Both the position numbers and the translations under genes were made by a program. Below are positions 1-64,000 of a stretch of DNA of 64,000 bases, one piece after another (the stretch's first letter is position 1; each line of letters opens with the position of its first letter). Origin of the DNA: Variovorax boronicumulans NBRC 103145 (GTDB lineage Bacteria; Pseudomonadota; Gammaproteobacteria; Burkholderiales; Burkholderiaceae_C); contig NZ_BCUS01000013.1 in NCBI RefSeq assembly GCF_001591345.1, positions 1 to 64,000 on the forward strand, written 5' to 3'. Below the pieces are notes generated by a model. It was not told the origin of the DNA, did not search any database, and worked only from the letters and a program-made list of their open reading frames with translations.

Positions 1-193
1 AGGGTCGTTTCAATAGAACTAAAGACAAGGCAGATTATTTGTGCATTGTTCCGGCAGTGCGCGCGGCCTAAAGTTCCCGCACCAAACAACGAAGAGACAA
101 GCTTTCTCTGCAAGGAGGAAGTCAACGCGAATGCAACCGGTGCATGTGGGCTTCCGCCTGCGAAGCCGTGCGCTGCGCGTGTGTGCGAATGCC

Positions 194-1000
194 ATGAACC
201 CTTCCCTGGAATCGATCACCCGGCCCGACCCGAACGCACCGCTGCTGCGTGTGCGTGACGTGGTCGTCAGGTTTGGCGGCATCGTCGCGCTTGATCAAGT
301 GAGCTTCGATGTGCCCAAGCAGAAGATCGTTGGACTCATCGGGCCCAACGGCGCGGGAAAGACCACGCTGTTCAACTGCCTGAGCAGACTGTACGAGACC
401 ACTTCCGGCGGCATCGAACTCGACGGCCTTTCCATCCTGGACCTGCCGGCCCATGCGATGGCGGCTCGCGGCATCGGACGCACGTTCCAGAACCTCGCGC
501 TGTTCCCGAGTGCGACCGTGTTCGAGAACATCCTCATCGGCTGCCATACGCGCAAACACGGCAATCTCCTGGCCGACATGCTCAGCCTGCGGCGCAGCCG
601 GCAGGTCAACCGCGCGGCGGCTGCCGTGGCGAACGAACTGATCGCCTACTTGCGACTGGGCGACGTCGCGCACCGAAGGGTCGCGGAGTTGCCCTTCGGC
701 ACTCAGAAGCGCGTGGAGTTCGCGCGAGCGCTGGCGATGAAGCCCCGGCTGCTGCTGCTCGACGAGCCGGCTTGCGGCCTGAATCATGAAGAAGTCGAAG
801 GGCTGGCCGAGCTCATCCGCGGGACGCAGCGTGACTTCGACCTGACGGTGTTGCTGGTGGAGCACCACATGGGCCTGGTGATGGGCATCTCGGACTGGAT
901 CGTTGCACTCAACTTCGGCCGCAGGATCGCCGCCGGGACGCCTGCCCAGGTGCAGGCGAGCCCGGAGGTCATCGCGGCATACCTGGGGGAATCCAAATGA
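194..1000 (+). CDS. livG: Branched-chain amino acid-type ABC transporter ATPase, LivG family
   Basis: One of the two cytoplasmic ATPases that power a LivFGHMK-type importer. From the chosen ATG the protein is 268 aa, close to the usual ~255 aa. Walker A (GPNGAGKTT) lies at about residues 50-58. The LivG-style signature LPFGTQKR replaces the usual LSGGQ and is followed by Walker B LLLLDEP. A further in-frame ATG at 131 follows a strong AAGGAGGA (112-119), but with a 12-nt spacer, and would add 21 residues (MQPVHVGF...) that do not look like the family. The start is therefore uncertain between 131 and 194. The stop overlaps the next start as ATGA. The transported substrate cannot be read from the ATPase; family members carry branched-chain amino acids, amides or aromatic acids. 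Confidence 0.9.
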   Translation: MNPSLESITRPDPNAPLLRVRDVVVRFGGIVALDQVSFDVPKQKIVGLIGPNGAGKTTLFNCLSRLYETTSGGIELDGLSILDLPAHAMAARGIGRTFQNLALFPSATVFENILIGCHTRKHGNLLADMLSLRRSRQVNRAAAAVANELIAYLRLGDVAHRRVAELPFGTQKRVEFARALAMKPRLLLLDEPACGLNHEEVEGLAELIRGTQRDFDLTVLLVEHHMGLVMGISDWIVALNFGRRIAAGTPAQVQASPEVIAAYLGESK

Positions 1001-1710
1001 CGCCGCTGCTGCAGGTGAAGAAGCTGTCCGCCTCCTACGGGGCCATCACGGTGCTGCACGGCATTGACCTCGACGTGAAGCGCGGCAGCGTCACGGCGCT
1101 GCTTGGCGCCAACGGAGCGGGCAAGACGAGCGCGCTGAGAGCCATCTGCGGGCTGTTGACGCGCAAGGGATCCATGGAGCTGGACGGCAAGCCACTGACA
1201 GGCATGGGCACGGAGGACATCGCCCGCCTGGGCATCAGCCACGTGCCCGATGGGCGCGGCACCTTCACCCATCTGAGTGTCGAGGACAACCTGCGCCTGG
1301 GCGGGATCTTCCAGAAAGACAAGAGGCAACTGGCGTCCGACATCGAGCGGATGTACGAGTACTTCCCGATCCTCAAGGCGCGCCGCCTGCAGCAAGCCGG
1401 CCTGCTTTCGGGAGGGGAGCAACAGATGCTTGCCGTGGGCAGGGCCTTGATGTCGCACCCTCGCTTGCTGCTGCTCGACGAGCCGTCGTTTGGCCTGGCG
1501 CCCAAGGTTGTCGCGGAGATCTTCGCGATCTTCCGCCAGCTCAACGAGAAGGAGGGGCTGAGCATTCTGCTGGTCGAACAGAACGCAGCCCTGGCCCTCG
1601 ACATTGCGCAGGAGGCCTACCTGATCGAGACCGGCCGCATCGTCTTCTCGGGTTGCGCCGCCAGCGTGCAGAACAACGAAGACATCCGTCGCGCATACCT
1701 GGGAGGCTGA
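997..1710 (+). CDS. livF: Branched-chain amino acid-type ABC transporter ATPase, LivF family
   Basis: Second ATPase of the importer, 237 aa, the normal LivF length. Walker A is GANGAGKTS near residue 35, the ABC signature LSGGEQQM follows, and Walker B is LLLLDEPSFGL. Its start overlaps the livG stop by four bases (ATGA), which indicates translational coupling. The permease gene starts 3 nt after its stop. LivG and LivF normally form a heterodimer under the LivHM permease pair. Confidence 0.93.
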   Translation: MTPLLQVKKLSASYGAITVLHGIDLDVKRGSVTALLGANGAGKTSALRAICGLLTRKGSMELDGKPLTGMGTEDIARLGISHVPDGRGTFTHLSVEDNLRLGGIFQKDKRQLASDIERMYEYFPILKARRLQQAGLLSGGEQQMLAVGRALMSHPRLLLLDEPSFGLAPKVVAEIFAIFRQLNEKEGLSILLVEQNAALALDIAQEAYLIETGRIVFSGCAASVQNNEDIRRAYLGG

Positions 1711-1712
1711 AC

Positions 1713-2591
1713 ATGGAACTGCTCGTTCAACAGGTCACCGCCGGTCTTGCGACCGGTGCCATCTACGCCTGCGTCGCGCTGGCGATCGTCATGATCTACC
1801 GGGCCATCGGCCACGTGAATTTCGCGCAGGGCGAGATGGCCATGGTCTCGACCTATCTGGCCTGGCAGCTCATCGAGTTCGGACTGCCGTACTGGCTGGC
1901 CTTCGTGCTGACGCTGGTGCTGTCCTTCGTGCTGGGCGCCATGGTCCAGCACCTGCTCATCCGCCGGATCCGCAACGCATCGGACATCAACCAGATCATC
2001 GTCTTCATCGGCGTGCTGCTGGTGCTCAACAGTGTGGCCGGGTTCATCTGGAGCTACACCGTCAAGCCGTTCCCTTCGCCCTTCGGGACGGCACCTTTCA
2101 TGGGCAGCCCCCTGGCCAGCGCGCACCAGGTGGGAATGATCGGCGTGATCCTCGTCGTGCTGCTGCTGCTGTTCCTTTTCTTCCGCTTCACCCGCACAGG
2201 TCTGGCGATGCGCGCGGCGGTGAGCAATCCGAACTCCGCCCGGCTGCTGGGCATCCGGGTCAAGGCGCTCGAAGCGCTGGGGTGGGGCATGGCCGCCAGC
2301 ATCGGGGCCATCGCCGGCATCCTGGTGGCGCCCATCGTTTTTCTCGAACCGAACATGATGGCCGGCATCGTCATCTACGGCTTTGCAGGGGCCGTGCTCG
2401 GCGGCTTGAACAGCCTGCTCGGCGCGCTGATCGGCGGGCTGCTTCTGGGCGTGCTGGAAAACCTCATCAGCACCTTCGTTCCGGTCGTCGGCGGGGAGCT
2501 GAAGTCCACCATCGCACTGATCGCGATCGTGGTCGTGCTTCTGGTCCGTCCGCAGGGCCTCATCGGCAAGCCAACAACGCACAGGGTATGA
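1713..2591 (+). CDS. livH: Branched-chain amino acid-type ABC transporter permease, LivH family
   Basis: Inner-membrane permease subunit of 292 aa, very hydrophobic with about eight predicted membrane segments. It opens with the typical LivH pattern (a hydrophobic helix with GLATGAIYACVALA, then NFAQGEMAM). The C-terminal FAGAVLGGLNSLLGALIGG region is the coupling-helix area of the family. The ATG at 1713 fits the family N-terminus; a longer frame back to 1653 runs inside livF and is not credible. It overlaps livM by ATGA. Confidence 0.93.
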   Translation: MELLVQQVTAGLATGAIYACVALAIVMIYRAIGHVNFAQGEMAMVSTYLAWQLIEFGLPYWLAFVLTLVLSFVLGAMVQHLLIRRIRNASDINQIIVFIGVLLVLNSVAGFIWSYTVKPFPSPFGTAPFMGSPLASAHQVGMIGVILVVLLLLFLFFRFTRTGLAMRAAVSNPNSARLLGIRVKALEALGWGMAASIGAIAGILVAPIVFLEPNMMAGIVIYGFAGAVLGGLNSLLGALIGGLLLGVLENLISTFVPVVGGELKSTIALIAIVVVLLVRPQGLIGKPTTHRV

Positions 2592-3607
2592 CCGCTTCAT
2601 CCAATTCCCGCTCCCCAGCCGGCCGGTACGGCCCTGTGATCGCGATCCTCATTGCTGTTCTGGTGCCCGTGCTGGCGAAGGACTTCCTCGTCTTCCAGGC
2701 CACGCAACTGATGGTCTATGCCATTGCCATCATGGGCTTGAACATTCTGGTCGGCATCAACGGGCAGCTCTCGCTGGGGCATGGCGCTTTCTATGCATTG
2801 GGCGCCTACACCGTCGCCATCCTCATGGACGGCTACGGAATGCCCTATGGGTGGGCGCTACCCGTCGCGGCGTTGGTCACCTTCGCCGCGGGCTTTGCCT
2901 TCGGACTGCCGGCGCTTCGCCTGGAAGGCATCTACCTCGCGCTGGCCACTTTCACGCTCGCCATTGCGCTGCCTCAGATCCTGAAGCTGTCGGTGCTCGA
3001 CCCGTGGACCGGCGGCGTGCAGGGCATCTCCATCGCGAAGCCGGAGGCGCCGGCTTTCCTGCCGCTCAATGCGGACCAGTGGCTGTATGTGCTGACCCTG
3101 GCCATCACGTGTCTCGTCTACTGGCTGGCCAGGAACCTGATCGGCAGCAGGACGGGCCGGGCGCTCACGGCCGTGAAGGACAACGCGCTGGCCGCGCGCA
3201 CGATGGGCATCAACGTCGCGCTCTACAAGACGTTGGCGTTTTCCGTCAGCGCCTGCTTCACCGGCATCGCAGGGGCTCTCAGCGCGATCGTCGTCCAGTA
3301 CGTCTCGCCGGACAGCTTCAGCTTCTATCTGTCGGTGGCCATCCTGGTCGGGCTGGTGGTCGGCGGCGTCGGCTGGCTGCCGGGCGCTTTTCTCGGTGCC
3401 GCCTTCATCCTCTTCGTGCCCAACATCGCCGAGGGCGTGTCCAAGGGCCTGTCGGGCGCCGTCTACGGCGTGCTGCTCATCGCACTCATCGTGCTGCGCC
3501 CCGGCGGCTCGGCAGGGTTCGGCGCCGCCTGGCGCGGACTGCTTTCACGCACCGGGCGCACGACGCGCCAGATATCGCTTTCACAAGAAAAGGAGACAGG
3601 ATCTTGA
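2588..3607 (+). CDS. livM: Branched-chain amino acid-type ABC transporter permease, LivM family
   Basis: Second permease subunit, 339 aa. It has a short N-terminal extension, then hydrophobic segments with the LivM hallmark INGQLSLGHGAFYALGAY near residues 55-75 and a C-terminal VVGGVGWLPGAFLGA segment. The start is fixed by the ATGA overlap with livH; the reading frame upstream of it lies inside livH. Its last codons overlap the TTG start of the binding protein gene, so the five transporter genes form one unbroken transcript. Confidence 0.92.
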   Translation: MTASSNSRSPAGRYGPVIAILIAVLVPVLAKDFLVFQATQLMVYAIAIMGLNILVGINGQLSLGHGAFYALGAYTVAILMDGYGMPYGWALPVAALVTFAAGFAFGLPALRLEGIYLALATFTLAIALPQILKLSVLDPWTGGVQGISIAKPEAPAFLPLNADQWLYVLTLAITCLVYWLARNLIGSRTGRALTAVKDNALAARTMGINVALYKTLAFSVSACFTGIAGALSAIVVQYVSPDSFSFYLSVAILVGLVVGGVGWLPGAFLGAAFILFVPNIAEGVSKGLSGAVYGVLLIALIVLRPGGSAGFGAAWRGLLSRTGRTTRQISLSQEKETGS

Positions 3608-4833
3608 ACACGCACACGCGCTTTTCCAGAAGAACCGGGCTCACGGCCCTGGCCGCACTGCTGATAGGGGGGCCGCTGACCGGATGGGCTCAGAAACGAT
3701 ACGGCCCCGGCGTCACCGACACCGAGATCAAGATCGGCAACACCAGCCCTTACAGCGGCCCGGGGTCGGCCTACGGCGCGATCGCGAAGATGCATGCGGC
3801 GTACTTCAGGATGATCAACGAGAAGGGCGGGGTCAACGGCCGCCGGATCAACTACCTTTCCTACGACGATGCATTGAGCCCGCCCAAGACCGTCGAGCAG
3901 ACGCGCAAGCTGGTCGAACAGGACCAGGTGCTCGCCGTGTTCAATTCGGTCGGCACCGCGGCCAACCTGGCGGTCCAAAAGTACCTGAACAACAAGAAGG
4001 TGCCGCAGCTCATGATCGGCGCCGGCTCGACGCGGCTGATCGATCCGAAGACCTTCCCCTGGACCATCGGCTGGCAGCCGACGTACCACAGCGAAGGCGC
4101 GATCTACGCGAAATACATCCTGGCCAACATTCCCGATGCGCGGGTCGCCATCCTGTCGCAGAACGACGATTTCGGTCGCGACTATCTCGGCGGCCTCAAG
4201 GCGGGATTCGGCGACAAGGCCAAGAACCTGATCGTCTCGGAGACCACCTACGAACCCACGGACGCCACCGTCGACTCGCAGATCCTCAAGATGAAGGCTT
4301 CGGGTGCCAACGTCCTGGTGAACATCACCACGCCGAAGTTCGCCGCCCAGACCATCAAGAAGGTGGCCGAGATCGGCTGGAAGCCGACGCACTTCCTGAC
4401 CAGCATCTCGATCTCGATGGGCGCCGTGATGCGGCCCGCGGGCCTGGAGAACGGGCAGGGGATCATCAGCGCGGCCTACCTGATGGAGGCGACCGACGAC
4501 CGCTGGAAGGACTACCCCGAGATGCGGGAGTGGAACGCCTTCATGGACAAGTACCTGCCCGACGCCAACAAGGCCGACTGGATGAACGTCTTCGGCTATG
4601 TGGCTGCGCAGGCATTGGTGCATGTGCTGCAGCAGTGCGGCGACGACCTCTCGCGCGAGAACCTGATGAAGCAGGCCGCCAGCATGAAGAACGTGCGCTT
4701 CAAGCTGATGCTGCCGGGCATCTTCGCCAACAGCAGCGACAAGAACTTTTTCCCGGTGCGGCAGCTGCAGATGGTGCGGCTGAATGGCCAGAAATGGGAG
4801 CCGTTCGGCTCCGTCATGGGCAGCGACGAATAG
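3604..4833 (+). CDS. Branched-chain amino acid-type ABC transporter periplasmic binding protein
   Basis: Periplasmic type I solute-binding protein (Peripla_BP_6/LivK-like), 409 aa. It begins with an export signal (basic start, hydrophobic TALAALLIGG, cleavage near GWAQ). The mature part opens with GVTDTEIKIGNTSPYSGPGSAYG, characteristic of the urea/amide/aromatic-type binders. I choose the TTG start at 3604 because AGGAG (3591-3595) lies 8 nt upstream and the signal peptide begins right there; there is no ATG in this position. It overlaps the livM stop. Substrate unknown; the downstream dehydrogenases suggest a compound that is oxidised after uptake. Confidence 0.9.
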   Translation: MNTHTRFSRRTGLTALAALLIGGPLTGWAQKRYGPGVTDTEIKIGNTSPYSGPGSAYGAIAKMHAAYFRMINEKGGVNGRRINYLSYDDALSPPKTVEQTRKLVEQDQVLAVFNSVGTAANLAVQKYLNNKKVPQLMIGAGSTRLIDPKTFPWTIGWQPTYHSEGAIYAKYILANIPDARVAILSQNDDFGRDYLGGLKAGFGDKAKNLIVSETTYEPTDATVDSQILKMKASGANVLVNITTPKFAAQTIKKVAEIGWKPTHFLTSISISMGAVMRPAGLENGQGIISAAYLMEATDDRWKDYPEMREWNAFMDKYLPDANKADWMNVFGYVAAQALVHVLQQCGDDLSRENLMKQAASMKNVRFKLMLPGIFANSSDKNFFPVRQLQMVRLNGQKWEPFGSVMGSDE

Positions 4834-4856
4834 ACCACGGAATCCAGGAAAGAACC

Positions 4857-6329
4857 ATGCACGACTACAAGATGCTCATCGACGGCCAATGGCTGGGCGC
4901 TCGTTCCGGCCAGACGCTCGACACAGAGAATCCCTACACCGGAAAGCTCTGGGCCCGCATTCCCAAGGCGGCGCTCGAGGACGCGGACGCCGCTGTGCGC
5001 GCGGCCCACCGGGCCTTGAAGCAGGGCCCGTGGGGGGCGCTCACCGCCAGCGGACGCGGCGCGCTCCTGCGCCGGCTGGGCGACCTGATCGCCGGCGAGG
5101 CCGAGGCGCTGGCGCGCACCGAGGTCCGCGACAACGGCAAGCTCTTCGCCGAGATGCGCGCGCAGCTCAATGCCGTGGCACACATGGCGCACTACTATGC
5201 GGGCCTGGCGGACAAGGTGGAAGGCAGCGTGCCGCCGCCCGATCGCAGCGGCATGTTCACCTACACGCGCCGCGAGCCCGTGGGGGTCGTCGTCTGCATC
5301 GCGCCGTGGAATTCGCCACTGGCTCTGCTCGCGTCGAAGGCCTTTCCCGCGCTGGCCGCCGGCTGCACGGTCGTTGTCAAGCCGTCCGAGTACACCTCGG
5401 CCTCTTCGCTGGAGCTCGGTCGATTGTTCGAGCAGGCCGGCTTCCCGCCGGGTGTCGTGAACATCGTGACCGGCCTGGGTGCCGACCTGGGCGAAGCGCT
5501 GGTGACGCATGCAATGACGGCCAAGATCGCCTTCACCGGCGGCGAGGCGGCCGGTCAGCGCGTCAACGAATTGGCCGCGCGCGATTTCAAGAGCGTGACG
5601 ATGGAGCTGGGTGGAAAGTCGCCCAACATCGTCTTCGACGATGCCAACCTGGATGATGCGGTGAACGGCGCAGTCGCGGGCATCTTCGGGGCCGCGGGCC
5701 AGACCTGCATCGCGGGCTCGCGCCTGCTCGTGCAGGAAAGCATCCACGACGCATTCGTCGAGCGGCTGGTGGCGGTCGCCAAGGTCGCGCGCCTGGGCGA
5801 TCCGAACCTGCCTGACACCCAGATCGGTCCGATCGCGACCCGGCCTCAGTACGACAAGATCCTGAAGTACATCGAGATCGCGAGGAACGAAGGCGGCCAC
5901 TGCGTGCTGGGCGGACGCCCGAGCGCAGAGCTCGGCGGCCTGTTCGTCGAGCCGACGATCTTCACCCGCATCCACAACGGCATGCGCATCGCGCGCGAGG
6001 AGGTCTTCGGGCCCGTGCTGTCGATCCTCACCTTCAAGGACGAGCGCGAGGCGCTGGAGATCGCCAACGACACCTTCTACGGCCTGGCTTCGGGTGTCTG
6101 GACCCAGAACATGGGCCGGGCGTTCCGGATGGCCAACGCACTGGAGGCTGGGACGGTCTGGATCAACACCTACCGGGCGCTGGGCGTGCACATGCCGTTT
6201 GGCGGCTTCAAGCGCAGCGGGCTGGGGCGCGAGAACGGCCTGGAGGCCATCGAAGGCTACCTGCAGACGAAGAGCGTGTGGCTCAACTACGACGCGCCGA
6301 CCGCGAATCCGTTCGTGATGCGCATCTAG
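4857..6329 (+). CDS. NAD(P)+-dependent aldehyde dehydrogenase
   Basis: Cytoplasmic aldehyde dehydrogenase superfamily protein of 490 aa, a full-length member. Catalytic features are in place: oxyanion-hole Asn152 in PWNSP, cofactor-binding Lys175 in VVKPSE, general base Glu250 in MELGGKSPN, and nucleophile Cys284 in GQTCIAG. It would oxidise an aldehyde to the carboxylic acid. It sits 23 nt after the transporter binding protein gene and 39 nt before a GMC alcohol oxidoreductase, suggesting consecutive alcohol-to-aldehyde-to-acid steps on the imported compound. The exact aldehyde cannot be deduced. Confidence 0.92.
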   Translation: MHDYKMLIDGQWLGARSGQTLDTENPYTGKLWARIPKAALEDADAAVRAAHRALKQGPWGALTASGRGALLRRLGDLIAGEAEALARTEVRDNGKLFAEMRAQLNAVAHMAHYYAGLADKVEGSVPPPDRSGMFTYTRREPVGVVVCIAPWNSPLALLASKAFPALAAGCTVVVKPSEYTSASSLELGRLFEQAGFPPGVVNIVTGLGADLGEALVTHAMTAKIAFTGGEAAGQRVNELAARDFKSVTMELGGKSPNIVFDDANLDDAVNGAVAGIFGAAGQTCIAGSRLLVQESIHDAFVERLVAVAKVARLGDPNLPDTQIGPIATRPQYDKILKYIEIARNEGGHCVLGGRPSAELGGLFVEPTIFTRIHNGMRIAREEVFGPVLSILTFKDEREALEIANDTFYGLASGVWTQNMGRAFRMANALEAGTVWINTYRALGVHMPFGGFKRSGLGRENGLEAIEGYLQTKSVWLNYDAPTANPFVMRI

Positions 6330-6368
6330 TGCCAGCCCAGCCCCAAGCCATCAGGAACAACGCCTCTC

Positions 6369-7982
6369 ATGACACAGACAGAACAGTACGACTACATCAT
6401 CGTCGGCGCGGGATCGGCGGGCTGCGTGCTCGCCAACCGGCTTTCCGAAGACGCTTCGAAAACGGTGCTGCTGCTCGAAGCCGGCCCCGAAGACCGCAGC
6501 ATGTGGATGAAGATCCCCGCCGGGACGACCAAGGTCTTCCGGCCCAGCGCCGTCAACTGGGGCTACTTCACCGAGCCCGAACCGAACCTGCGCGGCCGGA
6601 AGATCTACTGGCCGCGCGGCAGGACACTGGGCGGATCGAGCTCGATCAACGGCATGGTCTATCTGCGCGGCCATCCGGAAGACTACGACCAGTGGGCGCG
6701 CCTGGGCAATCCGGGCTGGGGGTGGGATGACGTGGTGCCGTACTTTCGCAAGAGCGAAGATCAGCAGCACGGCGCCAGTGCACTGCATGGTGCCGGCGGC
6801 CCGCTGGCCGTGACCGACCCGGTCATCGACGACCCCGCTGGGCGGCTCTTCATCGAGTCGGCGATCAACACCGGCTCGCCCTTGCGCAAGGATTTCAACG
6901 ACGGCGTGCAGGAAGGCGTTGGGCGGGCGCAGGTCACCGTGCGCGATGGCCGCAGAAGCTCGACCTCCGTCGCCTTCCTGCATCCGGTGCGCGGGCGTGC
7001 CAACTTGCACGTCGCCGTCGAAGCGCTCGCCGAAAAAGTGGTGCTCGAAGGCAAGCGCGCCACAGGCGTGAGCTATTCACAGCGCGGCGTCAGCAAGCTT
7101 GCCACCGCCCGGTGCGAGGTCATCCTGTGCGGCGGCGTGATCAATTCACCGCAGCTTCTCATGCTCTCGGGCATCGGCCCGGCGGCGCATCTGCGCGAGC
7201 ACGGCATCGACGTTGCCCTGGACTTGCCGGGCGTGGGCGAGAACCTCCAGGACCACCTCTACGTGTACTACGTGGCGAAGTGCGAGAAGTCCATCTCCCT
7301 GAACCACAAGCTCTCGGGACCGAACCTGTACGTCGAGGCGATGAAGTACTTCGCGAACCGCAGCGGCTACCTGAACATCGGCGCGGTCCAGGCGACTGCA
7401 TTTGCCCGCGTCGGGCCGCAGGCCACCCGACCCGACGTGGAGGTCAGCTTCCGGCCGATGAGCCTGAACATCAGCAAGAAGGGCGACATCGCACTGGACA
7501 GCTTCCCGGGCATCAACGCCTCGTGCAGTTTGCTGCGTCCCCGGGCCCGCGGGCGCATTCGCCTGGCCAGCGCCAATCCACGCGATTACCCGCGGATCCA
7601 CGCCAACTACCTGGACAACGCAGAGGATCTGCAGGTGATGCGCGAGGGACTTCGATGGATACGCAAGACCTTCGAGACCGAGCCGCTCTCGCGTTTCATC
7701 CAGACCGAGCACGCGCCGGGAAATGCAGTCCAGTCGGACAGCGAGTGGGAGGATTTCATCCGCGACTCGGCTCAGTCCGTCTACCACCCGGTGGGCACCT
7801 GTGCGATGGGCAACGACGGCATGGCTGTACTGGATCACGAACTGCGAGTGCGCGGCATCGACGGCCTGCGCGTCGTGGATGCCTCCGTCATGCCTCGAAT
7901 CACCTCTTCCAACACGAACGCGCCTGCGATCATGATCGGGGAAAAAGGCGCCGACATGATCCGCGCGACAGAGGGGCGTTGA
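6369..7982 (+). CDS. GMC-family FAD-dependent alcohol oxidoreductase (choline dehydrogenase-like)
   Basis: Flavoprotein of 537 aa, the usual GMC length. The N-terminal FAD site reads [18 protein letters not shown]. The GMC signature [14 protein letters not shown] lies near residue 80, and the second one, [16 protein letters not shown], follows in the middle. The C-terminus has the active-site His in [10 protein letters not shown] and the FAD-closing [23 protein letters not shown]. Such enzymes oxidise primary alcohols to aldehydes. No export signal is seen. It is the last gene of the plus-strand operon with the ABC importer and aldehyde dehydrogenase. Choline is possible, but the ABC type and lack of a betaine pathway make another alcohol equally likely. 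Confidence 0.9.
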
Positions 7983-8245
7983 CGCCAGATCCCCAACTGC
8001 CGGGAACTGGGTTCTTTCTGGTCCGTCGGTGTCGTCGGTTGGCCGCCTGCACATCGGCGGCGCTGATGTGATCTTCGTCAGGGGGCGTTTGGACAAAGCA
8101 GGTGGTTGTACCTCCGAAACCGGCCACTGGATCGGCGAACGAGCCGCTGCAAAGCAGACAAGCGCGGCTGGCTACATGCAAAGAAGGCGGGATGGGAATG
8201 AGTTCCTCATAAGCCACACAGTCGATAGCTGAAAACGGTGGCCGA

Positions 8246-9877
8246 TCAGTGCGCAGGTTCCATGCGCAGCCGGTACGCAACGCCATCGCGTCCAGGGTCG
8301 GCGCCGCCATGCAGGCCGTCGGCCTGTACCTGCACGCCGTGCACCCAGCCGATGGTGTAGTTGTACGGGTTGCGGCCAATGGCGTAGCCCTGTGCTTCCA
8401 GCGCGCGTGTGGTGGAACGCGGAATGCGGTTGCACACGTCGATGGAGTTGCTGGTGGACGAGAAGCGAGGTGCCGACACGGCTGCCTGCATCTCCATACC
8501 GTGGTCGATCACGTTGAGCAGCACCTGCAGCACGCCCATGGCGATCTGCGTGCCACCGGGCGCGCCGAGCACCACGTCGAGCTCGCCGTCCTTGAAGGTC
8601 ATGGTGGGGCAGGACGAGGTGAAGCGGCTCTTGCCCGGCTGGATGCTGCCGGCGCGACCCGGACGCGGGTCGAACACGCCCATGCAGCCGTTGTACAGAA
8701 AACCCATGCCCGGGGTGATGATGCCCGAGGGCATGGCCAGCGAGTGGGTCAGGGACACGGCGTTGCCGTCGGCGTCCACCACGCTCAGGTGGGTGGTGTC
8801 GCGCGGCACGGGTGCGCCAGGGTTCACGCGCTCCACGTTGAAGCGATGGCCCGCCCGGATCTGCTCGGCCACTTCTCGGGCCATGTCCTTGGACAGCAGC
8901 TGATCCAGCGGCACATCGAAGAACTTCGGGTCGCCGATGCAGCGGTCCTTGTCGATCGTCGCCTTCTTCATGGCCTCGCACACCCTCTGCAGGTAGGCGG
9001 GGCTGTTGTGCTCCAGACTCGCCAGATCGAAGTGCTCGAGGATGTTGAGCATCTCCAGCAGCATGGCGCCGCCGCCCGGGGGCTGGTTGGTCGTGATGGT
9101 GCGGTCGCGGTAGTGGCCCACCAGCGGCGGGTTGCGCTGCACCTGGTACCGGGCCAGGTCGTCGAGCGTGATCAGCGCCCCCAGCGACTGCAGGTGCGTC
9201 ACCATTTTTAACGCCAGGTCACCCTGGTAGAACGGGCGCGCACCTTCTTCAGCAATTTGGCGCAGCACGGCAGCCATGCCTTCGTTGCGCAGCGGCGCAC
9301 CGATGGGCTTGGGGCGCCCGTCAGGGCGGCAGTACAGCTGGCGGCTTTCCTCGCAGTACTGCAGCCGCTCCAGGTTGCCGACGCGGCCCATGGTGGGCTC
9401 GTCGATCCAGAAGGCGTGCATGCCGGGGCGCACAAAGTAGCCGTCCGCGGCCCAGCGGATGGCGGGCTCCACCACCTGCTGCCACGGCAGGCGGCCGTGC
9501 GCCTGATGCATGGCCTCCAGGCCCTTGAGCGTGGCCGGTGTACCGATGGACTGGGGGCCGATGTCGTTGACGCGGCCTTTGAGGATGAAACCGAAGCCGT
9601 CCTTGGTCTCGCCCTCGAGCAGGTGCTCCCACATGTTTTCCCTGGCCGCCAGCGGCGCGGGCGAGTGGAAGTCGAAATATTCATGCACCTGGGCGCCCGG
9701 CAGGTACACGGCGGCGGTGCCGAAACCTGCGATGCCGCACATCAGCGGATCGACCACGGTCTGGGCCAGCGCGGTGGCCACGGCGGCATCCACCGCGTTA
9801 CCGCCTGCGCGCAGGATGTCGATGCCGGACTCGGCGGCCTCCGGCTGCGGGCAGACCACCATTGCTTCTTTTTTCAT
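8246..9877 (-). CDS. Gamma-glutamyltransferase-family Ntn hydrolase, no signal peptide
   Basis: Gamma-glutamyltranspeptidase-fold protein of 543 aa. The predicted autoprocessing site and nucleophile are the Thr at about 361 in RDTTHLSVVDADGN, preceded by the large-subunit pattern GGNAVDAAVATA near residue 25. It begins MKKEAMVVCPQP with no export signal, unlike the secreted glutathione-cleaving enzyme of E. coli, so it probably acts in the cytoplasm on an imported gamma-glutamyl or related amide. It lies 90 nt downstream of a Bug binding protein on the same strand, and the two are probably co-transcribed. It could equally be a cephalosporin-acylase-like or other amidase relative of the family. 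Confidence 0.85.
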   Translation of the reverse strand: MKKEAMVVCPQPEAAESGIDILRAGGNAVDAAVATALAQTVVDPLMCGIAGFGTAAVYLPGAQVHEYFDFHSPAPLAARENMWEHLLEGETKDGFGFILKGRVNDIGPQSIGTPATLKGLEAMHQAHGRLPWQQVVEPAIRWAADGYFVRPGMHAFWIDEPTMGRVGNLERLQYCEESRQLYCRPDGRPKPIGAPLRNEGMAAVLRQIAEEGARPFYQGDLALKMVTHLQSLGALITLDDLARYQVQRNPPLVGHYRDRTITTNQPPGGGAMLLEMLNILEHFDLASLEHNSPAYLQRVCEAMKKATIDKDRCIGDPKFFDVPLDQLLSKDMAREVAEQIRAGHRFNVERVNPGAPVPRDTTHLSVVDADGNAVSLTHSLAMPSGIITPGMGFLYNGCMGVFDPRPGRAGSIQPGKSRFTSSCPTMTFKDGELDVVLGAPGGTQIAMGVLQVLLNVIDHGMEMQAAVSAPRFSSTSNSIDVCNRIPRSTTRALEAQGYAIGRNPYNYTIGWVHGVQVQADGLHGGADPGRDGVAYRLRMEPAH

Positions 9878-9892
9878 GAGGTGTGATGACGA

Positions 9893-9925
9893 ACCCCTTG
9901 CTGCATCGGCGATACGGCAAGGGGT
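9893..9925 (-). other. Intercistronic hairpin between Bug gene and GGT-like gene
   Basis: ACCCCTTGC (9893-9901) and GCAAGGGGT (9917-9925) form a perfect 9-bp stem with a 15-nt loop. It lies between the stop of the binding protein gene and the start of the transferase gene on the minus strand. There is no T-run after it, so a partial terminator or an mRNA-stabilising hairpin that raises binding protein output over enzyme output is more likely than a full stop. Confidence 0.5.
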
Positions 9926-9967
9926 GAAGATGGAAGAAAAGGGGGCGGTGCTTGTGCGGCCGCCGGC

Positions 9968-10954
9968 TTACTTGGCGCTGAGGTTCAGCGCTCCGAGCGT
10001 GGGCCCCCAGGCCTTGGCGTCACGCGCCGCCGTTTCCATGACCAGCGCGGAAGGGCCGGACATGGGGATCACGCCCATGCTTTTGAGCTTGGCCTGCACG
10101 TCGGGACTCTGGTGGAAGGCCGTCGTCGCCTTGTTGAGCTTTTCCACAATGTCGGCCGGCGTGCCGGCGCGCGCCACCACGGCACTCCAGCCCATGTTGT
10201 CAAAGCCCTTCACGCCCAGCTCGCCCAGGGTGGGCACATCGGGCAGCTCAGGGGTGCGTTGCGGCGACAACACGGCCAGTGGATTGAGCTTGTGGTTCTT
10301 GATGTGGGGCAGGGCGGTGCCATACACAGGTGCCATCACCTCGGTTTGCCCGCCAATGGTGGCCAGGATGCCGTCGGCCTCGCCCTTGTAAGGGATGTGG
10401 GTCATCGAAATGCCCAGGGCATTGGACACCAGCTCGACCGCCAGGTGGGTGGAGTTGCCCAGGCCGGCGGACGCGAAGTTCAGCTTGCCGGGCGCCGCCT
10501 TGGCTTTTTCCGTCAGATCCTTGAGCGTCTTGATGCCCGTGGCCGGGTTGGCCGACAGCACGAACGGCACCGTCGTCAGCATGGTCACGCCAACGAAATC
10601 CTTCTCGGGGTTGTAGGGCAGTGGCTTGTAGGTGAACTGATTGAGCACCATCAGCGACACGCTGCCCAGCAGCAGGGTGTAGCCATCGGCGGGCGCATTC
10701 AGCGCGTTCTGTGCGGCAATGAGGCCGCCCGCACCGGGCTTGTTCTCCACCACGATGGTGGCGCCAATGGCCTTGCCTGCGTGTTCAGCCCACATGCGCG
10801 CGATCGTGTCGCTGCTGCCGCCCGGGGCCTGCGACACGATCAGGCGCACGGGACGACTGGGGTAGGAGGCTTGCGCGAACACGGTGGTGGCCGTGGCGGC
10901 TGCGACCGCGACACCCATCAGGATCTTGTAGACGTTCGTGATTGCTTTGGGCAC
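9968..10954 (-). CDS. Bug/TctC-family tripartite tricarboxylate transporter binding protein
   Basis: Periplasmic solute-binding protein of 328 aa. A signal peptide runs to about residue 28 (hydrophobic VAVAAATATTVFAQA). The mature part has the family opening YPSRPVRLIVSQAPGGSSDTIAR and the middle motif ASAGLGNSTHLAVEL. Bug proteins bind small carboxylates or amides for TctAB permeases. No tctA or tctB is nearby, as is common in Burkholderiales. It is transcribed away from the LysR gene at 11058 and ahead of the gamma-glutamyltransferase-like gene, so it probably captures that enzyme's substrate or a product. Confidence 0.9.
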   Translation of the reverse strand: MPKAITNVYKILMGVAVAAATATTVFAQASYPSRPVRLIVSQAPGGSSDTIARMWAEHAGKAIGATIVVENKPGAGGLIAAQNALNAPADGYTLLLGSVSLMVLNQFTYKPLPYNPEKDFVGVTMLTTVPFVLSANPATGIKTLKDLTEKAKAAPGKLNFASAGLGNSTHLAVELVSNALGISMTHIPYKGEADGILATIGGQTEVMAPVYGTALPHIKNHKLNPLAVLSPQRTPELPDVPTLGELGVKGFDNMGWSAVVARAGTPADIVEKLNKATTAFHQSPDVQAKLKSMGVIPMSGPSALVMETAARDAKAWGPTLGALNLSAK

Positions 10955-10984
10955 AGGGATTCCTCAGAAGGTCTGTCATGGAAG

Positions 10985-11000
10985 ATGAAGTAATTTTCAT
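10985..11000. promoter_or_regulatory. Inverted repeat, probable LysR operator
   Basis: ATGAA-N6-TTCAT lies in the 103-bp gap between the divergent Bug and LysR genes. It contains the TnA-spaced, AT-rich dyad expected of a LysR-type activator site. Placement and symmetry are seen directly; binding is inferred. Confidence 0.45.
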
Positions 11001-11057
11001 GACAACCCCTGCCATCCACCTAGTGAAAATGCAAAATGGATGCATGAAGGTTTACTC

Positions 11058-12026
11058 ATGATCGAGCGTTCGGAAGGCCTGTCCTGGGCACGAGGCATCA
11101 AGGTCCGGCATCTGGAATCCTTTCTGGTGCTGGACGAGGCGGGCACGCTGACCGAAGCGGCGGCGCGGCTGCACATGACGCAATCTGCCATGTCGCACTG
11201 GCTGGCGGAGCTCGAACGCGTGGCGGGCACGCCGCTGGTGGTGCGCGGGCGCAAGGTGCAGCTGACGCCTGCCGGGCATCTGCTCAAACGCCTGGCCATC
11301 ACGGTGCTGGGCGATATCGCCCGCACCGGCCTCGAAATGCATGCGGTGGCTGCGGGACGCGTGCCGCGACTGAACGTGGGCAGCGTCTGGGCAGGCATCG
11401 CCGGCGGCCTGCCCGAAGCCGTGACCGCGTTCCAGCAGCGCCATGCCGATGTGGCTGTGTCCATCCACGACGGCCTGTTCGACGACCTGCTCAAAGGCCT
11501 GGACACGCGTGCCATGGATGCCGTGATCGGCGTTCTGGATGCGCGGGCGCACCAGCCGCAACTGGCGCACCACGTGCTCTTTGACGACCGGGTGAGCATC
11601 GTCATCGGCCAGGGCAGCAAGCACTGGGACAGCAACCAGCCGCTGGGCTTTGCCGACGTGCTGCGCGAGCATTGGGTGATGCCCCCCCTTGGCACGCTCA
11701 CTCGCATCCAGATGGATGCCTATCTCATCGAGCAACAGGCATCGTGGCTGGTGCCCAAGGCAGAAACCGCCTCGTTGGCCATGATGCAGGCGCTGCTGCA
11801 AAAGGGTGACTATGTCGGCGTGTGTGCGGAATCCATGGCGGACTACATGGCCTCGCTGGGACTGTTCCGCAAGGTCGCCATCGATTCGAACATCCGCTTC
11901 GGCCCCATCACCGTGGTGTGGAACCGCGAGCACGTCTCGGCCACGCTCGTGGACTTCATTGCCTGCCTGAAGGCGCACGCGCGGGGCTTGCCTGCTGCAC
12001 ACGTGCAGGAGGCGCCCAGCGCTTAG
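11058..12026 (+). CDS. LysR-family transcriptional regulator
   Basis: LTTR of 322 aa. The N-terminal winged HTH covers about residues 13-75 (LESFLVLDEAGTLTEAAARLHMTQSAMSHWLAELE pattern), followed by the effector-binding domain. I take the ATG at 11058 because GAAGG lies 7 nt upstream; an ATG at 11040 would add six residues. It is divergent from the Bug/GGT-like pair, the usual arrangement for a regulator that controls its neighbour. The gene is convergent with the ornithine-cyclodeaminase-like gene, leaving 21 nt between them. Confidence 0.88.
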   Translation: MIERSEGLSWARGIKVRHLESFLVLDEAGTLTEAAARLHMTQSAMSHWLAELERVAGTPLVVRGRKVQLTPAGHLLKRLAITVLGDIARTGLEMHAVAAGRVPRLNVGSVWAGIAGGLPEAVTAFQQRHADVAVSIHDGLFDDLLKGLDTRAMDAVIGVLDARAHQPQLAHHVLFDDRVSIVIGQGSKHWDSNQPLGFADVLREHWVMPPLGTLTRIQMDAYLIEQQASWLVPKAETASLAMMQALLQKGDYVGVCAESMADYMASLGLFRKVAIDSNIRFGPITVVWNREHVSATLVDFIACLKAHARGLPAAHVQEAPSA

Positions 12027-12047
12027 CGGCCGGCCAAGGCACGTGTC

Positions 12048-12992
12048 TCAGATCGAATCGGAAGCTTCGTAGACCACCACTGCCGCGGCCAGGTCCTCCA
12101 AGGCGGTGCCCACGGCCTTGAAGACGGTCCGCCCGTCACCATCGGCGCGTCCCTGGATCCGGCCCGCGGCCAGATCGGCCAACTCCCCTGCCACATCGTC
12201 GGCGGCGAACACGCCGCGCGACATGGGCCCGAGCAATTCGCCACTCTTTTGCAGCGCTTCTTGCGTATCGACAAACAGACGCGCACCCGCAAAGCAGGCA
12301 TCGTCGGCTTCGCGCATCTGCGGCGTGAAACTGCCGATCAGGTCAAGGTGGCTGCGAGGCCGCAGCCACGCGCCCTGTACCACCGGCTGCGTGGCGAGCG
12401 TGGCACAGCTCACGATGTCGACGTCGTTCACCGCCTTGGCGAGATCCGGCGCAACGGCCGCCTCGATGTTCTGCGCGCACAGCCGCGCAGCGAGCGCCTT
12501 CGCCGCAGCTTCGTCACGGTCCCACACCACCACGCGTTCGATGGGGCGCACGGCACGGTAGGCCTCGGGAATCAGACTGCCGACACGCCCGCAGCCGACG
12601 ACCAGCAGGCTGCGCGCATCGGCAGGCGCGAGATAGGACGCGGCCAGGGCCGAGGCGGCCGCGGTGCGGCGCGACGTGATCTCGTTGCCGTCGATCTGCG
12701 CCAGCGGTTCGCCCGTGCTGGCGTCGTACAGCACATAGGTCGAGAACAGTCCGGGCAGGCCGCATTGCGCGTTGTTCGGGAAGATGGTCACGGTCTTGAC
12801 GCCCAGGTAACGGTCGTGCTGCCACGCCGGCATGACCAGCACGGTGCGGGGCGGGTCGTTCGCCTCGGCCTGGAGCGAATGCGTGTGCCGCAAGGGCACC
12901 TCGCAGCCAGCGATGAACATCTCCCGAAGGGCCGGGATCAGGCGGTCGAAGGGCAATGCACGGCGGGTGCTTTCGGTATCGATGATCTTCAT
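12048..12992 (-). CDS. Ornithine cyclodeaminase / mu-crystallin family protein
   Basis: NAD(P)-binding protein of 314 aa. It shows the family pattern: an N-terminal substrate half with VMPAWQHDRYLGVKTVTIFPNN and a Rossmann site LLVVGCGRVGSLIPEAYRAV near residues 125-145, then CATLATQPVVQG. Members include ornithine cyclodeaminase, ketimine reductase, alanine dehydrogenase and the synthases of 2,3-diaminopropionate. The specific reaction here cannot be called. The start at 12992 gives the normal length; the upstream extension overlaps the molybdoenzyme gene. It is the third gene of the minus operon with the transporter and the molybdoenzyme fusion, 40 nt after the latter. Confidence 0.85.
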   Translation of the reverse strand: MKIIDTESTRRALPFDRLIPALREMFIAGCEVPLRHTHSLQAEANDPPRTVLVMPAWQHDRYLGVKTVTIFPNNAQCGLPGLFSTYVLYDASTGEPLAQIDGNEITSRRTAAASALAASYLAPADARSLLVVGCGRVGSLIPEAYRAVRPIERVVVWDRDEAAAKALAARLCAQNIEAAVAPDLAKAVNDVDIVSCATLATQPVVQGAWLRPRSHLDLIGSFTPQMREADDACFAGARLFVDTQEALQKSGELLGPMSRGVFAADDVAGELADLAAGRIQGRADGDGRTVFKAVGTALEDLAAAVVVYEASDSI

Positions 12993-13032
12993 GAGGTCGC
13001 GAATGGAATCAGGTGAATGAAAGTGCCGGCCG

Positions 13033-16000
13033 TCATGCCTCGAGCACCACGTCTTCGAGCGGGATGGCCTGGCAGGCAAGGCACACGGCCGGGTCTTCCG
13101 GTTCGCTGCCGTGCAGATGGCGCACCTTGCCGCTCAGCACGCGCACCGCACAGCTCTCGCACTGGCCCACACGGCAGCCGCTGGCCATCTGCACGCCGAG
13201 CGATTCGCCAAAGGTCAGTAACGTGCCCTGCCGGGGCGTCCACGTTGCGGGGGCGCGGGCCGAGCGCGCGAAGCTGACGGTGAAGCGCTGGGCGCCGTCG
13301 GTGGGCGGCGTGGTGGGCGAACGGAAGACCTCGCTGAAGATGTCGAAGCGCGGAACGCCCCGCGCCACGAGGCCGGAGGTCACCGCGTCCATCATGGCCG
13401 GCGGTCCGCACAGGTAGAAGCGGGCGCGCTGCGCGATCAACGCGTCGTCCACCACGCTCGCGTCAATGAAACGGTCCGACTGGTAGTCGATGCCCTGACG
13501 CTCCTGCGGCTGTGGTGCGTTGTAGTGGTCGACAACCTGCAACTGCGGCAGCCGCGCGCGGTGCTGTGCAATGCGCTCGCGAAACGCGTGGGTCGTGCCG
13601 TTCTGGTTGGCGTAGTAGAGCCAGATGGCCGGACCCTGCGCGCCGTCGGGCAGCGATTCGAGCAAGCTGATGAAGGGCGTGATGCCGATGCCGCCCGCGA
13701 AAAAGACCAGCGGCTGCGGCGAGTGGCGCGGCAGCACGAAGCCGCCGGACGGCGCCCGCAGCGCGAGGGTGTCACCGACCTTCAACGCGCGGTGCAGATG
13801 GCTCGACACGCGCCCCTCGTGCGGCGTGCCGTCGGCCGAGCGGCCGCGCTGGTGGCGCACGGCCACGCTGTAACTGCGCCGGCCCGGCACCTCGGCCGCG
13901 CCCGTGAGCGAGTAGGCGCGCGTGACCTGCGTGCCATCGTCCAGATGCAATTGCATCTCGATGTGCTGACCGGGTCGGTAGTCGGGCAGTTCGCCGCCGT
14001 CGACCGGCTCGAAGTGGATGCCCAGCACGCCGTCGGCCTCGGGCCGCAGCGCGCTGATGCGGAAGGGGCGGTAGCCGGACCACTTGCGCTGCCGCATCTC
14101 TGTGGCCGGGTCGCGTTCGATGTCGCAGAGAAACGAGCGATGCGGCACCGAACCGCTCACCGGGTCGCAACTGTCGGCGGATATCAGCGCGTTGAAGTTG
14201 CTGCCCAACGCGCCTTCAATCAGCAGGCCGTCGCGATCGAGCTCGGGGCAGCTCTGCCACCAGCCGAACTCGGCCACGATGACGTCGTCCGCCAGTTGGG
14301 GCGTGACGCGGGCGACGAAGCGGGCCTCGCCCACGCGCGTGCGGATGCGCATCCAGTCGCCGTCGACGATGCCCTTGGCGGCCGCGAGCGCGGGGCTCAA
14401 TTCGGCCACCGGATCGGGCGCGCGCTTGCGCAGCGAGGCCAGACTGCGGTGCTGGCTGTGGCAATAGAAGCCGTTCTTGGCCGAACTCAGCACATAGGGA
14501 AAGCGGCCCTGGCGCGTGGCCTTCGCATCGCGCGGCGTGTCTGCCGGTTCGACGAAGGTGGCGACCGGCGGCTGGCCGTGGCGCAGCAGGGTTTCCGAAT
14601 AGAGCTCGACGCGTCGCGTCGGGGTGTCGAAGCCGCGCACGCCGGTGGGCGTGGCGCGGGCGTACTTCTGCTCGCTCGCGTCGATGGCGCAGACCATGCC
14701 TTCGGGCCGGGCACGCAACTGGTCGACCGCGAGGCCGAGCGGCTCGAGCATGTGGTTCCAGCCCGCGTCGAGACTGCCGCCGAAGAAGTCGTCGCCCATG
14801 CCCAGGCGAACGGCCAGATCGAACAGCACGTCGTTGTCGGCGCGCGATTCACCGCGCGGCGTGACCATGCGCTGGCGCAACTGCACCCAGCCGGCCGCAC
14901 GGTCGTCGATCTCGAAGCCGATGCGCAGGCCCTCGCGTTCCCAGGGTGTATTGACCGGCAGCAGGATGTCGGCGTACCGGGCGGCGGGTGTTTCGAACAA
15001 GTCGCAGTGCACGTGGAATTCGAGCTGCGACAGCGCCTGGTGCGCGAGCGCGCTGTCGGCCTGCGACACGGGCAGGTTGGTGCCGAAGGCCATCATCGCG
15101 CGCACCCTGTAAGGCTCGCCTTCGAGAATCGCGCGGTAGGTGTCGCGCGCCGTCACCCAGCCGTGCGCGGGAGGGCCGATCGGGCGCTGCGCCAGACCGA
15201 GGGCCTTGGCGCGCTGCGCGTCGGGCAGCAGTGAGAGCGAGTTGACGGCGTTGACGCGCGGACCGACGCGAACGCGGTTCGCACCGATGCGGTCGAAGCT
15301 GCCGCACAGCGCATACAGCGTGGCGACTGCGCGCTCGGCTTGCGTCGCGTTGGTGTGCTGGCCGATGCCGGTCCAGGCGTGATAGGCCACGCGGCGGCAC
15401 GTGCCGAAAAGATCAGCGACCGCGCGCAACGAAGCCTCGGCAACGCCGGTGATGCGTTCGACATTCGACGGCGGGTAGGCGGCACAGCCCTGGGCCAGCA
15501 GTTCGAAGGCTGGCGCACACGACAGGCGATGTGCGCCCACGTCGATCTCGACCGCGCCGCGCAGGCGGAAGTGGGCGGCGTCTTGGGTTTGCGCCGCCTG
15601 CTCGGTGTCATAAGGCACCGCGCGGTCCAGTGCGTCGTTCCACGCCATGAAGCGGTTGCCCTGGGCATCGGGCCACAGGTCCTGCTCGCGCAGGAAGTGC
15701 CCGTTGTCGCCGCGCACCAGCAACGGGGCATTGGTCCACGCGCGCACGAAACCTTCGTCGAAGCGCGCATCCGCGATCAGCAGGTGGATCAGCCCCAGCG
15801 CCAGTGCCGCATCGGTGCCGGGCCGCACGGGCAGCCAGGTGTCAGCCTGCCGCGAGAGCGCCGTGGGGCGCGGATCGATCACCACCATCTTCGCCCCGTT
15901 CGCGCGGCCTCGGCCGATCGCGTTGGCCTGTGCCAGCCAGGTGTTCGCGGGGTTGTGACCCCACAGCACGATCAGGTCGGCCTGCGCGTAGTCGGCCGCG

Positions 16001-16500
16001 GGCATGCCGCAGCCGAAGGTGAAGGCGTGCGCGAAGTCCTTGTGCCAGTTGCAGACCTCGGTCGCGTAGCAGATGTTGGGACTGCCAAAGAGGCGCACGA
16101 AGCGCTCGATCCAATCGATGCTGTCCGTCAATGGCGTGCCGCTGGGCGTGGTCACAGCGAACACCACCGACTCGGCACCGCTCTCGGCCTTGATGGCACT
16201 CAGGCGCTTGGCGGTCTCGGCCAGTGCCTCGTCCCAGCCGATGCGCACCCAGCCCGGATCCGCTTCGGTCTTGGGCCTCGTGCGACGCATCGGGTAGCGC
16301 AGCCGGTGCGGACTGTGCACCAGTTCGGGCGCGGCCTTGCCCTTCATGCACATCGCCTGGCCGGTGGGGTGCGAAGCGTCGGGCCGTACCGACACCAGCA
16401 TGTCGTCACGCACCTCGTTGAGCGTGCCGCAGCGCGAACGGCAGAGCGTGCAGTAGCCCTGCTTGGTTTGCGTGGGCGCCGTCGTCGTCATCACTTGCAT
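13033..16500 (-). CDS. Molybdopterin oxidoreductase fused to ferredoxin reductase and 2Fe-2S ferredoxin
   Basis: A single 1155-aa polypeptide with three modules. Residues 1-~800 are a DMSO-reductase-superfamily molybdenum subunit. Cys17, Cys20, Cys24 and Cys51 form a 4Fe-4S motif, Cys150 in ATEVCNWHKD is the probable Mo ligand, and a molydopterin-dinucleotide-binding domain sits at about 665-790. Residues ~805-1060 are a flavin reductase module with RAYSLTG (FAD) near 861 and GGIGITP (NAD(P)H) near 936. Residues ~1068-1155 are a plant-type 2Fe-2S domain with Cys1109, Cys1114, Cys1117 and Cys1143. The chain could therefore move electrons between NAD(P)H and the Mo centre without partners. No Tat or Sec signal is seen, so it is cytoplasmic. 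Nitrate-reductase-like roles are possible, but the neighbours (fatty-acid transporter, cyclodeaminase-like) suggest an organic substrate. An alternative start is at 16491. Confidence 0.9.
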   Translation of the reverse strand: MQVMTTTAPTQTKQGYCTLCRSRCGTLNEVRDDMLVSVRPDASHPTGQAMCMKGKAAPELVHSPHRLRYPMRRTRPKTEADPGWVRIGWDEALAETAKRLSAIKAESGAESVVFAVTTPSGTPLTDSIDWIERFVRLFGSPNICYATEVCNWHKDFAHAFTFGCGMPAADYAQADLIVLWGHNPANTWLAQANAIGRGRANGAKMVVIDPRPTALSRQADTWLPVRPGTDAALALGLIHLLIADARFDEGFVRAWTNAPLLVRGDNGHFLREQDLWPDAQGNRFMAWNDALDRAVPYDTEQAAQTQDAAHFRLRGAVEIDVGAHRLSCAPAFELLAQGCAAYPPSNVERITGVAEASLRAVADLFGTCRRVAYHAWTGIGQHTNATQAERAVATLYALCGSFDRIGANRVRVGPRVNAVNSLSLLPDAQRAKALGLAQRPIGPPAHGWVTARDTYRAILEGEPYRVRAMMAFGTNLPVSQADSALAHQALSQLEFHVHCDLFETPAARYADILLPVNTPWEREGLRIGFEIDDRAAGWVQLRQRMVTPRGESRADNDVLFDLAVRLGMGDDFFGGSLDAGWNHMLEPLGLAVDQLRARPEGMVCAIDASEQKYARATPTGVRGFDTPTRRVELYSETLLRHGQPPVATFVEPADTPRDAKATRQGRFPYVLSSAKNGFYCHSQHRSLASLRKRAPDPVAELSPALAAAKGIVDGDWMRIRTRVGEARFVARVTPQLADDVIVAEFGWWQSCPELDRDGLLIEGALGSNFNALISADSCDPVSGSVPHRSFLCDIERDPATEMRQRKWSGYRPFRISALRPEADGVLGIHFEPVDGGELPDYRPGQHIEMQLHLDDGTQVTRAYSLTGAAEVPGRRSYSVAVRHQRGRSADGTPHEGRVSSHLHRALKVGDTLALRAPSGGFVLPRHSPQPLVFFAGGIGITPFISLLESLPDGAQGPAIWLYYANQNGTTHAFRERIAQHRARLPQLQVVDHYNAPQPQERQGIDYQSDRFIDASVVDDALIAQRARFYLCGPPAMMDAVTSGLVARGVPRFDIFSEVFRSPTTPPTDGAQRFTVSFARSARAPATWTPRQGTLLTFGESLGVQMASGCRVGQCESCAVRVLSGKVRHLHGSEPEDPAVCLACQAIPLEDVVLEA

Positions 16501-16516
16501 CCGGTATCTGCGTGAC

Positions 16517-17995
16517 TCAAGGCATCACCGGCGCGACATAGCTCAGCGTGCGCCCGAAGGCCCAGAGCATGAAGAGCACCAGCGGCGCATGCACCAGCAA
16601 TTGCAGGAAGGTAAAGCCCACGATGTCGCGTGCCTTCAGCGACAGCACGCCCAGCAGCGGCAGCATCCAGAACGGGTTGATCAGGTTGGGCAGCGCCTCG
16701 GCCGCGTTGTAGACCTGCACGGCCCAGCCCAGGTGGACCTTCAGGTCGTTGGCCGCTTGCATGACGTAGGGCGCTTCGATGATCCACTTGCCGCCACCCG
16801 AGGGAATGAAGAAGCCCAGCACGGCGGAATACGCGCCCATCACCACGGCGAAACTGTCGACGCTGGAGATGCTCACGAACAGATGCGCGATGCGGTCCGA
16901 CAGCGTGATGCCTGCGTCGCCCTTGGCACCGGTCAGCATGGCCGCGATGGCGCCGTACAGCGGGAACTGGATGATCACGCCCGCCGTCGACGGCACCGAG
17001 CGCGACACCGCGTCGAGAAAGCTGCGCGGGCGCCAGTGCAGCAGCAGCCCGATCATGAGGAACAGCAGGTTGTAGGTGTTGAGGCCCGAGATCGCGATCA
17101 GCGGGCTCTTGGCCATGAACTCCTGCGCCAGCCAGCCGAAGCCCAGCGCGCACAGGAGCAGAGTGAGCAGCGGACTGCGCTCGAACCACTCGCCGGGGCG
17201 GCGCTCGGCGGACTCTGGGGAAGCGGGCTTGGCCTCCGTGAGGTCCACGCCCAGGTCCTGCGCCGTGACCGCGTGCTTCGCGTCGGGCGCCGACCACAGC
17301 GCGATGGCCACCGACACGACCATCAACACCAGCGCCATGGCGACCGACTGCCACAGGAAGATGGTCTGACTGAACGGGATCACGCCGGTGATGTCGAGAA
17401 TGCTCTTGGGCAGGCTGCTGGCGTTGGCCTGCAACTGCGCCGCCGACGAACTGAGCCCCAACGCCCAGGTCGCGCCCATGCCGAGGTAGGCCGCCGCGCC
17501 GCCCGCGCGGTAGTCCATGCGCAGGTCGAGGCGGCCGGCCAGCGCGCGCACATAGAGCGCGCTGAAGATCAGCGAGATGCCCCAGTTGAAGAGCGACAGG
17601 ATCATGCTGATCGCCGCCACGTACGCGATGGCCTGGCGCCCCGACACGGGCAGAGCGGCCAGCTTGCGGATGAGTCGCGCCGCCGGCGGCGAGGTCGCCA
17701 CCACGTAGCCGCCGACGGCCACCAGCGCCATCTGCATCGTGAAGACAATGAGGCTCCAGAAGCCGTCGCCGAAAGACTTGGCCACCGCCTGCGGGCTCGA
17801 TCCGTTCAGCAGCGCGGCGCCCGCGACCACCACCACGGCGATGGCCGCGAACACGAAGGCGTCGGGAAACCAGCGCTCGGCCCAGGCCGTGAAGCGCAGG
17901 CCCAGGCGGCTCAACAGCCCGGCATCGGTCGAAGCCTCCTGGGGTACAGAAGGGTGGGCGCCGTGTCCGGCGGAAGTGTGTGATGTCGATGGCAT
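16517..17995 (-). CDS. Short-chain fatty acid transporter (AtoE-like) permease
   Basis: Inner-membrane protein of 492 aa with about ten to twelve hydrophobic segments. It opens with a ~30-residue polar N-terminus, then RFTAWAERWFPDAFVFAAIAVVVV. The segment FFIPSGGGKWIIEAPYVMQAA is characteristic of the AtoE/TIGR00366 short-chain fatty acid transporters. Family members import acetoacetate, butyrate or similar acids. It is the first gene of the minus operon, 16 nt ahead of the molybdoenzyme fusion, and divergent from a LysR gene. I infer that it imports the organic acid acted on by that operon. Confidence 0.85.
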   Translation of the reverse strand: MPSTSHTSAGHGAHPSVPQEASTDAGLLSRLGLRFTAWAERWFPDAFVFAAIAVVVVAGAALLNGSSPQAVAKSFGDGFWSLIVFTMQMALVAVGGYVVATSPPAARLIRKLAALPVSGRQAIAYVAAISMILSLFNWGISLIFSALYVRALAGRLDLRMDYRAGGAAAYLGMGATWALGLSSSAAQLQANASSLPKSILDITGVIPFSQTIFLWQSVAMALVLMVVSVAIALWSAPDAKHAVTAQDLGVDLTEAKPASPESAERRPGEWFERSPLLTLLLCALGFGWLAQEFMAKSPLIAISGLNTYNLLFLMIGLLLHWRPRSFLDAVSRSVPSTAGVIIQFPLYGAIAAMLTGAKGDAGITLSDRIAHLFVSISSVDSFAVVMGAYSAVLGFFIPSGGGKWIIEAPYVMQAANDLKVHLGWAVQVYNAAEALPNLINPFWMLPLLGVLSLKARDIVGFTFLQLLVHAPLVLFMLWAFGRTLSYVAPVMP

Positions 17996-18073
17996 GGGGG
18001 TCTCCTGCTACTGCTGCTGGAACGGTGGGCGTCCTCGTCACACGCCTGACATGGCGTGCTGCCCGGATGTTAG

Positions 18074-18092
18074 GAATTGCCATCGACAATTC
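18074..18092. promoter_or_regulatory. Inverted repeat GAATTG-N7-CAATTC, probable LysR site
   Basis: A perfect 6-bp dyad with a 7-nt centre, in the 136-bp divergent gap between the transporter gene (start 17995) and the LysR gene (start 18132). It carries the T-N11-A spacing of LTTR boxes. It is the upstream of two dyads here. Confidence 0.5.
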
Positions 18093-18097
18093 ATAAT

Positions 18098-18114
18098 CTC
18101 TATTTTCAATAGAG
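18098..18114. promoter_or_regulatory. Inverted repeat CTCTATT-TTC-AATAGAG, probable LysR site
   Basis: A perfect 7-bp dyad with a 3-nt centre, six bases beyond the first dyad and 17 nt before the LysR start codon. Two adjacent dyads match the recognition-site plus activation-site arrangement of LysR regulators. Its closeness to the lysR start suggests autorepression. Confidence 0.55.
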
Positions 18115-18131
18115 CGATATAGGATGCATCT

Positions 18132-19073
18132 ATGTCGATAACGATCAAGCAGCTGCAGCACTTCGTGGCCGCAGCGCACACGGGGCAGGTGTCCCGCGCA
18201 GCCCAGCGCTGCTATGTGAGCCAGCCGTCGCTGACCACTTCGCTCAAGAACCTGGAGTCGACGCTGAAGGTGCAGCTCTTTACGCGGCACTCCGACGGGC
18301 TAAGGCTGACCGTGCAGGGCGAGGGCTTCCTTCGGCATGCGGAGCACATGCTGCATACGCTCGATGCGGCGGTAGAGGAGACGCGCAACTCGGTGTCCTC
18401 GGTCGAGGGGCGGGTGCAGATCGCCATCACCGACACCGTGTCCGAATACATGCTGCCCAAGATCATCGGCGCGATGCGCAGGCAACTGCCGTTGGTCGAA
18501 TTCGAGCCCGTGGAGCGCAACCGGCTCGAGATCGAGAACGGCTTGCGCAGCGGCGAATTCGACCTGGCTGTGGTCCTGGTGTCGAACCTCTCGCGCGCGC
18601 CGGACATCCGGCGCGAGAACCTGCTGAAGTCGGAGCGTCGTCTGTGGACTTCGTTCGACCATCCGCTGGTGGCGCAGAAGTCGGTGTCGCTGCGCGAGAT
18701 CGCGCAGATGCCCTTCGTGCTGCTGGACATGGACGAGCACGTGGACACCGTGGGCCGCTACTGGAGCGCGATGAAGCTCAAGCCCAAGGTCGTGTTCCGC
18801 ACCAAATCGATCGAGGCCGTGCGCAGCCTCGTCGCACAGAACGTGGGTGTGACCATCCTGTCGGACCTGGTGTTTCGCCCCTGGTCGCACGATGGCGGGC
18901 GCATCCGCAGGACAGTGGTGTCGAGCGCGGTGCCCTCGATGGACCTGGGACTGGCTTACCGGCGCGGGGCCGTTCTTTCCGAAGCTACGGCAGCCTCTGC
19001 AAGCACCTTGCGGTTGCTGGCCAAGACGCTGACGAGAGAGTCACAGCCGCGGATGGATGACGAGCCGCTGTAG
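18132..19073 (+). CDS. LysR-family transcriptional regulator
   Basis: LTTR of 313 aa. The N-terminal HTH is at about residues 3-62 (LQHFVAAAHTGQVSRAAQRCYVSQPSLTTSLKNLE pattern). The effector domain follows, with the usual VQIAITDTVSEYMLPKIIGAM strand-helix entry. It is divergent from the transporter/molybdoenzyme/cyclodeaminase operon with two palindromes in between, so control of that operon is the simplest reading. The effector is unknown, probably the imported acid or an intermediate. Confidence 0.9.
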   Translation: MSITIKQLQHFVAAAHTGQVSRAAQRCYVSQPSLTTSLKNLESTLKVQLFTRHSDGLRLTVQGEGFLRHAEHMLHTLDAAVEETRNSVSSVEGRVQIAITDTVSEYMLPKIIGAMRRQLPLVEFEPVERNRLEIENGLRSGEFDLAVVLVSNLSRAPDIRRENLLKSERRLWTSFDHPLVAQKSVSLREIAQMPFVLLDMDEHVDTVGRYWSAMKLKPKVVFRTKSIEAVRSLVAQNVGVTILSDLVFRPWSHDGGRIRRTVVSSAVPSMDLGLAYRRGAVLSEATAASASTLRLLAKTLTRESQPRMDDEPL

Positions 19074-19164
19074 CTTTCGAGTGGGCCGCTTCCTGCGACA
19101 CGCATGGCAGGCGTGGGGTGAGCGACAGCTACCGGCAGTTGTCGCCCAGTCGCCGAAGGCGGGC

Positions 19165-20391
19165 TTATCGCAAGCCAGATTCAGCCACGCGCAACCGGTA
19201 GAGGCCGACGTCGACGAGCCCCGCGTGGAAGCCGGCCTCGCAGTAGGAGAGGTAGTAGGTCCACAAGCGCTTGAACGCGGCATCGAAGCCGAGTGGCTCG
19301 ATCTGCGGCCAGGCGGCGAGGAACCGGCGACGCCACTCTGCCAGGGTTCGCGCGTAGTCCTTGCCGAAGCAGCGGGAAGCCTCGATCACCAACCCTGCGC
19401 GTTGCGCCTGTTCCCGCAGCACGCGCGGGCTGGGCAGCATGCCACCGGGAAAGATGCAGTGCTGGATGAAATCGGTCCCCTGGCGGTAGCTGTCGAACTG
19501 CACATCGGCGATCGTGATCGCCTGCAGCACCACGACGCCACCGGGCTTGAGGCGCTCGCGCAAGGTGGCGAAGTAGGTGGGCCAGTAGGCCTCGCCGACG
19601 GCTTCGATCATCTCGATGGACACGATGCGGTCGAACCGGCCCTGCACGTCGCGGTAGTCCTGCAGCCGCAGGTCGACCCGGTCGGCCACGCCCCAGTCCT
19701 GCGCGCGTTCGCGGGCGAAGGCCAGTTGCTCGCTCGACAGCGTGACGCCGGTGACGCGCGCTTCGTGCCGGCGGGCCAGGCTCGCGGCCAGCGTTCCCCA
19801 GCCGCAGCCGATCTCGAGCACGTCGCCCCCTTGCGGGGTGTCGAGCATCTCGGCGATGGCAGCGAGGCGGCGCGCCTGGGCGGCTTCCAGCGTGTCGTCG
19901 TCGGCATCGCTGAACATCGCGCTCGAATACAGCATGCTGTCGTCCAGCCAGTGCCGATAGAACGCGTTGCCCAGGTCGTAGTGGAACGCGATGTTGTGCC
20001 GGCTTCCGCGCCGGCTGTTGCTGCGGGTCAGGTGCCGCAGCCGCGCCGCCCAGCGCGCCAGCCCGCGCCCCTTGAGCAGCGATCCCCAGGCCGACTCGTT
20101 GGCCAGGCCGAATTCGAACAAGGCCAGCAGGTCCGGACTGTCCCACTCGCCGTCGCGAAATGACAGGGCCAGGCCCAGATCGCCTTGCAGCGCCAGGCGC
20201 AGCAGCGGGCGCCAGCTCAGCAGGCGCAGGCTCGCGTGCGGCCCGGGTTCGCGGCCGGCCACCTCGATGCACCGGCCGCCCGGAAGGCTCAAGGACAGCC
20301 GGCCGAAACGCGTGCGGGCCAGCAGCCGGCGCAGCGGCGAGAAGACCGGTGCGGCATCGAGCGCGGGGGCGGAAGGTGTGGTCAGGCTCAT
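19165..20391 (-). CDS. Cyclopropane-fatty-acyl-phospholipid synthase family methyltransferase
   Basis: SAM-dependent lipid methyltransferase of 408 aa. The N-terminal ~130 residues resemble the lipid-binding half of CFA synthases. Then comes the diagnostic HYDLGNAFYRHWLD...YSSAMF (about 137-160), and SAM motif I is VLEIGCGWG (191-199). These enzymes add a methyl group across double bonds of membrane phospholipid acyl chains. The ATG at 20391 overlaps the stop of the DUF1365 gene (ATGA), so the two are coupled. It is the last gene of the FAD protein, DUF1365, methyltransferase operon next to the ECF sigma gene. It may make methylated or furan-type acyl chains instead of plain cyclopropane rings. 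Confidence 0.9.
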   Translation of the reverse strand: MSLTTPSAPALDAAPVFSPLRRLLARTRFGRLSLSLPGGRCIEVAGREPGPHASLRLLSWRPLLRLALQGDLGLALSFRDGEWDSPDLLALFEFGLANESAWGSLLKGRGLARWAARLRHLTRSNSRRGSRHNIAFHYDLGNAFYRHWLDDSMLYSSAMFSDADDDTLEAAQARRLAAIAEMLDTPQGGDVLEIGCGWGTLAASLARRHEARVTGVTLSSEQLAFARERAQDWGVADRVDLRLQDYRDVQGRFDRIVSIEMIEAVGEAYWPTYFATLRERLKPGGVVVLQAITIADVQFDSYRQGTDFIQHCIFPGGMLPSPRVLREQAQRAGLVIEASRCFGKDYARTLAEWRRRFLAAWPQIEPLGFDAAFKRLWTYYLSYCEAGFHAGLVDVGLYRLRVAESGLR

Positions 20392-21176
20392 TGGGTCTTG
20401 TTCGAAGGAACGATGGTGAGGTCGTGGTCGGGGGCAGCCGGTCGCGGATGCAGCGGCACGCGCTTGATCCACAGACGCAGGGCCTGCCAGTGGATGGCGG
20501 CCACCACCTTGAGGGTCAGCAACGGATGCGTGATGAACACGCGCAGCAGCGCCAGGTCGCTCAGGGGGGCGCGTTGGCCGTCGAGCCGCGCGTTGAGCAC
20601 GGCGCCGGCCGCGTCGTGCACGCTGATGCCGACCGAGACCGCCTCGCCCGGCGGTGCGACGCGGAACCGGTAGTGCAGGTCCATGCCGTTGAAGGGGGAG
20701 ACGTACATCTGCTTGTCGCAGTGCTGCTCGACGATGGGCGCGCCGTCATCAGCGACCGGGATCAGGTAGCTGTGCCGTTGCCCGAAGGTGTTGTTGACCT
20801 CGTACAGCAGCGCCTGCAGCGCGCCGCCGGGTGCATGGCAGAACCAGACGCTGAGCGGGTTGAACACATGGCCGAGCAGCCGCGGCATGGTCAGCAGCCG
20901 GATCGCGCCGCCGGTCGGAAGGCCGGCCTCGAGCAGCCGCGCCTCCACCTGGACCCGCAGGTCGCGGCCCGAGCCGTCGCCATGGTCGGCGGCATGAAAG
21001 CTGAACAGGTTGAACCGGTCCACCGAGAAGCAGCGCAACCGGGCGTGCAACTGCGGCAGTTCGTCGATGTCGATCAGCAGGTTGTAGACCCGGTAGCTCA
21101 GCCGATGCCGCTTCGGCCGCAGCCGCTGGTGCATGACGCGTCCGATGTAGAGCGCCGAGCCTTCGTGCGCGTTCAT
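20388..21176 (-). CDS. DUF1365 family protein
   Basis: Protein of 262 aa matching DUF1365 by the entry LYIGRVMHQRLRPKRHRLSYRVYNLLIDIDEL, the internal VFNPLSVWFC and the C-terminal LLTLKVVAAIHWQALRLWIKRVP. Biochemical function is not established to my knowledge. The family travels almost always with an amine-oxidase-like FAD protein and a CFA-synthase-like methyltransferase, exactly as here. The start at 21176 overlaps the stop of the FAD protein gene (ATGA); the longer upstream reading is within that gene. Confidence 0.88.
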   Translation of the reverse strand: MNAHEGSALYIGRVMHQRLRPKRHRLSYRVYNLLIDIDELPQLHARLRCFSVDRFNLFSFHAADHGDGSGRDLRVQVEARLLEAGLPTGGAIRLLTMPRLLGHVFNPLSVWFCHAPGGALQALLYEVNNTFGQRHSYLIPVADDGAPIVEQHCDKQMYVSPFNGMDLHYRFRVAPPGEAVSVGISVHDAAGAVLNARLDGQRAPLSDLALLRVFITHPLLTLKVVAAIHWQALRLWIKRVPLHPRPAAPDHDLTIVPSNKTQ

Positions 21177-22558
21177 GAGGCGACGGTCTGCGCGAGGTGC
21201 GGCAGGTGGATGCGTCCGGACTCCTGCGCCACGCACCAGGGCCGGCGCACGCCGCCGAGCGCTTCGGCGACGGCCAGGCCGGCCTGCAATCCGTCCTCAT
21301 GGAAGCCGGCGCCGAAGTAGGCGCCGCAGAACCAGGTGCGGCGCTGGCCCTGCAGCTGCCACAGCTGGCGCTGCGCGGCCATGGCCGCGGCATCGAACAG
21401 CGGGTGGTCGTAGACCTCGGTGCGGATCAGGTGCTCGGGCCGCGGGTCGATCGCCGGGTTCAGAGTCAGGAACAGCGGCTCGGCCGCCGCGCCCTGCGGC
21501 AGGTGGGGCTGCAGCCGGTTCATCCAGTAGGTCACCGTTGGAGCCGCGCCGCTGCCGCGCGTGCCGAGGTAGTTCCAGCTCGACCACACGGCGCGCCGCG
21601 CCGGCATCAGGGCAGGGTCGCGGTGCAGCACGGCCAGGTTGCGGCTGTAGGGAAGGGCACCGAGCAGGGCCCGCTCGGCACCGGTGGGCGCGTCGAGCAG
21701 CGCCAGCGAGCGGTCCGCATGGGTGGCCAGGACCACCTGGTCGAAGCGTTCGGGCCACCAGCCGGCGCTGGTGCGAAGCCGCACACCCGCCGGCTCGCGA
21801 TGCAGTTCGAGCACGGCCCGGTCCAGCTGGATGCGGTCGGCGAAAGGCTGGCTGAGGCGCCGCACGTATTCGCGGCTGCCGCCCACCACCGTGCGCCAGA
21901 CGGGGCGGCCGCTGATCTGCAGAAGCCCATGGTTCTCGCAGAACCGCACAAAGGCTGCCACCGGATGGCGACCGACCTGCGCCGCCGGCGTGGACCAGAT
22001 GGCCGCAGCCATGGGGTAGAGGTGGTCGTCGCGAAACGCGCGGCCATAGCCGTGGGCATCCAGGTAGTCGTCGAGCGCCTGGTCGCCTGCGACCTGCGCA
22101 TCGCGCGGAGCCTCGCGGTAGAACCGCAGCAGGTCGCGCAGCATGGCCCAGAAGCGGGGGCGCGCCAGGTTGCGCTTTTGCGCGAACAAGCCGCGCAGGT
22201 CGGTGCCGGCGTATTCGAGCCCGCCGGCGTCCAGGCTCACTGCGAACGACATGTCCGAGGCCGCGGTCGGCACGGCCAGGTGCTGGAACAACGCGGTGAG
22301 GTTCGGGTACGCGGGCTCGTTGTAGACGATGAAGCCGGTGTCCACCGGCACCGGGCCTTCCCGGCCTGGCGCGTCCACGGTATGGCTGTGGCCGCCCAGC
22401 CGGGGCTCGCTCTCGAACACCGTGACCTCGTGGCGCTGGGACAGCAGCCAGGCACAGGACAGGCCCGAGATGCCGGTGCCGACGACGGCGATGCGCTGGC
22501 CGGAGGGCACCGAGGCAGGCATCGGCACGGCGGCAGGCGGGGCGAGAAGAGGCAGCAT
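21173..22558 (-). CDS. FAD/NAD(P)-binding amine oxidase-like protein
   Basis: Flavoprotein of 461 aa. The dinucleotide site is RIAVVGTGISGLSCAWLL near residue 22, followed by VTVFESEPRLGGHSHT, and the C-terminal WFCGAYFGAGFHEDGLQAGLAVAEALGG closes the FAD fold. The family (DUF1365/CFA-linked 'amine oxidases') is thought to act on fatty acyl chains rather than amines, for example as a desaturase. The ATG at 22558 has AAGG upstream; another in-frame ATG lies at 22606. It heads the minus operon and is divergent from the ECF sigma gene, with a 108-bp shared gap. Confidence 0.88.
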   Translation of the reverse strand: MLPLLAPPAAVPMPASVPSGQRIAVVGTGISGLSCAWLLSQRHEVTVFESEPRLGGHSHTVDAPGREGPVPVDTGFIVYNEPAYPNLTALFQHLAVPTAASDMSFAVSLDAGGLEYAGTDLRGLFAQKRNLARPRFWAMLRDLLRFYREAPRDAQVAGDQALDDYLDAHGYGRAFRDDHLYPMAAAIWSTPAAQVGRHPVAAFVRFCENHGLLQISGRPVWRTVVGGSREYVRRLSQPFADRIQLDRAVLELHREPAGVRLRTSAGWWPERFDQVVLATHADRSLALLDAPTGAERALLGALPYSRNLAVLHRDPALMPARRAVWSSWNYLGTRGSGAAPTVTYWMNRLQPHLPQGAAAEPLFLTLNPAIDPRPEHLIRTEVYDHPLFDAAAMAAQRQLWQLQGQRRTWFCGAYFGAGFHEDGLQAGLAVAEALGGVRRPWCVAQESGRIHLPHLAQTVAS

Positions 22559-22584
22559 GGGGAGCCTTTGGCGAGTCTTGCTGC

Positions 22585-22614
22585 CCTGTACGCAGAAAAC
22601 GGTCATTTGGATTG
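22585..22614 (-). promoter_or_regulatory. Possible ECF-type promoter of the FAD/DUF1365/CFA operon
   Basis: On the minus strand CAATCC (22614-22609), an 18-nt spacer and TACAGG (22590-22585) precede the FAD-protein gene. The spacing equals that of the two better ECF-like sites in this locus, but the -35 matches TGATCC at only four of six positions. It is offered as a weak candidate. Confidence 0.3.
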
Positions 22615-22631
22615 CCCGCGTGTCGCTGCGA

Positions 22632-22661
22632 TGATCCGAATGCCGCTCCCTTGCGTATGAC
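22632..22661 (+). promoter_or_regulatory. ECF (RpoE/ECF11-like) autoregulatory promoter
   Basis: TGATCC (22632-22637), an 18-nt spacer and TATGAC (22656-22661) lie directly before the sigma gene. The TGATCC -35 element is the one described for Rhodobacter RpoE promoters; the match is from memory. Transcription would start around 22667-22669, which places the start at or after the first ATG of the sigma gene. Confidence 0.6.
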
Positions 22662-22666
22662 AGGAC

Positions 22667-23323
22667 ATGGCCGTTGCTCCCGATCCGTCCAACCCCAGTG
22701 CGGGCACTCCGGTGCCCCGCAGTCGCCGAGCGTCCATCTTGACCGTGGTCTCCCCCGATTCCCAGCCATCTCCTCGCGCCGACGATCTCTGGGCCCAGGC
22801 GATGGTGGCCGTGGCGCAGCGACAGGACCGGGACGCGTTCGCGCAGCTGTTCTCGCATTTCGCGCCGCGCATCAAGCACTACCTGATGCACAGTGGCAGC
22901 CCGGCCATCCAGGCCGAAGAACTGGCCCAGGAAGCCCTGGTCACCGTCTGGCGCAAGGCCGCGCTGTTCGATCCGGCCCGGGCGGCTGCCACGACCTGGA
23001 TCTTCGCCATCGCGCGGAACCTGCGTGTGGACGCGCTGCGGCGGCGCCAGGGTGTGCAGTCGTCTGAAGACGTGTTCGACTTCGACCTGCTCCAGTCGGA
23101 TGACCCGACCGTCGAAGACCAGCTGCACGACGCGCGCCTGAACGAACGGCTGCGCGGCGCGCTGCGCCAGCTTCCGCCCGAGCAGCAGCAGGTGCTGCAC
23201 CTTTCCTATTTTGAAGACGCGCCGCATGCCCGCATCGCGGCCCAGCTGTGCATTCCGTTGGGCACGGTGAAGTCGCGCGTGCGCCTGGCGGTCGCCCAAC
23301 TGCGCCGCCTGCTGGAACATTGA
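22667..23323 (+). CDS. rpoE: ECF-family RNA polymerase sigma factor (RpoE/ECF11-like)
   Basis: Sigma-70 family factor of 218 aa as drawn. Region 2 spans about residues 60-130 (EELAQEALVTVWRKAALFDP, TTWIFAIARNLRVDALRR). Region 4 spans about 160-215 (LPPEQQQVLHLSYFEDAPHARIAAQL...GTVKSRVRLAVAQLRRLL). The ChrR-type anti-sigma gene starts two bases after its stop. The first ~35 residues are poorly structured and the predicted transcript start coincides with the ATG, so the true start may be the GTG at 22745 (192 aa, nearer the family norm). By homology it should respond to singlet oxygen or organic peroxide and drive the flanking lipid-modification operons. Confidence 0.9.
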   Translation: MAVAPDPSNPSAGTPVPRSRRASILTVVSPDSQPSPRADDLWAQAMVAVAQRQDRDAFAQLFSHFAPRIKHYLMHSGSPAIQAEELAQEALVTVWRKAALFDPARAAATTWIFAIARNLRVDALRRRQGVQSSEDVFDFDLLQSDDPTVEDQLHDARLNERLRGALRQLPPEQQQVLHLSYFEDAPHARIAAQLCIPLGTVKSRVRLAVAQLRRLLEH

Positions 23324-23325
23324 CG

Positions 23326-23991
23326 ATGGACATCCGACACCACCCCGACGACGACCTGCTGCTGGCCGGGTCCTCCGGCCACTTGCCGGCTGGCATGCGA
23401 CTGGTCCTGGCCAGCCACCTGGAACTGTGCCCGCTGTGCCGCGAGCGGGCGCGCGCACTCGATGCCGTGGGCGGCATCCTGCTCGACGGCCTGGAAGCGG
23501 TCCCGCTTGCCGATGACGCGCTGTCGCGCACCTGGGCCCGGATCGATGCGCACGAAGGCGCTGAACCCGCTGAACCCGCTCGCGTGCGGGTCAGCGCGCC
23601 CCCACCGCTGCCGCCCGGCGCGCGCTGGCCGCGTGCGCTCGCTCACTGCAGTGCCACGCCCTGGCGCTGGATCGGTCCCGGCATGCGCTGGAGCCGTGTG
23701 ACCGTGCCCGAGGCCCCGGAGGCCAACGTCTTTCTTCTGCGCATCGCGGCTGGCAAGTACCTGCCGCAGCACACGCACCAGGGGCAGGAGTTCACCCAGG
23801 TGCTGCACGGCCGCTTCCACGATGGCCGGGCCTTGTTCGGCCCCGGCGATTTCGATGCGGCCGATGCCGAGATCAACCACCAGCCGGTGGTCCAGGACGG
23901 CAGCGAGTGCATCTGCCTGGCCTCGCTGGACGGCCGGCTGCACTTCGACGGGGCTATTGCGCGTTTCTTCGGCGCGCTGGTCGGGATGTGA
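23326..23991 (+). CDS. chrR: ChrR-family zinc anti-sigma factor with cupin domain
   Basis: Cytoplasmic anti-sigma factor of 221 aa. The N-terminal zinc anti-sigma fold has His6 and the H31-x3-C35-x2-C38 motif (HLELCPLC). The C-terminal cupin domain, about residues 110-215, carries the metal-ligand series in QHTHQGQEFTQVLHG and the later IN-H. In the Rhodobacter prototype the first domain holds the sigma factor silent and the second senses singlet oxygen. It begins two bases after the sigma stop and its end overlaps the DUF2177 gene on the other strand by 38 nt. Confidence 0.9.
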   Translation: MDIRHHPDDDLLLAGSSGHLPAGMRLVLASHLELCPLCRERARALDAVGGILLDGLEAVPLADDALSRTWARIDAHEGAEPAEPARVRVSAPPPLPPGARWPRALAHCSATPWRWIGPGMRWSRVTVPEAPEANVFLLRIAAGKYLPQHTHQGQEFTQVLHGRFHDGRALFGPGDFDAADAEINHQPVVQDGSECICLASLDGRLHFDGAIARFFGALVGM

Positions 23992-24385
23992 TGCGCGCCG
24001 CGACCCACGCCGACACGCCGCTCACGGCCGTGCCCCATGCCAGGTCGGCGGCCGTGACGGCCCAGGGCCAGTCGCGCAGCGTGGCTTGGTTCGTCAGGTC
24101 ATAGGTCGCGTAGGCCACGAGCCCGAGCAGCGCGCCGCGACACAACGCGACGGCGGGCTCGCCGGCCTCCAGTGCCGGCGCGATCGCCAAGACGACCAGG
24201 CCGACCAGGTAGAGCGCATAGAACAGCGCCGCCGCCGTCCAGTCGACCTGCGGCGCCATCAGCGGACCGAGCGCAGGCTGGTACAGGCGCGGCCCCATGA
24301 CCGACAGCCAGACGGCATCCAGCACAAGAAAACACACGAGCGCCCACAGGTAGGCAGCGAGCAAGGTACGCGGGGAGGGCTTCAT
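23954..24385 (-). CDS. DUF2177 family membrane protein
   Basis: Small inner-membrane protein of 143 aa with four hydrophobic segments, matching DUF2177 by LVLDAVWLSVMGPRLYQPALGPLM and ATYDLTNQATLRDWPWAVTAADLAWGT. No enzymatic role is established. It is the last gene of the second minus-strand lipid operon, and its start overlaps the stop of the DUF6134-like gene. Homologues often accompany CFA-synthase-like genes and ECF sigma factors. Confidence 0.85.
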   Translation of the reverse strand: MKPSPRTLLAAYLWALVCFLVLDAVWLSVMGPRLYQPALGPLMAPQVDWTAAALFYALYLVGLVVLAIAPALEAGEPAVALCRGALLGLVAYATYDLTNQATLRDWPWAVTAADLAWGTAVSGVSAWVAARITSRPARRRNAQ

Positions 24386-25014
24386 GGGGTGCTCCGTGCA
24401 GGAGAGGTCAGTCGGTAGCTCAGTTGGCGATCGCCCTTGGTGTCAGCGTCGAGCCCGATCCAGCGTCCGCTGTCGGCGGCATACCAGATGCGGATGCGCT
24501 GCTGCGCCGCCTGCAGTCGCCAGCCGCGCGCCCGCACGGGCTGACCGCGGACCTCGAGGGTCGCATCGGGCAGCGGCTCGAAGCGGACCGGCTCGACCTT
24601 GCCCGTCTGGGGGGCGATCAGGCGCTGTTGTTTCACCAGCCGGGGATTCCAGTAGGCAAAGCTCATCGGGCAGTCGCCGTCGAAGCGCTGCGCGATCTGC
24701 TGGCGGGTGCCGTCGTCGTCGGTCTCGGCGCGCAGCTCACGCAGGCAGTCGCCGGCCCAGCGCTCCTCGGCCTGGTGCCGGTAGCGGTACACAGGGATGC
24801 CGAGCACGCGCACGGTGAACAGGGCACGACTGTCGACGCTGCGCGTCGCCGCCGTGCCGCCGACGACAAAGCGATGGGTCCCGATCGGCTTGCCATCGAG
24901 CATGGCGGTGAAGTGCCATTCGCCCGCTTCCTCGTCAGCTTCCTGTGCCACGGCCAGGCAGGTCGCCTGCGCCAGCATCAGCCCCAGCATCAGCCCCAGG
25001 GCGCTGTGCTTCAT
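24382..25014 (-). CDS. Exported DUF6134/DUF3108-like protein
   Basis: Predicted periplasmic protein of 210 aa. A signal peptide runs to about residue 24 (MKHSALGLMLGLMLAQATCLAVAQ), and a beta-rich domain contains FTAMLDGKPIGTHRF, VYRYRHQAEERWAGDCL and the end LDADTKGDRQLSYRL. The pattern resembles DUF6134; the catalytic role is unknown. The start at 25014 overlaps the end of the DUF1295 gene by four bases. Its place between a lipid reductase-like membrane protein and DUF2177 suggests lipid handling at the outer face of the inner membrane. Confidence 0.75.
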   Translation of the reverse strand: MKHSALGLMLGLMLAQATCLAVAQEADEEAGEWHFTAMLDGKPIGTHRFVVGGTAATRSVDSRALFTVRVLGIPVYRYRHQAEERWAGDCLRELRAETDDDGTRQQIAQRFDGDCPMSFAYWNPRLVKQQRLIAPQTGKVEPVRFEPLPDATLEVRGQPVRARGWRLQAAQQRIRIWYAADSGRWIGLDADTKGDRQLSYRLTSPARSTP

Positions 25015-25802
25015 GGCCGGGCGCCGCGCCGCGGCGGCCAGGGAATGAAGGTGCTGGTGCGTGCCGCGTAGCTGCGGTAGGCGGGCCGGCGCTCGGCAAT
25101 GTCGTGCTCCAGCAGCGCCACGCCCGACACCTTGAGCAGCAGGACGGTCATCAGCAGCGGAGACACAAGGCTCCACGCCACCGCCCATCCGCCCGCCGAC
25201 AGCGCTGCCAACCCGAGGCCCCACCAGACGCAGGCCTCGCCGAAGTAGTTGGGGTGGCGCGACCAGGCCCAGAGGCCGCGGTCCATCACCGCATCCTCGC
25301 GGCGCGGGTTGCGCAGGAAGCGGGCGAGCTGGGCGTCGGCCACGGCCTCGAAGACCATACCGCCGCCGGCCAGCAGCAGGGCCAGCACGTCCAGCCAGGA
25401 CAGGGGCGACGGGTGCGCGAACGCGGCCAGCAGCGGCCAACCGACGATCCATGCCAACACCGCCTGGAGCCCGAACACGAGGTAAAGGCTTTTCAGTCCG
25501 AAGTGTGGTTCGTTGCGCGCACGCATGGCCTGGTAGCGGCGGTCTTCGCCGTGGCCCCAGTTGCGACGCCCGATGTGCAGCGCCAGCCGGCAAGCCCATA
25601 TCAGCAGCAGCCCGAGCATCCAGATGCTGCGGGCGTCGAGCGCGCGGGCATGGGCGCCGGCGTAGGCCAGGGCCGGCGCCGCGATCATCAGGGGCCAGAT
25701 CCGGTCCGCCAAGCTGGCGTCGCGCACCACGACGCTGAACACCCAGACCGGCAACGCCAGGCCGAGCGTGATCGCCAGACCCAGGCAGGCGAGCGACAGC
25801 AT
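25011..25802 (-). CDS. DUF1295 / steroid 5-alpha-reductase-like membrane protein
   Basis: Integral membrane protein of 263 aa with about six to seven hydrophobic helices. The family hallmark is the C-terminal DRGLWAWSRHPNYFGEACVWWGL, shared by DUF1295 proteins, 3-oxo-5-alpha-steroid reductases and isoprenylcysteine methyltransferases, where it binds a nucleotide cofactor. An acyl-chain reductase role beside a CFA-type methyltransferase is plausible (as in 10-methyl fatty acid formation in actinobacteria, where a different reductase is used) but unproven. Its ATG shares one base with the stop of the upstream methyltransferase (TGATG). Confidence 0.85.
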   Translation of the reverse strand: MLSLACLGLAITLGLALPVWVFSVVVRDASLADRIWPLMIAAPALAYAGAHARALDARSIWMLGLLLIWACRLALHIGRRNWGHGEDRRYQAMRARNEPHFGLKSLYLVFGLQAVLAWIVGWPLLAAFAHPSPLSWLDVLALLLAGGGMVFEAVADAQLARFLRNPRREDAVMDRGLWAWSRHPNYFGEACVWWGLGLAALSAGGWAVAWSLVSPLLMTVLLLKVSGVALLEHDIAERRPAYRSYAARTSTFIPWPPRRGARP

Positions 25803-26851
25803 CACCGTTTCTCGAACAGGTAGTGACCGACCCACCACTGGCCGCCCTCGGCGTAGCCGAACAGCTCTTCCACCGAAATGAAGAAGAGCCGCCAGCGGGT
25901 CCACCACACCGGCGCGTCGCGCTCTCCGTAGACGGCGGCCAGCAGGGGCATGAGGGTGACCCGCCGGGCGTCCATGCGCGCCAGCCAGGCGGCCGAGGTC
26001 CGCGCGTAGTGGCGGCCATCCCAGCGCCAGCGGTGCAGCAGGCGCAAGTCGTCCTGGCAGCGCAGGGCGAGATCGTCGCTCGGCATCATGCCGCCGGAGA
26101 AGAAGTGGCGGCTCATCCAGTCGCTGGCATCGCGCTCCTCGAACGGGTAGGGCGCTTCGCGGTGAACGAAGACGTGCATGAAGAACCGCCCCTGCGGTTT
26201 CAACCAGCGGGCCACGTGCGAAAAGGCGCGCGGCCAGTTGCGCAGGTGCTCGAACATCTCCACCGACACCACCCGATCGAAGCGATCGCCGGTCTCGAAA
26301 TCATTGAAGTCGCAGGTGATCACCTCGAGGTTGCCCAGGCCGCGTGCCGCGGCTTCGGCCGTGATGAACAGCCGCTGCGAGTGCGAATTGGAGACCGCCG
26401 TGATGCGGGCGCGCGGGAAGTGTTCGGCCATCCACAGGCTCAGCGAACCCCAACCGCAGCCCAGCTCCAGGATGCGCAGCCCATCCGCCAAGCCGGCACG
26501 TGCGCAGGTCTCGGCCAAGGCCGCCGCCTCGGCCTGCTCGAGCGTCTGCACTCCTTCAGGCCACCAGCAGCAGCTGTACTTCCGGTGGGGGCCCAGCACG
26601 CCTGTGAAGAACTCGGCGGGCAACTCGTAGTGCTGTTCGTTGGCTTTTTCGGGCAGCAGGGCCAACGGTGCCTCCTGCAGTCCGTCGAAAAATGCCTCCG
26701 AACGCAGGGCGACGGCTTCCGGGTCGCCGCTGTCCAGCTCGACCAGGCGCTGGCGCAGCAGCCGCCGCACCCCCACCCGAACGGCGCCGTCGGGCACCAG
26801 GCCTTGTTCAACCCAATGGATGGCAGTGGAGGTGCTCGAGGCTTGGGGCAT
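25802..26851 (-). CDS. Cyclopropane-fatty-acyl-phospholipid synthase-family methyltransferase (second copy)
   Basis: SAM-dependent methyltransferase of 349 aa. Motif I is ILELGCGWGSLSLWMAEHFP, then TAVSNSHSQRLFI, and VVSVEMFEHLRNWPRAF is the motif II region typical of CFA-related enzymes. It lacks the long N-terminal lipid domain and HYDLGN motif of the copy at 19165-20391, so the two are distant paralogues with probably different acceptors. ATG 26851 is used; a GTG at 26911 would add 20 residues but overlaps an ECF-like promoter. First gene of the second lipid operon. Confidence 0.88.
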   Translation of the reverse strand: MPQASSTSTAIHWVEQGLVPDGAVRVGVRRLLRQRLVELDSGDPEAVALRSEAFFDGLQEAPLALLPEKANEQHYELPAEFFTGVLGPHRKYSCCWWPEGVQTLEQAEAAALAETCARAGLADGLRILELGCGWGSLSLWMAEHFPRARITAVSNSHSQRLFITAEAAARGLGNLEVITCDFNDFETGDRFDRVVSVEMFEHLRNWPRAFSHVARWLKPQGRFFMHVFVHREAPYPFEERDASDWMSRHFFSGGMMPSDDLALRCQDDLRLLHRWRWDGRHYARTSAAWLARMDARRVTLMPLLAAVYGERDAPVWWTRWRLFFISVEELFGYAEGGQWWVGHYLFEKR

Positions 26852-26880
26852 GGCGGTGGGTGCAGGAGGAGAGTCTCTTC

Positions 26881-26910
26881 TTCCTACGCCAGGCCGGCCG
26901 CAATGGATCA
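26881..26910 (-). promoter_or_regulatory. ECF (RpoE-like) promoter of the second lipid operon
   Basis: On the minus strand TGATCC (26910-26905), an 18-nt spacer and TAGGAA (26886-26881) precede the methyltransferase gene by about 30 nt. Element and spacing match the site at 22632-22661 before the sigma gene, so this operon is probably under the same sigma factor. Confidence 0.6.
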
Positions 26911-27216
26911 CTGTTCGTCGGCTTCAGCGCATGGGGACTGAGGCGACGGTGCGAAGTACGGCGGTCGGACACTTGGCGGCGTCGCAGGCCAGGCCCACCA
27001 TCTCTGGACAAACTGGACATGCACCGCGAGAGCTGCGAAGCGGACGTAGCTGTGCACACGGCTCCCGGCGTCAAGAGGGCTGAGCCCGCGCCTACGTTGA
27101 TTTCACGAGGCTTGATGCATCGGCGCGTGGCGCGACCGGCCGACGATCCGGATCGCAGACGCAGGGGCCGTCTGAATCGCCGGATGGGCGGGCGGGTGCG
27201 AACCCTGGGTGAACGG
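26911..27216. other. Intergenic stretch, no gene seen
   Basis: Between the second lipid operon promoter and the end of the homocysteine methyltransferase gene. Reading frames here are short and have no recognisable protein pattern. No repeat or RNA structure was recognised. Confidence 0.5.
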
Positions 27217-28179
27217 CTAGACCACGCCCCGGAACAAGGGCAGGCAGGCCATTGCAAGCTGTTTGACGTGGCGGTCGTCGGTGCCGCAGCAACCGCCCAT
27301 GACATTGAGGCGTTTCAACCGGTGCATCTTGAGCGCGGCATAGGCCTGCCCCAACTCCACCGGGTCGCCCGCATCCAATTCGGGCGCCTCGTTCAACTCG
27401 GCATGGCTCATCCTGGAGGCGTTCGCGCGCAGACCGCGAATCCGCCCAGCCCACGGCGCGTCGCCATGCACCACCTGCTGGAAGTGGCTGGGGTGGGCGC
27501 AGTTGATCATGAAGTAGGCCGGATAACCCGCGGTGGCGCCGTCCACCTGCTGGATGGCGTCAGCCAGGGACTGCCCCGTCGGCAGCCTGCCATCGGTCTC
27601 CACCGTGAAGGAAATGACGACGGGCATGTTCGCCTGCTTCGCGGCCAGCGCGATCCCCGACGCCTCTTCGACGTAGTTCATGGTGATGGCGGTCACCAGG
27701 TCGGCCGCGGTGCCGGCGAAGGTCTCGACCTGCGCACGATGGTAGTCCTGCGCTTCGCGCACCGACATGGCACGGTCCGGGACATAGCCGTCGCCGCGAG
27801 GTCCAAGGCATCCGCTGATGACGATCGGCGTCCGGCGAGTCTGGTAGGCATCGCGGATGTCCTCCAGCAGACCCACCAGCTGTCGGTTGACCGCCGCAAG
27901 CTCCTCGGGGCTGTAGCCCAGCCTGCTCCCCCAGTCTGGATTGGACCGCCAGGTTGCCGTTTCCAGAATCAGCCCGACGTCGAAGCTTCTGGCCAGCGCC
28001 GCGTAGGTCCGGAAGTACTTCCGCAGCACTCTTTCGCCTTCCGGCGTTCGGAGCAGGTGAAAGGCGGCAAAGTCGGGAAGTTCCTGCCCCTCCAGAAAGA
28101 TCAGGGTGGTCTCGATGCCGCCGTCGGTCATGAAGAAATCATCACTGAGCTGCGGCAATGCGCTCCTGTAGGTTGCCAT
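27217..28179 (-). CDS. Homocysteine S-methyltransferase family protein
   Basis: Cytoplasmic zinc methyltransferase of 320 aa with the (beta/alpha)8 fold of the MmuM/BHMT family. The three zinc cysteines are visible: Cys227 in MINCAHP and Cys297/Cys298 in MGGCCGTDDRH. The N-terminal TDGGIETTLIF is the usual opening. It would transfer a methyl group from S-methylmethionine or a related donor to homocysteine. It stands alone; upstream lie a broken LuxR fragment and a TetR gene. Confidence 0.9.
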   Translation of the reverse strand: MATYRSALPQLSDDFFMTDGGIETTLIFLEGQELPDFAAFHLLRTPEGERVLRKYFRTYAALARSFDVGLILETATWRSNPDWGSRLGYSPEELAAVNRQLVGLLEDIRDAYQTRRTPIVISGCLGPRGDGYVPDRAMSVREAQDYHRAQVETFAGTAADLVTAITMNYVEEASGIALAAKQANMPVVISFTVETDGRLPTGQSLADAIQQVDGATAGYPAYFMINCAHPSHFQQVVHGDAPWAGRIRGLRANASRMSHAELNEAPELDAGDPVELGQAYAALKMHRLKRLNVMGGCCGTDDRHVKQLAMACLPLFRGVV

Positions 28180-28199
28180 CGCTGACTCCTCTCATTCGG

Positions 28200-28490
28200 G
28201 TGTCCGAATGGCCGCAGCCGCCAAGGCGCCGGGCCCGCGAAGCGGATGATGACAGTGAGCGCCTCGCGGGCCAAGTGCTTGGCCGGCGGCGCGCCTTTTC
28301 CCCCTTCAGGCTTCGGCTGTCGTCGGCGGACACGCCGCAGGTGATTCTCGATGTTGCGTTCGGAAAGGCCCATGCTGGATGCAGGCTTCCGCCGGTCGCT
28401 TTCCGGCAGCCATCCAGCGCATGACCGTTTGTTCGCGCGGAGTCAGGCGATGCTCGAACCGCTGAGCCTTTCCGGTCGACGCCCGCACCC
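28200..28490 (-). pseudogene. Frameshifted remnant of a LuxR-type HTH regulator
   Basis: On the minus strand one frame reads LTPREQTVMRWMAAGKRPAEA (28446-28384). After ten bases another frame continues MGLSERNIENHLRRVRRR (28373-28320). Joined, these give the LuxR C-terminal HTH (LTPRE...VL..MA.GK...EIA..LG.SERT.ENHLRRI) with exactly the canonical spacing plus one base, so a single-base frameshift has split it. No sensor domain precedes it, since the TetR stop lies at 28511. This is a decaying fragment, not a working gene. Confidence 0.65.
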
Positions 28491-28510
28491 GGCGGCTCCG
28501 TGCAACGGCG

Positions 28511-29107
28511 TCAGGTCGTTCGGCGCTTCACATTCGGAACCAAGGCCTTGATCACCGCGTCGGCCATCCGATGAAGAGACGGCGCGTTCTGATAAACCCG
28601 CTCCATCACTGCCAGGCCTCGGGTGAATGTGATGACAACCTGCGCGGTTTCCTTGGGGGACAGCGACAGCTGTGTCGACATATCCCCCGTCGACATGGCG
28701 GCTGAGACGACGCCCTGGAGCTCGTCGAGCAACTGACGCAGCCGCTCCTGGATGCGCGGGCCTGCACCGTCGACCTCCGTTGCCGTCTTCGTGGTGAGAC
28801 AGCCCCGAGGCGGTACGCCTTGCGTCATGTTGGTGATCGCGACCTTGAAGAAGGCGCGCAACGCCGTCTCTGCACGGGGTTTGTCGAGGGCTGTGCGCGC
28901 GTTGTCCAGAAACCTGGTGGCGTACGCCTCGAAGGCCAGCAAGAACAGTTCCTCCTTGCCGCCATAGGCGTGATAGAGCGAACCGCGCTGCACATCGGCG
29001 GCCTCTGCCAGATCGGCCATGGACGTGGCCCGCCAGCCTTTTTGCCAGAACACGTCCAGCACGGCGTCCAGCACCTTGGCCTCATCGAACTGCCTGACTC
29101 CTGCCAT
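28511..29107 (-). CDS. TetR/AcrR-family transcriptional regulator
   Basis: Repressor of 198 aa. The HTH lies at about residues 10-55 (FDEAKVLDAVLDVFWQKGWRATSMADLAEAADVQRGSLYHAYGGKEELF). The C-terminal ligand domain has the GCLTTKTATEVDG pattern found in the TetR_C subgroup around AcrR/NemR-like proteins. It is divergent from the EamA exporter at 29244, with two dyad operators in the gap, so repression of itself and the exporter is likely. Confidence 0.9.
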   Translation of the reverse strand: MAGVRQFDEAKVLDAVLDVFWQKGWRATSMADLAEAADVQRGSLYHAYGGKEELFLLAFEAYATRFLDNARTALDKPRAETALRAFFKVAITNMTQGVPPRGCLTTKTATEVDGAGPRIQERLRQLLDELQGVVSAAMSTGDMSTQLSLSPKETAQVVITFTRGLAVMERVYQNAPSLHRMADAVIKALVPNVKRRTT

Positions 29108-29130
29108 GAGAAATCCTCGCGCTTTCTATC

Positions 29131-29148
29131 TTTGACAACGACGTCAAA
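29131..29148. promoter_or_regulatory. Inverted repeat TTTGAC-N6-GTCAAA, probable TetR operator
   Basis: Perfect 6-bp arms with a 6-nt centre, 24 nt from the tetR start. With the next dyad it gives four TGAC/GTCA half-sites in 35 bp, in an AT-rich interruption of the GC-rich background. Confidence 0.6.
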
Positions 29149-29149
29149 C

Positions 29150-29165
29150 TTGACAATACTGTCAA
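29150..29165. promoter_or_regulatory. Inverted repeat TTGACA-N4-TGTCAA, probable TetR operator
   Basis: Perfect 6-bp arms with a 4-nt centre, one base after the first dyad. The arms share TTGAC/GTCAA with the first dyad, as expected for two sites of one repressor. The TTGACA arm could also serve as a -35 element for the exporter gene. Confidence 0.6.
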
Positions 29166-29243
29166 TGATAATCCGTCCGCCATGCAGGCGATGCCCGCGG
29201 CGCCAGGCAAGACACTGGCATCGTTCTGAAGGAACCCCACTCG

Positions 29244-30185
29244 ATGACTCGGCTTTCTGCCTCACCGCCAATTTCCCAACTCGGCATCGATCGTCGATGG
29301 GTGGGTGTGCTGTTCGGACTCGCTTCGGCCCTGATCTGGGGCGCCTTTCCGGTCGTGACTCGCTTCGGGCTGACCCACACGGCATTGGACGTCTACGACA
29401 TCACCTGCATCCGGTACACGGTCTCGGGCGTGATGCTGCTGCCGTTTCTCGTACGACGAGGTCTCATGGGGCTGCGCTGGACAGCCATCGCGCTCATGAC
29501 CGCCGGCATTGGCGCGCCCTACATGCTGGTGGTCGCCTTCGGCCTGGGCATGGCGCCGGTGGAGCAGTTCGCCGTGGTCACGCCTGGCAGCATGATCCTG
29601 TTCTCGGCGCTCATCAGCGCCTGGGGACTCGGCGCCAGGCTCTCGCGCAGGGAGACGGCGGGCATTGCGCTGATCATCCTCGGGGTCGCGCTGGTCGGCT
29701 TCCACAATTTCAGCGCCGTCCGCTCCTCGCCGTGGGCCTACCTGATCTTCCTGCTGGGCGGGCTGCTGTGGGCCATTTACACAGTCTCGTCCAAGCAGTT
29801 CTCTGCATCGGCGCTGCACGCCACCGCCATCGTTTCGGTGTTCTCGATGATCATCTACCTGCCCGCCTACCTCGCGACGCGCGGGCTGCACCTGTTGCAA
29901 GCGCCGCTGGGTGACATCGGCGTGCAGGCGTTCTATCAGGGGGTGATGGTCTCCACGGTGGCCTTGTTCTTTTTCAGCAAGTCGGTACAGATTCTTGGCG
30001 CAGCCGTCGGTGCCACGTTCGCTGCACTCGTTCCCGGCGCAGCGACGCTGCTGGCCCTGCTGGTCCTTGACGAGCGGCCCAGCGCCACAGCCATTGCCGG
30101 GCTGGTCATCGTCACAGGCGGCATGACGGCGATGCTGATACAGCAACGTCGATCCTCGTCCCCCGTTGAATCCAGAGGACATTGA
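29244..30185 (+). CDS. EamA/DMT-family transporter
   Basis: Inner-membrane exporter or permease of 313 aa with ten hydrophobic segments and the two EamA repeats: GLASALIWGAFPVVTRFGL at residues ~22-40 and AYLIFLLGGLLWAIYTVSSKQF in the second half. The AAGGA at 29229-29233 lies about 10 nt before the ATG. Substrates in this family are amino acids, nucleotides or drugs and cannot be told from sequence. It is divergent from, and probably repressed by, the TetR protein. Confidence 0.9.
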   Translation: MTRLSASPPISQLGIDRRWVGVLFGLASALIWGAFPVVTRFGLTHTALDVYDITCIRYTVSGVMLLPFLVRRGLMGLRWTAIALMTAGIGAPYMLVVAFGLGMAPVEQFAVVTPGSMILFSALISAWGLGARLSRRETAGIALIILGVALVGFHNFSAVRSSPWAYLIFLLGGLLWAIYTVSSKQFSASALHATAIVSVFSMIIYLPAYLATRGLHLLQAPLGDIGVQAFYQGVMVSTVALFFFSKSVQILGAAVGATFAALVPGAATLLALLVLDERPSATAIAGLVIVTGGMTAMLIQQRRSSSPVESRGH

Positions 30186-30254
30186 GTCCCTGAATCCGGC
30201 AATTTCCGTCGAGGCGTTTCTGCATTGAAGGGCGCAGCTTCCTCGGTGGTTCAT

Positions 30255-31388
30255 TCATCGAACAGGCGGCGCAGCCGCGAGGCCGTGGAGCAGCACCGTC
30301 CAGTGCTGCAGTCGGGCCATGGCGGTCTCGCGGCCTTTCTGCGTCGCTTGTGGACCGCTGCCGTCGTCGGCCAGCGCGATCAGTTCATGGGCAGCCGTCG
30401 TCACGGCCCGCGCGAAGTCCTCGGTGCGGCCCTGCCACACCACGATGCGATGGTGCAGGCCCATTTGCGCGGCGCGCTGCGCATTGATCGCCTGCTCGGG
30501 CTGGTCGGTCAGCAGCAGCAAGATCGGCTTGCGGTACACCGCCGCGACCGACAGCGCCGCCATGCCGGGCGCGGAGACGATGAAGGCGCTGCGCGCAGCC
30601 CTCTCGATCCAGTGCTCGTCCTGCGCGTGCCAGCCCGCGCGCTGCGCATAGCCTTCGCCGACGAGGTGCGCCGGCGCGCGCGCCTCGGCCAGCCCGCGCT
30701 CCAGGCCGTCGGCCAGTGCGGCTTCCTTGAAATGCGGGTTGAGGTACACGGCGGCCTGCGGTGCGAGGTCGTCGTGCGCTTCCGTGTCGACGCCCACCAC
30801 GGCCACCGGCGTGGCGAGCCGGTGGCCGCCGCGTCCGTCGGCCTGCGGCTCGCCGTAGGCGAAATCGTGCGCGATGCGCGCGCGGCTGCGGTCGATCTGC
30901 CACGCGACGATGCGGCCGAAGATGTTCGCCATCCACGCCGGCATGCGCCCGCTGAAGTTGGTCTGCAGCGCGTGCCGCAGGCTCGCGCCGTACACATGCA
31001 CCACCTTGCGCCGCCAGACCGGCATCCAGCCCATGAACAGCAGCGCGGGGTGAAAGGAATCGTTCACCACCAGGTCCGCATCGCGAAACCACGCGCGCAG
31101 CCGAAGGATGTCGCGCAGCATGCGCTCCGGGCGGAACACGTAGTGCGCCACGTTGCGGTCGGTTTCGCGGCGCAGCATGTTCTGCTCGCGGTCGAACTGC
31201 ACCGCGTAGTGGCGCGAGAGCACCGGCGCCTCGATGCCGAAGCCGGCAAGAAAACGCGCGCCTTCATCGGAGGTGGTGAGCACCTGCACGCTGGTGCCCG
31301 CGGCGCGCAGCGAATGGGTGAGCAACTGCGCGCGCATCAGGTGGCCGCGCGCGTCCGCAGTCGCGAGGTAGACGATGCGCGGCGGCAT
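30255..31388 (-). CDS. GT-B-type glycosyltransferase-like protein (MurG/UGT-like)
   Basis: Protein of 377 aa. The N-terminal Rossmann half begins RIVYLATADARGHLMRAQLLTHSLRAAG, and the C-terminal half has the nucleotide-sugar motif SAPGMAALSVAAVYRKPILLLLTDQPEQAINAQRAAQMG, as in MurG and UDP-glycosyltransferases. No signal peptide; probably at the cytoplasmic membrane face. It ends a four-gene minus-strand operon with a ferritin-like protein, an exported protein and a family 2 glycosyltransferase, facing a UDP-glucose dehydrogenase. I infer sugar transfer to a lipid or other small acceptor. Confidence 0.75.
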   Translation of the reverse strand: MPPRIVYLATADARGHLMRAQLLTHSLRAAGTSVQVLTTSDEGARFLAGFGIEAPVLSRHYAVQFDREQNMLRRETDRNVAHYVFRPERMLRDILRLRAWFRDADLVVNDSFHPALLFMGWMPVWRRKVVHVYGASLRHALQTNFSGRMPAWMANIFGRIVAWQIDRSRARIAHDFAYGEPQADGRGGHRLATPVAVVGVDTEAHDDLAPQAAVYLNPHFKEAALADGLERGLAEARAPAHLVGEGYAQRAGWHAQDEHWIERAARSAFIVSAPGMAALSVAAVYRKPILLLLTDQPEQAINAQRAAQMGLHHRIVVWQGRTEDFARAVTTAAHELIALADDGSGPQATQKGRETAMARLQHWTVLLHGLAAAPPVR

Positions 31389-31396
31389 CGACGGAC

Positions 31397-32158
31397 TCAG
31401 GCCGCCACCGGCCGCGCACGGCCGGGGCGCAGGCGCAAGGCCACGCCCGCGAGGTACATGCCCAGCGCGCCGGTGATGCCGAAGCCGCGCTCGGTGTCGC
31501 GCACCTCGCGCATCAGCTGTGCGAGCCGTGCCTCTTCGTGCGGCGCCACGCAGCGCTGCAGCGTGTGGCTGCACAGGCGGATGTGGCGGTCTTCGTCGGC
31601 CAGCACGCGCGTGAGCAACGGATGCAGCGCATGCCGCGGGCCGATCAGCGCGCAGTGGCGCTGCAGGATGCGCGAGGCCATCTGCTCGGCGGCGAGGCCG
31701 ATCGCATAGGCCGGCACGAGGCCGCCGTGCGCGAAGTGCGGTGCATGGCGCTGGATCAGGCGCTGCCAGCGCGCGAGCTTGCGCTGGCTCAGCCAGTCGG
31801 GCTTCGGCGCTGCTTCCGGCGATGCAGCCGCCTGCGCCGTGCCGCCGCGCGCGACGATGGCGTCGGCAAAAAGCCGCGCATGCAGTTGCTCGTCGGCCAG
31901 GTGCTGGTCGAGCTGGCGTGTGAGCCACTCGGGCGCGCTGGTGCGCAGCTCGCGCTGCAGCGCCTGCTCGGACGATTCCTCGCCGATCAGATAAAGGCGC
32001 AGCAGCATCACTTCGCCGGCGCGGCTCGCATGCATCTGGCGCAATGCGGCGCGCTTGATGTGATGCACCAGCCGGGCCTGCAGCGCCGGCCAGCCACGCA
32101 GTTGCGGCGGCGAGAGGCAGTCGAATGCCGCGTTCGCCGGGGCGGTGTCAGCGTCCAT
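31397..32158 (-). CDS. Ferritin-like putative diiron protein
   Basis: All-helical protein of 253 aa that I do not recognise as a named family. It carries the ligand pattern of diiron carboxylate enzymes: Glu60/Glu61 in LYLIGEES, E90-x-x-H93 in ADEQLHARLF, Glu159 in LAAEQMAS, and E189-x-x-H192 in ADEDRHIRLC. This is two E...ExxH repeats, as in ferritin-like oxygenases and AurF-type N-oxygenases. It overlaps the upstream gene by 11 nt and lies 8 nt before the glycosyltransferase gene. A redox role on a glycan or lipid intermediate is inference only; an iron-storage role is less likely in such a cluster. Confidence 0.65.
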   Translation of the reverse strand: MDADTAPANAAFDCLSPPQLRGWPALQARLVHHIKRAALRQMHASRAGEVMLLRLYLIGEESSEQALQRELRTSAPEWLTRQLDQHLADEQLHARLFADAIVARGGTAQAAASPEAAPKPDWLSQRKLARWQRLIQRHAPHFAHGGLVPAYAIGLAAEQMASRILQRHCALIGPRHALHPLLTRVLADEDRHIRLCSHTLQRCVAPHEEARLAQLMREVRDTERGFGITGALGMYLAGVALRLRPGRARPVAA

Positions 32159-33146
32159 CGGCTTTTTTTGCCACCGGGGTCTGTGGCTGCTGTTGCTGCC
32201 AACCGAGCACGAGGCCGATGAAGCTGCCTTGAAGAAAGGCGCGCGCCGATGCATCGGCACCGGCGAACTCGCGCTGCTGACCGTCGTAGCGCACGTAGCC
32301 CTTGCCGCCCGCGGCACCGAGCACCAGCTTCTCGTTTTTGTGGAAGCCGCGCTGCATCAGCGGCAGCAGCAGCGACTGCGATTCGAGGCCATAGAGGAAC
32401 AGGTCGCGCTGCACCACCTGGCGCGGAATCTGTCCGCTCAGCGCCTGCAGCTCGAGCGACCAGTCGCCCTGACGCATCGCTTCGGACAGCTCGCTGCCCT
32501 TGGCCCCCGGCGCGTGGAAATGCGCGCGCGCCACCGACTTGGAGGCGCGGCCCAACCCCAGGCCGACGGTGATGTCCGCATCGGTGGCGCCGCCTTTGCG
32601 GTTGTCCCGCACCTGCACGAATTCGTTGGCGAGCCGCGCGGCGATCGAGGGCCTGGAGAGCGTCTCGGCGATTTGCGTCGGCGTGAACACCACGCGCTCG
32701 GCGCCGCCTTCGACCACCACGACCTGGTACGGGTCGATGCGGATGTCGCTGAACTCGCCGCCGACGGGCGAGTGCGCATGGCTGCTCACCGACCAGTCGT
32801 TGCCCGAGCGGCTCAGCAGCGCATGGAAGGTCAGCGGCACGCGCTGGCCACTGTGGCGCGACTGGCCGGAGCCTTGCAGCAGCACGTCGCCCACGACGGT
32901 CTTGCGGCCGTAGGTGCGCGGGTTCGCAAAGCGCAGGGTGTGCGCCGCGCTGTCGAGTGCGGCGCGCGTGTTGGCATCGTCGAGCGCGAGGCGGTTGCAC
33001 TCGTTCGCAGGGCCTGCGAGCGCGGAGAAGGGGCAGCCGCTGTCGGACTTGAAGTTGAAGACGCCGCGCCCGGTGAAGTCGGCGGCGCCCGCCGCGGCGC
33101 ATGCACCGGCCAGCACCAGAAGGCCGAGGATGTCTTTCTTGTTCAT
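32148..33146 (-). CDS. Exported protein of unknown function in the glycosyltransferase cluster
   Basis: Predicted periplasmic protein of 332 aa. The signal peptide is MNKKDILGLLVLAGACAAAGAADF, and the mature chain is beta-rich with two nearby cysteines (GCPF, NECN) at about 37 and 49 that could pair. I recognise no domain. Its start overlaps the stop of the GT2 gene (ATGA) and its end overlaps the ferritin-like gene, so it is translated in step with both. The frame upstream of 33146 is a shadow of the glycosyltransferase. Confidence 0.7.
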   Translation of the reverse strand: MNKKDILGLLVLAGACAAAGAADFTGRGVFNFKSDSGCPFSALAGPANECNRLALDDANTRAALDSAAHTLRFANPRTYGRKTVVGDVLLQGSGQSRHSGQRVPLTFHALLSRSGNDWSVSSHAHSPVGGEFSDIRIDPYQVVVVEGGAERVVFTPTQIAETLSRPSIAARLANEFVQVRDNRKGGATDADITVGLGLGRASKSVARAHFHAPGAKGSELSEAMRQGDWSLELQALSGQIPRQVVQRDLFLYGLESQSLLLPLMQRGFHKNEKLVLGAAGGKGYVRYDGQQREFAGADASARAFLQGSFIGLVLGWQQQQPQTPVAKKADGR

Positions 33147-34174
33147 GTCGGGCGATGGTACGAAAGCGCCTGCGCGTCCGCGTTCGTGCGGCCCGTCGTG
33201 TGCAGGCCGATGCCGCGCGCGAAGGCGCCGAGCATGTCGATGGCCGAGAAACCCACGATCAGCGCCACGCCCGCGAGCCAGCGCAGGCCGCGCAGGGGCG
33301 GCAGGTCCTGGTGGTTGAGAGCGCGCACGCTGAAGCCCAGCCGCGTGAACAGCACGCACAGCGGCCCGATCGGCCCGCTCTTCGCAAGCCACTGCCAGCG
33401 CGCCGACACGTAGCTGCGCAGCAGATGCGGCGTGAGCGAATAGGTGTCCTGCCCGCGCATCCAGCGCAGCTTGAGCGCTTCGGCGCGCGTGTCGGGCAGG
33501 CGGTGCTCGGTGTGGGCCGCGGCCGCGTAGTGAATGGGGACGTTGGCCGCCTTCAGCCGCATGCCCAGCACCTGGCAGTGCGCGCGGTAGACGCCGTCGA
33601 GCGCCTGGTAGCTGTGCTGCTCGAACACGTCGCGGCGAAAGGCCACGTTGTTCGCGTAGAAGTTGCTCGTCGCGCCCGCGTGGTCGGCGTTGGGAAAATA
33701 CATGAAGTCGATGGTCGTGAGCGCGGTGCCCACGATGCTGGCCGCGTAGCTCGTGCGGCCGGCGACCACCGCGGGCGCATCGGCGCCGCGCGTGAAGGGC
33801 GTGAGCATCTGCAGCAGCCAGTCGTCGTCGGGCAGGCAATCGGCATCGGCGAACACCACATGGTCGCAGCGCGCCGCATCGGTGGCCGCAAAGCCGACGT
33901 TCTTGGCGTCGTAGTAGCCGGTGGCGGCGTCGATGCGCACGAAATCGATGGGGCGGCCCGCCAGCGCCGTGACGGCTTCGCACGATGCGGCGCTCAGGCC
34001 GTCGTGCGTGATGACCACCTGGGCCAGGGCCGTGAGCGGCAGCTTCTGCTTGGCCAACAGGGCGACCAGGCGCTGCAGGCTGGTGCTTGCGGCGGCTTCG
34101 GCATCCGCTCCGCCGCGCAGGTTGTTGGTCTCCAGGACCAGCGCGCAACGCGCGGCAACGTGATCGGGCATCAT
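33143..34174 (-). CDS. Family 2 glycosyltransferase with C-terminal membrane segments
   Basis: GT-A glycosyltransferase of 343 aa. The nucleotide-sugar half has VVITHDGLS and the DxD motif FADADCLPDDDWLL. The acceptor half has the WMRGQDTYSLTPHLL pattern, and hydrophobic segments near the end (LRWLAGVALIVGFSAIDMLGAF) suggest membrane anchoring. The ATG at 34174 is chosen because CAGGAAA lies 7-8 nt upstream; ATGs at 34213 and 34195 are also in frame. First gene of the minus operon, divergent from UDP-glucose dehydrogenase, so UDP-glucuronate is a candidate donor. Confidence 0.85.
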   Translation of the reverse strand: MMPDHVAARCALVLETNNLRGGADAEAAASTSLQRLVALLAKQKLPLTALAQVVITHDGLSAASCEAVTALAGRPIDFVRIDAATGYYDAKNVGFAATDAARCDHVVFADADCLPDDDWLLQMLTPFTRGADAPAVVAGRTSYAASIVGTALTTIDFMYFPNADHAGATSNFYANNVAFRRDVFEQHSYQALDGVYRAHCQVLGMRLKAANVPIHYAAAAHTEHRLPDTRAEALKLRWMRGQDTYSLTPHLLRSYVSARWQWLAKSGPIGPLCVLFTRLGFSVRALNHQDLPPLRGLRWLAGVALIVGFSAIDMLGAFARGIGLHTTGRTNADAQALSYHRPT

Positions 34175-34270
34175 CGAATTTTCCTGTCGGGACATTGTTT
34201 TGAAGGCTTGCATCCTGCTTTTATCTCACAACCGCCGCGGCTGCCAGTGCCTTGAGGGAGGGGCTTGCGC
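34175..34270. promoter_or_regulatory. Divergent promoter gap between glycosyltransferase operon and ugd
   Basis: Ninety-six bases separate the two divergent starts. GGGAGG (34256-34261) is the ribosome-binding site of the dehydrogenase gene. An AT-richer run (near 34190-34230) could hold the promoters, but I do not see a clear -35/-10 pair. Confidence 0.4.
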
Positions 34271-35611
34271 ATGAGGCTCGCCATCTTCGGCGCCGGTTAT
34301 GTGGGCCTCAGCTTCGCCGCCTGCATGGCCGAAGCGGGGCACGAGGTGCTGTGCGCGGATGCCGATGTCGGCCGCATCGAGGGGCTGCAGCAGGGCCGGA
34401 TGCCGCTGCACGAGCCGGGGCTGGAGGCGCTGGTGTCCGCAGGCCTCTCGACGGGAAAGCTGCGCTTCACGGCCGACGAGCGCGCGGCGAGCCTGCATGG
34501 CGACGTGCTCTTCATCGTGGTCAACACGCCGGCAGACGCGCAAGGCGATGTCGACCTGCGGCATGTGATGGCCGTGGCTCGCAGCATCGGGCAGCACCGG
34601 GACCGCGATGCGGTGGTCGCCTGCAAGTCCACCGCGCCGGTCGGCACCGCGGAGCAGGTCGAGGCCGTGCTGCGCGCAGCGCTTTCGCAGCGCGGTGCGG
34701 CCCATCGGATCACGGTGGCCGTGAACCCCGAGTTCCTGCGCGAGGGCTCGGCCGTGCGCGATTGCCGCCAGCCTGACCGCGTGGTGATCGGTGCGACCGA
34801 CCCCGCGGCCATCGACCTGCTGACACGGCTCTACGAACCCTTCGTGCGCGACCCGACGAAGCAGCTGCTGGTGATGGACCGGCGCTCCGCTGAGCTCACC
34901 AAGTACGCCGCCAACGCGATGCTCGCGACCCGCATCAGCTTCATGAACGAGATGGCGCGCGTGGCCGAGCATGCGGGCGCCGACATCGAGATGGTGCGCC
35001 GCGGCATCGGTTCGGACCGGCGCATCGGCCCCGACTTCCTGCAAGCGGGCGTGGGCTATGGTGGTTCGTGCCTGGCGAAGGATGTGCGGGCGCTGCGGCA
35101 TGCGGCCGATCGCGAAGGGCAGCCGCTGCGCCTCCTCGCGGCCGTCGAGACCGCGAACCACGAGCAGAAGGGGCGCCTCTTCGACCTGATGACGCATCAC
35201 TTCGAAGGCCGCATCGCGAACAAGACCATCGCGCTTTGGGGCCTGGCCTTCAAGCCCGACACCGACGACATGCGCGATGCGCCGAGCTTCGTGTTGCTGG
35301 AGCGCCTGTGGGCGGCGGGCGCGCATGTGCAGGTGCACGACCCGGCGGCGATGCCGAATGCGCGCGCCATCGTCGGCGAGCGCGGCGACGTGCGCTGGTG
35401 CGACACGCCCGAAGACGCATTGCAGGGTGCCGACGTGCTGGCGCTCGTGACCGAATGGCCCGTGTTCCGCCGCCCCGACCTGGCGCGCATCGCCCGCACA
35501 TTGAAGGCGCCCGCGATCTTCGACGGCCGCAACCTCTACGACGCCGCCGAAGTCGAAGCCGCCGGCATCGCGTACTACGGCATCGGGCGCGGCCGGTCAG
35601 TGCGGCGCTGA
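34271..35611 (+). CDS. ugd: UDP-glucose 6-dehydrogenase
   Basis: Cytoplasmic enzyme of 446 aa that oxidises UDP-glucose to UDP-glucuronate with two NAD+. The NAD site is LAIFGAGYVGL at residues 3-13. The catalytic nucleophile is Cys267 in GYGGSCLAKD, with conserved Glu154/Phe155 in VNPEFLREGS and Lys211 in LTKYAANAML. The ATG at 34271 has GGGAGG nine bases upstream; a TTG at 34265 is possible but unneeded. Divergent from a two-glycosyltransferase operon, probably supplying its donor sugar. Confidence 0.95.
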   Translation: MRLAIFGAGYVGLSFAACMAEAGHEVLCADADVGRIEGLQQGRMPLHEPGLEALVSAGLSTGKLRFTADERAASLHGDVLFIVVNTPADAQGDVDLRHVMAVARSIGQHRDRDAVVACKSTAPVGTAEQVEAVLRAALSQRGAAHRITVAVNPEFLREGSAVRDCRQPDRVVIGATDPAAIDLLTRLYEPFVRDPTKQLLVMDRRSAELTKYAANAMLATRISFMNEMARVAEHAGADIEMVRRGIGSDRRIGPDFLQAGVGYGGSCLAKDVRALRHAADREGQPLRLLAAVETANHEQKGRLFDLMTHHFEGRIANKTIALWGLAFKPDTDDMRDAPSFVLLERLWAAGAHVQVHDPAAMPNARAIVGERGDVRWCDTPEDALQGADVLALVTEWPVFRRPDLARIARTLKAPAIFDGRNLYDAAEVEAAGIAYYGIGRGRSVRR

Positions 35612-35672
35612 ATCGTCGTCAGCAGCATGCCGGTCATTCGCCGGCTTTTGATCCATTGAAAACGTCAACCCC

Positions 35673-36695
35673 ATGTCGGAACGCATCGAACTGAAGCTTG
35701 ATTGGACAAGAAAACAGGTCCGGCAACTGGCCGCAAACGGCGAGCTGTCCATCCTGCAATTTGCCGCCGCACAGGAGGTACCGCCTTCGCTGCTGGAAAT
35801 CCTGAACGAAGATCTCTTCAGGCATCGGCCGGACATCACATGGCGGATGTATGGAAGCTACGCACGCGTGTGCGATCTTTCTTGTCTGAGGCTCATGCCC
35901 CATGTCGAAAGGTTGAGCCTTGACTGCCTCACCCGGGTCAGCAATGCGCATGCCGTAGAGGCCTTGCCGAAGCTGAAGGAGTTCGTCTTTGATGTGTACG
36001 AAGCAGATTCACTGAATGTGCTGAACGCAGTGCCCACGGACCTGCAAAGACTCAGAATCGGCAAGACGAAAACGAAGAAGACCGACCTTTTCGGGCTGGA
36101 GCGCTTTTCCCATCTGAGACAACTCGTTGTTGCTGGCCACACGCGAGGCCTCGAGGTGATTGGAAAGCTGTCGACCTTGAATGAGGTGTCCCTCATGGGG
36201 ATGCCTCTGTCGAACCTGGTCTTTCTACGGCATCTGCCCCACCTGCATACGCTTCAACTGGGATTCGGAAGCGCGCAGAACCTGGACACGCTTGCGGGCC
36301 TGAACGCCCTGAGACACCTGGCACTGTTGCGGATCAAGGATTTGTCGGACCTGTCGGTCGTCAGCCAACTGGAGACGCTGCAAAGGTTGACCGCGCAAGA
36401 TCAGTCACACCTTGCCAGCTTGCCCTCGTTGGCTGCGCTCAAGGGTCTGGCGCTGATCGTCCTCAACAACGTGGGGCTGAAGGACCTGAGGTGGGTGGCC
36501 TCTGCACCGGCGCTCGAAAGCCTGGCCATGTTTCAGATGCCAGCGCTGGCGCACGGTGACATCCAGAGTCTCCTGAGTCAGCCCGGCCCTCTGAGGCGCC
36601 TGATGGTGGGGTTGAAAAGCGCCCGCGAGCACAAGCTCGCGCGACAGGCGATCGAGGATTCAGGCCTGTGGGACGATGGCGGATGGTGGCGGTGA
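35673..36695 (+). CDS. Leucine-rich-repeat-like protein, unknown function
   Basis: Soluble protein of 340 aa without signal or membrane segment. From about residue 75 onward it shows repeating LxxLxxLxL-type units of 20-24 residues (HLRQLVVAG, HLHTLQLGF, ALRHLALLRI, ALKGLALIVLNN), typical of irregular LRRs that bind proteins. Residues 1-70 are a helical cap. The base composition is visibly less GC-rich than the neighbouring genes, suggesting acquisition. It stands alone between ugd and a convergent TetR gene. Function cannot be named. Confidence 0.75.
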   Translation: MSERIELKLDWTRKQVRQLAANGELSILQFAAAQEVPPSLLEILNEDLFRHRPDITWRMYGSYARVCDLSCLRLMPHVERLSLDCLTRVSNAHAVEALPKLKEFVFDVYEADSLNVLNAVPTDLQRLRIGKTKTKKTDLFGLERFSHLRQLVVAGHTRGLEVIGKLSTLNEVSLMGMPLSNLVFLRHLPHLHTLQLGFGSAQNLDTLAGLNALRHLALLRIKDLSDLSVVSQLETLQRLTAQDQSHLASLPSLAALKGLALIVLNNVGLKDLRWVASAPALESLAMFQMPALAHGDIQSLLSQPGPLRRLMVGLKSAREHKLARQAIEDSGLWDDGGWWR

Positions 36696-36829
36696 CATCG
36701 CGACCCTTGGCGTCGTCGTCGCATTGAACTGCGAGGTGATGTCTGTACTCGTCAATTCGGAAATGACCTGCATGAGCAGGGCCGCACTGACCGGCTTGGG
36801 CATCCCCACTCGCATATTCGGGCCTGCGC

Positions 36830-37480
36830 TCATTCTCGGCGCGCGTTGCTTTGGCGCACGGCGTGCAGGTACCCGTCCAACGCCAGCAGCACCTCCTCCA
36901 CCATGACATCCGCGCTCGGCAGGGCGGCACTCACCAGCAGCGTCTGCTTCACCAGCGCATCGACGACGGTGTAGGCGCCGAAGGCCACGCGGGCATCGTG
37001 CAGCCCTTCGGGCCAGTCCACCGCGCTCGTCAGCGCCTTGCCGAAGAGGTTGACGTTGTGCTGGTACAGGCGGTTGTAGACGAGCTGCGGCGAGACACGG
37101 CGCTCGATGGAGCTCAGCACCCGCCAGCGCCCGCCGCCCTCCAGCATCGTGTGCACCTGTGTCTGCGCCAGCAGACGCGTGATCTCGCGCAGCGTGCGTT
37201 GGCCTTCCGCCTGGACGACGTCGTCCACCGCGCTCGACAGCGCGGTCGAGAGCTTGCGCACCCAGGTGCGCACGGTCATGGCCGCGACCGCTTCCTTGCC
37301 GGGGAAGTACTGGTAGACGCTGCCGACGCTCACGCCGGCCACGTTGGCGATGTCGCGCATCGACGTCTTCTCGTAGCCCTTTTCCAGCAGCAGGAGCACG
37401 AAGGCGTCCTGGATGGCGATGGACGTCATCCATGCGCGTGACTGGGAGGGCTTGCGTCGGGGTTTGAGGGCGGTCGTCAT
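36830..37480 (-). CDS. TetR-family transcriptional regulator
   Basis: Repressor of 216 aa. The HTH lies at about residues 20-65 (IQDAFVLLLLEKGYEKTSMRDIANVAGVSVGSVYQYFPGKEAVAAM), followed by a helical ligand domain. The ATG at 37480 is chosen; the frame further upstream is proline- and arginine-rich non-coding sequence. It is divergent from the acyl-CoA dehydrogenase at 37685 with a 204-bp gap, so it probably regulates the acyl-CoA operon, with an acyl-CoA as likely effector. Confidence 0.9.
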   Translation of the reverse strand: MTTALKPRRKPSQSRAWMTSIAIQDAFVLLLLEKGYEKTSMRDIANVAGVSVGSVYQYFPGKEAVAAMTVRTWVRKLSTALSSAVDDVVQAEGQRTLREITRLLAQTQVHTMLEGGGRWRVLSSIERRVSPQLVYNRLYQHNVNLFGKALTSAVDWPEGLHDARVAFGAYTVVDALVKQTLLVSAALPSADVMVEEVLLALDGYLHAVRQSNARRE

Positions 37481-37684
37481 GGCTGAAAAGCGAACACCGG
37501 GACGGCGCACGCAAGGAGGAGGGCCTCGTTGCAGAGGGAAATCAACGCCTCGGGGCGCGTCCCGAAAACTGAACATGCCTGCCCGGTCGATTTCCTAGAC
37601 TTCTTCCAACCCAAGGCAGCCGGTGGCCGCGAGCCCCGAACCTCACTTCAACCCAAGGCCAACGCGCGCACTCGTCATTCTTGC

Positions 37685-39478
37685 ATGTCACTTCCTGCGT
37701 CCTACAAAGCTCCATTGCGCGAACTGCGCTTCGTCCTGAACGATTTTCTCGGCATCGACGGAGAACTGAAGGCGCTTCACCTGTCCGGCGCCATCGCCCG
37801 CGAAGACATCGACGTGCTGATGACGGACGTGGCGGCCTTCGCCGAAGAGGTGCTCGCACCGCTCAACCAGAGCGCGGACCGCGAAGGCTGCACCTGGCGC
37901 GATGGCGAAGTGGCCACCCCCGGCGGCTTCAAGGCCGCTTACGACATGTTCCGGGGCAAGGGCTGGGCCGGCCTGGGCGCGGCGCTAGAACACGGCGGCC
38001 GCGCGTGGCCGACGGTGCTGACCCATCTGGTGACGGAGCTGATCGGCTCGGCCAACCATTCCTGGCTGATGTACCACAGCATCTCGCGCGGCGGCTACGA
38101 ATGCATCCGGGCCAACGGCACGGCCGCGCAGCAGGCGGCGTACCTGCCCCACCTGGCCAGCGGCGCGTGGACCAGCAGCATGTGCATCACCGAGCGCGAG
38201 GCCGGCACCGACGTGGGCCTGCTGCGCACGGTGGCCGTTCCCCAGCCGGACGGCAGCTATCGCCTCACGGGCCTCAAGCGCATGGTCACGGCCGCCGAGC
38301 ACGATCTGGCCGACAACATCGTCCACCTCGTGCTGGCCCGGATCGCGGGTGCGCCCGAGGGCGCGCGGGGGCTTTCGCTGTTCATCGTGCCGCGGCACCT
38401 GCCCGGCGCGGCCGAGCGCAACGGTGTGCGCTGCGAAGGGCTCGAGGACAAGATGGGCATCCGCGGCACGCCGACCTGCTGGTTGCGGCTCGACGGTGCG
38501 CGCGGCGAATTGCTGAACACCGCCGGCAACGGCCTGGCGGCCATGTTCGTGATGATGAACATCGCCCGCCTGGCCACGGGCATGCAGGGCGTGAACCAGG
38601 CCGAGGCGGCCTACCAGCTGGCGCGCGATCACGCCCGCACGCGGCTGCAGGGACGCGGCTTCGGCGGGGCGCGCAGGCCCGAGCCGCAGCCTGCCGCCGA
38701 TCCGTTGATCGTGCATGCCGATGTGCGCCGCATGCTGCTGGTGCAGAAGGCCTGGACGGAAGGCGCGCGCGCGCTGGCCTACTGGTTGGCGTTGCAGGTC
38801 GATCGCTCGAAGCTCCACCCCGAGCCCTCGGTGCGCCGCGAGGCCGACGAGCTCGTCTCGCTGCTCACGCCGGTGCTCAAGGCCTTCGCGACGGACAACG
38901 GCTACGCCAGCACCACCCTGGCACAGCAGGTCATGGGCGGCTGGGGCTACCTGGACGACAGCGGCGTTCATCAGTACCTCCGCGACGTGCGCGTGGGGCA
39001 GATCTACGAAGGGGCCAACGGCATCCAGGGTCAGGACCTGCTCGGTCGCAAGATCCTCGGCGACGGGGGCGCCAGGCTGCGCCGGTTCCTGGACGTGGTG
39101 CACCAGGTGCTCGAGAAGCACGAGGCGCACCCGGTGCTGCAGCCCTGGGTGGCGCAGACGCGGACGCTGTGCGCGCGCCTCGAGGCGCTGGCCCGGCACC
39201 TGATCGCTCGGGCACCGTCGCACCCCGACCAGGTCGGCGCGTCCGGCCACAGCTGCCTGCGCATCGTCGGTGTGCTGGCCCTCGCGTGGCAGTGGATCGG
39301 CATGGCCTCGATCGCGCAGCGCAGGATCGACGCGCGGCAGTCCGATGGCTTCGACGTCGCCAAGGTGGCCACGGCCCGCTTCTATTTCGCGCACCTGTTT
39401 CCCGAGGTCGAGCAGCACTTGCTGGTGGCCGCGCAGGACGACGACGCCGTGATGGCGCTGGACGCCGACTTCTTCTGA
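37685..39478 (+). CDS. Acyl-CoA dehydrogenase, long (DmdC-like) type
   Basis: FAD-dependent acyl-CoA dehydrogenase of 597 aa, longer than the ~380-aa mitochondrial type. It fits the subgroup with an N-terminal extension and acetyl-CoA-dehydrogenase-like C-terminal domain that includes 3-methylmercaptopropionyl-CoA dehydrogenase. The segments MCITEREAGTDVGLLRT and AQQVMGGWGYLDDSGVHQYLRDVRVGQIYEGANGIQGQDLLGRK are the family signatures. It forms the 2,3-double bond in an acyl-CoA. The ATG at 37685 is preferred; a TTG at 37529 behind AAGGAGGA would add 52 residues that do not resemble the family. Confidence 0.9.
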   Translation: MSLPASYKAPLRELRFVLNDFLGIDGELKALHLSGAIAREDIDVLMTDVAAFAEEVLAPLNQSADREGCTWRDGEVATPGGFKAAYDMFRGKGWAGLGAALEHGGRAWPTVLTHLVTELIGSANHSWLMYHSISRGGYECIRANGTAAQQAAYLPHLASGAWTSSMCITEREAGTDVGLLRTVAVPQPDGSYRLTGLKRMVTAAEHDLADNIVHLVLARIAGAPEGARGLSLFIVPRHLPGAAERNGVRCEGLEDKMGIRGTPTCWLRLDGARGELLNTAGNGLAAMFVMMNIARLATGMQGVNQAEAAYQLARDHARTRLQGRGFGGARRPEPQPAADPLIVHADVRRMLLVQKAWTEGARALAYWLALQVDRSKLHPEPSVRREADELVSLLTPVLKAFATDNGYASTTLAQQVMGGWGYLDDSGVHQYLRDVRVGQIYEGANGIQGQDLLGRKILGDGGARLRRFLDVVHQVLEKHEAHPVLQPWVAQTRTLCARLEALARHLIARAPSHPDQVGASGHSCLRIVGVLALAWQWIGMASIAQRRIDARQSDGFDVAKVATARFYFAHLFPEVEQHLLVAAQDDDAVMALDADFF

Positions 39479-39579
39479 TCCCACCGCGCAGCCGCTCCCG
39501 GCTGCGCCCAGAGCAACACGGGATGCGAAGCCCGGCGGCATCGCGCTGCCCGGTCCTGCATCCAACCGGAAAAAAATCC

Positions 39580-41142
39580 ATGAACCTGATCTCGATGTTC
39601 GACGAGAGCGCGTCGCGCTGGCCGACGAAGACGCTGCTGCACTACGGCGACGAAGCCTTCAGCTACGCGCAGATCCAGGCGCTCAGCCGCCGCGCCGCGC
39701 AGGTGCTGCGCGACCGGGGCGTGGGGCAGGGCGACCGTGTGGCCCTCATGTGCTTCAACACGCCGTACTTTCTCATCGGCGTGCTGGGCGCGCTGCGCCT
39801 GGGCGCGGTCATCGTGCCGGTCAACCACAAGCTGCAAAAGCCCGAGGTCGAGTTCATCCTGCGCCACAGCGACGCCAGGCTCTGCATCATCGACGTCGCC
39901 CTGGGCGTGGCGCAACGCATCGAGACCGAGGCCTGCCTGCTGGGCACCGGCGACATGGCCGGCGCGGTGGACGTCGGCTTCGATCACTTCGACACGCTGG
40001 TGCAGCGCACGGAAGCGGGCGAGCTGCCTGCGCTGGTCGATGACGATGCGCTGGCGCAGGTGCTCTACACCTCGGGCACCACCGGCCAGCCCAAGGGATG
40101 CCTGCACAGCCACCGCGCGGTCTTCACCACGGCGCTGGTCTGCGCGGCGGCCCTGTCGATGACGCACAACGACCGGATGCTCATCGCGATGCCGATCTGG
40201 CATGCGGCGCCGCTCAACAGCTGGACCTTCGGAACGCTGCTGATGGGCGGCACGCTGGTCTTCCTGCGCGAGTACGCGTCGCGCGGATTCCTGGAAGCGA
40301 TCGCGCGGCACCGCGTCACGCTGACCTTCGGCGCGCCCATCGCCTTGCTCGCGCCGCTCGAACTCGCCGACTTCGACAGTCACGACCTGGGCTCGATGCG
40401 GCTGTGGATCTACGGCGGCGGTCCGCTGGGCGAGGACATGGCGAAGCGGCTCATGCAGCGCTATCGCACGACGCAGTTCATGCAGGTCTACGGCATGACC
40501 GAGATGGGCCCGCTGGGCACCGCGCTGTTCCCCGAGGACGCGCTGCGCAAGGCCGGGTCGATCGGCCGCTCCAGCCTGCCAGGCGTGCAGGTGCGCGTGG
40601 TTGCTGAGGACGGCAGCGCGACGCCCGCGGGCCAGGTCGGCGAGATCCAGCTGCGCAGCGAAGCCGCCATGCGCGGCTACCTGAACGATGCCGAGGCCAC
40701 GCGCGCCGCCTACACGCCCGACGGCTGGTACCGAAGCGGCGACCTGGCCCGGGTCGACGAGGACGGCTACTACTACGTGGTGGACCGGCTCAAGGACCTG
40801 ATCACCACCGGCGGCGAGAACGTGTACTCCAAGGAAGTGGAAGACGCGCTGTCGCCGCATCCCGATCTCGCCGACGTGGCCGTCATCGGCCGCCCGCACC
40901 CGGACTGGGGCGAAACCGTGGTGGCGGTCGTCGTGCCCCGGCCCGGCCGACAGCCGGACGCGGAGGCGCTCAAGGCCTTCCTGGCTGACAAGCTGGCCCG
41001 CTACAAGATCCCGCGCGACTACGTCGTCGCCGACACGCTGCCGCGCACGCCGTCGGGCAAGTTGCAAAAGCACCTGCTGCGACAAGACATCGGCGCACCG
41101 GCTTCCTCTCTTCTTTCCACTTTCAAGGATATCCACGCATGA
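39580..41142 (+). CDS. AMP-dependent acyl-CoA ligase
   Basis: Adenylate-forming CoA ligase of 520 aa. The P-loop is LYTSGTTGQPKGCLH, the acyl-site motif MQVYGMTEMG, the adenosine motif GWYRSGDLARVDEDGYYYVVDRLKDLI, and the catalytic lysine lies in RTPSGKLQKHLL. It activates a carboxylic acid to its CoA thioester for the dehydrogenase encoded 101 nt upstream. The chain length is not evident. Its stop overlaps the SDR start by four bases (ATGA). Confidence 0.92.
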   Translation: MNLISMFDESASRWPTKTLLHYGDEAFSYAQIQALSRRAAQVLRDRGVGQGDRVALMCFNTPYFLIGVLGALRLGAVIVPVNHKLQKPEVEFILRHSDARLCIIDVALGVAQRIETEACLLGTGDMAGAVDVGFDHFDTLVQRTEAGELPALVDDDALAQVLYTSGTTGQPKGCLHSHRAVFTTALVCAAALSMTHNDRMLIAMPIWHAAPLNSWTFGTLLMGGTLVFLREYASRGFLEAIARHRVTLTFGAPIALLAPLELADFDSHDLGSMRLWIYGGGPLGEDMAKRLMQRYRTTQFMQVYGMTEMGPLGTALFPEDALRKAGSIGRSSLPGVQVRVVAEDGSATPAGQVGEIQLRSEAAMRGYLNDAEATRAAYTPDGWYRSGDLARVDEDGYYYVVDRLKDLITTGGENVYSKEVEDALSPHPDLADVAVIGRPHPDWGETVVAVVVPRPGRQPDAEALKAFLADKLARYKIPRDYVVADTLPRTPSGKLQKHLLRQDIGAPASSLLSTFKDIHA

Positions 41143-41900
41143 ACCTGTTCGACCTGAACGGAAAAGTCGCCGTCGTGACCGGTGCCAGCCGCGGCATCGG
41201 CCGCGCCACCGCCGAGCACCTGGCGCTGCTCGGGGCCAAAGTCTGTGTCTCCAGCCGGCGGCTCGAGGCCTGCGAGGAAGTGGCCGAGGGCATCCGGGCG
41301 CAAGGTGGGCAGGCCTTCGCCTGCCAGGCCAGCATCTCGCAGCCCGAGGAGCTGCGCGCGATGGTGGCGCAGGTGCGCGAGCGCTTCGGCGCCATCGACA
41401 TCCTGGTCTGCAATGCGGCCACCAACCCGCACTACGGGCCGCTGGCCGAGATCGCGGACGAGATGTTCATGAAGATCGTGCGCAACAACGTGCTGAGCAA
41501 TCTCTGGCTGGCCAACCTCGTTCGGCCCGACATGCAGGCCAGGGGCAGCGGCGCCATCGTGATCGTCTCGTCCATCGCGGGCCTGCAGGGCTCTTCGACG
41601 ATCGGCGCCTACGGATTGTCCAAGGCCGGCGACATGCAACTGGCCCGCGACCTGGCGGTCGAGTGGGGCCCGCAGGGCATTCGCGTCAACTGCATCGCCC
41701 CGGGCCTGATCGACACCAAGATGGCCGGCATGCTGCTCGCGGACCCCGAGATCCAGTCGTTCACGCAGAAGAAATTGCCGTTGCGGCGCGTCGGGCAGCC
41801 GCAGGAGATCGCCGGCGCCATCGCCTTCCTGGCATCGCCCGCAGCCGCGTTCGTGACCGGCCAGACGCTCGTCGCCGACGGCGGCGCCGTCATCGTCTGA
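41139..41900 (+). CDS. Short-chain dehydrogenase/reductase
   Basis: Classical SDR of 253 aa. The NAD(P) motif is TGASRGIGRA at residues 14-23, NAAT at about 92-95, and the catalytic triad Ser145, Tyr158 and Lys162 (YGLSK). A C-terminal PRCPG-like RVNCIAPGLIDTKM is present. In this operon it probably acts as a 3-hydroxyacyl-CoA dehydrogenase or related alcohol oxidation step. It is translationally coupled to the ligase gene. Confidence 0.92.
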   Translation: MNLFDLNGKVAVVTGASRGIGRATAEHLALLGAKVCVSSRRLEACEEVAEGIRAQGGQAFACQASISQPEELRAMVAQVRERFGAIDILVCNAATNPHYGPLAEIADEMFMKIVRNNVLSNLWLANLVRPDMQARGSGAIVIVSSIAGLQGSSTIGAYGLSKAGDMQLARDLAVEWGPQGIRVNCIAPGLIDTKMAGMLLADPEIQSFTQKKLPLRRVGQPQEIAGAIAFLASPAAAFVTGQTLVADGGAVIV

Positions 41901-41937
41901 ACACCCATCGATCGACATCCACACGAGGAGACTTACC

Positions 41938-43176
41938 GTGAGCCTGACAAAGACCATCGCCGCGCCGATGCTGTGCATCGCCCTGGCCGCCAGCGCCCAA
42001 CCCGTGCAGACCGTGAAGATCGCCACGCTCGACATGCTGTCGGGCCCGATGGCCGGACTGGGACAGAACGTGTTGAAGAGCTTCCAGTACGCGGCGCGGG
42101 TCGCGAACGAGGAGAAGTGGGCGGGGCCCTACCAGTTCGAGATCGTTCCCTTCGACAACAAGCTGTCGCCGCAGGAGGCCGTGGCGCTGCTCGGCACGGT
42201 CGTGGCCAAGGACATCCGCTATGTGGTCCAGGGCGCGAGTTCGTCCAGCGTGGGCATCGCGCTGGGCGAGGCCATCGACAAGCACAACGCCCGCAATCCG
42301 GGCAAGGAGATCGTGTTCCTGAACTACGCGTCGCAGGCGCCGGTGCTCACGAACGAGAAGTGCAGCTACTGGCACTTCCGCACCGACGCCCACTCGGACA
42401 TGAAGGTCGATGCGCTCACCACCTACCTGGCCGGCCGCAAGGACATCCGCAAGGTCCACCTGCTCAATCCCAACTACGCCTACGGGCAGGACACGGCGCG
42501 CGCATCGCGCGAGTCGCTCGCGCGCAAGCGCGCCGACATCGAGATCGTGGGCGACGACCTGCATCCGACCGCGCAGGTGAAGGACTTCGCGCCCTACATG
42601 GCCAAGATCCGCCAGTCCGGCGCCGACGCGGTGATCACGGCCAGCTCGGGCTCCGACCTGGCGCTCATCGTGCGCGCGGCCAACGACTTCGGGTTGAAGG
42701 TCGACTTCTACACCTTCAACGGCAGCAACTACGGCGTGCCCGGCACCATCGGTGCGACGGGCGAGGGCCGCGTCAAGCTGGTCTCGACCTTCAACCCCAA
42801 CGACCCCGGTGCGAAGAGCTCGGCCGTGCTCGGCAACTTCAAGAAGCAGTTCGGCGAGGACTTCATCAACGGCATGGGCTACAACGCCGTCGTCGCGCTG
42901 TCCGGCGCCATCCGCGGCGCGAAGTCCGCCGAACCGGCGAAGGTGGCCGCCCAGCTCGAGGGCTTGCGCTTCGAGGGCATCAACGGCCCTGTGGTGCTGC
43001 GCAAGTCCGACCACCAGGCCCAGCAGGCGATGTTCGTCCAGAGCTGGGAGAAGGTCGATGGCTCGGCCGTCCGCTACGACCAGGAAGGCACCGGGTTCGG
43101 CTGGAAGCAGATCGCGAGCGTGGACGCCAAGGCGGCCGAGCAGCCCACGACCTGCCGCATGAAGAGGCCCCTGTGA
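41938..43176 (+). CDS. ABC transporter substrate-binding protein, branched-chain type
   Basis: Periplasmic type I binding protein of 412 aa with signal peptide (TIAAPMLCIALAASAQ) and mature start VQTVKIATLDMLSGPMAGLGQNVLKSFQYAA. The GTG start at 41938 is supported by GAGGAG 7 nt upstream; no ATG exists there. It is the last gene of the acyl-CoA operon. No permease or ATPase gene is next to it, so the rest of the transporter lies elsewhere or is shared. It presumably captures the carboxylic acid activated by the ligase. Confidence 0.9.
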   Translation: MSLTKTIAAPMLCIALAASAQPVQTVKIATLDMLSGPMAGLGQNVLKSFQYAARVANEEKWAGPYQFEIVPFDNKLSPQEAVALLGTVVAKDIRYVVQGASSSSVGIALGEAIDKHNARNPGKEIVFLNYASQAPVLTNEKCSYWHFRTDAHSDMKVDALTTYLAGRKDIRKVHLLNPNYAYGQDTARASRESLARKRADIEIVGDDLHPTAQVKDFAPYMAKIRQSGADAVITASSGSDLALIVRAANDFGLKVDFYTFNGSNYGVPGTIGATGEGRVKLVSTFNPNDPGAKSSAVLGNFKKQFGEDFINGMGYNAVVALSGAIRGAKSAEPAKVAAQLEGLRFEGINGPVVLRKSDHQAQQAMFVQSWEKVDGSAVRYDQEGTGFGWKQIASVDAKAAEQPTTCRMKRPL

Positions 43177-43210
43177 CCGCACGACGGCGCGAGGCGTTGG
43201 CCCCGGCACC

Positions 43211-44323
43211 ATGACGACCATCTACATCGACGAAAGCGGCCACAGCGGCGACATGGTCGACAGCGGCACGGGCTACGACTTCAAGCGGCAACCCTACTTC
43301 GCATTGGCGGGCGTCGGGCTTCAGGACGAGGAGGAGTGGGACGAACGCCTCCAGGCGTTGCGCGATCGCCATCGCATTCCCTCGGGCGAACCCGGTGCCG
43401 GATCGCTGGCATCCAGGCCGGAGTTCTCCGCGGCCGTGATCCACGCCTTGCTCGACCGGCGGGCCCCGCTTTTTGTGGAGCTGGTCGACAAGCGCTACTT
43501 CATCTGCAGCTGCATCACGTCGTTCCAGCTGTTGCCGTCCTGCCTCGGCTACCCCGAGTCGATGCGGCTCGAATTCCTCAGGAACGCCGTCGCGGATTTC
43601 CTGCACGTCCATGCCGATGCGCAGGTGCTGGACAGCTTCGTCGCGTCCTGCCTGACGCCCGAGGCTGGAACACTTCACGCATCGTTTGCCAGCCTGCGCG
43701 ACCTGGCCACGCACACCGCCGAGGAGGAGGAAGAGGCCGCGGCGCAGATCGCCAAGGGGTTCGGCCGCATCGTCGAAGCGGCGAACACCGAGTACCACGC
43801 GCTGAGCGAGGCCCAGCATCAGCCCTGGCTGGAGTTTCTTCCGCCGCCCGAGCTCAACACGTCGTCGACGCAGGCCTGGACGCTGCCGAACCTGACGTCG
43901 TTCATGCGCATCTACGCCCGGATCCACCTCTACTACCGGCACTGCCTGGCCGATGTCCGACTGGTGCACGACCAGAATTTCGAGGTGCAGCGCATCCTGG
44001 GGCAGGGAAAGTCCGCCGCCGAAGGGCCGGACCGTGCGATGGAACTGCTGTGCACGTCCCCCTCCGACCACCGCTTCGAAGAAGTGGCCGCCCTCGACTT
44101 CAGGCAGTCGCACGAAGCTGCCGGCGTGCAGATGGCCGAGGTGGTGGCGGGCGCCACGATGCGGTTCTTTCGTGACCTGCACGCAGGCACAGGCGTGTGT
44201 CCCGAACTGCGCGAGGCCATGATGCGGCTGATCTCCGAAGGCGACGAGCGCACGGGGTACGGCCTCAAGCAGGTGGTGCCGACCCGCCAGGTTCGCATCG
44301 GTGCCGAAGAGGCGTGGGCCTGA
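43211..44323 (+). CDS. DUF3800-like protein
   Basis: Cytoplasmic protein of 370 aa. It begins TTIYIDESGHSG (Asp7-Glu8-Ser9-Gly10), the DUF3800 signature. An internal VHDQNFEVQRIL and a C-terminal LDFRQSHEAAGVQMAEVVAGATMRFF supply the further acidic residues of the RNase H-like fold. Family members are scattered among accessory and defence-like loci, and their biochemical role is poorly known. It lies 34 nt after an ABC binding protein gene to which it has no evident link, and before PBP2. Confidence 0.8.
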   Translation: MTTIYIDESGHSGDMVDSGTGYDFKRQPYFALAGVGLQDEEEWDERLQALRDRHRIPSGEPGAGSLASRPEFSAAVIHALLDRRAPLFVELVDKRYFICSCITSFQLLPSCLGYPESMRLEFLRNAVADFLHVHADAQVLDSFVASCLTPEAGTLHASFASLRDLATHTAEEEEEAAAQIAKGFGRIVEAANTEYHALSEAQHQPWLEFLPPPELNTSSTQAWTLPNLTSFMRIYARIHLYYRHCLADVRLVHDQNFEVQRILGQGKSAAEGPDRAMELLCTSPSDHRFEEVAALDFRQSHEAAGVQMAEVVAGATMRFFRDLHAGTGVCPELREAMMRLISEGDERTGYGLKQVVPTRQVRIGAEEAWA

Positions 44324-44419
44324 GCGGACGATCGTGTTTCGTCGACCGCCGACGCGGAACCTTCGGGCGGGCAGGGCCTCCTATCTGGCTTCTCCGCTTC
44401 TTTCCACCCGTTTCGCCCG

Positions 44420-46396
44420 ATGAATGAAATCCGCAATGCCGCCGCCGAGCTCGCTCTTTTTCGCCGCCGTGTGGTGGTGGTCGGTTGCGCGGTGCTGTTC
44501 GGATTCGGACTGATCGGCGCGCGGCTGGTCTACCTGCAGGTGGTGCGCCATGAAACGCTGGCGGACCGGGCCGAGAGCAATCGCACCGCGATCGTCCCCG
44601 TGGTTCCCAACCGCGGGCAGATCCTGGACCGCAACGGCGTAGTGCTGGCGTCCAACTACGCCGCCTACACGCTGGAGATCACGCCGTCGAAGGTGGGCGA
44701 CATCGCCACGGTCGTCGACGAGCTGGGCGAGCTGCTCGAAGTGACGCCCAGGGACCGCCGCCGCTTCCAGCGCCTGCGCGAGGATTCGCGCAGCTTCGAC
44801 TCCCTGCCCATCCGCACCCGCCTGAGCGATGAAGAGGTGGCGCGCTTCGCGGCGCAGCGCTACCGCTTCCCCGGCGTGGAAATCAGGGCGCGGCTGTTTC
44901 GCACCTACCCGCACGGCGAGGTGGGCGCGCACGTGATCGGCTACATCGGGCGCATCAACCAGCGCGAGAAGACCGCGATGGACGACTGGGAGGAAGACGA
45001 GCGCGCCAACTACCGGGGCACCGACTACATCGGCAAGGTCGGCATCGAGCAGAGCTACGAAAAGGCGCTGCACGGCCAGACCGGCGTGGAGCAGATGGAA
45101 ACCTCGGCCGGCGGGCACGCGGTGCGCCGCCTGTCGCGCCATCCCGCCAGGCCGGGGCAGACGGTGATGCTGTCGCTCGACATCAAGCTGCAGAAGCTCG
45201 TGGAAGACATGTTCGGCGAGCGCCGGGGCGCGCTGGTCGCCATCGACCCCAAGACCGGCGAGGTGCTGGCCTTCGTGAGCAAGCCCACGTTCGACCCCAA
45301 CCTGTTCGTCGAGGGCATCGACACCGAGAACTGGAAGGCGCTGACCGAGTCGCCCGACAACCCGCTGCTGAACCGCGCGCTGCGCGGCACCTACCCGCCG
45401 GGCTCCACCTACAAGCCCTTCATGGCGATGGCGGCGCTGCAGACCGGCAAGCGCAGCGCCGACAAGGTGGAGAACGACCCGGGCTTCTACAACTTCGGCG
45501 GGCGCACCTTCCGCAGCCACCGGGGCGGGCTTGGCGGTGTCGACATGCACCGCGCCATCCAGTTTTCAAGCAACACGTATTTCTATTCGCTGGCCGCCGA
45601 GATGGGCGTGGACCTGATCCACGACTTCATGGCGCCCCTGGGCTTCGGGCAGTTCACCGGCATCGACCTGCAGGGCGAGTCGCGCGGCGTGCTGCCCAGC
45701 AGGGCGTGGAAGCGCGCGGCCTACCGGCGCGCCGACATGAAGACCTGGCACCCGGGCGAGACGATTTCGCTGGGCATCGGCCAGGGCTACAACAGCTTCA
45801 CGATGCTACAGCTGGCCTCGGCCAACGCCACGCTGGCCAACGGCGGCGTGCGCTACCAGCCGCACCTGGTGCGGGCCATCCGCGACACGGCGACCGGCGA
45901 GGTGGTGCGGCAGGTCCAACCGCCGGCCCAGGACCTGGGCTATGCGCGCAAGCACGTCGAGGTGGTGCGCGACGCGATGGTGGCGGTCACCAAGGGCGGC
46001 ACCGGCACGCGCGTGTTCGCGGGCGCCGCGTACACCTCGGCCGGCAAGACCGGCACCTCGCAGGCCGTGGGCCTGAGCGCGAAGGCGCGCGCGAGCGGCA
46101 AGGCCCTGGAGGCGCGCCAGCGCGACCACGCGCTGTACATGGCGTTCGCCCCGGCCGAAGACCCGACCATCGCGGTGGCCGCGATCGTCGAGAACGCGGG
46201 CTTCGGCGCGGCGCACGCGGCGCCGATCGTCCGGCGGGTGTTCGACTACTGGATTGCGGGGCAGTACCCGAACGACGCCGACATGGCGGCGGTCCAGGTG
46301 GGGAAGGCCGGCGCGCCCATCGGCCAACCGCTGGTGGCCAGCGAGGTGCCGGTGCTGGACGATGGTGCGCAGGGGGATGAGGCTGGGGTGCTTTGA
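44420..46396 (+). CDS. mrdA: Penicillin-binding protein 2 (elongation transpeptidase)
   Basis: Class B penicillin-binding protein of 658 aa. One N-terminal membrane anchor (residues ~17-40) is followed by a dimerisation domain and the transpeptidase domain with Ser329-x-x-Lys332 (PGSTYKPF), Ser383-Ser384-Asn385 and Lys543-Thr-Gly-Thr. It cross-links peptidoglycan during rod elongation. In most Burkholderiales mrdA follows mreBCD and precedes rodA; here none of these is adjacent, so this may be a second PBP2 copy. A GC hairpin follows it. Confidence 0.92.
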   Translation: MNEIRNAAAELALFRRRVVVVGCAVLFGFGLIGARLVYLQVVRHETLADRAESNRTAIVPVVPNRGQILDRNGVVLASNYAAYTLEITPSKVGDIATVVDELGELLEVTPRDRRRFQRLREDSRSFDSLPIRTRLSDEEVARFAAQRYRFPGVEIRARLFRTYPHGEVGAHVIGYIGRINQREKTAMDDWEEDERANYRGTDYIGKVGIEQSYEKALHGQTGVEQMETSAGGHAVRRLSRHPARPGQTVMLSLDIKLQKLVEDMFGERRGALVAIDPKTGEVLAFVSKPTFDPNLFVEGIDTENWKALTESPDNPLLNRALRGTYPPGSTYKPFMAMAALQTGKRSADKVENDPGFYNFGGRTFRSHRGGLGGVDMHRAIQFSSNTYFYSLAAEMGVDLIHDFMAPLGFGQFTGIDLQGESRGVLPSRAWKRAAYRRADMKTWHPGETISLGIGQGYNSFTMLQLASANATLANGGVRYQPHLVRAIRDTATGEVVRQVQPPAQDLGYARKHVEVVRDAMVAVTKGGTGTRVFAGAAYTSAGKTGTSQAVGLSAKARASGKALEARQRDHALYMAFAPAEDPTIAVAAIVENAGFGAAHAAPIVRRVFDYWIAGQYPNDADMAAVQVGKAGAPIGQPLVASEVPVLDDGAQGDEAGVL

Positions 46397-46420
46397 GGGG
46401 GCGGGGCGGATGCGCCCCCT
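46396..46420 (+). terminator. GC-rich hairpin after mrdA
   Basis: AGGGGGCG (46396-46403) and CGCCCCCT (46413-46420) make a perfect 8-bp stem with a 9-nt loop beginning at the mrdA stop codon. There is no T-tract, so it is a weak intrinsic terminator at best. Confidence 0.45.
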
Positions 46421-46523
46421 TGCGGATGGCAAGCCACCACGCCGGCTGCAGCTCGCACGCGGCCGGGCGAAAATCTCCTGATCCCAAGTCCGCCTTCTCC
46501 CTCGACCCGATCTTCGAACGCCC

Positions 46524-48911
46524 GTGACCTCCACCGACCTCCAGGGCTTCATCCTCACGCGCCACTGGCGTGATGCACCGACCGGCACGGAGATCGAGTA
46601 CTGGCTGGCCACCGAGGCGGGGCCGAGGAAAGTGGTGCTGACTTCCCGCAGCAGCGTCGCTTTCGTCGCCTCCCGGCACAGGGCGGCTGTGGAAGCCCAC
46701 CTCGCGGCCCTGCCGGGCGTGCAGTTGCGTGAGCTCGAGCTCCAGAGTTTCCAGCAGGAAGCCGTCCTCGGCGTCTATGCGACGCACTTCCGCCAGATCG
46801 GCCGGTTGGCGCGCGCCCTGCAGGCGCAGGGCATTCCCTTGCTCGAAGCCGACGTGCGCCCGCACGACCGCTACCTGATGGAGCGCTTCATCACCGCTGG
46901 CGTGCGGGTGGAAGGAGGGCGGGCGGAGCACGGCACGCTCGTCGACTGCAAGCTCAGCCCCGCGCCCGAATTCCGGCCGGTGCTCAAGGTCGTGTCGCTG
47001 GACATCGAGACGAGCCAGCATGAAGGGCTCTACTCCATTGCGCTGGACGGCACGGCGGAGCGCGTCGTCTTCATGCTCGGCGATCCGTCGCCTGAGCCGG
47101 GCGACCCCATGGATTTCTCGCTCGTCTACTGCCCGACCCGCAAGGCGATGATCGAGCAGCTCAACGACTGGTTCGAGCGCAACGATCCCGATGTCCTCAT
47201 CGGCTGGAACGTGGTCCAGTTCGACCTGCGCGTGCTGCAGAAGACCGCCAACGACTGCGGTGTGCCGCTGCTGCTGGGGCGGGAGCGCCGGCCCATCGAG
47301 TGGCGCACGCACCCGGGCAAGCAGGGCTACCTGTTCGCGCCCACGCCGGGGCGGATCGTCCTCGATGGCATCGAGGCGCTCCGGGCCGCGGTGTGGAGCT
47401 TTCCGTCGTTCAGCCTCGAGAACGTCTCGCAGACGCTGCTGGGCGAAGGCAAGGCCATCGGCGACGAGTACGACAAGATGGCGGAGATCGAGCGGCGCTA
47501 CCAGCACGACAAGCCCGCGCTCGCGCTGTACAACATCCGCGACTGCGAGCTGGTCCTGCGCATCTTCGACAAGGCGAAGCTGTTGCAGTTCATGATGGAG
47601 CGTGCCCAGGTCACCGGCCTGCAGGCCGACCACTTCGGCGGCTCCATTGCCGCGTTCAGCCACCACTACCTGCCGCGGATGCACCGCCTGGGCTACGTGG
47701 CGCCGAACGTGGGCGAGATCGCGAGCAAGGCCTATCCGGGCGGCTACGTGATGGACTCGAAGCCGGGCTTCTACGACTCCGTCGTGGTGCTGGACTACAA
47801 GAGCCTCTACCCCTCGATCATCCGCACCTTCCTGGTCGATCCGGTGGGCCTCGTCGAAGGTTTGAACGCCGCCGATGCGACCGGGCTCATCCACGGACCG
47901 CAGGAGACCGTCTTCTCGCGCGACAGGCACTGCCTGCCGCAGATCGTGACCACGCTGTGGCACGCGCGGGACGAAGCCAAGCGGGCGAAGAACGAGCCGC
48001 TGTCGCAGGCGCTGAAGCTGCTCATGAACTCATTCGCCGGCGTGCTGGGCGCGTCCGAGTGCCGCTTCTTCAACCCGAAGCTGGTGTCCGCCGTGACCCT
48101 GCGCGGGCACGAGATGATGAAGCTCACGCGCGAGTTCGTGGAGCAGCGGGGCTACGAGGCGATCTATGGCGACACCGACTCGATCTTCATCTGGCTCCGG
48201 CGCACCCATACCAACGAGGAGGCGCATGCCGTCGCGGCTCGCTTGGCGGGCGACATCAACGACTGGTGGGCGCGCACGCTGCGCGAGGAACAGGGCCTGC
48301 AGAGCTTTCTCGAGATCGAGGTCGACACGCACTACAAGAAGTTCTTCATGCCCACCATCCGCGGCTCGGAGGTGGGCAGCAAGAAGCGCTACGCCGGACT
48401 CAGCGTGGATACCGCGGGCAACGAGGAGATGGTGTATCGCGGCCTCGAGATGGCGCGCAGCGACTGGACCCCGCTGGCGCGCCAGTTCCAGGAGGGCCTG
48501 CTGTCACGCATCTTCCAGGGTGAGCCCTACAAGGCCTTCGTGACCGACTATGCGAAGGCGACGCTGGCGGGCGCCAAGGACGACCTGCTCATCTACCGCA
48601 AGCGCCTGCGCCACCGGCTCGACGACTACCTGGTCAACGTGCCGCCGCAGGTGCGGGCCGCGCGCATCGCCGACGAGCACAACGTCCGGGTCGGCCGGAC
48701 CCAGCAGTACCAGAAGGGCGGCTGGATCCAGTACGTCATGACCCGCAACGGGCCGGAGCCGCTGGAAACCCGCCATTCGCGCATCGACTACGAGCACTAC
48801 CTCACCCGGCAACTGCAGCCGATCGCCGACGCCATTCTTCAGCCCATGGGAGACAGCTTCGCGGCCTTGACGACGTCGCAGCGCGAGCTCTTCGAGCCAG
48901 GATCGCCGTGA
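46524..48911 (+). CDS. polB: DNA polymerase II (family B)
   Basis: Family B DNA polymerase of 795 aa, the length of E. coli Pol II. The proofreading exonuclease has SLDIETS (Exo I) and NVVQFDLRVL (Exo II). The polymerase motifs are VLDYKSLYPSII (A), KLLMNSFAGVLGA (B) and IYGDTDSIF (C, catalytic aspartates). Pol II works in translesion synthesis and replication restart, and is usually SOS-induced. The GTG at 46524 is used; no obvious LexA box is seen in the 103 nt after the hairpin. Confidence 0.95.
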   Translation: MTSTDLQGFILTRHWRDAPTGTEIEYWLATEAGPRKVVLTSRSSVAFVASRHRAAVEAHLAALPGVQLRELELQSFQQEAVLGVYATHFRQIGRLARALQAQGIPLLEADVRPHDRYLMERFITAGVRVEGGRAEHGTLVDCKLSPAPEFRPVLKVVSLDIETSQHEGLYSIALDGTAERVVFMLGDPSPEPGDPMDFSLVYCPTRKAMIEQLNDWFERNDPDVLIGWNVVQFDLRVLQKTANDCGVPLLLGRERRPIEWRTHPGKQGYLFAPTPGRIVLDGIEALRAAVWSFPSFSLENVSQTLLGEGKAIGDEYDKMAEIERRYQHDKPALALYNIRDCELVLRIFDKAKLLQFMMERAQVTGLQADHFGGSIAAFSHHYLPRMHRLGYVAPNVGEIASKAYPGGYVMDSKPGFYDSVVVLDYKSLYPSIIRTFLVDPVGLVEGLNAADATGLIHGPQETVFSRDRHCLPQIVTTLWHARDEAKRAKNEPLSQALKLLMNSFAGVLGASECRFFNPKLVSAVTLRGHEMMKLTREFVEQRGYEAIYGDTDSIFIWLRRTHTNEEAHAVAARLAGDINDWWARTLREEQGLQSFLEIEVDTHYKKFFMPTIRGSEVGSKKRYAGLSVDTAGNEEMVYRGLEMARSDWTPLARQFQEGLLSRIFQGEPYKAFVTDYAKATLAGAKDDLLIYRKRLRHRLDDYLVNVPPQVRAARIADEHNVRVGRTQQYQKGGWIQYVMTRNGPEPLETRHSRIDYEHYLTRQLQPIADAILQPMGDSFAALTTSQRELFEPGSP

Positions 48912-48924
48912 AGCGACCGCAGGA

Positions 48925-49488
48925 TCAGGTGCCGGGTCGCGGGTCCTTGTCCGTGATGGACAGGTCGACCGGCACCCGCGTCTCGTGCCGGAGGTTCCCG
49001 GGCATCTCGAACACCACCGTGAGGTGCCCTTTGACGCGCTCGAAGGGCTTGTCCAGCTTCACGTAGAAGCCCCGCTGGCTGCTCAGGGCGTTGTCGTAGG
49101 TCCAGAGCGAAAAGTCCTGCAGCGACGGCGCACCGCCGTCGTCCTTCAGGCGCAGCTTTTCGTTCTTCTCGTTCGTCAGCACGTAGTCCTTGATCCGGTA
49201 GGTGGCGACGTCGGCGATGTCGTTGTTCGTGTTGACGATGTGGCCGTTGCGCTTGTATTCGTCGACCTTGGCCTTGGGCAGTGGGTAGTAAGTCAGCACG
49301 TCGAACGCGCTCGCCGGCTTTTTCCGGATCAGCGTCTGGTCGGAATTGATGACCATCACGTGCGCACCGAGTTGCGCGAGCAGCGCCCGCGCCTGGTTCG
49401 GGGTGTACGGCTGGCGCGGTGCGGCGTGGGCCTGGGAAGCGGGCAGGGCGAACAGGGTGGACAGGACCAGTGGCAGCAGTTTCTTCAT
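48925..49488 (-). CDS. Exported protein of unknown function
   Basis: Predicted periplasmic protein of 187 aa. The signal peptide MKKLLPLVLSTLFALPASQAHA ends near residue 22. The mature chain has an N-terminal helical part (ARALLAQLGAHVMVINSDQTL) and a beta-rich C-terminal half (LSSQRGFYVKLDKPFERVKGHLTVVFEMP). I recognise no family. ATG 49488 fits the signal. It is convergent with polB (13 nt apart) and lies downstream of the EF-G-like gene on the same strand. Confidence 0.8.
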   Translation of the reverse strand: MKKLLPLVLSTLFALPASQAHAAPRQPYTPNQARALLAQLGAHVMVINSDQTLIRKKPASAFDVLTYYPLPKAKVDEYKRNGHIVNTNNDIADVATYRIKDYVLTNEKNEKLRLKDDGGAPSLQDFSLWTYDNALSSQRGFYVKLDKPFERVKGHLTVVFEMPGNLRHETRVPVDLSITDKDPRPGT

Positions 49489-49561
49489 CGGGGAGCCCGT
49501 GCGGGACGAATGACGGATGCCGACCATTAGGCCATGGCAGCGTCATGCTCCCGGTGGGCTT

Positions 49562-51622
49562 CTAGTCGTCGTCGCGCACCCGGTACTGCCCCATCAGCGT
49601 GCGCTGCACGGTCGGCGGCACGGCCTCGTAATGCGACAGCGCGATGGTGTAGCGCCCCTGGCCGCTGGTCATCGCATTGAGGCGCGACTGGTAGTTGGCC
49701 AGCTCGACCTCGGGCACCTGTCCGCCGATGGCCACCGTGCCGGCCCCCAGGCCCGACGTGCCGGTGACCAGGCCGCGCCGCGACGACAGGTCGCTCGTGA
49801 CGTCGCCGACCGAATGTTCGGGCACGGCGATCTCGATCTGCACGATCGGCTCGAGCACGGCCGGTTGCGCCTCGCGGATCGCCGCCATGAAGGCCTTGCG
49901 GCCGGCGGTCGCGAAGGCGATGTCCTTGCTGTCCACGCTGTGGTGCTTGCCGTCGTAGACCACCACGCGCACGTCGACCACGGGGTAGCCGGCGATCGCG
50001 CCGTAGGCCAGCACCTCGCGCACGCCTTTCTCGACCGCGGGGATGAACTGGTTCGGAATGGCGCCGCCCCGGACTTCGTCCGCGAACTCGAAACCCGCGC
50101 CGCGCGCCAGCGGTTCGATGCGCAGGAAGACTTCGGCGAACTGGCCGGCGCCGCCGGTCTGCTTCTTGTGGCGGTGGTGGCCCTCGGCCGGCGCGGTCAC
50201 GGTCTCGCGGTAGGCGATGCGTGGCGGCCGCGTCTGGACCTCGAAGCGGTACACCTCGCGCAGGCGCTCGAGCACGAGGCGCAGGTGCAGCTCGCCGAGG
50301 CCGTAGAGCACCGTCTCGTTGGTCGCGGCCACATGTTCGATGCGCAGGCACGGGTCTTCGGCCGCGAGCTTGCCGAGGATTTCCCAGGCGCGCTGCTCGT
50401 CGCCGTGGCGCTTGGGCTCCACGGCCAGGCCGTACACCGGCACCGGGAACGGCAGCGGCGCGAGATGCACATGGCTGTCTTCGGCCGCGTCGTGCAGCAC
50501 GGCATCGAAATGGATCTCGTCGACCTTGGCCACCGCCACGATGTCGCCCGGCACCGCGTGCGACACCTCGACATGGTCCTTGCCCTGGAGCATGAACAGG
50601 TGCCCGACCTTGAACGGCTTGCGGCCGTCGCCGATGTAGAGAAGGCTGTCGCGCGTGACCGTGCCCTGGTGCACGCGGAAGATGCCCATCTTGCCGACAT
50701 AGGGGTCGATCGTGACCTTGAACACATGCGCCAGCACGTGCAGCGACGGGTCGGGCCGGGGCTGCATGGGCTGGGCCTGCGCGCCCTCGCCGACGAGGAA
50801 CTCCGGCGGGTTGGCCTCGGTCGGGTCGGGCAGGAGCTTGACGATCACGTCCAGCAGCTCGGCCACGCCGGCGCCGCTGCGCGACGAGGTGAAGCACACC
50901 GGAATCAGATGACCTTCGCGCAGCGCCTGCTCCAGCGGCGCGTGCAGCTCCGACGGGTCCACGTCGCCTTCTTCGAGGTAGCGATCGACGAAGGCCGCGT
51001 CGACCTCGACCACCTGTTCCACCAGCGCACGGTGCGCTGCTTCGACGGGGCCGAAGTCGGAGCGTCCGAAGCGGTTGAAGAAGCAGTCGATCACCTGCCG
51101 GTTGACCCCGTCGGGCACGTTCAGCGGCAGGCATTCGCGGCCGAAGGTGGCCTGGATGTCGGCCAGCAGGCCCGCCAGCGAGACGCCCTGCGAGTCGATC
51201 TTGTTGACGATGATCATGCGGGCCAGGTGGCGCGAGGCCGCGTAGTCCATCATGCGCACCGCCATCGGCTCGATGCCGGTGGCGGCATTGATGACCACCG
51301 CCACCGTTTCGACCGCCTCCAGCGCCGGCAGGCTCTGGCCGAGAAAGTCGGGGCCGCCGGGCGTGTCGATGAGGTGGATGCGCGTGGCGGCGTGCGTGAG
51401 GTGCATCACCGAGGCGTTGAGCGAATGCAGCATGCGGCGCTCGAGCGGGTCGTGGTCGCTGACGGTGCTGCCGCGCTCGACGCTGCCGCACGCGCCGACG
51501 GCGCCCGCCTTGAACAACAGGGCCTCGGCCAGGGAGGTCTTGCCAGCGGCCGCCGCGCCCACCAGCGCCAGCGTTCGCACTGCTTCCATTTCGGCCGCGA
51601 GGCCGTTCGATCGGCTTGGCAT
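49562..51622 (-). CDS. Elongation factor G-like GTPase (EF-G2 type)
   Basis: Translation-factor GTPase of 686 aa. G1 is GAAAAGKTSLAEALL near residue 22, G3 DTPGGPDF, G4 NKID, and domains II-V of EF-G follow (GGAGQFAEVFLRIEP, RRGLVTGTSGLG). The G1 loop and diverged sequence place it in the EF-G-like paralogue group rather than as the main fusA, which normally sits in the str operon with rpsL, rpsG and tuf. AGGAG lies 8 nt before the chosen ATG. Its role (ribosome recycling or none) is unclear. Confidence 0.88.
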   Translation of the reverse strand: MPSRSNGLAAEMEAVRTLALVGAAAAGKTSLAEALLFKAGAVGACGSVERGSTVSDHDPLERRMLHSLNASVMHLTHAATRIHLIDTPGGPDFLGQSLPALEAVETVAVVINAATGIEPMAVRMMDYAASRHLARMIIVNKIDSQGVSLAGLLADIQATFGRECLPLNVPDGVNRQVIDCFFNRFGRSDFGPVEAAHRALVEQVVEVDAAFVDRYLEEGDVDPSELHAPLEQALREGHLIPVCFTSSRSGAGVAELLDVIVKLLPDPTEANPPEFLVGEGAQAQPMQPRPDPSLHVLAHVFKVTIDPYVGKMGIFRVHQGTVTRDSLLYIGDGRKPFKVGHLFMLQGKDHVEVSHAVPGDIVAVAKVDEIHFDAVLHDAAEDSHVHLAPLPFPVPVYGLAVEPKRHGDEQRAWEILGKLAAEDPCLRIEHVAATNETVLYGLGELHLRLVLERLREVYRFEVQTRPPRIAYRETVTAPAEGHHRHKKQTGGAGQFAEVFLRIEPLARGAGFEFADEVRGGAIPNQFIPAVEKGVREVLAYGAIAGYPVVDVRVVVYDGKHHSVDSKDIAFATAGRKAFMAAIREAQPAVLEPIVQIEIAVPEHSVGDVTSDLSSRRGLVTGTSGLGAGTVAIGGQVPEVELANYQSRLNAMTSGQGRYTIALSHYEAVPPTVQRTLMGQYRVRDDD

Positions 51623-51756
51623 GGCGGGACTCCTTTGCGCGTCCGCAAGGCCGGCCCGGCGGCCCGCAAGGGCTCGGGTGCTGCGCATCGACGCCGGGGC
51701 AGCGTACGGGATTGACCGTGCCGATGCAAGCCGGGGAGGGCGCGCCGGTCAGCCGC

Positions 51757-52221
51757 TCAGGGCTCCTGCGGCGCGGTGCCTTCGGATGGCGGCCGGTCGG
51801 CGGGCAACCTGCCCAGCCGCGACGAGGTCGCGCGCTCCGTGCGGATCTTTCGCAGCGTGTTCGTCAACGCCTGCGGGCTCGTGTTGAGCTGCCTCGCCGC
51901 CTTGGCCGGGCGCATGCCCTCGACCAGCACCAGCCGCGCGGCGGCGAGGGACGGGGTGGCCTGCAGGTGCAGCAGCTCGGCCACCTGCCAGAACTCGGCC
52001 GAGGTGAAGGTACCGAGGTCCGGCGGCAACGAGCGCGAAGGAACGGCCTGGCGTTTCTCGAAAACGCAGTGAGGCGCCGGGTCCATCTGCCCGACCCGCG
52101 CGACCAGGGCCTCGAGGTAGGCCTGCGTGGCGGGGGTGTTGGAAACCCAGTTCGAATGGATGACCAGCTTCGTCCCGTCGTCGGGGAACGTGTGCTCCCA
52201 GCTGACCCTCAACTCCGTCAT
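51757..52221 (-). CDS. TrfB/KorA-like DNA-binding protein
   Basis: Protein of 154 aa. Residues ~73-130 (FTSAEFWQVAELLHLQA..., AARLVLVEGMRPAKAARQLNTSPQALTNTLRKIR) closely follow the helix-turn-helix of the plasmid repressor KorA/TrfB, in which an alpha-helical scaffold precedes the HTH. The N-terminal ~70 residues are unrelated and unrecognised. It is alone, with a 10-bp palindrome TGTCGCGACA 70-80 nt upstream. Likely a transcriptional regulator of unknown target; no plasmid genes are nearby. Confidence 0.7.
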   Translation of the reverse strand: MTELRVSWEHTFPDDGTKLVIHSNWVSNTPATQAYLEALVARVGQMDPAPHCVFEKRQAVPSRSLPPDLGTFTSAEFWQVAELLHLQATPSLAAARLVLVEGMRPAKAARQLNTSPQALTNTLRKIRTERATSSRLGRLPADRPPSEGTAPQEP

Positions 52222-52290
52222 GGCTGGCTGCGGAACGAGCGCATCGTGGGGCGGCTCGTTTCCATGTGATTTTTTTGCATTCGTGCAGTA

Positions 52291-52300
52291 TGTCGCGACA
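52291..52300. promoter_or_regulatory. Palindrome TGTCGCGACA, possible operator
   Basis: A perfect 10-bp palindrome about 70 nt upstream of the KorA-like gene, within an AT-rich patch. Autoregulation by the encoded protein is the natural guess; the plasmid KorA site (TTTAGCTAAA) is different. Confidence 0.4.
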
Positions 52301-52513
52301 ACTCGCGCATTCTTTTGTCGATGTCGCCAGTGTGACCGATGAAGGTGGGTTTTATCCCGGGTTTTCGGTGTAGGCGAATGGAAAGGTGGGCTGCCTCGCG
52401 ACGATGTGGCACGCGATGCCCAGCGTCACCGGAGGCGAGCCAAGAAGGGCGCACGACCACGCGCCGCGCGCGGCCGGCGCGGCGGGGGCTGTCTTTCTTG
52501 CGGTCTGCCCGCC

Positions 52514-52723
52514 CTAGGCCGATGTGGCCGATGGCTGGGCGGATGCGGCCTGCGGTTGTTCCTGCGAGGTGTGGACCGGCGCGGGGGGGCCGCAGTCGTC
52601 CGGCATCTTGCGCGAGGTGCCTCTCACGAGGTGGCGGGGCACGTGGTGTGTCTTGATGAAAAGCGCCAGCGCCTCGCTGCGCGCGGGCTCGGAGACCGGT
52701 AGAAACATGTGCAAAGCGCTCAT
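52514..52723 (-). CDS. Possible small hypothetical protein
   Basis: A 69-aa frame beginning MSALHMFLPVSEPARSEALA and ending in a proline/glutamine-rich tail. The first 35 residues look protein-like (LFIKTHHVPRHLVRG), but there is no family match I can name. ATG at 52723 has no strong ribosome-binding site. Kept as a low-confidence candidate because the region is otherwise empty. Confidence 0.3.
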   Translation of the reverse strand: MSALHMFLPVSEPARSEALALFIKTHHVPRHLVRGTSRKMPDDCGPPAPVHTSQEQPQAASAQPSATSA

Positions 52724-52891
52724 GGTGTCGTTCCGTCGATGCCAGGCAGGAAGGCGGCGCACCCGCTTGTGCCGGGTGGCTGGCGACCCCTGGCATGGCC
52801 GCCCGGCAGGCATTATGGGCGCTTGAATCAACCCCGTTAACACCGATGTTTTCGGGCGCCCGCGGTGCCGATGCCCAGACGCCCCGGCCTG

Positions 52892-54097
52892 CTAGAACGC
52901 GTGGCGGATGCCGAAGTCGTAGCCCGTGGAGGTCTTCGGCGTGAGCCCCGCGCTCTGCACGAAGGCCGGGCCGCCCGTGGTGAGCGCCGCGCCGTTCTTG
53001 TTGCGCACGTGGCCCACGGTCGCGTACAGCGCGGTGCGCTTGGACAGGTTGTGCACGTAGCCCAGCGCCAGCTTGCCGGCCTTCGGGTTCTTCGCTGCGC
53101 CGAACGGTGCGCCGGTGTTGTCCTGGTCGTAGGTGACGTGCGAGTACGCGGCGCGGATCAGCCCGGCGCCGACGGGCACGGTGACGCCGACGACGTAGCC
53201 CTCGAGGTCCACCTTGCGCAGGCCGCCGCCGAGCGCGGGCTGCGCCAGGTCGCGCGCGTGCCGCGAGCGCGACCACTCGCCGAAGAGCTTGACGCTGCCG
53301 AAGTGGTACGAGGCGCCGAGGTTCATCGTCTTCACCGAGTCGGTGCTGCCTGCGTAGTAGTTGTCGGCGACCGTGCTGTCACCGTAGGCCACGGCCAGCT
53401 GCAGCGGTCCGCTCGCGTAGCCCAGTCGCCCGCCGATGTAGCGGCCTGCGCGAGAAGGCGCGACCGCGCCGGGGTTGCGCGCGCCGGTGACGGGATGCAC
53501 GCCCGGTGGCGTCGCGGTGCCGGGGTCGTAGCTGTCGCGCTCGTGCAGCGCGTACTGCAGTTGCCCGTGAAAGCCGCCGAGGTTCGGCGGCAGGAAGTAG
53601 CCGATGGAGTTGCTCGCCCGCACGTAGTTCGCGTTGCCCGCGAAGGCCGTGTTGGCCGCGAGGATCAGGTTGCCGCCGGCGCCGTTGGTGTTGATCGGGT
53701 CGAACAGCGTGTCGTTCCAGAAGGTCGGCGTGAAGTCGCGGCCCAGGCGGATCTCGCCGAAGCCGCCCGAGAGGCTCACGGTCGAGCGGCGCGAGAAGTT
53801 CGCGATGCCCATGGCACCGTCGTCGTTGGTGATCGGGGCTTCGAGCCAGAAGCTGGCGGCCAGGCCGCCGCCGAGGTCTTCGGTGCCACGAAAGCCCAGG
53901 CGGCTGGTGCTGTAGCCGGAGTGGCCGAGGGCGGTGCGGCGCACGGTCACGGCAGGCGTGAGGCCGCGCGGGTCTTCGGATCGGTTCGAATAGCTGCTGA
54001 CCATCGCATCGATCACGCCGAAGACGGTGACCGAGGATTGGGCGGATGCGGCACCGGCCAGGGAGACGGTGGCCAGGGCGATCAGGGATTTGTTCAT
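52892..54097 (-). CDS. Gram-negative trimeric porin (Bordetella/Burkholderia type)
   Basis: Outer-membrane porin of 401 aa. The signal peptide is MNKSLIALATVSLAGAASAQ, the mature start SSVTVFGVIDAMVSSYSN, then the typical TSRLGFRGTEDLGGGLAASFWLEAPI and the channel-constricting loop region, ending in a C-terminal Phe (GYDFGIRHAF) required for outer-membrane insertion. Forms a diffusion pore. It precedes nothing on its strand, but lies 157 nt downstream of an amidohydrolase gene with which it may share a pathway. Confidence 0.92.
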   Translation of the reverse strand: MNKSLIALATVSLAGAASAQSSVTVFGVIDAMVSSYSNRSEDPRGLTPAVTVRRTALGHSGYSTSRLGFRGTEDLGGGLAASFWLEAPITNDDGAMGIANFSRRSTVSLSGGFGEIRLGRDFTPTFWNDTLFDPINTNGAGGNLILAANTAFAGNANYVRASNSIGYFLPPNLGGFHGQLQYALHERDSYDPGTATPPGVHPVTGARNPGAVAPSRAGRYIGGRLGYASGPLQLAVAYGDSTVADNYYAGSTDSVKTMNLGASYHFGSVKLFGEWSRSRHARDLAQPALGGGLRKVDLEGYVVGVTVPVGAGLIRAAYSHVTYDQDNTGAPFGAAKNPKAGKLALGYVHNLSKRTALYATVGHVRNKNGAALTTGGPAFVQSAGLTPKTSTGYDFGIRHAF

Positions 54098-54254
54098 CGC
54101 GTGGATTCCAGAAAGTGGGAGGGCGCAGGACGAGCGGCGCCACGACAGCCCGGGAACGGGCTGCACGGAGGTGTTCAGTGAGCAGGGGTGGAGAGGGCGT
54201 GCGCGACGAGAACGTTGCGCAGCGCCTGCAGGCCGGGGCGGCCTGCGCGACGCG

Positions 54255-55832
54255 CTAGGTCGTGAAGGTGATGCTGGCCTGCTGCGGCCCGATGCGCTGC
54301 TGCGCCGCCACCTGCTGGGCCTTGAGCTTCGCCCAGTCGACGCCGAGCATCTTCCCGTGCCGCTTGCGCGCGGTGCCGGCGACCCACACGCTGTCGATGT
54401 CGGCCTGCGATGCGAAGTTCATCACCCGGTCGGCCAGGCTGCCCAGCATGGCGAAGCCGATGCGGTCGGTGCGCAGCAGCACCAGGTCGGCGCGCTTGCC
54501 GACCGTGAGGCTGCCCGTGACGTTGCCCAGCCGCACGGCTTTGGCACCGAGTGCGGTGGCGAAGTCGAGCGTGTCTTCCGATTTGTAGTCGCGCACGATC
54601 TCGCGCCCCTCGGGCTCGAGAAAGAGGCTGAGGAACGCGCAGCGCACGTGCTCGAAGTAGTCCTGCTGCAGCACCGAGTTCACGTCGATGCCGATGCCGG
54701 TGGCCACGCCGGCGTGGCGCGCGCGGCCGTGCGCGGAGGCCATGAGGTGCGGCGTCATCATGTAGGGGAACTCGCCGACCACCGTGGCGCAGAGCATGCC
54801 GCCGGTGTCGCGCAGCATCTTGAGCTCATCGTCGGTGAGACGGTTGCCGTGCGACGCGTGGTAGTCGGGCCCGAGCAGCCCCGCCTCATGCAGGTCGACG
54901 ATGCCGGAGCCGCGGTGCCCGATGGTGCCGGCGGGCTGCGGCTGCGCCGTCTTGTGCACGTGCGCGGCAATCATCTTCACGCCAGTGGCGCGGGCGCGTT
55001 CCCATTCCTTGCGCACCTCGGCCACGGGGCGGCCGGTGGCGTTCGAGGGCGCCAGGCCCAGCTGCAGCAGGCCGTTGCTGTCGGAGAACAACTCCTTCTG
55101 CAGGCGCTCGACGGTCTTCCAGTTGGTTTCGGTGGTCGTGTTGAGGTCGGCATGCACGCGGGCCGTCGAGATCGTCGAGCCCGGTCCGAAGGCGGTTGCG
55201 CGCCCGAGCTGGAAGGTGAACCAGCCGGCCACGCCCGAGTCCTTGACGCCGCGCGCGGCGGCCAGCGCTTTTTCTTCGGTGGGCTGGCCGTGCGCGTAGT
55301 CGAGCACGGTGGTCACGCCCGCGTCGATGGCCTGCAGGCCGCCGATCAGTTCCGCAAGGTAGTTGTCCTCGGGCGTCATGCAGGCCATGGTGCGCCGCTG
55401 CCAGCCGATGTAGCCCTTGGCGTAGGCATTGGGTTCGGCCTTGACGATGCGCCCTGCATCCAGGCCATGCCACATGTGGCGGTGGCCGTCGATCATGCCG
55501 GGCATCAGGATCATGCCGCGCGCCTCGATCACCTCGGCATCGCCGGCGGGCAGGCGCTTGCCGATGGCGGCGATCTTGCCGTTCTCGACCAGCACGTCGG
55601 TCGCCTGCAGCTCCTTGTTCAGCGGGTCCATCGTGAGCAGGTCGGCGCCGCGAATCAGCGTACGTCGCGCGGGGCCGCGTGGCGACGCAGCGGGCTTCGG
55701 CGTTTGCGCCATCGCCTGCGGCGCAAAGGCCGCTGCGGCGGCAGCGCCGGCCGACAGTCCGAGGAAAGCCTTGCGGGTCAATCCGGCCGGTGGCGCCGAG
55801 CCCGAGGGCGGGGCGATCTTGGGTGGGGTCAT
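54255..55832 (-). CDS. Amidohydrolase-family metal-dependent hydrolase, exported (paralogue 1)
   Basis: Protein of 525 aa. Residues ~17-43 form a Sec/Tat-like leader (LTRKAFLGLSAGAAAAAAFAPQAMAQ; only one Arg, so a Tat call is weak). The amidohydrolase barrel has the metal motif GMIDGHRHMW, further AAHVHK and the LGPDYHASHGNRLTDDELKML segment, and closes with VNFASQ.DSVWVAGTARKRHGKML. Members deaminate or hydrolyse cyclic C-N bonds; the substrate is unknown. It is about 50-60 percent identical by eye to the protein at 56963 and shares its upstream leader. Confidence 0.87.
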   Translation of the reverse strand: MTPPKIAPPSGSAPPAGLTRKAFLGLSAGAAAAAAFAPQAMAQTPKPAASPRGPARRTLIRGADLLTMDPLNKELQATDVLVENGKIAAIGKRLPAGDAEVIEARGMILMPGMIDGHRHMWHGLDAGRIVKAEPNAYAKGYIGWQRRTMACMTPEDNYLAELIGGLQAIDAGVTTVLDYAHGQPTEEKALAAARGVKDSGVAGWFTFQLGRATAFGPGSTISTARVHADLNTTTETNWKTVERLQKELFSDSNGLLQLGLAPSNATGRPVAEVRKEWERARATGVKMIAAHVHKTAQPQPAGTIGHRGSGIVDLHEAGLLGPDYHASHGNRLTDDELKMLRDTGGMLCATVVGEFPYMMTPHLMASAHGRARHAGVATGIGIDVNSVLQQDYFEHVRCAFLSLFLEPEGREIVRDYKSEDTLDFATALGAKAVRLGNVTGSLTVGKRADLVLLRTDRIGFAMLGSLADRVMNFASQADIDSVWVAGTARKRHGKMLGVDWAKLKAQQVAAQQRIGPQQASITFTT

Positions 55833-55892
55833 GTCTCGTTCCGTGGTTGTAAGAGTCCGAGGATGTTGACATTTTCATTTTTGACAATAAAC
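55833..55892 (-). repeat. Duplicated leader, copy 1 (upstream of amidohydrolase 1)
   Basis: The 60 nt before the start codon, read on the minus strand, align without a gap to 56903-56962, with 45 of 60 positions equal. The common core includes GTTTATTG, GTCA and CATCCTCGGAC, and ends in GAGAC before ATG. It overlaps the control region of the divergent LysR gene. Confidence 0.75.
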
Positions 55893-55932
55893 ATCGCCCG
55901 AAGAAAAAACTGTTTTCCTGAGAGGAAAGAAT

Positions 55933-56862
55933 ATGGACCGCCTCACGGCCATGTGTGTGTTCCGCAAGGTGGTCGAGCGCGGCAGTTTCACGGTCGCCGC
56001 CGAGCAGATGCGCATGTCCAACGCCTCGGTGAGCAAGTACGTGGCGGCGCTCGAAAACCACATCGGCACGCCGCTGCTGGCGCGCACCACGCGGCGCATC
56101 AACCTCACCGACGCCGGGCGCAGCTACTACGACAAGTGCGTGCGCATCCTCGATGACGTGGAGGAGGCCGAGAAGTCCGCCGGCCAGCTGCAGACCACGC
56201 CGCGCGGCCTGCTGAAAGTGCGCGCGCCGGTGTCGCTCGGCACGGCGCACCTGGGCCGCACGGTGGCGGATTTCCTGGCCGGCTTCCCCGAGGTGACGAT
56301 CGACATGACGCTCAACGACCGCTTCGTCGACCCGGCGGAAGAGGGCGTCGACGTGGCGCTGTTCATCGCCGACCATGTGAAGGACGCGACCGGTGCCACC
56401 CGCGCCATCGCGAAGATGCCGCGCATGCTGGTCGCTGCGCCGGCCTACCTTGCAGCGCGCGGCGCGCCTGATGTGCCGGCGGATCTCGTGCGCCACAACT
56501 GCCTGATCTACACGCGCGGCCAGACGCCCGACGAGTGGCGCTTCAGCGAAGGCGGGAGCGAGCGCGTGGTGCGCGTCGGCGGCAACTGCCGCTGCAACAA
56601 CAGCCTGGTGCTGCGCGAGGCGCTGCTGGCCGGCGCAGGGATCGGCTTGCTGCCGGCGTTCCTCGTGACGGCCCACCTCGCCGACGGCAACCTGCACACC
56701 GTGCTGCCCGGCGTGGTGCCCGAGCCGCGCACGCTGTTCGCCGTGTTCCCGCAGCCGCGCCGCCCGTCGCCGAAGGTGCGCGAATTCGTGAACTTCGTGG
56801 CGCGCAGCTTTGCCGCGGACAGCCAGTGGCAGCTCGAAGCCGACGACGCGGCCGTGGCATAG
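55933..56862 (+). CDS. LysR-family transcriptional regulator
   Basis: LTTR of 309 aa. The HTH lies at about residues 2-60 (MCVFRKVVERGSFTVAAEQMRMSNASVSKYVAALE), typical of the subgroup that includes DsdC/AaeR-like proteins. The effector domain follows. AGAGGAAAG sits just before the ATG as a strong ribosome-binding site. It stands between two paralogous amidohydrolase genes whose leaders match each other, so it is the likely common regulator of both. Confidence 0.9.
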   Translation: MDRLTAMCVFRKVVERGSFTVAAEQMRMSNASVSKYVAALENHIGTPLLARTTRRINLTDAGRSYYDKCVRILDDVEEAEKSAGQLQTTPRGLLKVRAPVSLGTAHLGRTVADFLAGFPEVTIDMTLNDRFVDPAEEGVDVALFIADHVKDATGATRAIAKMPRMLVAAPAYLAARGAPDVPADLVRHNCLIYTRGQTPDEWRFSEGGSERVVRVGGNCRCNNSLVLREALLAGAGIGLLPAFLVTAHLADGNLHTVLPGVVPEPRTLFAVFPQPRRPSPKVREFVNFVARSFAADSQWQLEADDAAVA

Positions 56863-56902
56863 ATTTTTTCCTCCCAAGAAATCATTTCTTTCTTTGGACG
56901 CC

Positions 56903-56962
56903 GTTTATTGATCGAAACGAAAACGTCAGCATCCTCGGACCCTTTGAAACCCCGAGTGAGAC
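56903..56962 (+). repeat. Duplicated leader, copy 2 (upstream of amidohydrolase 2)
   Basis: Counterpart of 55833-55892, in the opposite orientation relative to the LysR gene. Conservation of the untranslated leader beyond coding need suggests a shared operator or a recent segmental duplication with the gene. Confidence 0.75.
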
Positions 56963-58380
56963 ATGACGCATACCCTGATCAAGAACGCCAGCATCCTGAC
57001 GCGAGACCCTAAGCTCGGAGACCTGCACGGCAGTGACCTGCTGATCGACGGCGACCGCATTGCCGCCGTCGGCCCGAACCTGCAGGCGCCACCCGACGCC
57101 GAGGTCATCGATGCGAAAGGCATGGTGCTCATGCCGGGCCTGATCGACGGCCACCGCCACGTCTGGGAAATCATCGACATGGGCCGCCTGGTCAAGACGC
57201 GCCCGGCCGAGTACGCGCCGTACTACCAACAGTGGAAGATGCGCACCATCGTCTCGATGACGCCCGAGGACAACTACCTCGCCGAACTGATCGGCGGCCT
57301 GCAGGCCATCGACTCCGGCGTGACCACCGTGCTCGACTACGCGCACGGCCAGCCCAGCGAAGACCGCGCCATGGCCGCCGCGCAGGGTCTGCGCGACTCC
57401 GGCATTGCCGGCTGGTTCGCGTTCCAGCTCGGCGTGTCGTCTTCGTACAAGCCGGGCGATACCGTGTCGCTGGCCAAGGCCGACGGCGAGCGCATCGCCA
57501 TGACCAACGAGTCGCACTGGAAGACCGCCGAACGGCTGCAGAAGGAACTGTTCTCCGACAGCACGGCCCTGTTGCAGCTCGGCCTGGCACCGAGCGGCAA
57601 CAACGGCAGCCGCATTGAGGACATCCGCAAGGAATGGACGCGTGCGCGCGGCATGGGCGTGAAGATGCTCGCGGCCCACATCCACAAGCCCGAGCAACCG
57701 CACGCCCCGGGCGTGATGGGCCACCGCGATTCGGGCATGCCCGACCTGTACGAAGCCGGCCTGCTCGGCCCCGACTACCAGGCCACCCACGCCAACCGGC
57801 TCACGTCGGACGAGCTGAAGATGCTGCGCGACACCGGCGGCATGATCTGCGCGACCGCGATGGGCGAGTTCCCGTACGTGATGTCGCCGAGCAAGGGCCC
57901 GTCGGTGCACGGGCGCGCACGCGCGGCCGGCGTGCCCACGGGCATGGGCATCGACATCTCGCTGGCGCTCACGGGTGATTACTTCGAGCACATCCGCGCC
58001 ACGTTCTGGAGTCTGTACCTCGACCCCGAGTGCCGCGGGTACGTCGGCCGGTACACGTCGGAAGACATCCTGGACTTCGCCACCTCGATGGGCGCGCAGG
58101 CCGTGCGACTGGGCGGCGTGACGGGCACCATCACCGTCGGCAAGCGCGCCGACCTCGTGCTGCTGAGCACCACCGCATCGGCTTCGGCATGGCCGGCAGC
58201 CTCGCGGACCGCGTCGTCACCTTCGCCGGCACGCCCGACGTCGACAGCGTGTGGATCGCCGGCAAGGCACGCAAGCGGCACGGCAAGATGCTCGGTGTCG
58301 ATTGGGCGAACCTCAAGGCCCGGCTGGTGGAAGCGCAAGAGCGCGTGGGGGCACGGGCCGCCAGCATCAAGTTCGTCTGA
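56963..58380 (+). pseudogene. Amidohydrolase paralogue 2, single-base frameshift near the 3' end
   Basis: The frame reads well from MTHTLIKNASILTRDPKLG through GLIDGHRHVW (metal motif), LGPDYQATHANRLTSDEL and VGKRADLVLLSTT to about 58170. There it shifts: the correct end (RIGFGMAGSLADRVVTFAG...ASIKFV, stop 58380) is in the next frame. The paralogue reads VLLRTDRIGFAMLGSLADRV, so one base (G of GAC) is missing within AGCACCACCGC at about 58166-58176. Restored, the protein would be 472 aa. As sequenced it ends in 110+ unrelated residues at 58591. No leader peptide is seen, unlike paralogue 1. It may be a sequencing error or a genuine recent lesion. Confidence 0.8.
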
Positions 58381-58418
58381 GGCGCTGAGGCCGCACGCCC
58401 GATCCTCTGAACTCCATC

Positions 58419-59396
58419 ATGAAAAAAATACTGAGACTCTTCGCGTTCGCCGCGCTGCAATTGGGCGCCGTGGCATCGCACGCGCAAGCCGCCGACAGCT
58501 GGCCGAACCGGCCGGTGCGCATCGTGCACGGCTTTGCGCCGGGCGGTCCCATCGACCACCTGGCGCGCCTGCTGGCTGCGCAGTTCCATGAGCACTTCAA
58601 GCAGTCGGCCATCGTCGAGGCCAAGCCGGGCGCGGGCGGCACCATGGCCGCGCGCTACGTGGCGCGCAGTGCACCCGACGGCTACACGCTCTTTCTCATG
58701 GCCTCCGGCCATGCGGCGGCGCCCAGCCTGTACGGCGCGTTGCCCTACGACGCGGTGAACGACTTCACCATGATCTCGATGGTGGCGCAGAGCCCGTTCG
58801 CGATCATCGCCAACCCCAACGCGAAGTTCGCCACCGTGCAGGAGCTGATGAAGAAGGCCAAGGCCGCGCCCGGCACCATCGACTACGGCTCGGGTGGCAA
58901 CGGCAGCGGCATGCACCTGGCCGCGGCGCTGCTGCAGTCGCGGGCGGGCGTGCGCTTCAACCACGTGCCCTACCGCGGCGGCAGCGCCACCGCGCTGGCG
59001 GTGGTGAGCGGCGAGGTGCCGATCATCGTCACGTCGATGGCCGGCATGAGCGCCTACATCGACAGCGGCAAGGTCAAGCCGCTGGCCGTGACCTCGCGCC
59101 AGCGCTTCGCGCTGTACCCCGACGTGCCGACCATTGCAGAAACCGTGTTGCCCGACTTCGACGTGACCGCCTGGTATGCCCTGGGTGGGCCGAAGAACCT
59201 GCCGCCGGCCATCGTCGCGAAGCTCGCCGAGATGGTGCGCGTCACGCTCAAGCGCCCCGAGGTGGCTGAAGGCCTGCGGCTGCAGGCGGCCGATGCGTGG
59301 TCCACCACGCCGGCCGAGGCGCAAGCCTTCGTCGCGAAGGAAGTGACGCGCTGGACCCAGGTGGTCCGCGACGAGAAGATCTCGGCGCAGAACTGA
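58419..59396 (+). CDS. Bug/TctC-family solute-binding protein
   Basis: Periplasmic binding protein of 325 aa. The signal peptide is LRLFAFAALQLGAVASHAQA, mature start WPNRPVRIVHGFAPGGPIDHLARLLA, and the family middle motif YGSGGNGSGMHLAAALL. It lies 38 nt after the frameshifted amidohydrolase on the same strand and probably binds its substrate or product. No TctAB permease genes are near. Bug proteins can also act in signalling rather than uptake. Confidence 0.9.
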   Translation: MKKILRLFAFAALQLGAVASHAQAADSWPNRPVRIVHGFAPGGPIDHLARLLAAQFHEHFKQSAIVEAKPGAGGTMAARYVARSAPDGYTLFLMASGHAAAPSLYGALPYDAVNDFTMISMVAQSPFAIIANPNAKFATVQELMKKAKAAPGTIDYGSGGNGSGMHLAAALLQSRAGVRFNHVPYRGGSATALAVVSGEVPIIVTSMAGMSAYIDSGKVKPLAVTSRQRFALYPDVPTIAETVLPDFDVTAWYALGGPKNLPPAIVAKLAEMVRVTLKRPEVAEGLRLQAADAWSTTPAEAQAFVAKEVTRWTQVVRDEKISAQN

Positions 59397-59430
59397 GACG
59401 CGGCCGGCCATGCGCTCCGAGGGCAACCGA

Positions 59431-61206
59431 TCAATGGCGAGCTGGCACGCCTTCGGCTTCGTCGCCGTGGTCGTGCAGGTGGCCGACGGCCTTCAGCACG
59501 CGCGCATCGGTGCGCGGCGGCAACGCAGTGCCGTGGTGCTGCGCCACGTGCACGGGCTTGCCGTCGACGAAGGTCAGCACGGAGCGGATCTGGTGGATGT
59601 CGTCGGGCGCCACGGTGAGGAAGGGCGCGTCGAGCACCGCGAAGTCCGCGAGCTTGCCGGCCGTCAGCGAACCGCGATGCGGCTCGCTGAAGGTGAGCCA
59701 CGCGGCGTTGGCCGTGTACAGGCGCAAGGCTTCCTCGCGCGTGAGCAGGAGGTCGGCGCGGCGCTGCACGGCGCCTCCGACGGCGCGGCCCGTCACGTGG
59801 TACTCGATGGCGCGCCACACGTTGATCACACCGACGCGCGTGGAATCGGTGCCGCCGGCCACCCTCAGGCCCTTTTGCAGCGCCAGCCGCGTGGGCGGCG
59901 AGGCCTGCGCGGCCTCGGCACCATGGGCCTTCTGGATCGCCGGCGCCTCGAAGTACGGACCCATCTGCACCGTGTACGCCATGCCCAGCTTGCGCATGCG
60001 TTCGAAGGTCTGTTCGGAGCCCGTGTTGATGTGCGTGATGGCCCATCGCAGGTCCTTGAAGGGACGCGTCTGCGCGACCTTCTCGAGCACATCGAGGATG
60101 GCTTTCGCGCCGTCTTCGGTGTAGGCGTGGATCTCCAGCGGATAGCGGCGCTCGGCCGCGAACAGCGCGGCCCGGGCCAGCTCGTCGCGTGCGGAGGGCG
60201 GCGGGTTGAAGCCCGCGCTCATGCGCACGCCATCGTTCATGTCGAAGGCCAGCACTTCGCCCACGCCGAGAAAGCGCAGCATGTCGTCGCCGAACAGCGG
60301 CGGCAGGTAGGCCAGGCTGGTCTGGAACCAGGCGGTCTCGTTGCCGGGCGCGAGGGCCGATGCGCGGTAGGCGACGCGCACAGTCAGCGCCTTGTCGCGC
60401 CACAGCGAGAACAGCGGGCTGTAGATCGCGTGGTCGCCCGCGGCCGGGTCGACGACGCCGGTCACGCCCAGGCGGTTGAGCTCGCGGAAGAAGGCCTGCA
60501 GGCTGGCGCGGTTCTCGGTTTCGGGGCGCGCGCTGATGCGAGCGAACAGCGCAGAGAAGGGGCCGATGCCGCCGAGCAGCTTGCCGGTGGCTCGGCCTTG
60601 CGCATCGCGTTCGACCGTGATGCCGGGCGGCAGGTCGGCGCCGGTGTCCAGCCCCAGCACGTCGATCGCCTGGCGGTTGACGACGGCGTAGTCGTACAGG
60701 TACTGCACGTAGGCCGGGTTGTGGGGCAGTGCGGTGCTCAGGTCCTGCGGCGTCGGCGCGCGCTGCTCGGCGAACTGCGCCGGATGCCACGCGCCCATCA
60801 CCGCGATCCATCGGCCGGGCCCGCGCTTCGTCGCCTCTTGCGCGAGCTGGTCGAGCGCGCCGGACAGCGTGGTCTGTTCGTACCAGTAGCTCTCGAAGGT
60901 GAAACCCTGGCCGCCGCGGATGGCGTGGATGTGCGCATCGATGAGGCCAGGGACCACCGTCTTGCCGCCCAGGTCGATGACGCGGGTGTGCGCGGTGCGC
61001 AGTTTGCGGATGGCGGTGTTCGAGCCCACCGCGATGATGCGGTTGCCGCGCACCGCGAGCGCCTGCGCGCGGGGCTTCGCCGGGTCCATCGTGAGGAGCT
61101 CGCCGTTGAGCAGCAGGGTGTCGGCAGCCTGCGCCACAGGCAGCCACAGCAGCGCGAGCGTCGCAGCGGCGGCCGCGACGAGCCGTGGTCGTATCGGTCG
61201 TTTCAT
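59431..61206 (-). CDS. Amidohydrolase family 3 (YtcJ-like) protein, exported
   Basis: Protein of 591 aa. A signal peptide runs to about residue 28 (LVAAAAATLALLWLPVAQAA). The amidohydrolase 3 fold has the metal motif GLIDAHIHAIRGGQG, EIHAYTEDGAKAI in the middle, AITHINTGSEQTF and the end VAGGTDSTRVGVINVWRAIEYHVTGR. Family members act on N-acyl or cyclic amide bonds, but no specific substrate can be named. The last gene of the four-gene minus operon with porin, Bug protein and oxidoreductase. Confidence 0.88.
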   Translation of the reverse strand: MKRPIRPRLVAAAAATLALLWLPVAQAADTLLLNGELLTMDPAKPRAQALAVRGNRIIAVGSNTAIRKLRTAHTRVIDLGGKTVVPGLIDAHIHAIRGGQGFTFESYWYEQTTLSGALDQLAQEATKRGPGRWIAVMGAWHPAQFAEQRAPTPQDLSTALPHNPAYVQYLYDYAVVNRQAIDVLGLDTGADLPPGITVERDAQGRATGKLLGGIGPFSALFARISARPETENRASLQAFFRELNRLGVTGVVDPAAGDHAIYSPLFSLWRDKALTVRVAYRASALAPGNETAWFQTSLAYLPPLFGDDMLRFLGVGEVLAFDMNDGVRMSAGFNPPPSARDELARAALFAAERRYPLEIHAYTEDGAKAILDVLEKVAQTRPFKDLRWAITHINTGSEQTFERMRKLGMAYTVQMGPYFEAPAIQKAHGAEAAQASPPTRLALQKGLRVAGGTDSTRVGVINVWRAIEYHVTGRAVGGAVQRRADLLLTREEALRLYTANAAWLTFSEPHRGSLTAGKLADFAVLDAPFLTVAPDDIHQIRSVLTFVDGKPVHVAQHHGTALPPRTDARVLKAVGHLHDHGDEAEGVPARH

Positions 61207-61215
61207 GGGCTGCGT

Positions 61216-62238
61216 TCAGAAGGCGTGGTTCACGCCGAGCTGAATGCCCGACGAGCGCTGGCCCGGCACACCGGCCGGCGACGAATCGGCCACCACATAG
61301 ACAGCATTGCCGCGGTTGCTGATGCGCGAGTAGGCGCTGTACAGCGTGGTGCGCTTGCTCAGGTGGTGCGCGTAGCCGATGGCGAACTGGCGCGCGGTGC
61401 CGTCGGTCTCGAGGCCGGGGCCGGAGCGCTCGGAGCGCGCGAACGACACGCGGATCTGCCCCGCGCCGACGGGAACCGACGCGCCGATCAGCGCGTTCGT
61501 CTGCCGCTCGCGTCCCAGCCGATGGCGCAGGTAGTTGGCATAGGCCTTGACGACGCCGAAGTCGTAGCTGCCGCCGACGGTCGCCGTGCGGTAGTCGTCG
61601 ACGCCGATGGCGGTCTGGCCGTAAGCGGCGGCCACGTTGAGCGGGCCCGACTCGTAGCCCAGCCGCCCGCCGCGGTAGCCGGCGCCCTGCGTGCCTTCAG
61701 CCGCTGCGAACATGAACTGCCCGTACAGGCCGCCGAGGCCGCGCGGCAGAAAGTAGCCGGCCGAGTTGCTGGCGCGAGCCTGCGTGCGGGCGCGGCCCAG
61801 GCCGAGCGGCCAGCCTTCAACGATGTTGCTGCTGCCTCCCACGCCGACCGTGCCGAAGGGCGAGAAGCTCGACACGTTCCAGAACGTGGGCGTGTAGTCG
61901 CGGCCCAGGCGCAGCTCGCCGAGGTCCTTGCTCATCAGGCTCACGGTGGAGCGCCGGCCGAAGCCGCCCTGCGTCTCGCCGGTGTCGGGCAGCACGGCGG
62001 TCTCGAGCCAGAAGCCGGCCGCGAGTCCGCCGCCCAGGTCTTCCACGCCGCGAAAGCCCAGGCGGCTGGGCAGCAGGTAGCCGCCCTGGTCCATAGCTTT
62101 GGCCGAGGCGTTGCCTGCCTTCGAGTAGGTGAAGTTCAGGTCGATGCTGCCGAACACCGTCACGGACGATTGGCCGTGCGCGGCGCTGAGCGCCCCCGCG
62201 GCCGCGAGGGCAAGCAGAAGTTTGTGTGGTTGTCTCAT
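61216..62238 (-). CDS. Gram-negative porin (Bordetella/Burkholderia type), second copy
   Basis: Outer-membrane porin of 340 aa. The signal peptide ends at AAHGQ, mature start SSVTVFGSIDLNFTYSKAG, then SRLGFRGVEDLGGGLAAGFWLETAV and the C-terminal Phe (LGVNHAF). It is shorter than the porin at 52892 (340 versus 401 aa), with reduced loops. It lies 9 nt before the YtcJ-like gene and 34 nt after the Bug gene, so uptake across the outer membrane is tied to that operon. Confidence 0.92.
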   Translation of the reverse strand: MRQPHKLLLALAAAGALSAAHGQSSVTVFGSIDLNFTYSKAGNASAKAMDQGGYLLPSRLGFRGVEDLGGGLAAGFWLETAVLPDTGETQGGFGRRSTVSLMSKDLGELRLGRDYTPTFWNVSSFSPFGTVGVGGSSNIVEGWPLGLGRARTQARASNSAGYFLPRGLGGLYGQFMFAAAEGTQGAGYRGGRLGYESGPLNVAAAYGQTAIGVDDYRTATVGGSYDFGVVKAYANYLRHRLGRERQTNALIGASVPVGAGQIRVSFARSERSGPGLETDGTARQFAIGYAHHLSKRTTLYSAYSRISNRGNAVYVVADSSPAGVPGQRSSGIQLGVNHAF

Positions 62239-62272
62239 GTTTTTCTTTCGGAGCGGAGCGGTCGAGGGGTGA

Positions 62273-63259
62273 TCAGCTGTCGATGCGGATGCCGGCGCGG
62301 CGGATGAGCGCGGTGGTCGACACGATCTCTTCGCGCACCTGCTGCGCGAAGGCCTGCTGCGGCATCGGTGCGGCGTCGGCGCCGAGCTTGTCCAGGCGCG
62401 CGCGCACCTCGCTGGTCTTCAGGGCGCGCACGGTCTCGGCATGCAGGTGCGCTACGGTGCGCTCCGGTGTCCTGGCGGCCACGAACATGCCGACCCAGAA
62501 CAGGTGGTCCGCATCGCCGAAGCCGCTTTCGGCGGTGGTCGGCACCTGCGGCAGCAGCGGTGAACGCTTCGGTGCGCCGATGGCCAGCGCGGCGAGCTTG
62601 CCGCCTTGCACCAGCGGGGCGGCCAGCGCCAGCGGCGCCAGGAACCAGTCGAGCCGCCCGCCCATGAGGTCGGTGAGCGCCTGCGGCGTGCCGCGGTACG
62701 GGATGTGCGCGACCTCGATGCCGGTCGCGATGCGAAATTTCTCGCCTGCGATGTGCGAGGCGCTGCCACTGCCCGAAGAGCCATACACGAACTTCTGCGG
62801 GCCGGCCTTCACCTTGCGCACGAGGTCCTGCAGCGAGGTGAAGCCGCGGTCCGGCGGAACGACCAGCACATTGGGCATCGACGCCAGCATGGTGACCGGC
62901 GTGAAGTCGTTCAGAGTGTCGTACTTGAGCCCGGGGTAGAGCGCGGCGTTGGCCACGTGGCCGGTCGAGTGGATGAGCACCGTGTGGCCGTCGGCCGCGG
63001 CATTGACCACCGCGCTGGCGCCCAGCGTGCCGCCCGCGCCGGGGCGGTTGTCGACCACGCAGGGCTGGCCGAGGGACTGCTGCAGCCGTTCGCCGACGAT
63101 GCGGCCGACCACGTCGGTGGTCGATCCGGCGGTGAAGGGAATGACCAGCTTCACGGGCTGGCTCGGGTAGGCGGGCTGCGCGAAGAGCGTGGCGGGAAGG
63201 GTGGCGATGCCGCCTGCGGCTGCCGTGAGGCGAAGCAATGTCCTGCGATGGATGTCCAT
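62273..63259 (-). CDS. Bug/TctC-family solute-binding protein
   Basis: Periplasmic binding protein of 328 aa with a twin-arginine-like start (MDIHRRTLLRLTAAAGGIATLP), family opening YPSQPVKLVIPFTAGSTTDVVGRIVGERL and middle YGSSGSGSASHIAGEKF. The RR start suggests export by either Tat or Sec. It is located between an oxidoreductase and a porin gene on the minus strand and probably supplies a substrate to the YtcJ-like hydrolase. Confidence 0.9.
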   Translation of the reverse strand: MDIHRRTLLRLTAAAGGIATLPATLFAQPAYPSQPVKLVIPFTAGSTTDVVGRIVGERLQQSLGQPCVVDNRPGAGGTLGASAVVNAAADGHTVLIHSTGHVANAALYPGLKYDTLNDFTPVTMLASMPNVLVVPPDRGFTSLQDLVRKVKAGPQKFVYGSSGSGSASHIAGEKFRIATGIEVAHIPYRGTPQALTDLMGGRLDWFLAPLALAAPLVQGGKLAALAIGAPKRSPLLPQVPTTAESGFGDADHLFWVGMFVAARTPERTVAHLHAETVRALKTSEVRARLDKLGADAAPMPQQAFAQQVREEIVSTTALIRRAGIRIDS

Positions 63260-63288
63260 CGTTGTCTCCTTGTTGTGCGTGGGGAAGG

Positions 63289-63310
63289 GCCTGCCTGTGG
63301 GCAGGCCCCG
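63289..63310 (-). other. Hairpin between oxidoreductase and Bug genes
   Basis: GGGCCTGCC (63289-63297), loop TGTG and GGCAGGCCC (63302-63310) form a perfect 9-bp stem. It sits 30 nt before the Bug start codon and 35 nt after the oxidoreductase stop (minus strand). There is no T-tract, so it is more likely a partial terminator or processing hairpin than a full stop. Confidence 0.5.
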
Positions 63311-63344
63311 AAGTGATGCGCGGGGCAGGGCGCCCCGGGGGCGC

Positions 63345-64000
63345 TCAGGGCGCCAGGACCAGCCGCTCCATCGAGCCTTCGAGCACCTGCAGGTAGGCCT
63401 GGCGCGCGCGGTCCAGCGGCAGCACCGAGCCGTCGTTCACGCCGAAGCCCTGCAGGCTGCCGTCCTCGAAACCGGGCAGCAGCGTGCGAAACACATCCGC
63501 GCACTGGCTGGCCGTGAGCTTCAGGCTGTCGACGCCGAGCATGTGCAGGTCGCGGCGGTAGAACGCCATGATGTCGAAGGGCACGTTGCGGTCGGGCGTG
63601 GAGATCAGGATCTGCGTGCCCCCCACCTTGAGTGCGCCGAGCGCCGCCGCGAAGTAGGGCGAGCCGACGGTGTTGTAGGCGATGTCCACGCCTTTGCCAT
63701 CCGTCATCGACAGCACGGTCTGCGCGATGTCGTCGCGCGTGCCGTCGATCACCTCGACCGGCGCGCTCGCGTGGCCCGTGTACCGCGTGGCGCCGCGTTC
63801 GACGCCGATCACGCGCGCGCCGGCACGCGTGGCCAATTGCACGGTGGCCTGGCCGACCTTGCCGTTCGAGCCCAGCACCAGCACGGTCTGGCCGGGGCCT
63901 GCGAGGTGGGCGCGGCGCAGCCCTTCGTACGCCGTCACGAAAGGCACGCCCACCGTGGCCGCCGAGGCCATCGCGATGCGTTCGGGCTTGGCGACGAGCG
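63345..64000 (-). CDS. Zinc-type/quinone oxidoreductase-like alcohol dehydrogenase, 5' part outside window
   Basis: C-terminal 218 residues of an MDR-family NAD(P)H oxidoreductase; the frame runs off the window end, so the start is not seen. The nucleotide site VLVLGSNGKVGQATVQLATRAG is present, preceded by GVPFVTAYEGL. No zinc ligands are visible in this part, so it may be the zinc-free quinone oxidoreductase type. First gene of the minus operon that continues with Bug, porin and YtcJ-like genes. Confidence 0.85.
   Translation of the reverse strand, partial: LVAKPERIAMASAATVGVPFVTAYEGLRRAHLAGPGQTVLVLGSNGKVGQATVQLATRAGARVIGVERGATRYTGHASAPVEVIDGTRDDIAQTVLSMTDGKGVDIAYNTVGSPYFAAALGALKVGGTQILISTPDRNVPFDIMAFYRRDLHMLGVDSLKLTASQCADVFRTLLPGFEDGSLQGFGVNDGSVLPLDRARQAYLQVLEGSMERLVLAP

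Follow-up and report, generated by a model that had tools for sequence, protein, structure and literature searches.

The 64,000-nucleotide stretch of Variovorax boronicumulans DNA analysed here (the window) probably carries an autoregulated stress regulon of the ECF11 (RpoE-ChrR) type; its two local target operons would between them supply a furan-fatty-acid (FuFA) pathway. A sequence-only reading had placed an ECF sigma/ChrR pair between two minus-strand lipid-methylation operons. Profile searches found all the named genes at their positions and matched their families. The features are as follows:

19165..20391, minus strand: UfaM-like SAM methylase, CMAS/CFA family, 408 aa (PF02353, 275 bits)
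20388..21176, minus strand: UfaO-like DUF1365 protein, putative furan-forming oxygenase (PF07103, 282.9 bits)
21173..22558, minus strand: UfaD-like putative FAD desaturase, flavin amine-oxidase family (Pfam match)
22585..22614, minus strand: divergent ECF11-type promoter of UfaD-UfaO-UfaM (CAATCC 22614-22609, N16, CGTACAGG)
22632..22661, plus strand: ECF11-type promoter of sigma-chrR (TGATCC 22632-22637, N16, CGTA 22654-22657)
22667..23323, plus strand: ECF sigma factor, RpoE/ECF11-like (Pfam Sigma70_r2/r4)
23326..23991, plus strand: ChrR anti-sigma factor (ChrR Cupin_7 and TIGR02451)
23954..24385, minus strand: DUF2177 membrane protein (PF09945, 148 bits)
24382..25014, minus strand: DUF6134 protein (PF19630, 130 bits)
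25011..25802, minus strand: DUF1295 membrane protein, steroid-5-alpha-reductase-like (PF06966, 219 bits)
25802..26851, minus strand: FufM-like SAM methylase, 349 aa, coclaurine-N-methyltransferase-like subfamily (PDB matches)
26881..26910, minus strand: ECF11-type promoter of the FufM-like operon (TGATCC 26910-26905, N16, CGTA 26888-26885)

Among solved structures, the sigma factor matched R. sphaeroides RpoE best (4.8e-43, 150.6 bits, versus 1.4e-18 and 70.8 bits for the runner-up). ChrR scored 198.4 bits against TIGR02451 (cut-off 124.5) and, against the narrower NCBI equivalog NF051881, 175 bits where 300 are required. When aligned to R. sphaeroides ChrR (2z2s/2q1z), it was found to keep all eight zinc ligands listed in PMC6852236: H6, H31, C35 and C38 of the zinc anti-sigma domain, and the equivalents of H141, H143, E147 and H177 of the zinc cupin. 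Judged by these matches, the pair is ECF11-like, as had been proposed: both proteins match their R. sphaeroides counterparts best by a wide margin, and every zinc ligand is present. The DUF2177 gene and chrR overlap at their 3' ends. Inspection by eye indicated that the true start of the sigma gene may be the GTG at 22745, as the ATG at 22667 would be nearly leaderless.

The sequence-only reading had described TGATCC elements before the sigma gene and the second operon, each followed by a TAnGA-type -10 element at N18. Both motifs are present (2 matches in the window vs 0.02 expected from shuffles) and the TGATCC sites stand, but the -10 assignment does not, the informative element being CGTA at N16. 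TGATCC-N16-CGTA is the ChIP-seq consensus reported for the P. syringae ECF11 sigma factor (PMC5507510), while the V. cholerae consensus is written TGATC-N18-CGTAT (PMC5241685), with a spacing one base longer than in the window. A third copy, with two mismatches and absent from that reading, diverges from the sigma promoter and heads the UfaD-UfaO-UfaM operon. Promoters of the sigma factor's own type precede both flanking operons, and judged by these it very probably switches on both.

In the 6.72-Mb genome, the strict motif occurs three times (0 in the reversed control); two of these are the window sites, and the third is followed after about 10 bases by a gene encoding SIS and CBS domains (L276/L003). 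Allowing one mismatch gave 218 matches versus 76 in the reversed control, too noisy to define a wider regulon in this genome. ATCC-N16-CGTAnnA gave 8 matches versus 0 in the control. Two are inside the window. Of the other six, one is the third strict site, upstream of the SIS/CBS gene; one runs across the start codon of a called gene (L277), and four are not closely followed by any.

The survey of promoter conservation covered 32 fetched loci in which ChrR was matched, near relatives included (two loci each from genomes G203, G209 and G335). The motif is enriched before the flanking operons, as the sequence-only reading implied. It was perfect in 12 of 15 FufM-headed operons (0.000 expected from shuffles), before 7 of 20 UfaD-headed operons (0.000 expected), and before sigma at 19 of the 32 loci (0.010 expected). 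The UfaD-headed count leaves out the window, L289 and L266, where the end of a further same-strand gene falls within 1500 bp. With up to two mismatches allowed, ATCC-N16-CGTA was found at 24/32 (sigma), 15/15 (FufM-headed) and 13/20 (UfaD-headed). At sigma, the motif with at most one mismatch likewise reached 24/32; L137 and L311-L313 carry a GCATCC variant, L243 has the motif at N17, and it is absent from L248, L250 and L264. The 15 FufM-headed operons leave out seven ChrR loci (of 22 with FufM) that are not FufM-headed; in five of these seven (L137, L245, L311-L313) the UfaD-headed cluster lacks the motif. As an internal control, L095, L110 and L122 place UfaD behind FufM in the same orientation, and there no separate motif precedes UfaD. 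The divergent UfaD promoter reads TAATCC-N16-CGTACAGG in the same-genus relative L289, and ATCCAAA and CGTA are invariant across five chosen loci.

The motifs before the flanking operons might nevertheless be decayed or unused, with another regulator running the operons as in MerR-B12 clusters. Indeed, most FufM loci lack a nearby ChrR: among about 140 fetched, 25 have MerR-B12, 22 ChrR and 93 neither, with contigs that end early scored as absences, five duplicates or fragments dropped (L267, L085, L086, L109, L271) and at least one duplicate pair (L112/L257) remaining in all counts on this set. Moreover, three Variovorax loci (L087, L089, L092) retain a near-motif without a nearby ChrR, and neither a ChrR over cut-off nor a close ECF11-like sigma factor was found in their genomes. 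However, MerR-B12 gave no match at 1e-3 in the 64-kb window, and L289 keeps the promoter motifs at 87-95% protein identity while its spacers vary. We rate this alternative as very unlikely. At MerR-B12 loci, the motif before FufM was perfect in 0 of 27, none had it with a single mismatch, and one showed ATCC-CGTA. The 63 loci that carry neither of the two regulators gave one perfect site before FufM and six with one mismatch; three of these are the Variovorax loci above.

The first operon unites an FAD amine-oxidase-family protein (UfaD), a DUF1365 protein (UfaO) and a CMAS/CFA-type methylase (UfaM) in the order of RPA2571-2570-2569 of R. palustris, which are reported to be necessary and sufficient for the monomethyl 9M5-FuFA (PMC7380195). 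The same paper describes the role of UfaD and places DUF1365 in UfaO; an RSP_1091 homologue is annotated as a flavin amine oxidase. The UfaM-like protein scored 250 bits against the NCBIfam model of E. coli-type Cfa, under the cut-off of 400. By family and gene order, the first operon corresponds to the furan-fatty-acid set UfaD-UfaO-UfaM.

The second operon consists of the FufM-like methylase, DUF1295, DUF6134 and DUF2177. Its methylase matched coclaurine N-methyltransferase best in the PDB (1.8e-64), compared with 5.8e-32 for the best CFA synthase. Since that match is far better and the Cfa equivalog was failed (141 bits, cut-off 400; the UfaM-like protein fails it too), a cyclopropane synthase was rejected. 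R. palustris FufM is 26% identical to R. sphaeroides UfaM (PMC7380195) and 38% to plant LIME1. Seven FufM-like proteins of the same phylum, from outside the window's class, are locally 27-33% identical to UfaM proteins; with the FufM-like protein of the window the figure is 43-50%. The coclaurine-N-methyltransferase-like subfamily to which the second methylase belongs appears to include FufM. The proposed Ufa/FufM orthology rests on family, gene order and subfamily identity; the best 80 of 500 relatives, scanned for RPA0924, included no Rhodopseudomonas among those listed.

The closest solved relatives being N-methyltransferases, and plant relatives methylating an alkaloid nitrogen, the FufM-like enzyme could be an amino-lipid N-methyltransferase, so that the operon would alter head groups and not acyl chains. 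This is very unlikely, as FufM, seemingly of the same type, adds the second methyl to a furan fatty acid both in cells and in vitro (PMC7380195), and the genes cluster with UfaD, UfaO and UfaM.

The sequence-only reading had instead suggested another modified acyl lipid. On that view the second operon would share only the regulator and might yield, say, a 10-methyl or cyclopropane chain completed by the DUF1295 reductase. The low identity between the two methylases of the window (31% over 235 aa), the reductase-like DUF1295 protein and the 15 of 54 FufM loci with long flanks that have no Ufa gene nearby would fit such a lipid, but UfaD, UfaO and UfaM all share a stretch with FufM in 80 of 140 loci, and the methylase is far nearer to coclaurine N-methyltransferase than to CFA synthase. 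We consider a separate lipid unlikely. One furan-fatty-acid pathway is the simplest reading, because the methylase is of the FufM type and clusters with UfaD/UfaO/UfaM in many genomes; the two operons are probably its consecutive halves.

In the regulon that we propose, ChrR would hold the sigma factor via its zinc anti-sigma domain, and singlet oxygen or organic peroxide would lead to the loss of ChrR. The freed sigma factor would then fire three TGATCC-like-N16-CGTA promoters, its own and those of ufaD-ufaO-ufaM and fufM-DUF1295-DUF6134-DUF2177. UfaM would methylate a cis-unsaturated phospholipid chain, UfaD would desaturate the methylated chain, UfaO would introduce the oxygen that yields the methylfuran, and the second methyl would come from the FufM-like enzyme. 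An unsaturated FuFA-related lipid is probably what DUF1295 reduces, with NADPH. Gene families, promoters with their conservation, and gene clustering are the explanation's own ground; ChrR inactivation and the Ufa/FufM chemistry are taken from published work on relatives. We infer that the orthologues act here as they do there, and likewise every role given to DUF1295, DUF6134 and DUF2177.

As a single sequence, DUF1295 had no PDB match at 0.1. A 67-sequence profile matched steroid 5-alpha-reductases 7c83 (8.5e-06, profile positions 100-200 of 248, the N-terminal part unaligned) and 7bw1 (1.2e-04), and ICMT 4a2n about equally well (1.4e-04). Against Pfam, it passed ICMT (24.6 bits, cut-off 24) and fell short of Steroid_dh (20.9 bits, cut-off 22.6). 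A 44-sequence DUF6134 profile found no PDB match up to E 1; by eye, a signal peptide is likely in this protein. DUF2177 is present in 13/22 ChrR-FufM loci, 0/25 MerR-B12 loci and 8/93 others. Membrane-protein families of unknown function recur beside the furan-fatty-acid pathway in many bacteria.

In the order sample, FufM and DUF1295 co-occur in all 17 FufM genomes (Fisher p 6e-22); 3 further genomes have DUF1295 and 180 have neither. In the phylum sample, 11 of 33 FufM loci have no same-strand DUF1295 gene within 1.5 kb. As FufM alone is also published as enough for dimethylation, DUF1295 is accessory. The sequence-only reading had asked whether DUF1295/methylase pairs always follow ECF11 genes; they do not, and strict following was rejected: ChrR was over cut-off in 2/17 (order sample) and 3/34 (class sample) FufM genomes, and within the fetched stretch at 10/33 loci (phylum sample).

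The kind of regulon is already known; what is new is a local variant with a FufM-like/DUF1295 operon beside sigma-ChrR. The R. sphaeroides singlet-oxygen regulon shares the related sigma factor, the ChrR with eight zinc ligands, and UfaM/UfaD/UfaO among its core targets, whereas in the window ufaD-ufaO-ufaM are a single operon diverging from sigma, with fufM-DUF1295-DUF6134-DUF2177 as an additional operon next to the pair. R. palustris has the same first-operon order and a second, UfaM-distant SAM methylase, but its fufM (RPA0924) has a distant locus number, while the window's stands in the ECF11 cluster with DUF1295; RPA0923 was deleted in the R. palustris work (PMC7380195). The P. syringae PSPTO_1043 regulon shares the consensus and downstream Ufa homologues, although sigma/ChrR and Ufa genes lie there at separate loci and the motif precedes phrB. 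In Chlamydomonas, CFA1, CFA2 (named coclaurine N-methyltransferase in Table 9), DUF1365, DUF2177 and DUF1295 are among 104 SAK1-dependent singlet-oxygen genes (PMC4067076); the regulator is eukaryotic, DUF6134 is not listed, and the likeness is at family level.

FuFA are published as chains destroyed by singlet oxygen, and FuFA-making proteins as needed for ChrR turnover. Tentatively, the furan-fatty-acid response to singlet oxygen could have a second half that has gone unrecognised, made up of FufM, DUF1295 and DUF2177 and common to bacteria and green algae, with DUF1295 as an NADPH-dependent ene reductase on the ene-dione left by the singlet-oxygen-trapping furan chain. The membrane antioxidant would then be detoxified or recycled, not only consumed. 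With the sensor, the genes for synthesis and dimethylation and their reductase-like companion all in one compact locus, the fate of oxidised FuFA chains is testable in one organism.

Light-induced ufaM clusters of Pseudomonas with class II LitR (PMC9758184) also combine an FAD oxidoreductase and UfaM with genes of unknown function close to a light regulator, but MerR-B12 replaces ECF11-ChrR there, and DUF2177 is missing from the surveyed MerR-B12 loci, which often carry DUF2878 and lipocalin genes. In Pandoraea, the same enzyme set lies beside an ECF sigma factor with an RskA-type anti-sigma. ECF11-ChrR, MerR-B12 and the Pandoraea system around one enzyme set offer a natural comparison of light-stress signalling to one lipid pathway.

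All gene calls of the sequence-only reading were borne out by six-frame reading and profile searches. The locus is arranged as follows:

22558-19165, minus strand: FAD amine-oxidase-family protein (UfaD-like), DUF1365 (UfaO-like) and CFA-type methylase (UfaM-like)
22614-22585, minus strand: promoter of this DUF1365 operon, CAATCC-N16-CGTACAGG, divergent from the sigma promoter
22667-23991, plus strand: sigma factor and ChrR
26851-23954, minus strand: second methylase, DUF1295, DUF6134 and DUF2177

The convergent genes chrR and DUF2177 overlap at their 3' ends by 38 bases (23954-23991), and tblastn coordinates place an overlap of these genes also in Roseateles aquatilis (L088) and in a same-genus locus (L289). 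Elsewhere in the window, at 13033-16500, a 1155-aa ORF resembles, by eye from its translation, a molybdopterin oxidoreductase with a fused ferredoxin-reductase-like tail.

When compared with solved structures, the sigma factor matched R. sphaeroides RpoE at 4.8e-43, the runner-up reaching 1.4e-18. The anti-sigma factor aligns along its length with R. sphaeroides ChrR, and comparison with the published zinc-ligand list (PMC6852236) showed that H6, H31, C35, C38 and the equivalents of H141, H143, E147 and H177 are present. It scored over the TIGR02451 cut-off and under that of the narrower equivalog NF051881 (175 of 300 bits).

The two promoters quoted previously, upstream of the sigma gene and of the DUF1295 operon, are exact in the sequence. 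The original observation is sound and, as regards promoters, stronger than had been stated. A third copy, that of the DUF1365 operon, had been overlooked; the same-genus locus L289 carries TAATCC-N16-CGTACAGG at the equivalent position. Two motif matches were found in the window compared to 0.02 expected, and strict TGATCC-N16-CGTA occurs at only three sites in the 6.72-Mb genome, two of them in the window, with no site for the reversed pattern. Chance is therefore a poor explanation of the motifs. The third perfect genomic site (G000:C25:62045-62070, L003) lies about 10 bases upstream of a gene encoding SIS and CBS domains. The motif is identical to the ChIP-seq-derived consensus of the P. 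syringae ECF11 sigma factor, TGATCC-N16-CGTA (PMC5507510), and Shewanella RpoE2 promoters resemble it (PMC4336711), whereas the V. cholerae consensus, printed as TGATC-N18-CGTAT, has a spacing one base longer (PMC5241685). In an alignment of five hand-chosen divergent-promoter regions, ATCCAAA and CGTA were invariant and the spacer was mostly variable.

The second operon had been proposed to make a different modified lipid. Its methylase scored 141 bits against the Cfa equivalog, which requires 400 (the UfaM-like methylase scored 250), and its best PDB match was coclaurine N-methyltransferase at 1.8e-64, far ahead of CFA synthase at 5.8e-32. R. palustris FufM (RPA0924) converts 9M5-FuFA into the dimethyl 9D5-FuFA in vivo and in vitro and is 26% identical to R. 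sphaeroides UfaM, and UfaO has a DUF1365 domain (PMC7380195); the plant homologue of FufM is LIME1 (PMC10940516). The FufM-like protein of the window shares 31% identity with the neighbouring UfaM over 235 aa. FufM-like proteins from seven of 18 FufM genomes that share the window's phylum, but not its class, show 43-50% identity to the window protein and 27-33% to UfaM proteins. The chemistry of both operons should be read as a single putative furan-fatty-acid pathway rather than as two.

FufM loci were collected from 200 genomes of the order, from 80 contigs (the best 80 of 500 relatives), from a class sample (274 genomes, 34 with FufM, part of these fetched) and from a phylum sample (398 genomes, 33 with FufM). 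In the resulting set of about 140 loci, in which some duplicates remain and contigs ending early score as absences, DUF1295 lay on the same strand within 1.5 kb of FufM in 111, and UfaD, UfaO and UfaM were all in the fetched stretch in 80. DUF1295 adjoined FufM in 22 of the 33 phylum-sample genomes (15/15 inside the window's class, 7/18 outside). For nine loci with flanks of at least 2 kb and no adjoining DUF1295, a genome search gave a DUF1295 hit in every one of the nine genomes, each at 1e-25 or better; 12 of the 13 genomes put into that search had a match at 1e-10. In the order sample, with FufM called at E below 1e-100, a limit chosen after the list was seen, DUF1295 was present in all 17 FufM genomes, alone in three, and neither was present in 180 (p 6e-22). 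The window layout was found again in R. aquatilis, a MAG locus (L093) and L289, and with an additional DUF2878 in L097. In six large genomes that belong to a single genus of this phylum (L300-L305), neither DUF1295 nor any Ufa gene was matched in the fetched stretch that carries the FufM-like gene; in a seventh genome of that genus (L298), DUF1295 adjoins the FufM-like gene.

A 67-sequence DUF1295 profile matched the steroid 5-alpha-reductases 7c83 (8.5e-06, positions 100-200 of 248) and 7bw1 (1.2e-04) about equally with the isoprenylcysteine methyltransferase 4a2n (1.4e-04), followed by delta-14 sterol reductases. The single sequence gave no PDB match at 0.1, and Pfam Steroid_dh stayed under its cut-off. 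RHPNYF is among the invariant residues. Singlet oxygen or radicals convert furan fatty acids into ene-diones, and steroid 5-alpha-reductases carry out the NADPH-dependent reduction of a carbonyl-conjugated double bond. Because of this chemistry and the reductase-like profile, we infer that DUF1295 may reduce the ene-dione derived from a furan fatty acid.

A parallel exists in Chlamydomonas, where CFA1, CFA2, DUF1365, DUF2177 and DUF1295 are all within the 104 SAK1-dependent singlet-oxygen genes of Table 5, with log2 induction of 3.0 to 5.9; Table 9 names CFA2 coclaurine N-methyltransferase (PMC4067076). Published work already connects the algal CFA genes with R. sphaeroides (PMC4067076; PMC8491031). 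In the open-licence literature, no mention of DUF1295 or DUF2177 in this parallel was found, at least two of DUF2177, DUF1295, DUF6134 and DUF2878 occurred together only in PMC4067076, and DUF1295 occurred with cyclopropane only there and in one plant paper. DUF1295 was not named in the open-licence sigma factor/ChrR literature, among the matches listed. Sigma factor, ChrR and Ufa genes represent known kinds; what is new is the variant with a FufM-DUF1295-DUF6134-DUF2177 operon that is predicted to be ECF11-run.

Conservation of the motif was assessed in the 32 fetched loci in which ChrR was matched, inspecting up to 220 bases upstream, with expectations from dinucleotide shuffles. Perfect N16 motifs preceded the sigma gene in 19/32 (shuffles 0.010), FufM-headed operons in 12/15 (0.000) and UfaD-headed operons in 7/20 (0.000). 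With up to two mismatches and ATCC and CGTA kept, these numbers rose to 24/32, 15/15 and 13/20. Some loci speak against general conservation: variant sigma motifs have GCATCC (L137, L311-L313) or N17 spacing (L243), and no sigma motif was found in three ChrR loci (L248, L250, L264). The last of these comes from the same Pseudorhodoferax genome as L090 and is a second sigma-ChrR pair there. L137, L245 and L311-L313 have ChrR, yet no motif upstream of the UfaD-headed cluster. In support of the motif, UfaD has none where it follows FufM in the same orientation (L095, L110, L122), and separate DUF6134-DUF2177 units have their own motif (N16 in L110, N15 in L095). FufM in 27 MerR-B12 loci had no perfect or one-mismatch site and one ATCC-CGTA site. 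A further contrary point is that among 63 loci with neither regulator, FufM had a perfect site in one and a one-mismatch site in six; three of these are Variovorax L087, L089 and L092 with a one-mismatch ECF11-like promoter, in whose genomes neither ChrR over cut-off nor a close ECF11-like sigma factor was found.

The regulators in the approximately 140 loci, an uneven sample, were ChrR in 22, MerR-B12 in 25 and neither in 93; in the phylum sample, ChrR was in the fetched stretch in 10/33 and MerR-B12 in 1/33. LitR-type regulators beside ufaM clusters have been published for Pseudomonas (PMC9758184). DUF2177 marks the ChrR type (13/22 versus 0/25 MerR-B12 and 8/93 others), whereas DUF2878 occurs more often in the MerR-B12 type (23/25 versus 9/22). 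Searches of the 64-kb window at 1e-3 gave no match to MerR-B12, photolyase, DUF2878 or lipocalin. In 36 chosen genomes, ChrR was over cut-off in 10 (seven adjoining, L137 in the fetched stretch, L090 and L116 elsewhere); none of these ten was a MerR-B12 genome, of which 12 were included. In the class sample, nine genomes have ChrR; each carries UfaD and UfaO, as a minimum, close to one ChrR gene, and three also FufM; one of the nine has a second ChrR locus without UfaD, UfaO or FufM nearby.

In Pandoraea (L165/L271; L271:8883-10342) and a same-order locus (L310:6941-8388), an ECF sigma followed by an anti-sigma gene lies beside DUF1295-FufM-UfaD-UfaO-UfaM. The L271 anti-sigma is RskA_C by Pfam, that of L310 similar by eye, and GCATCC-N16-CGTA precedes DUF1295 and UfaD in both. 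This pairing is a predicted third regulator type over the same genes. The MerR-B12 type cluster of L074 has a fatty acid desaturase gene (L074:12863-13819) placed between its lipocalin gene and UfaD.
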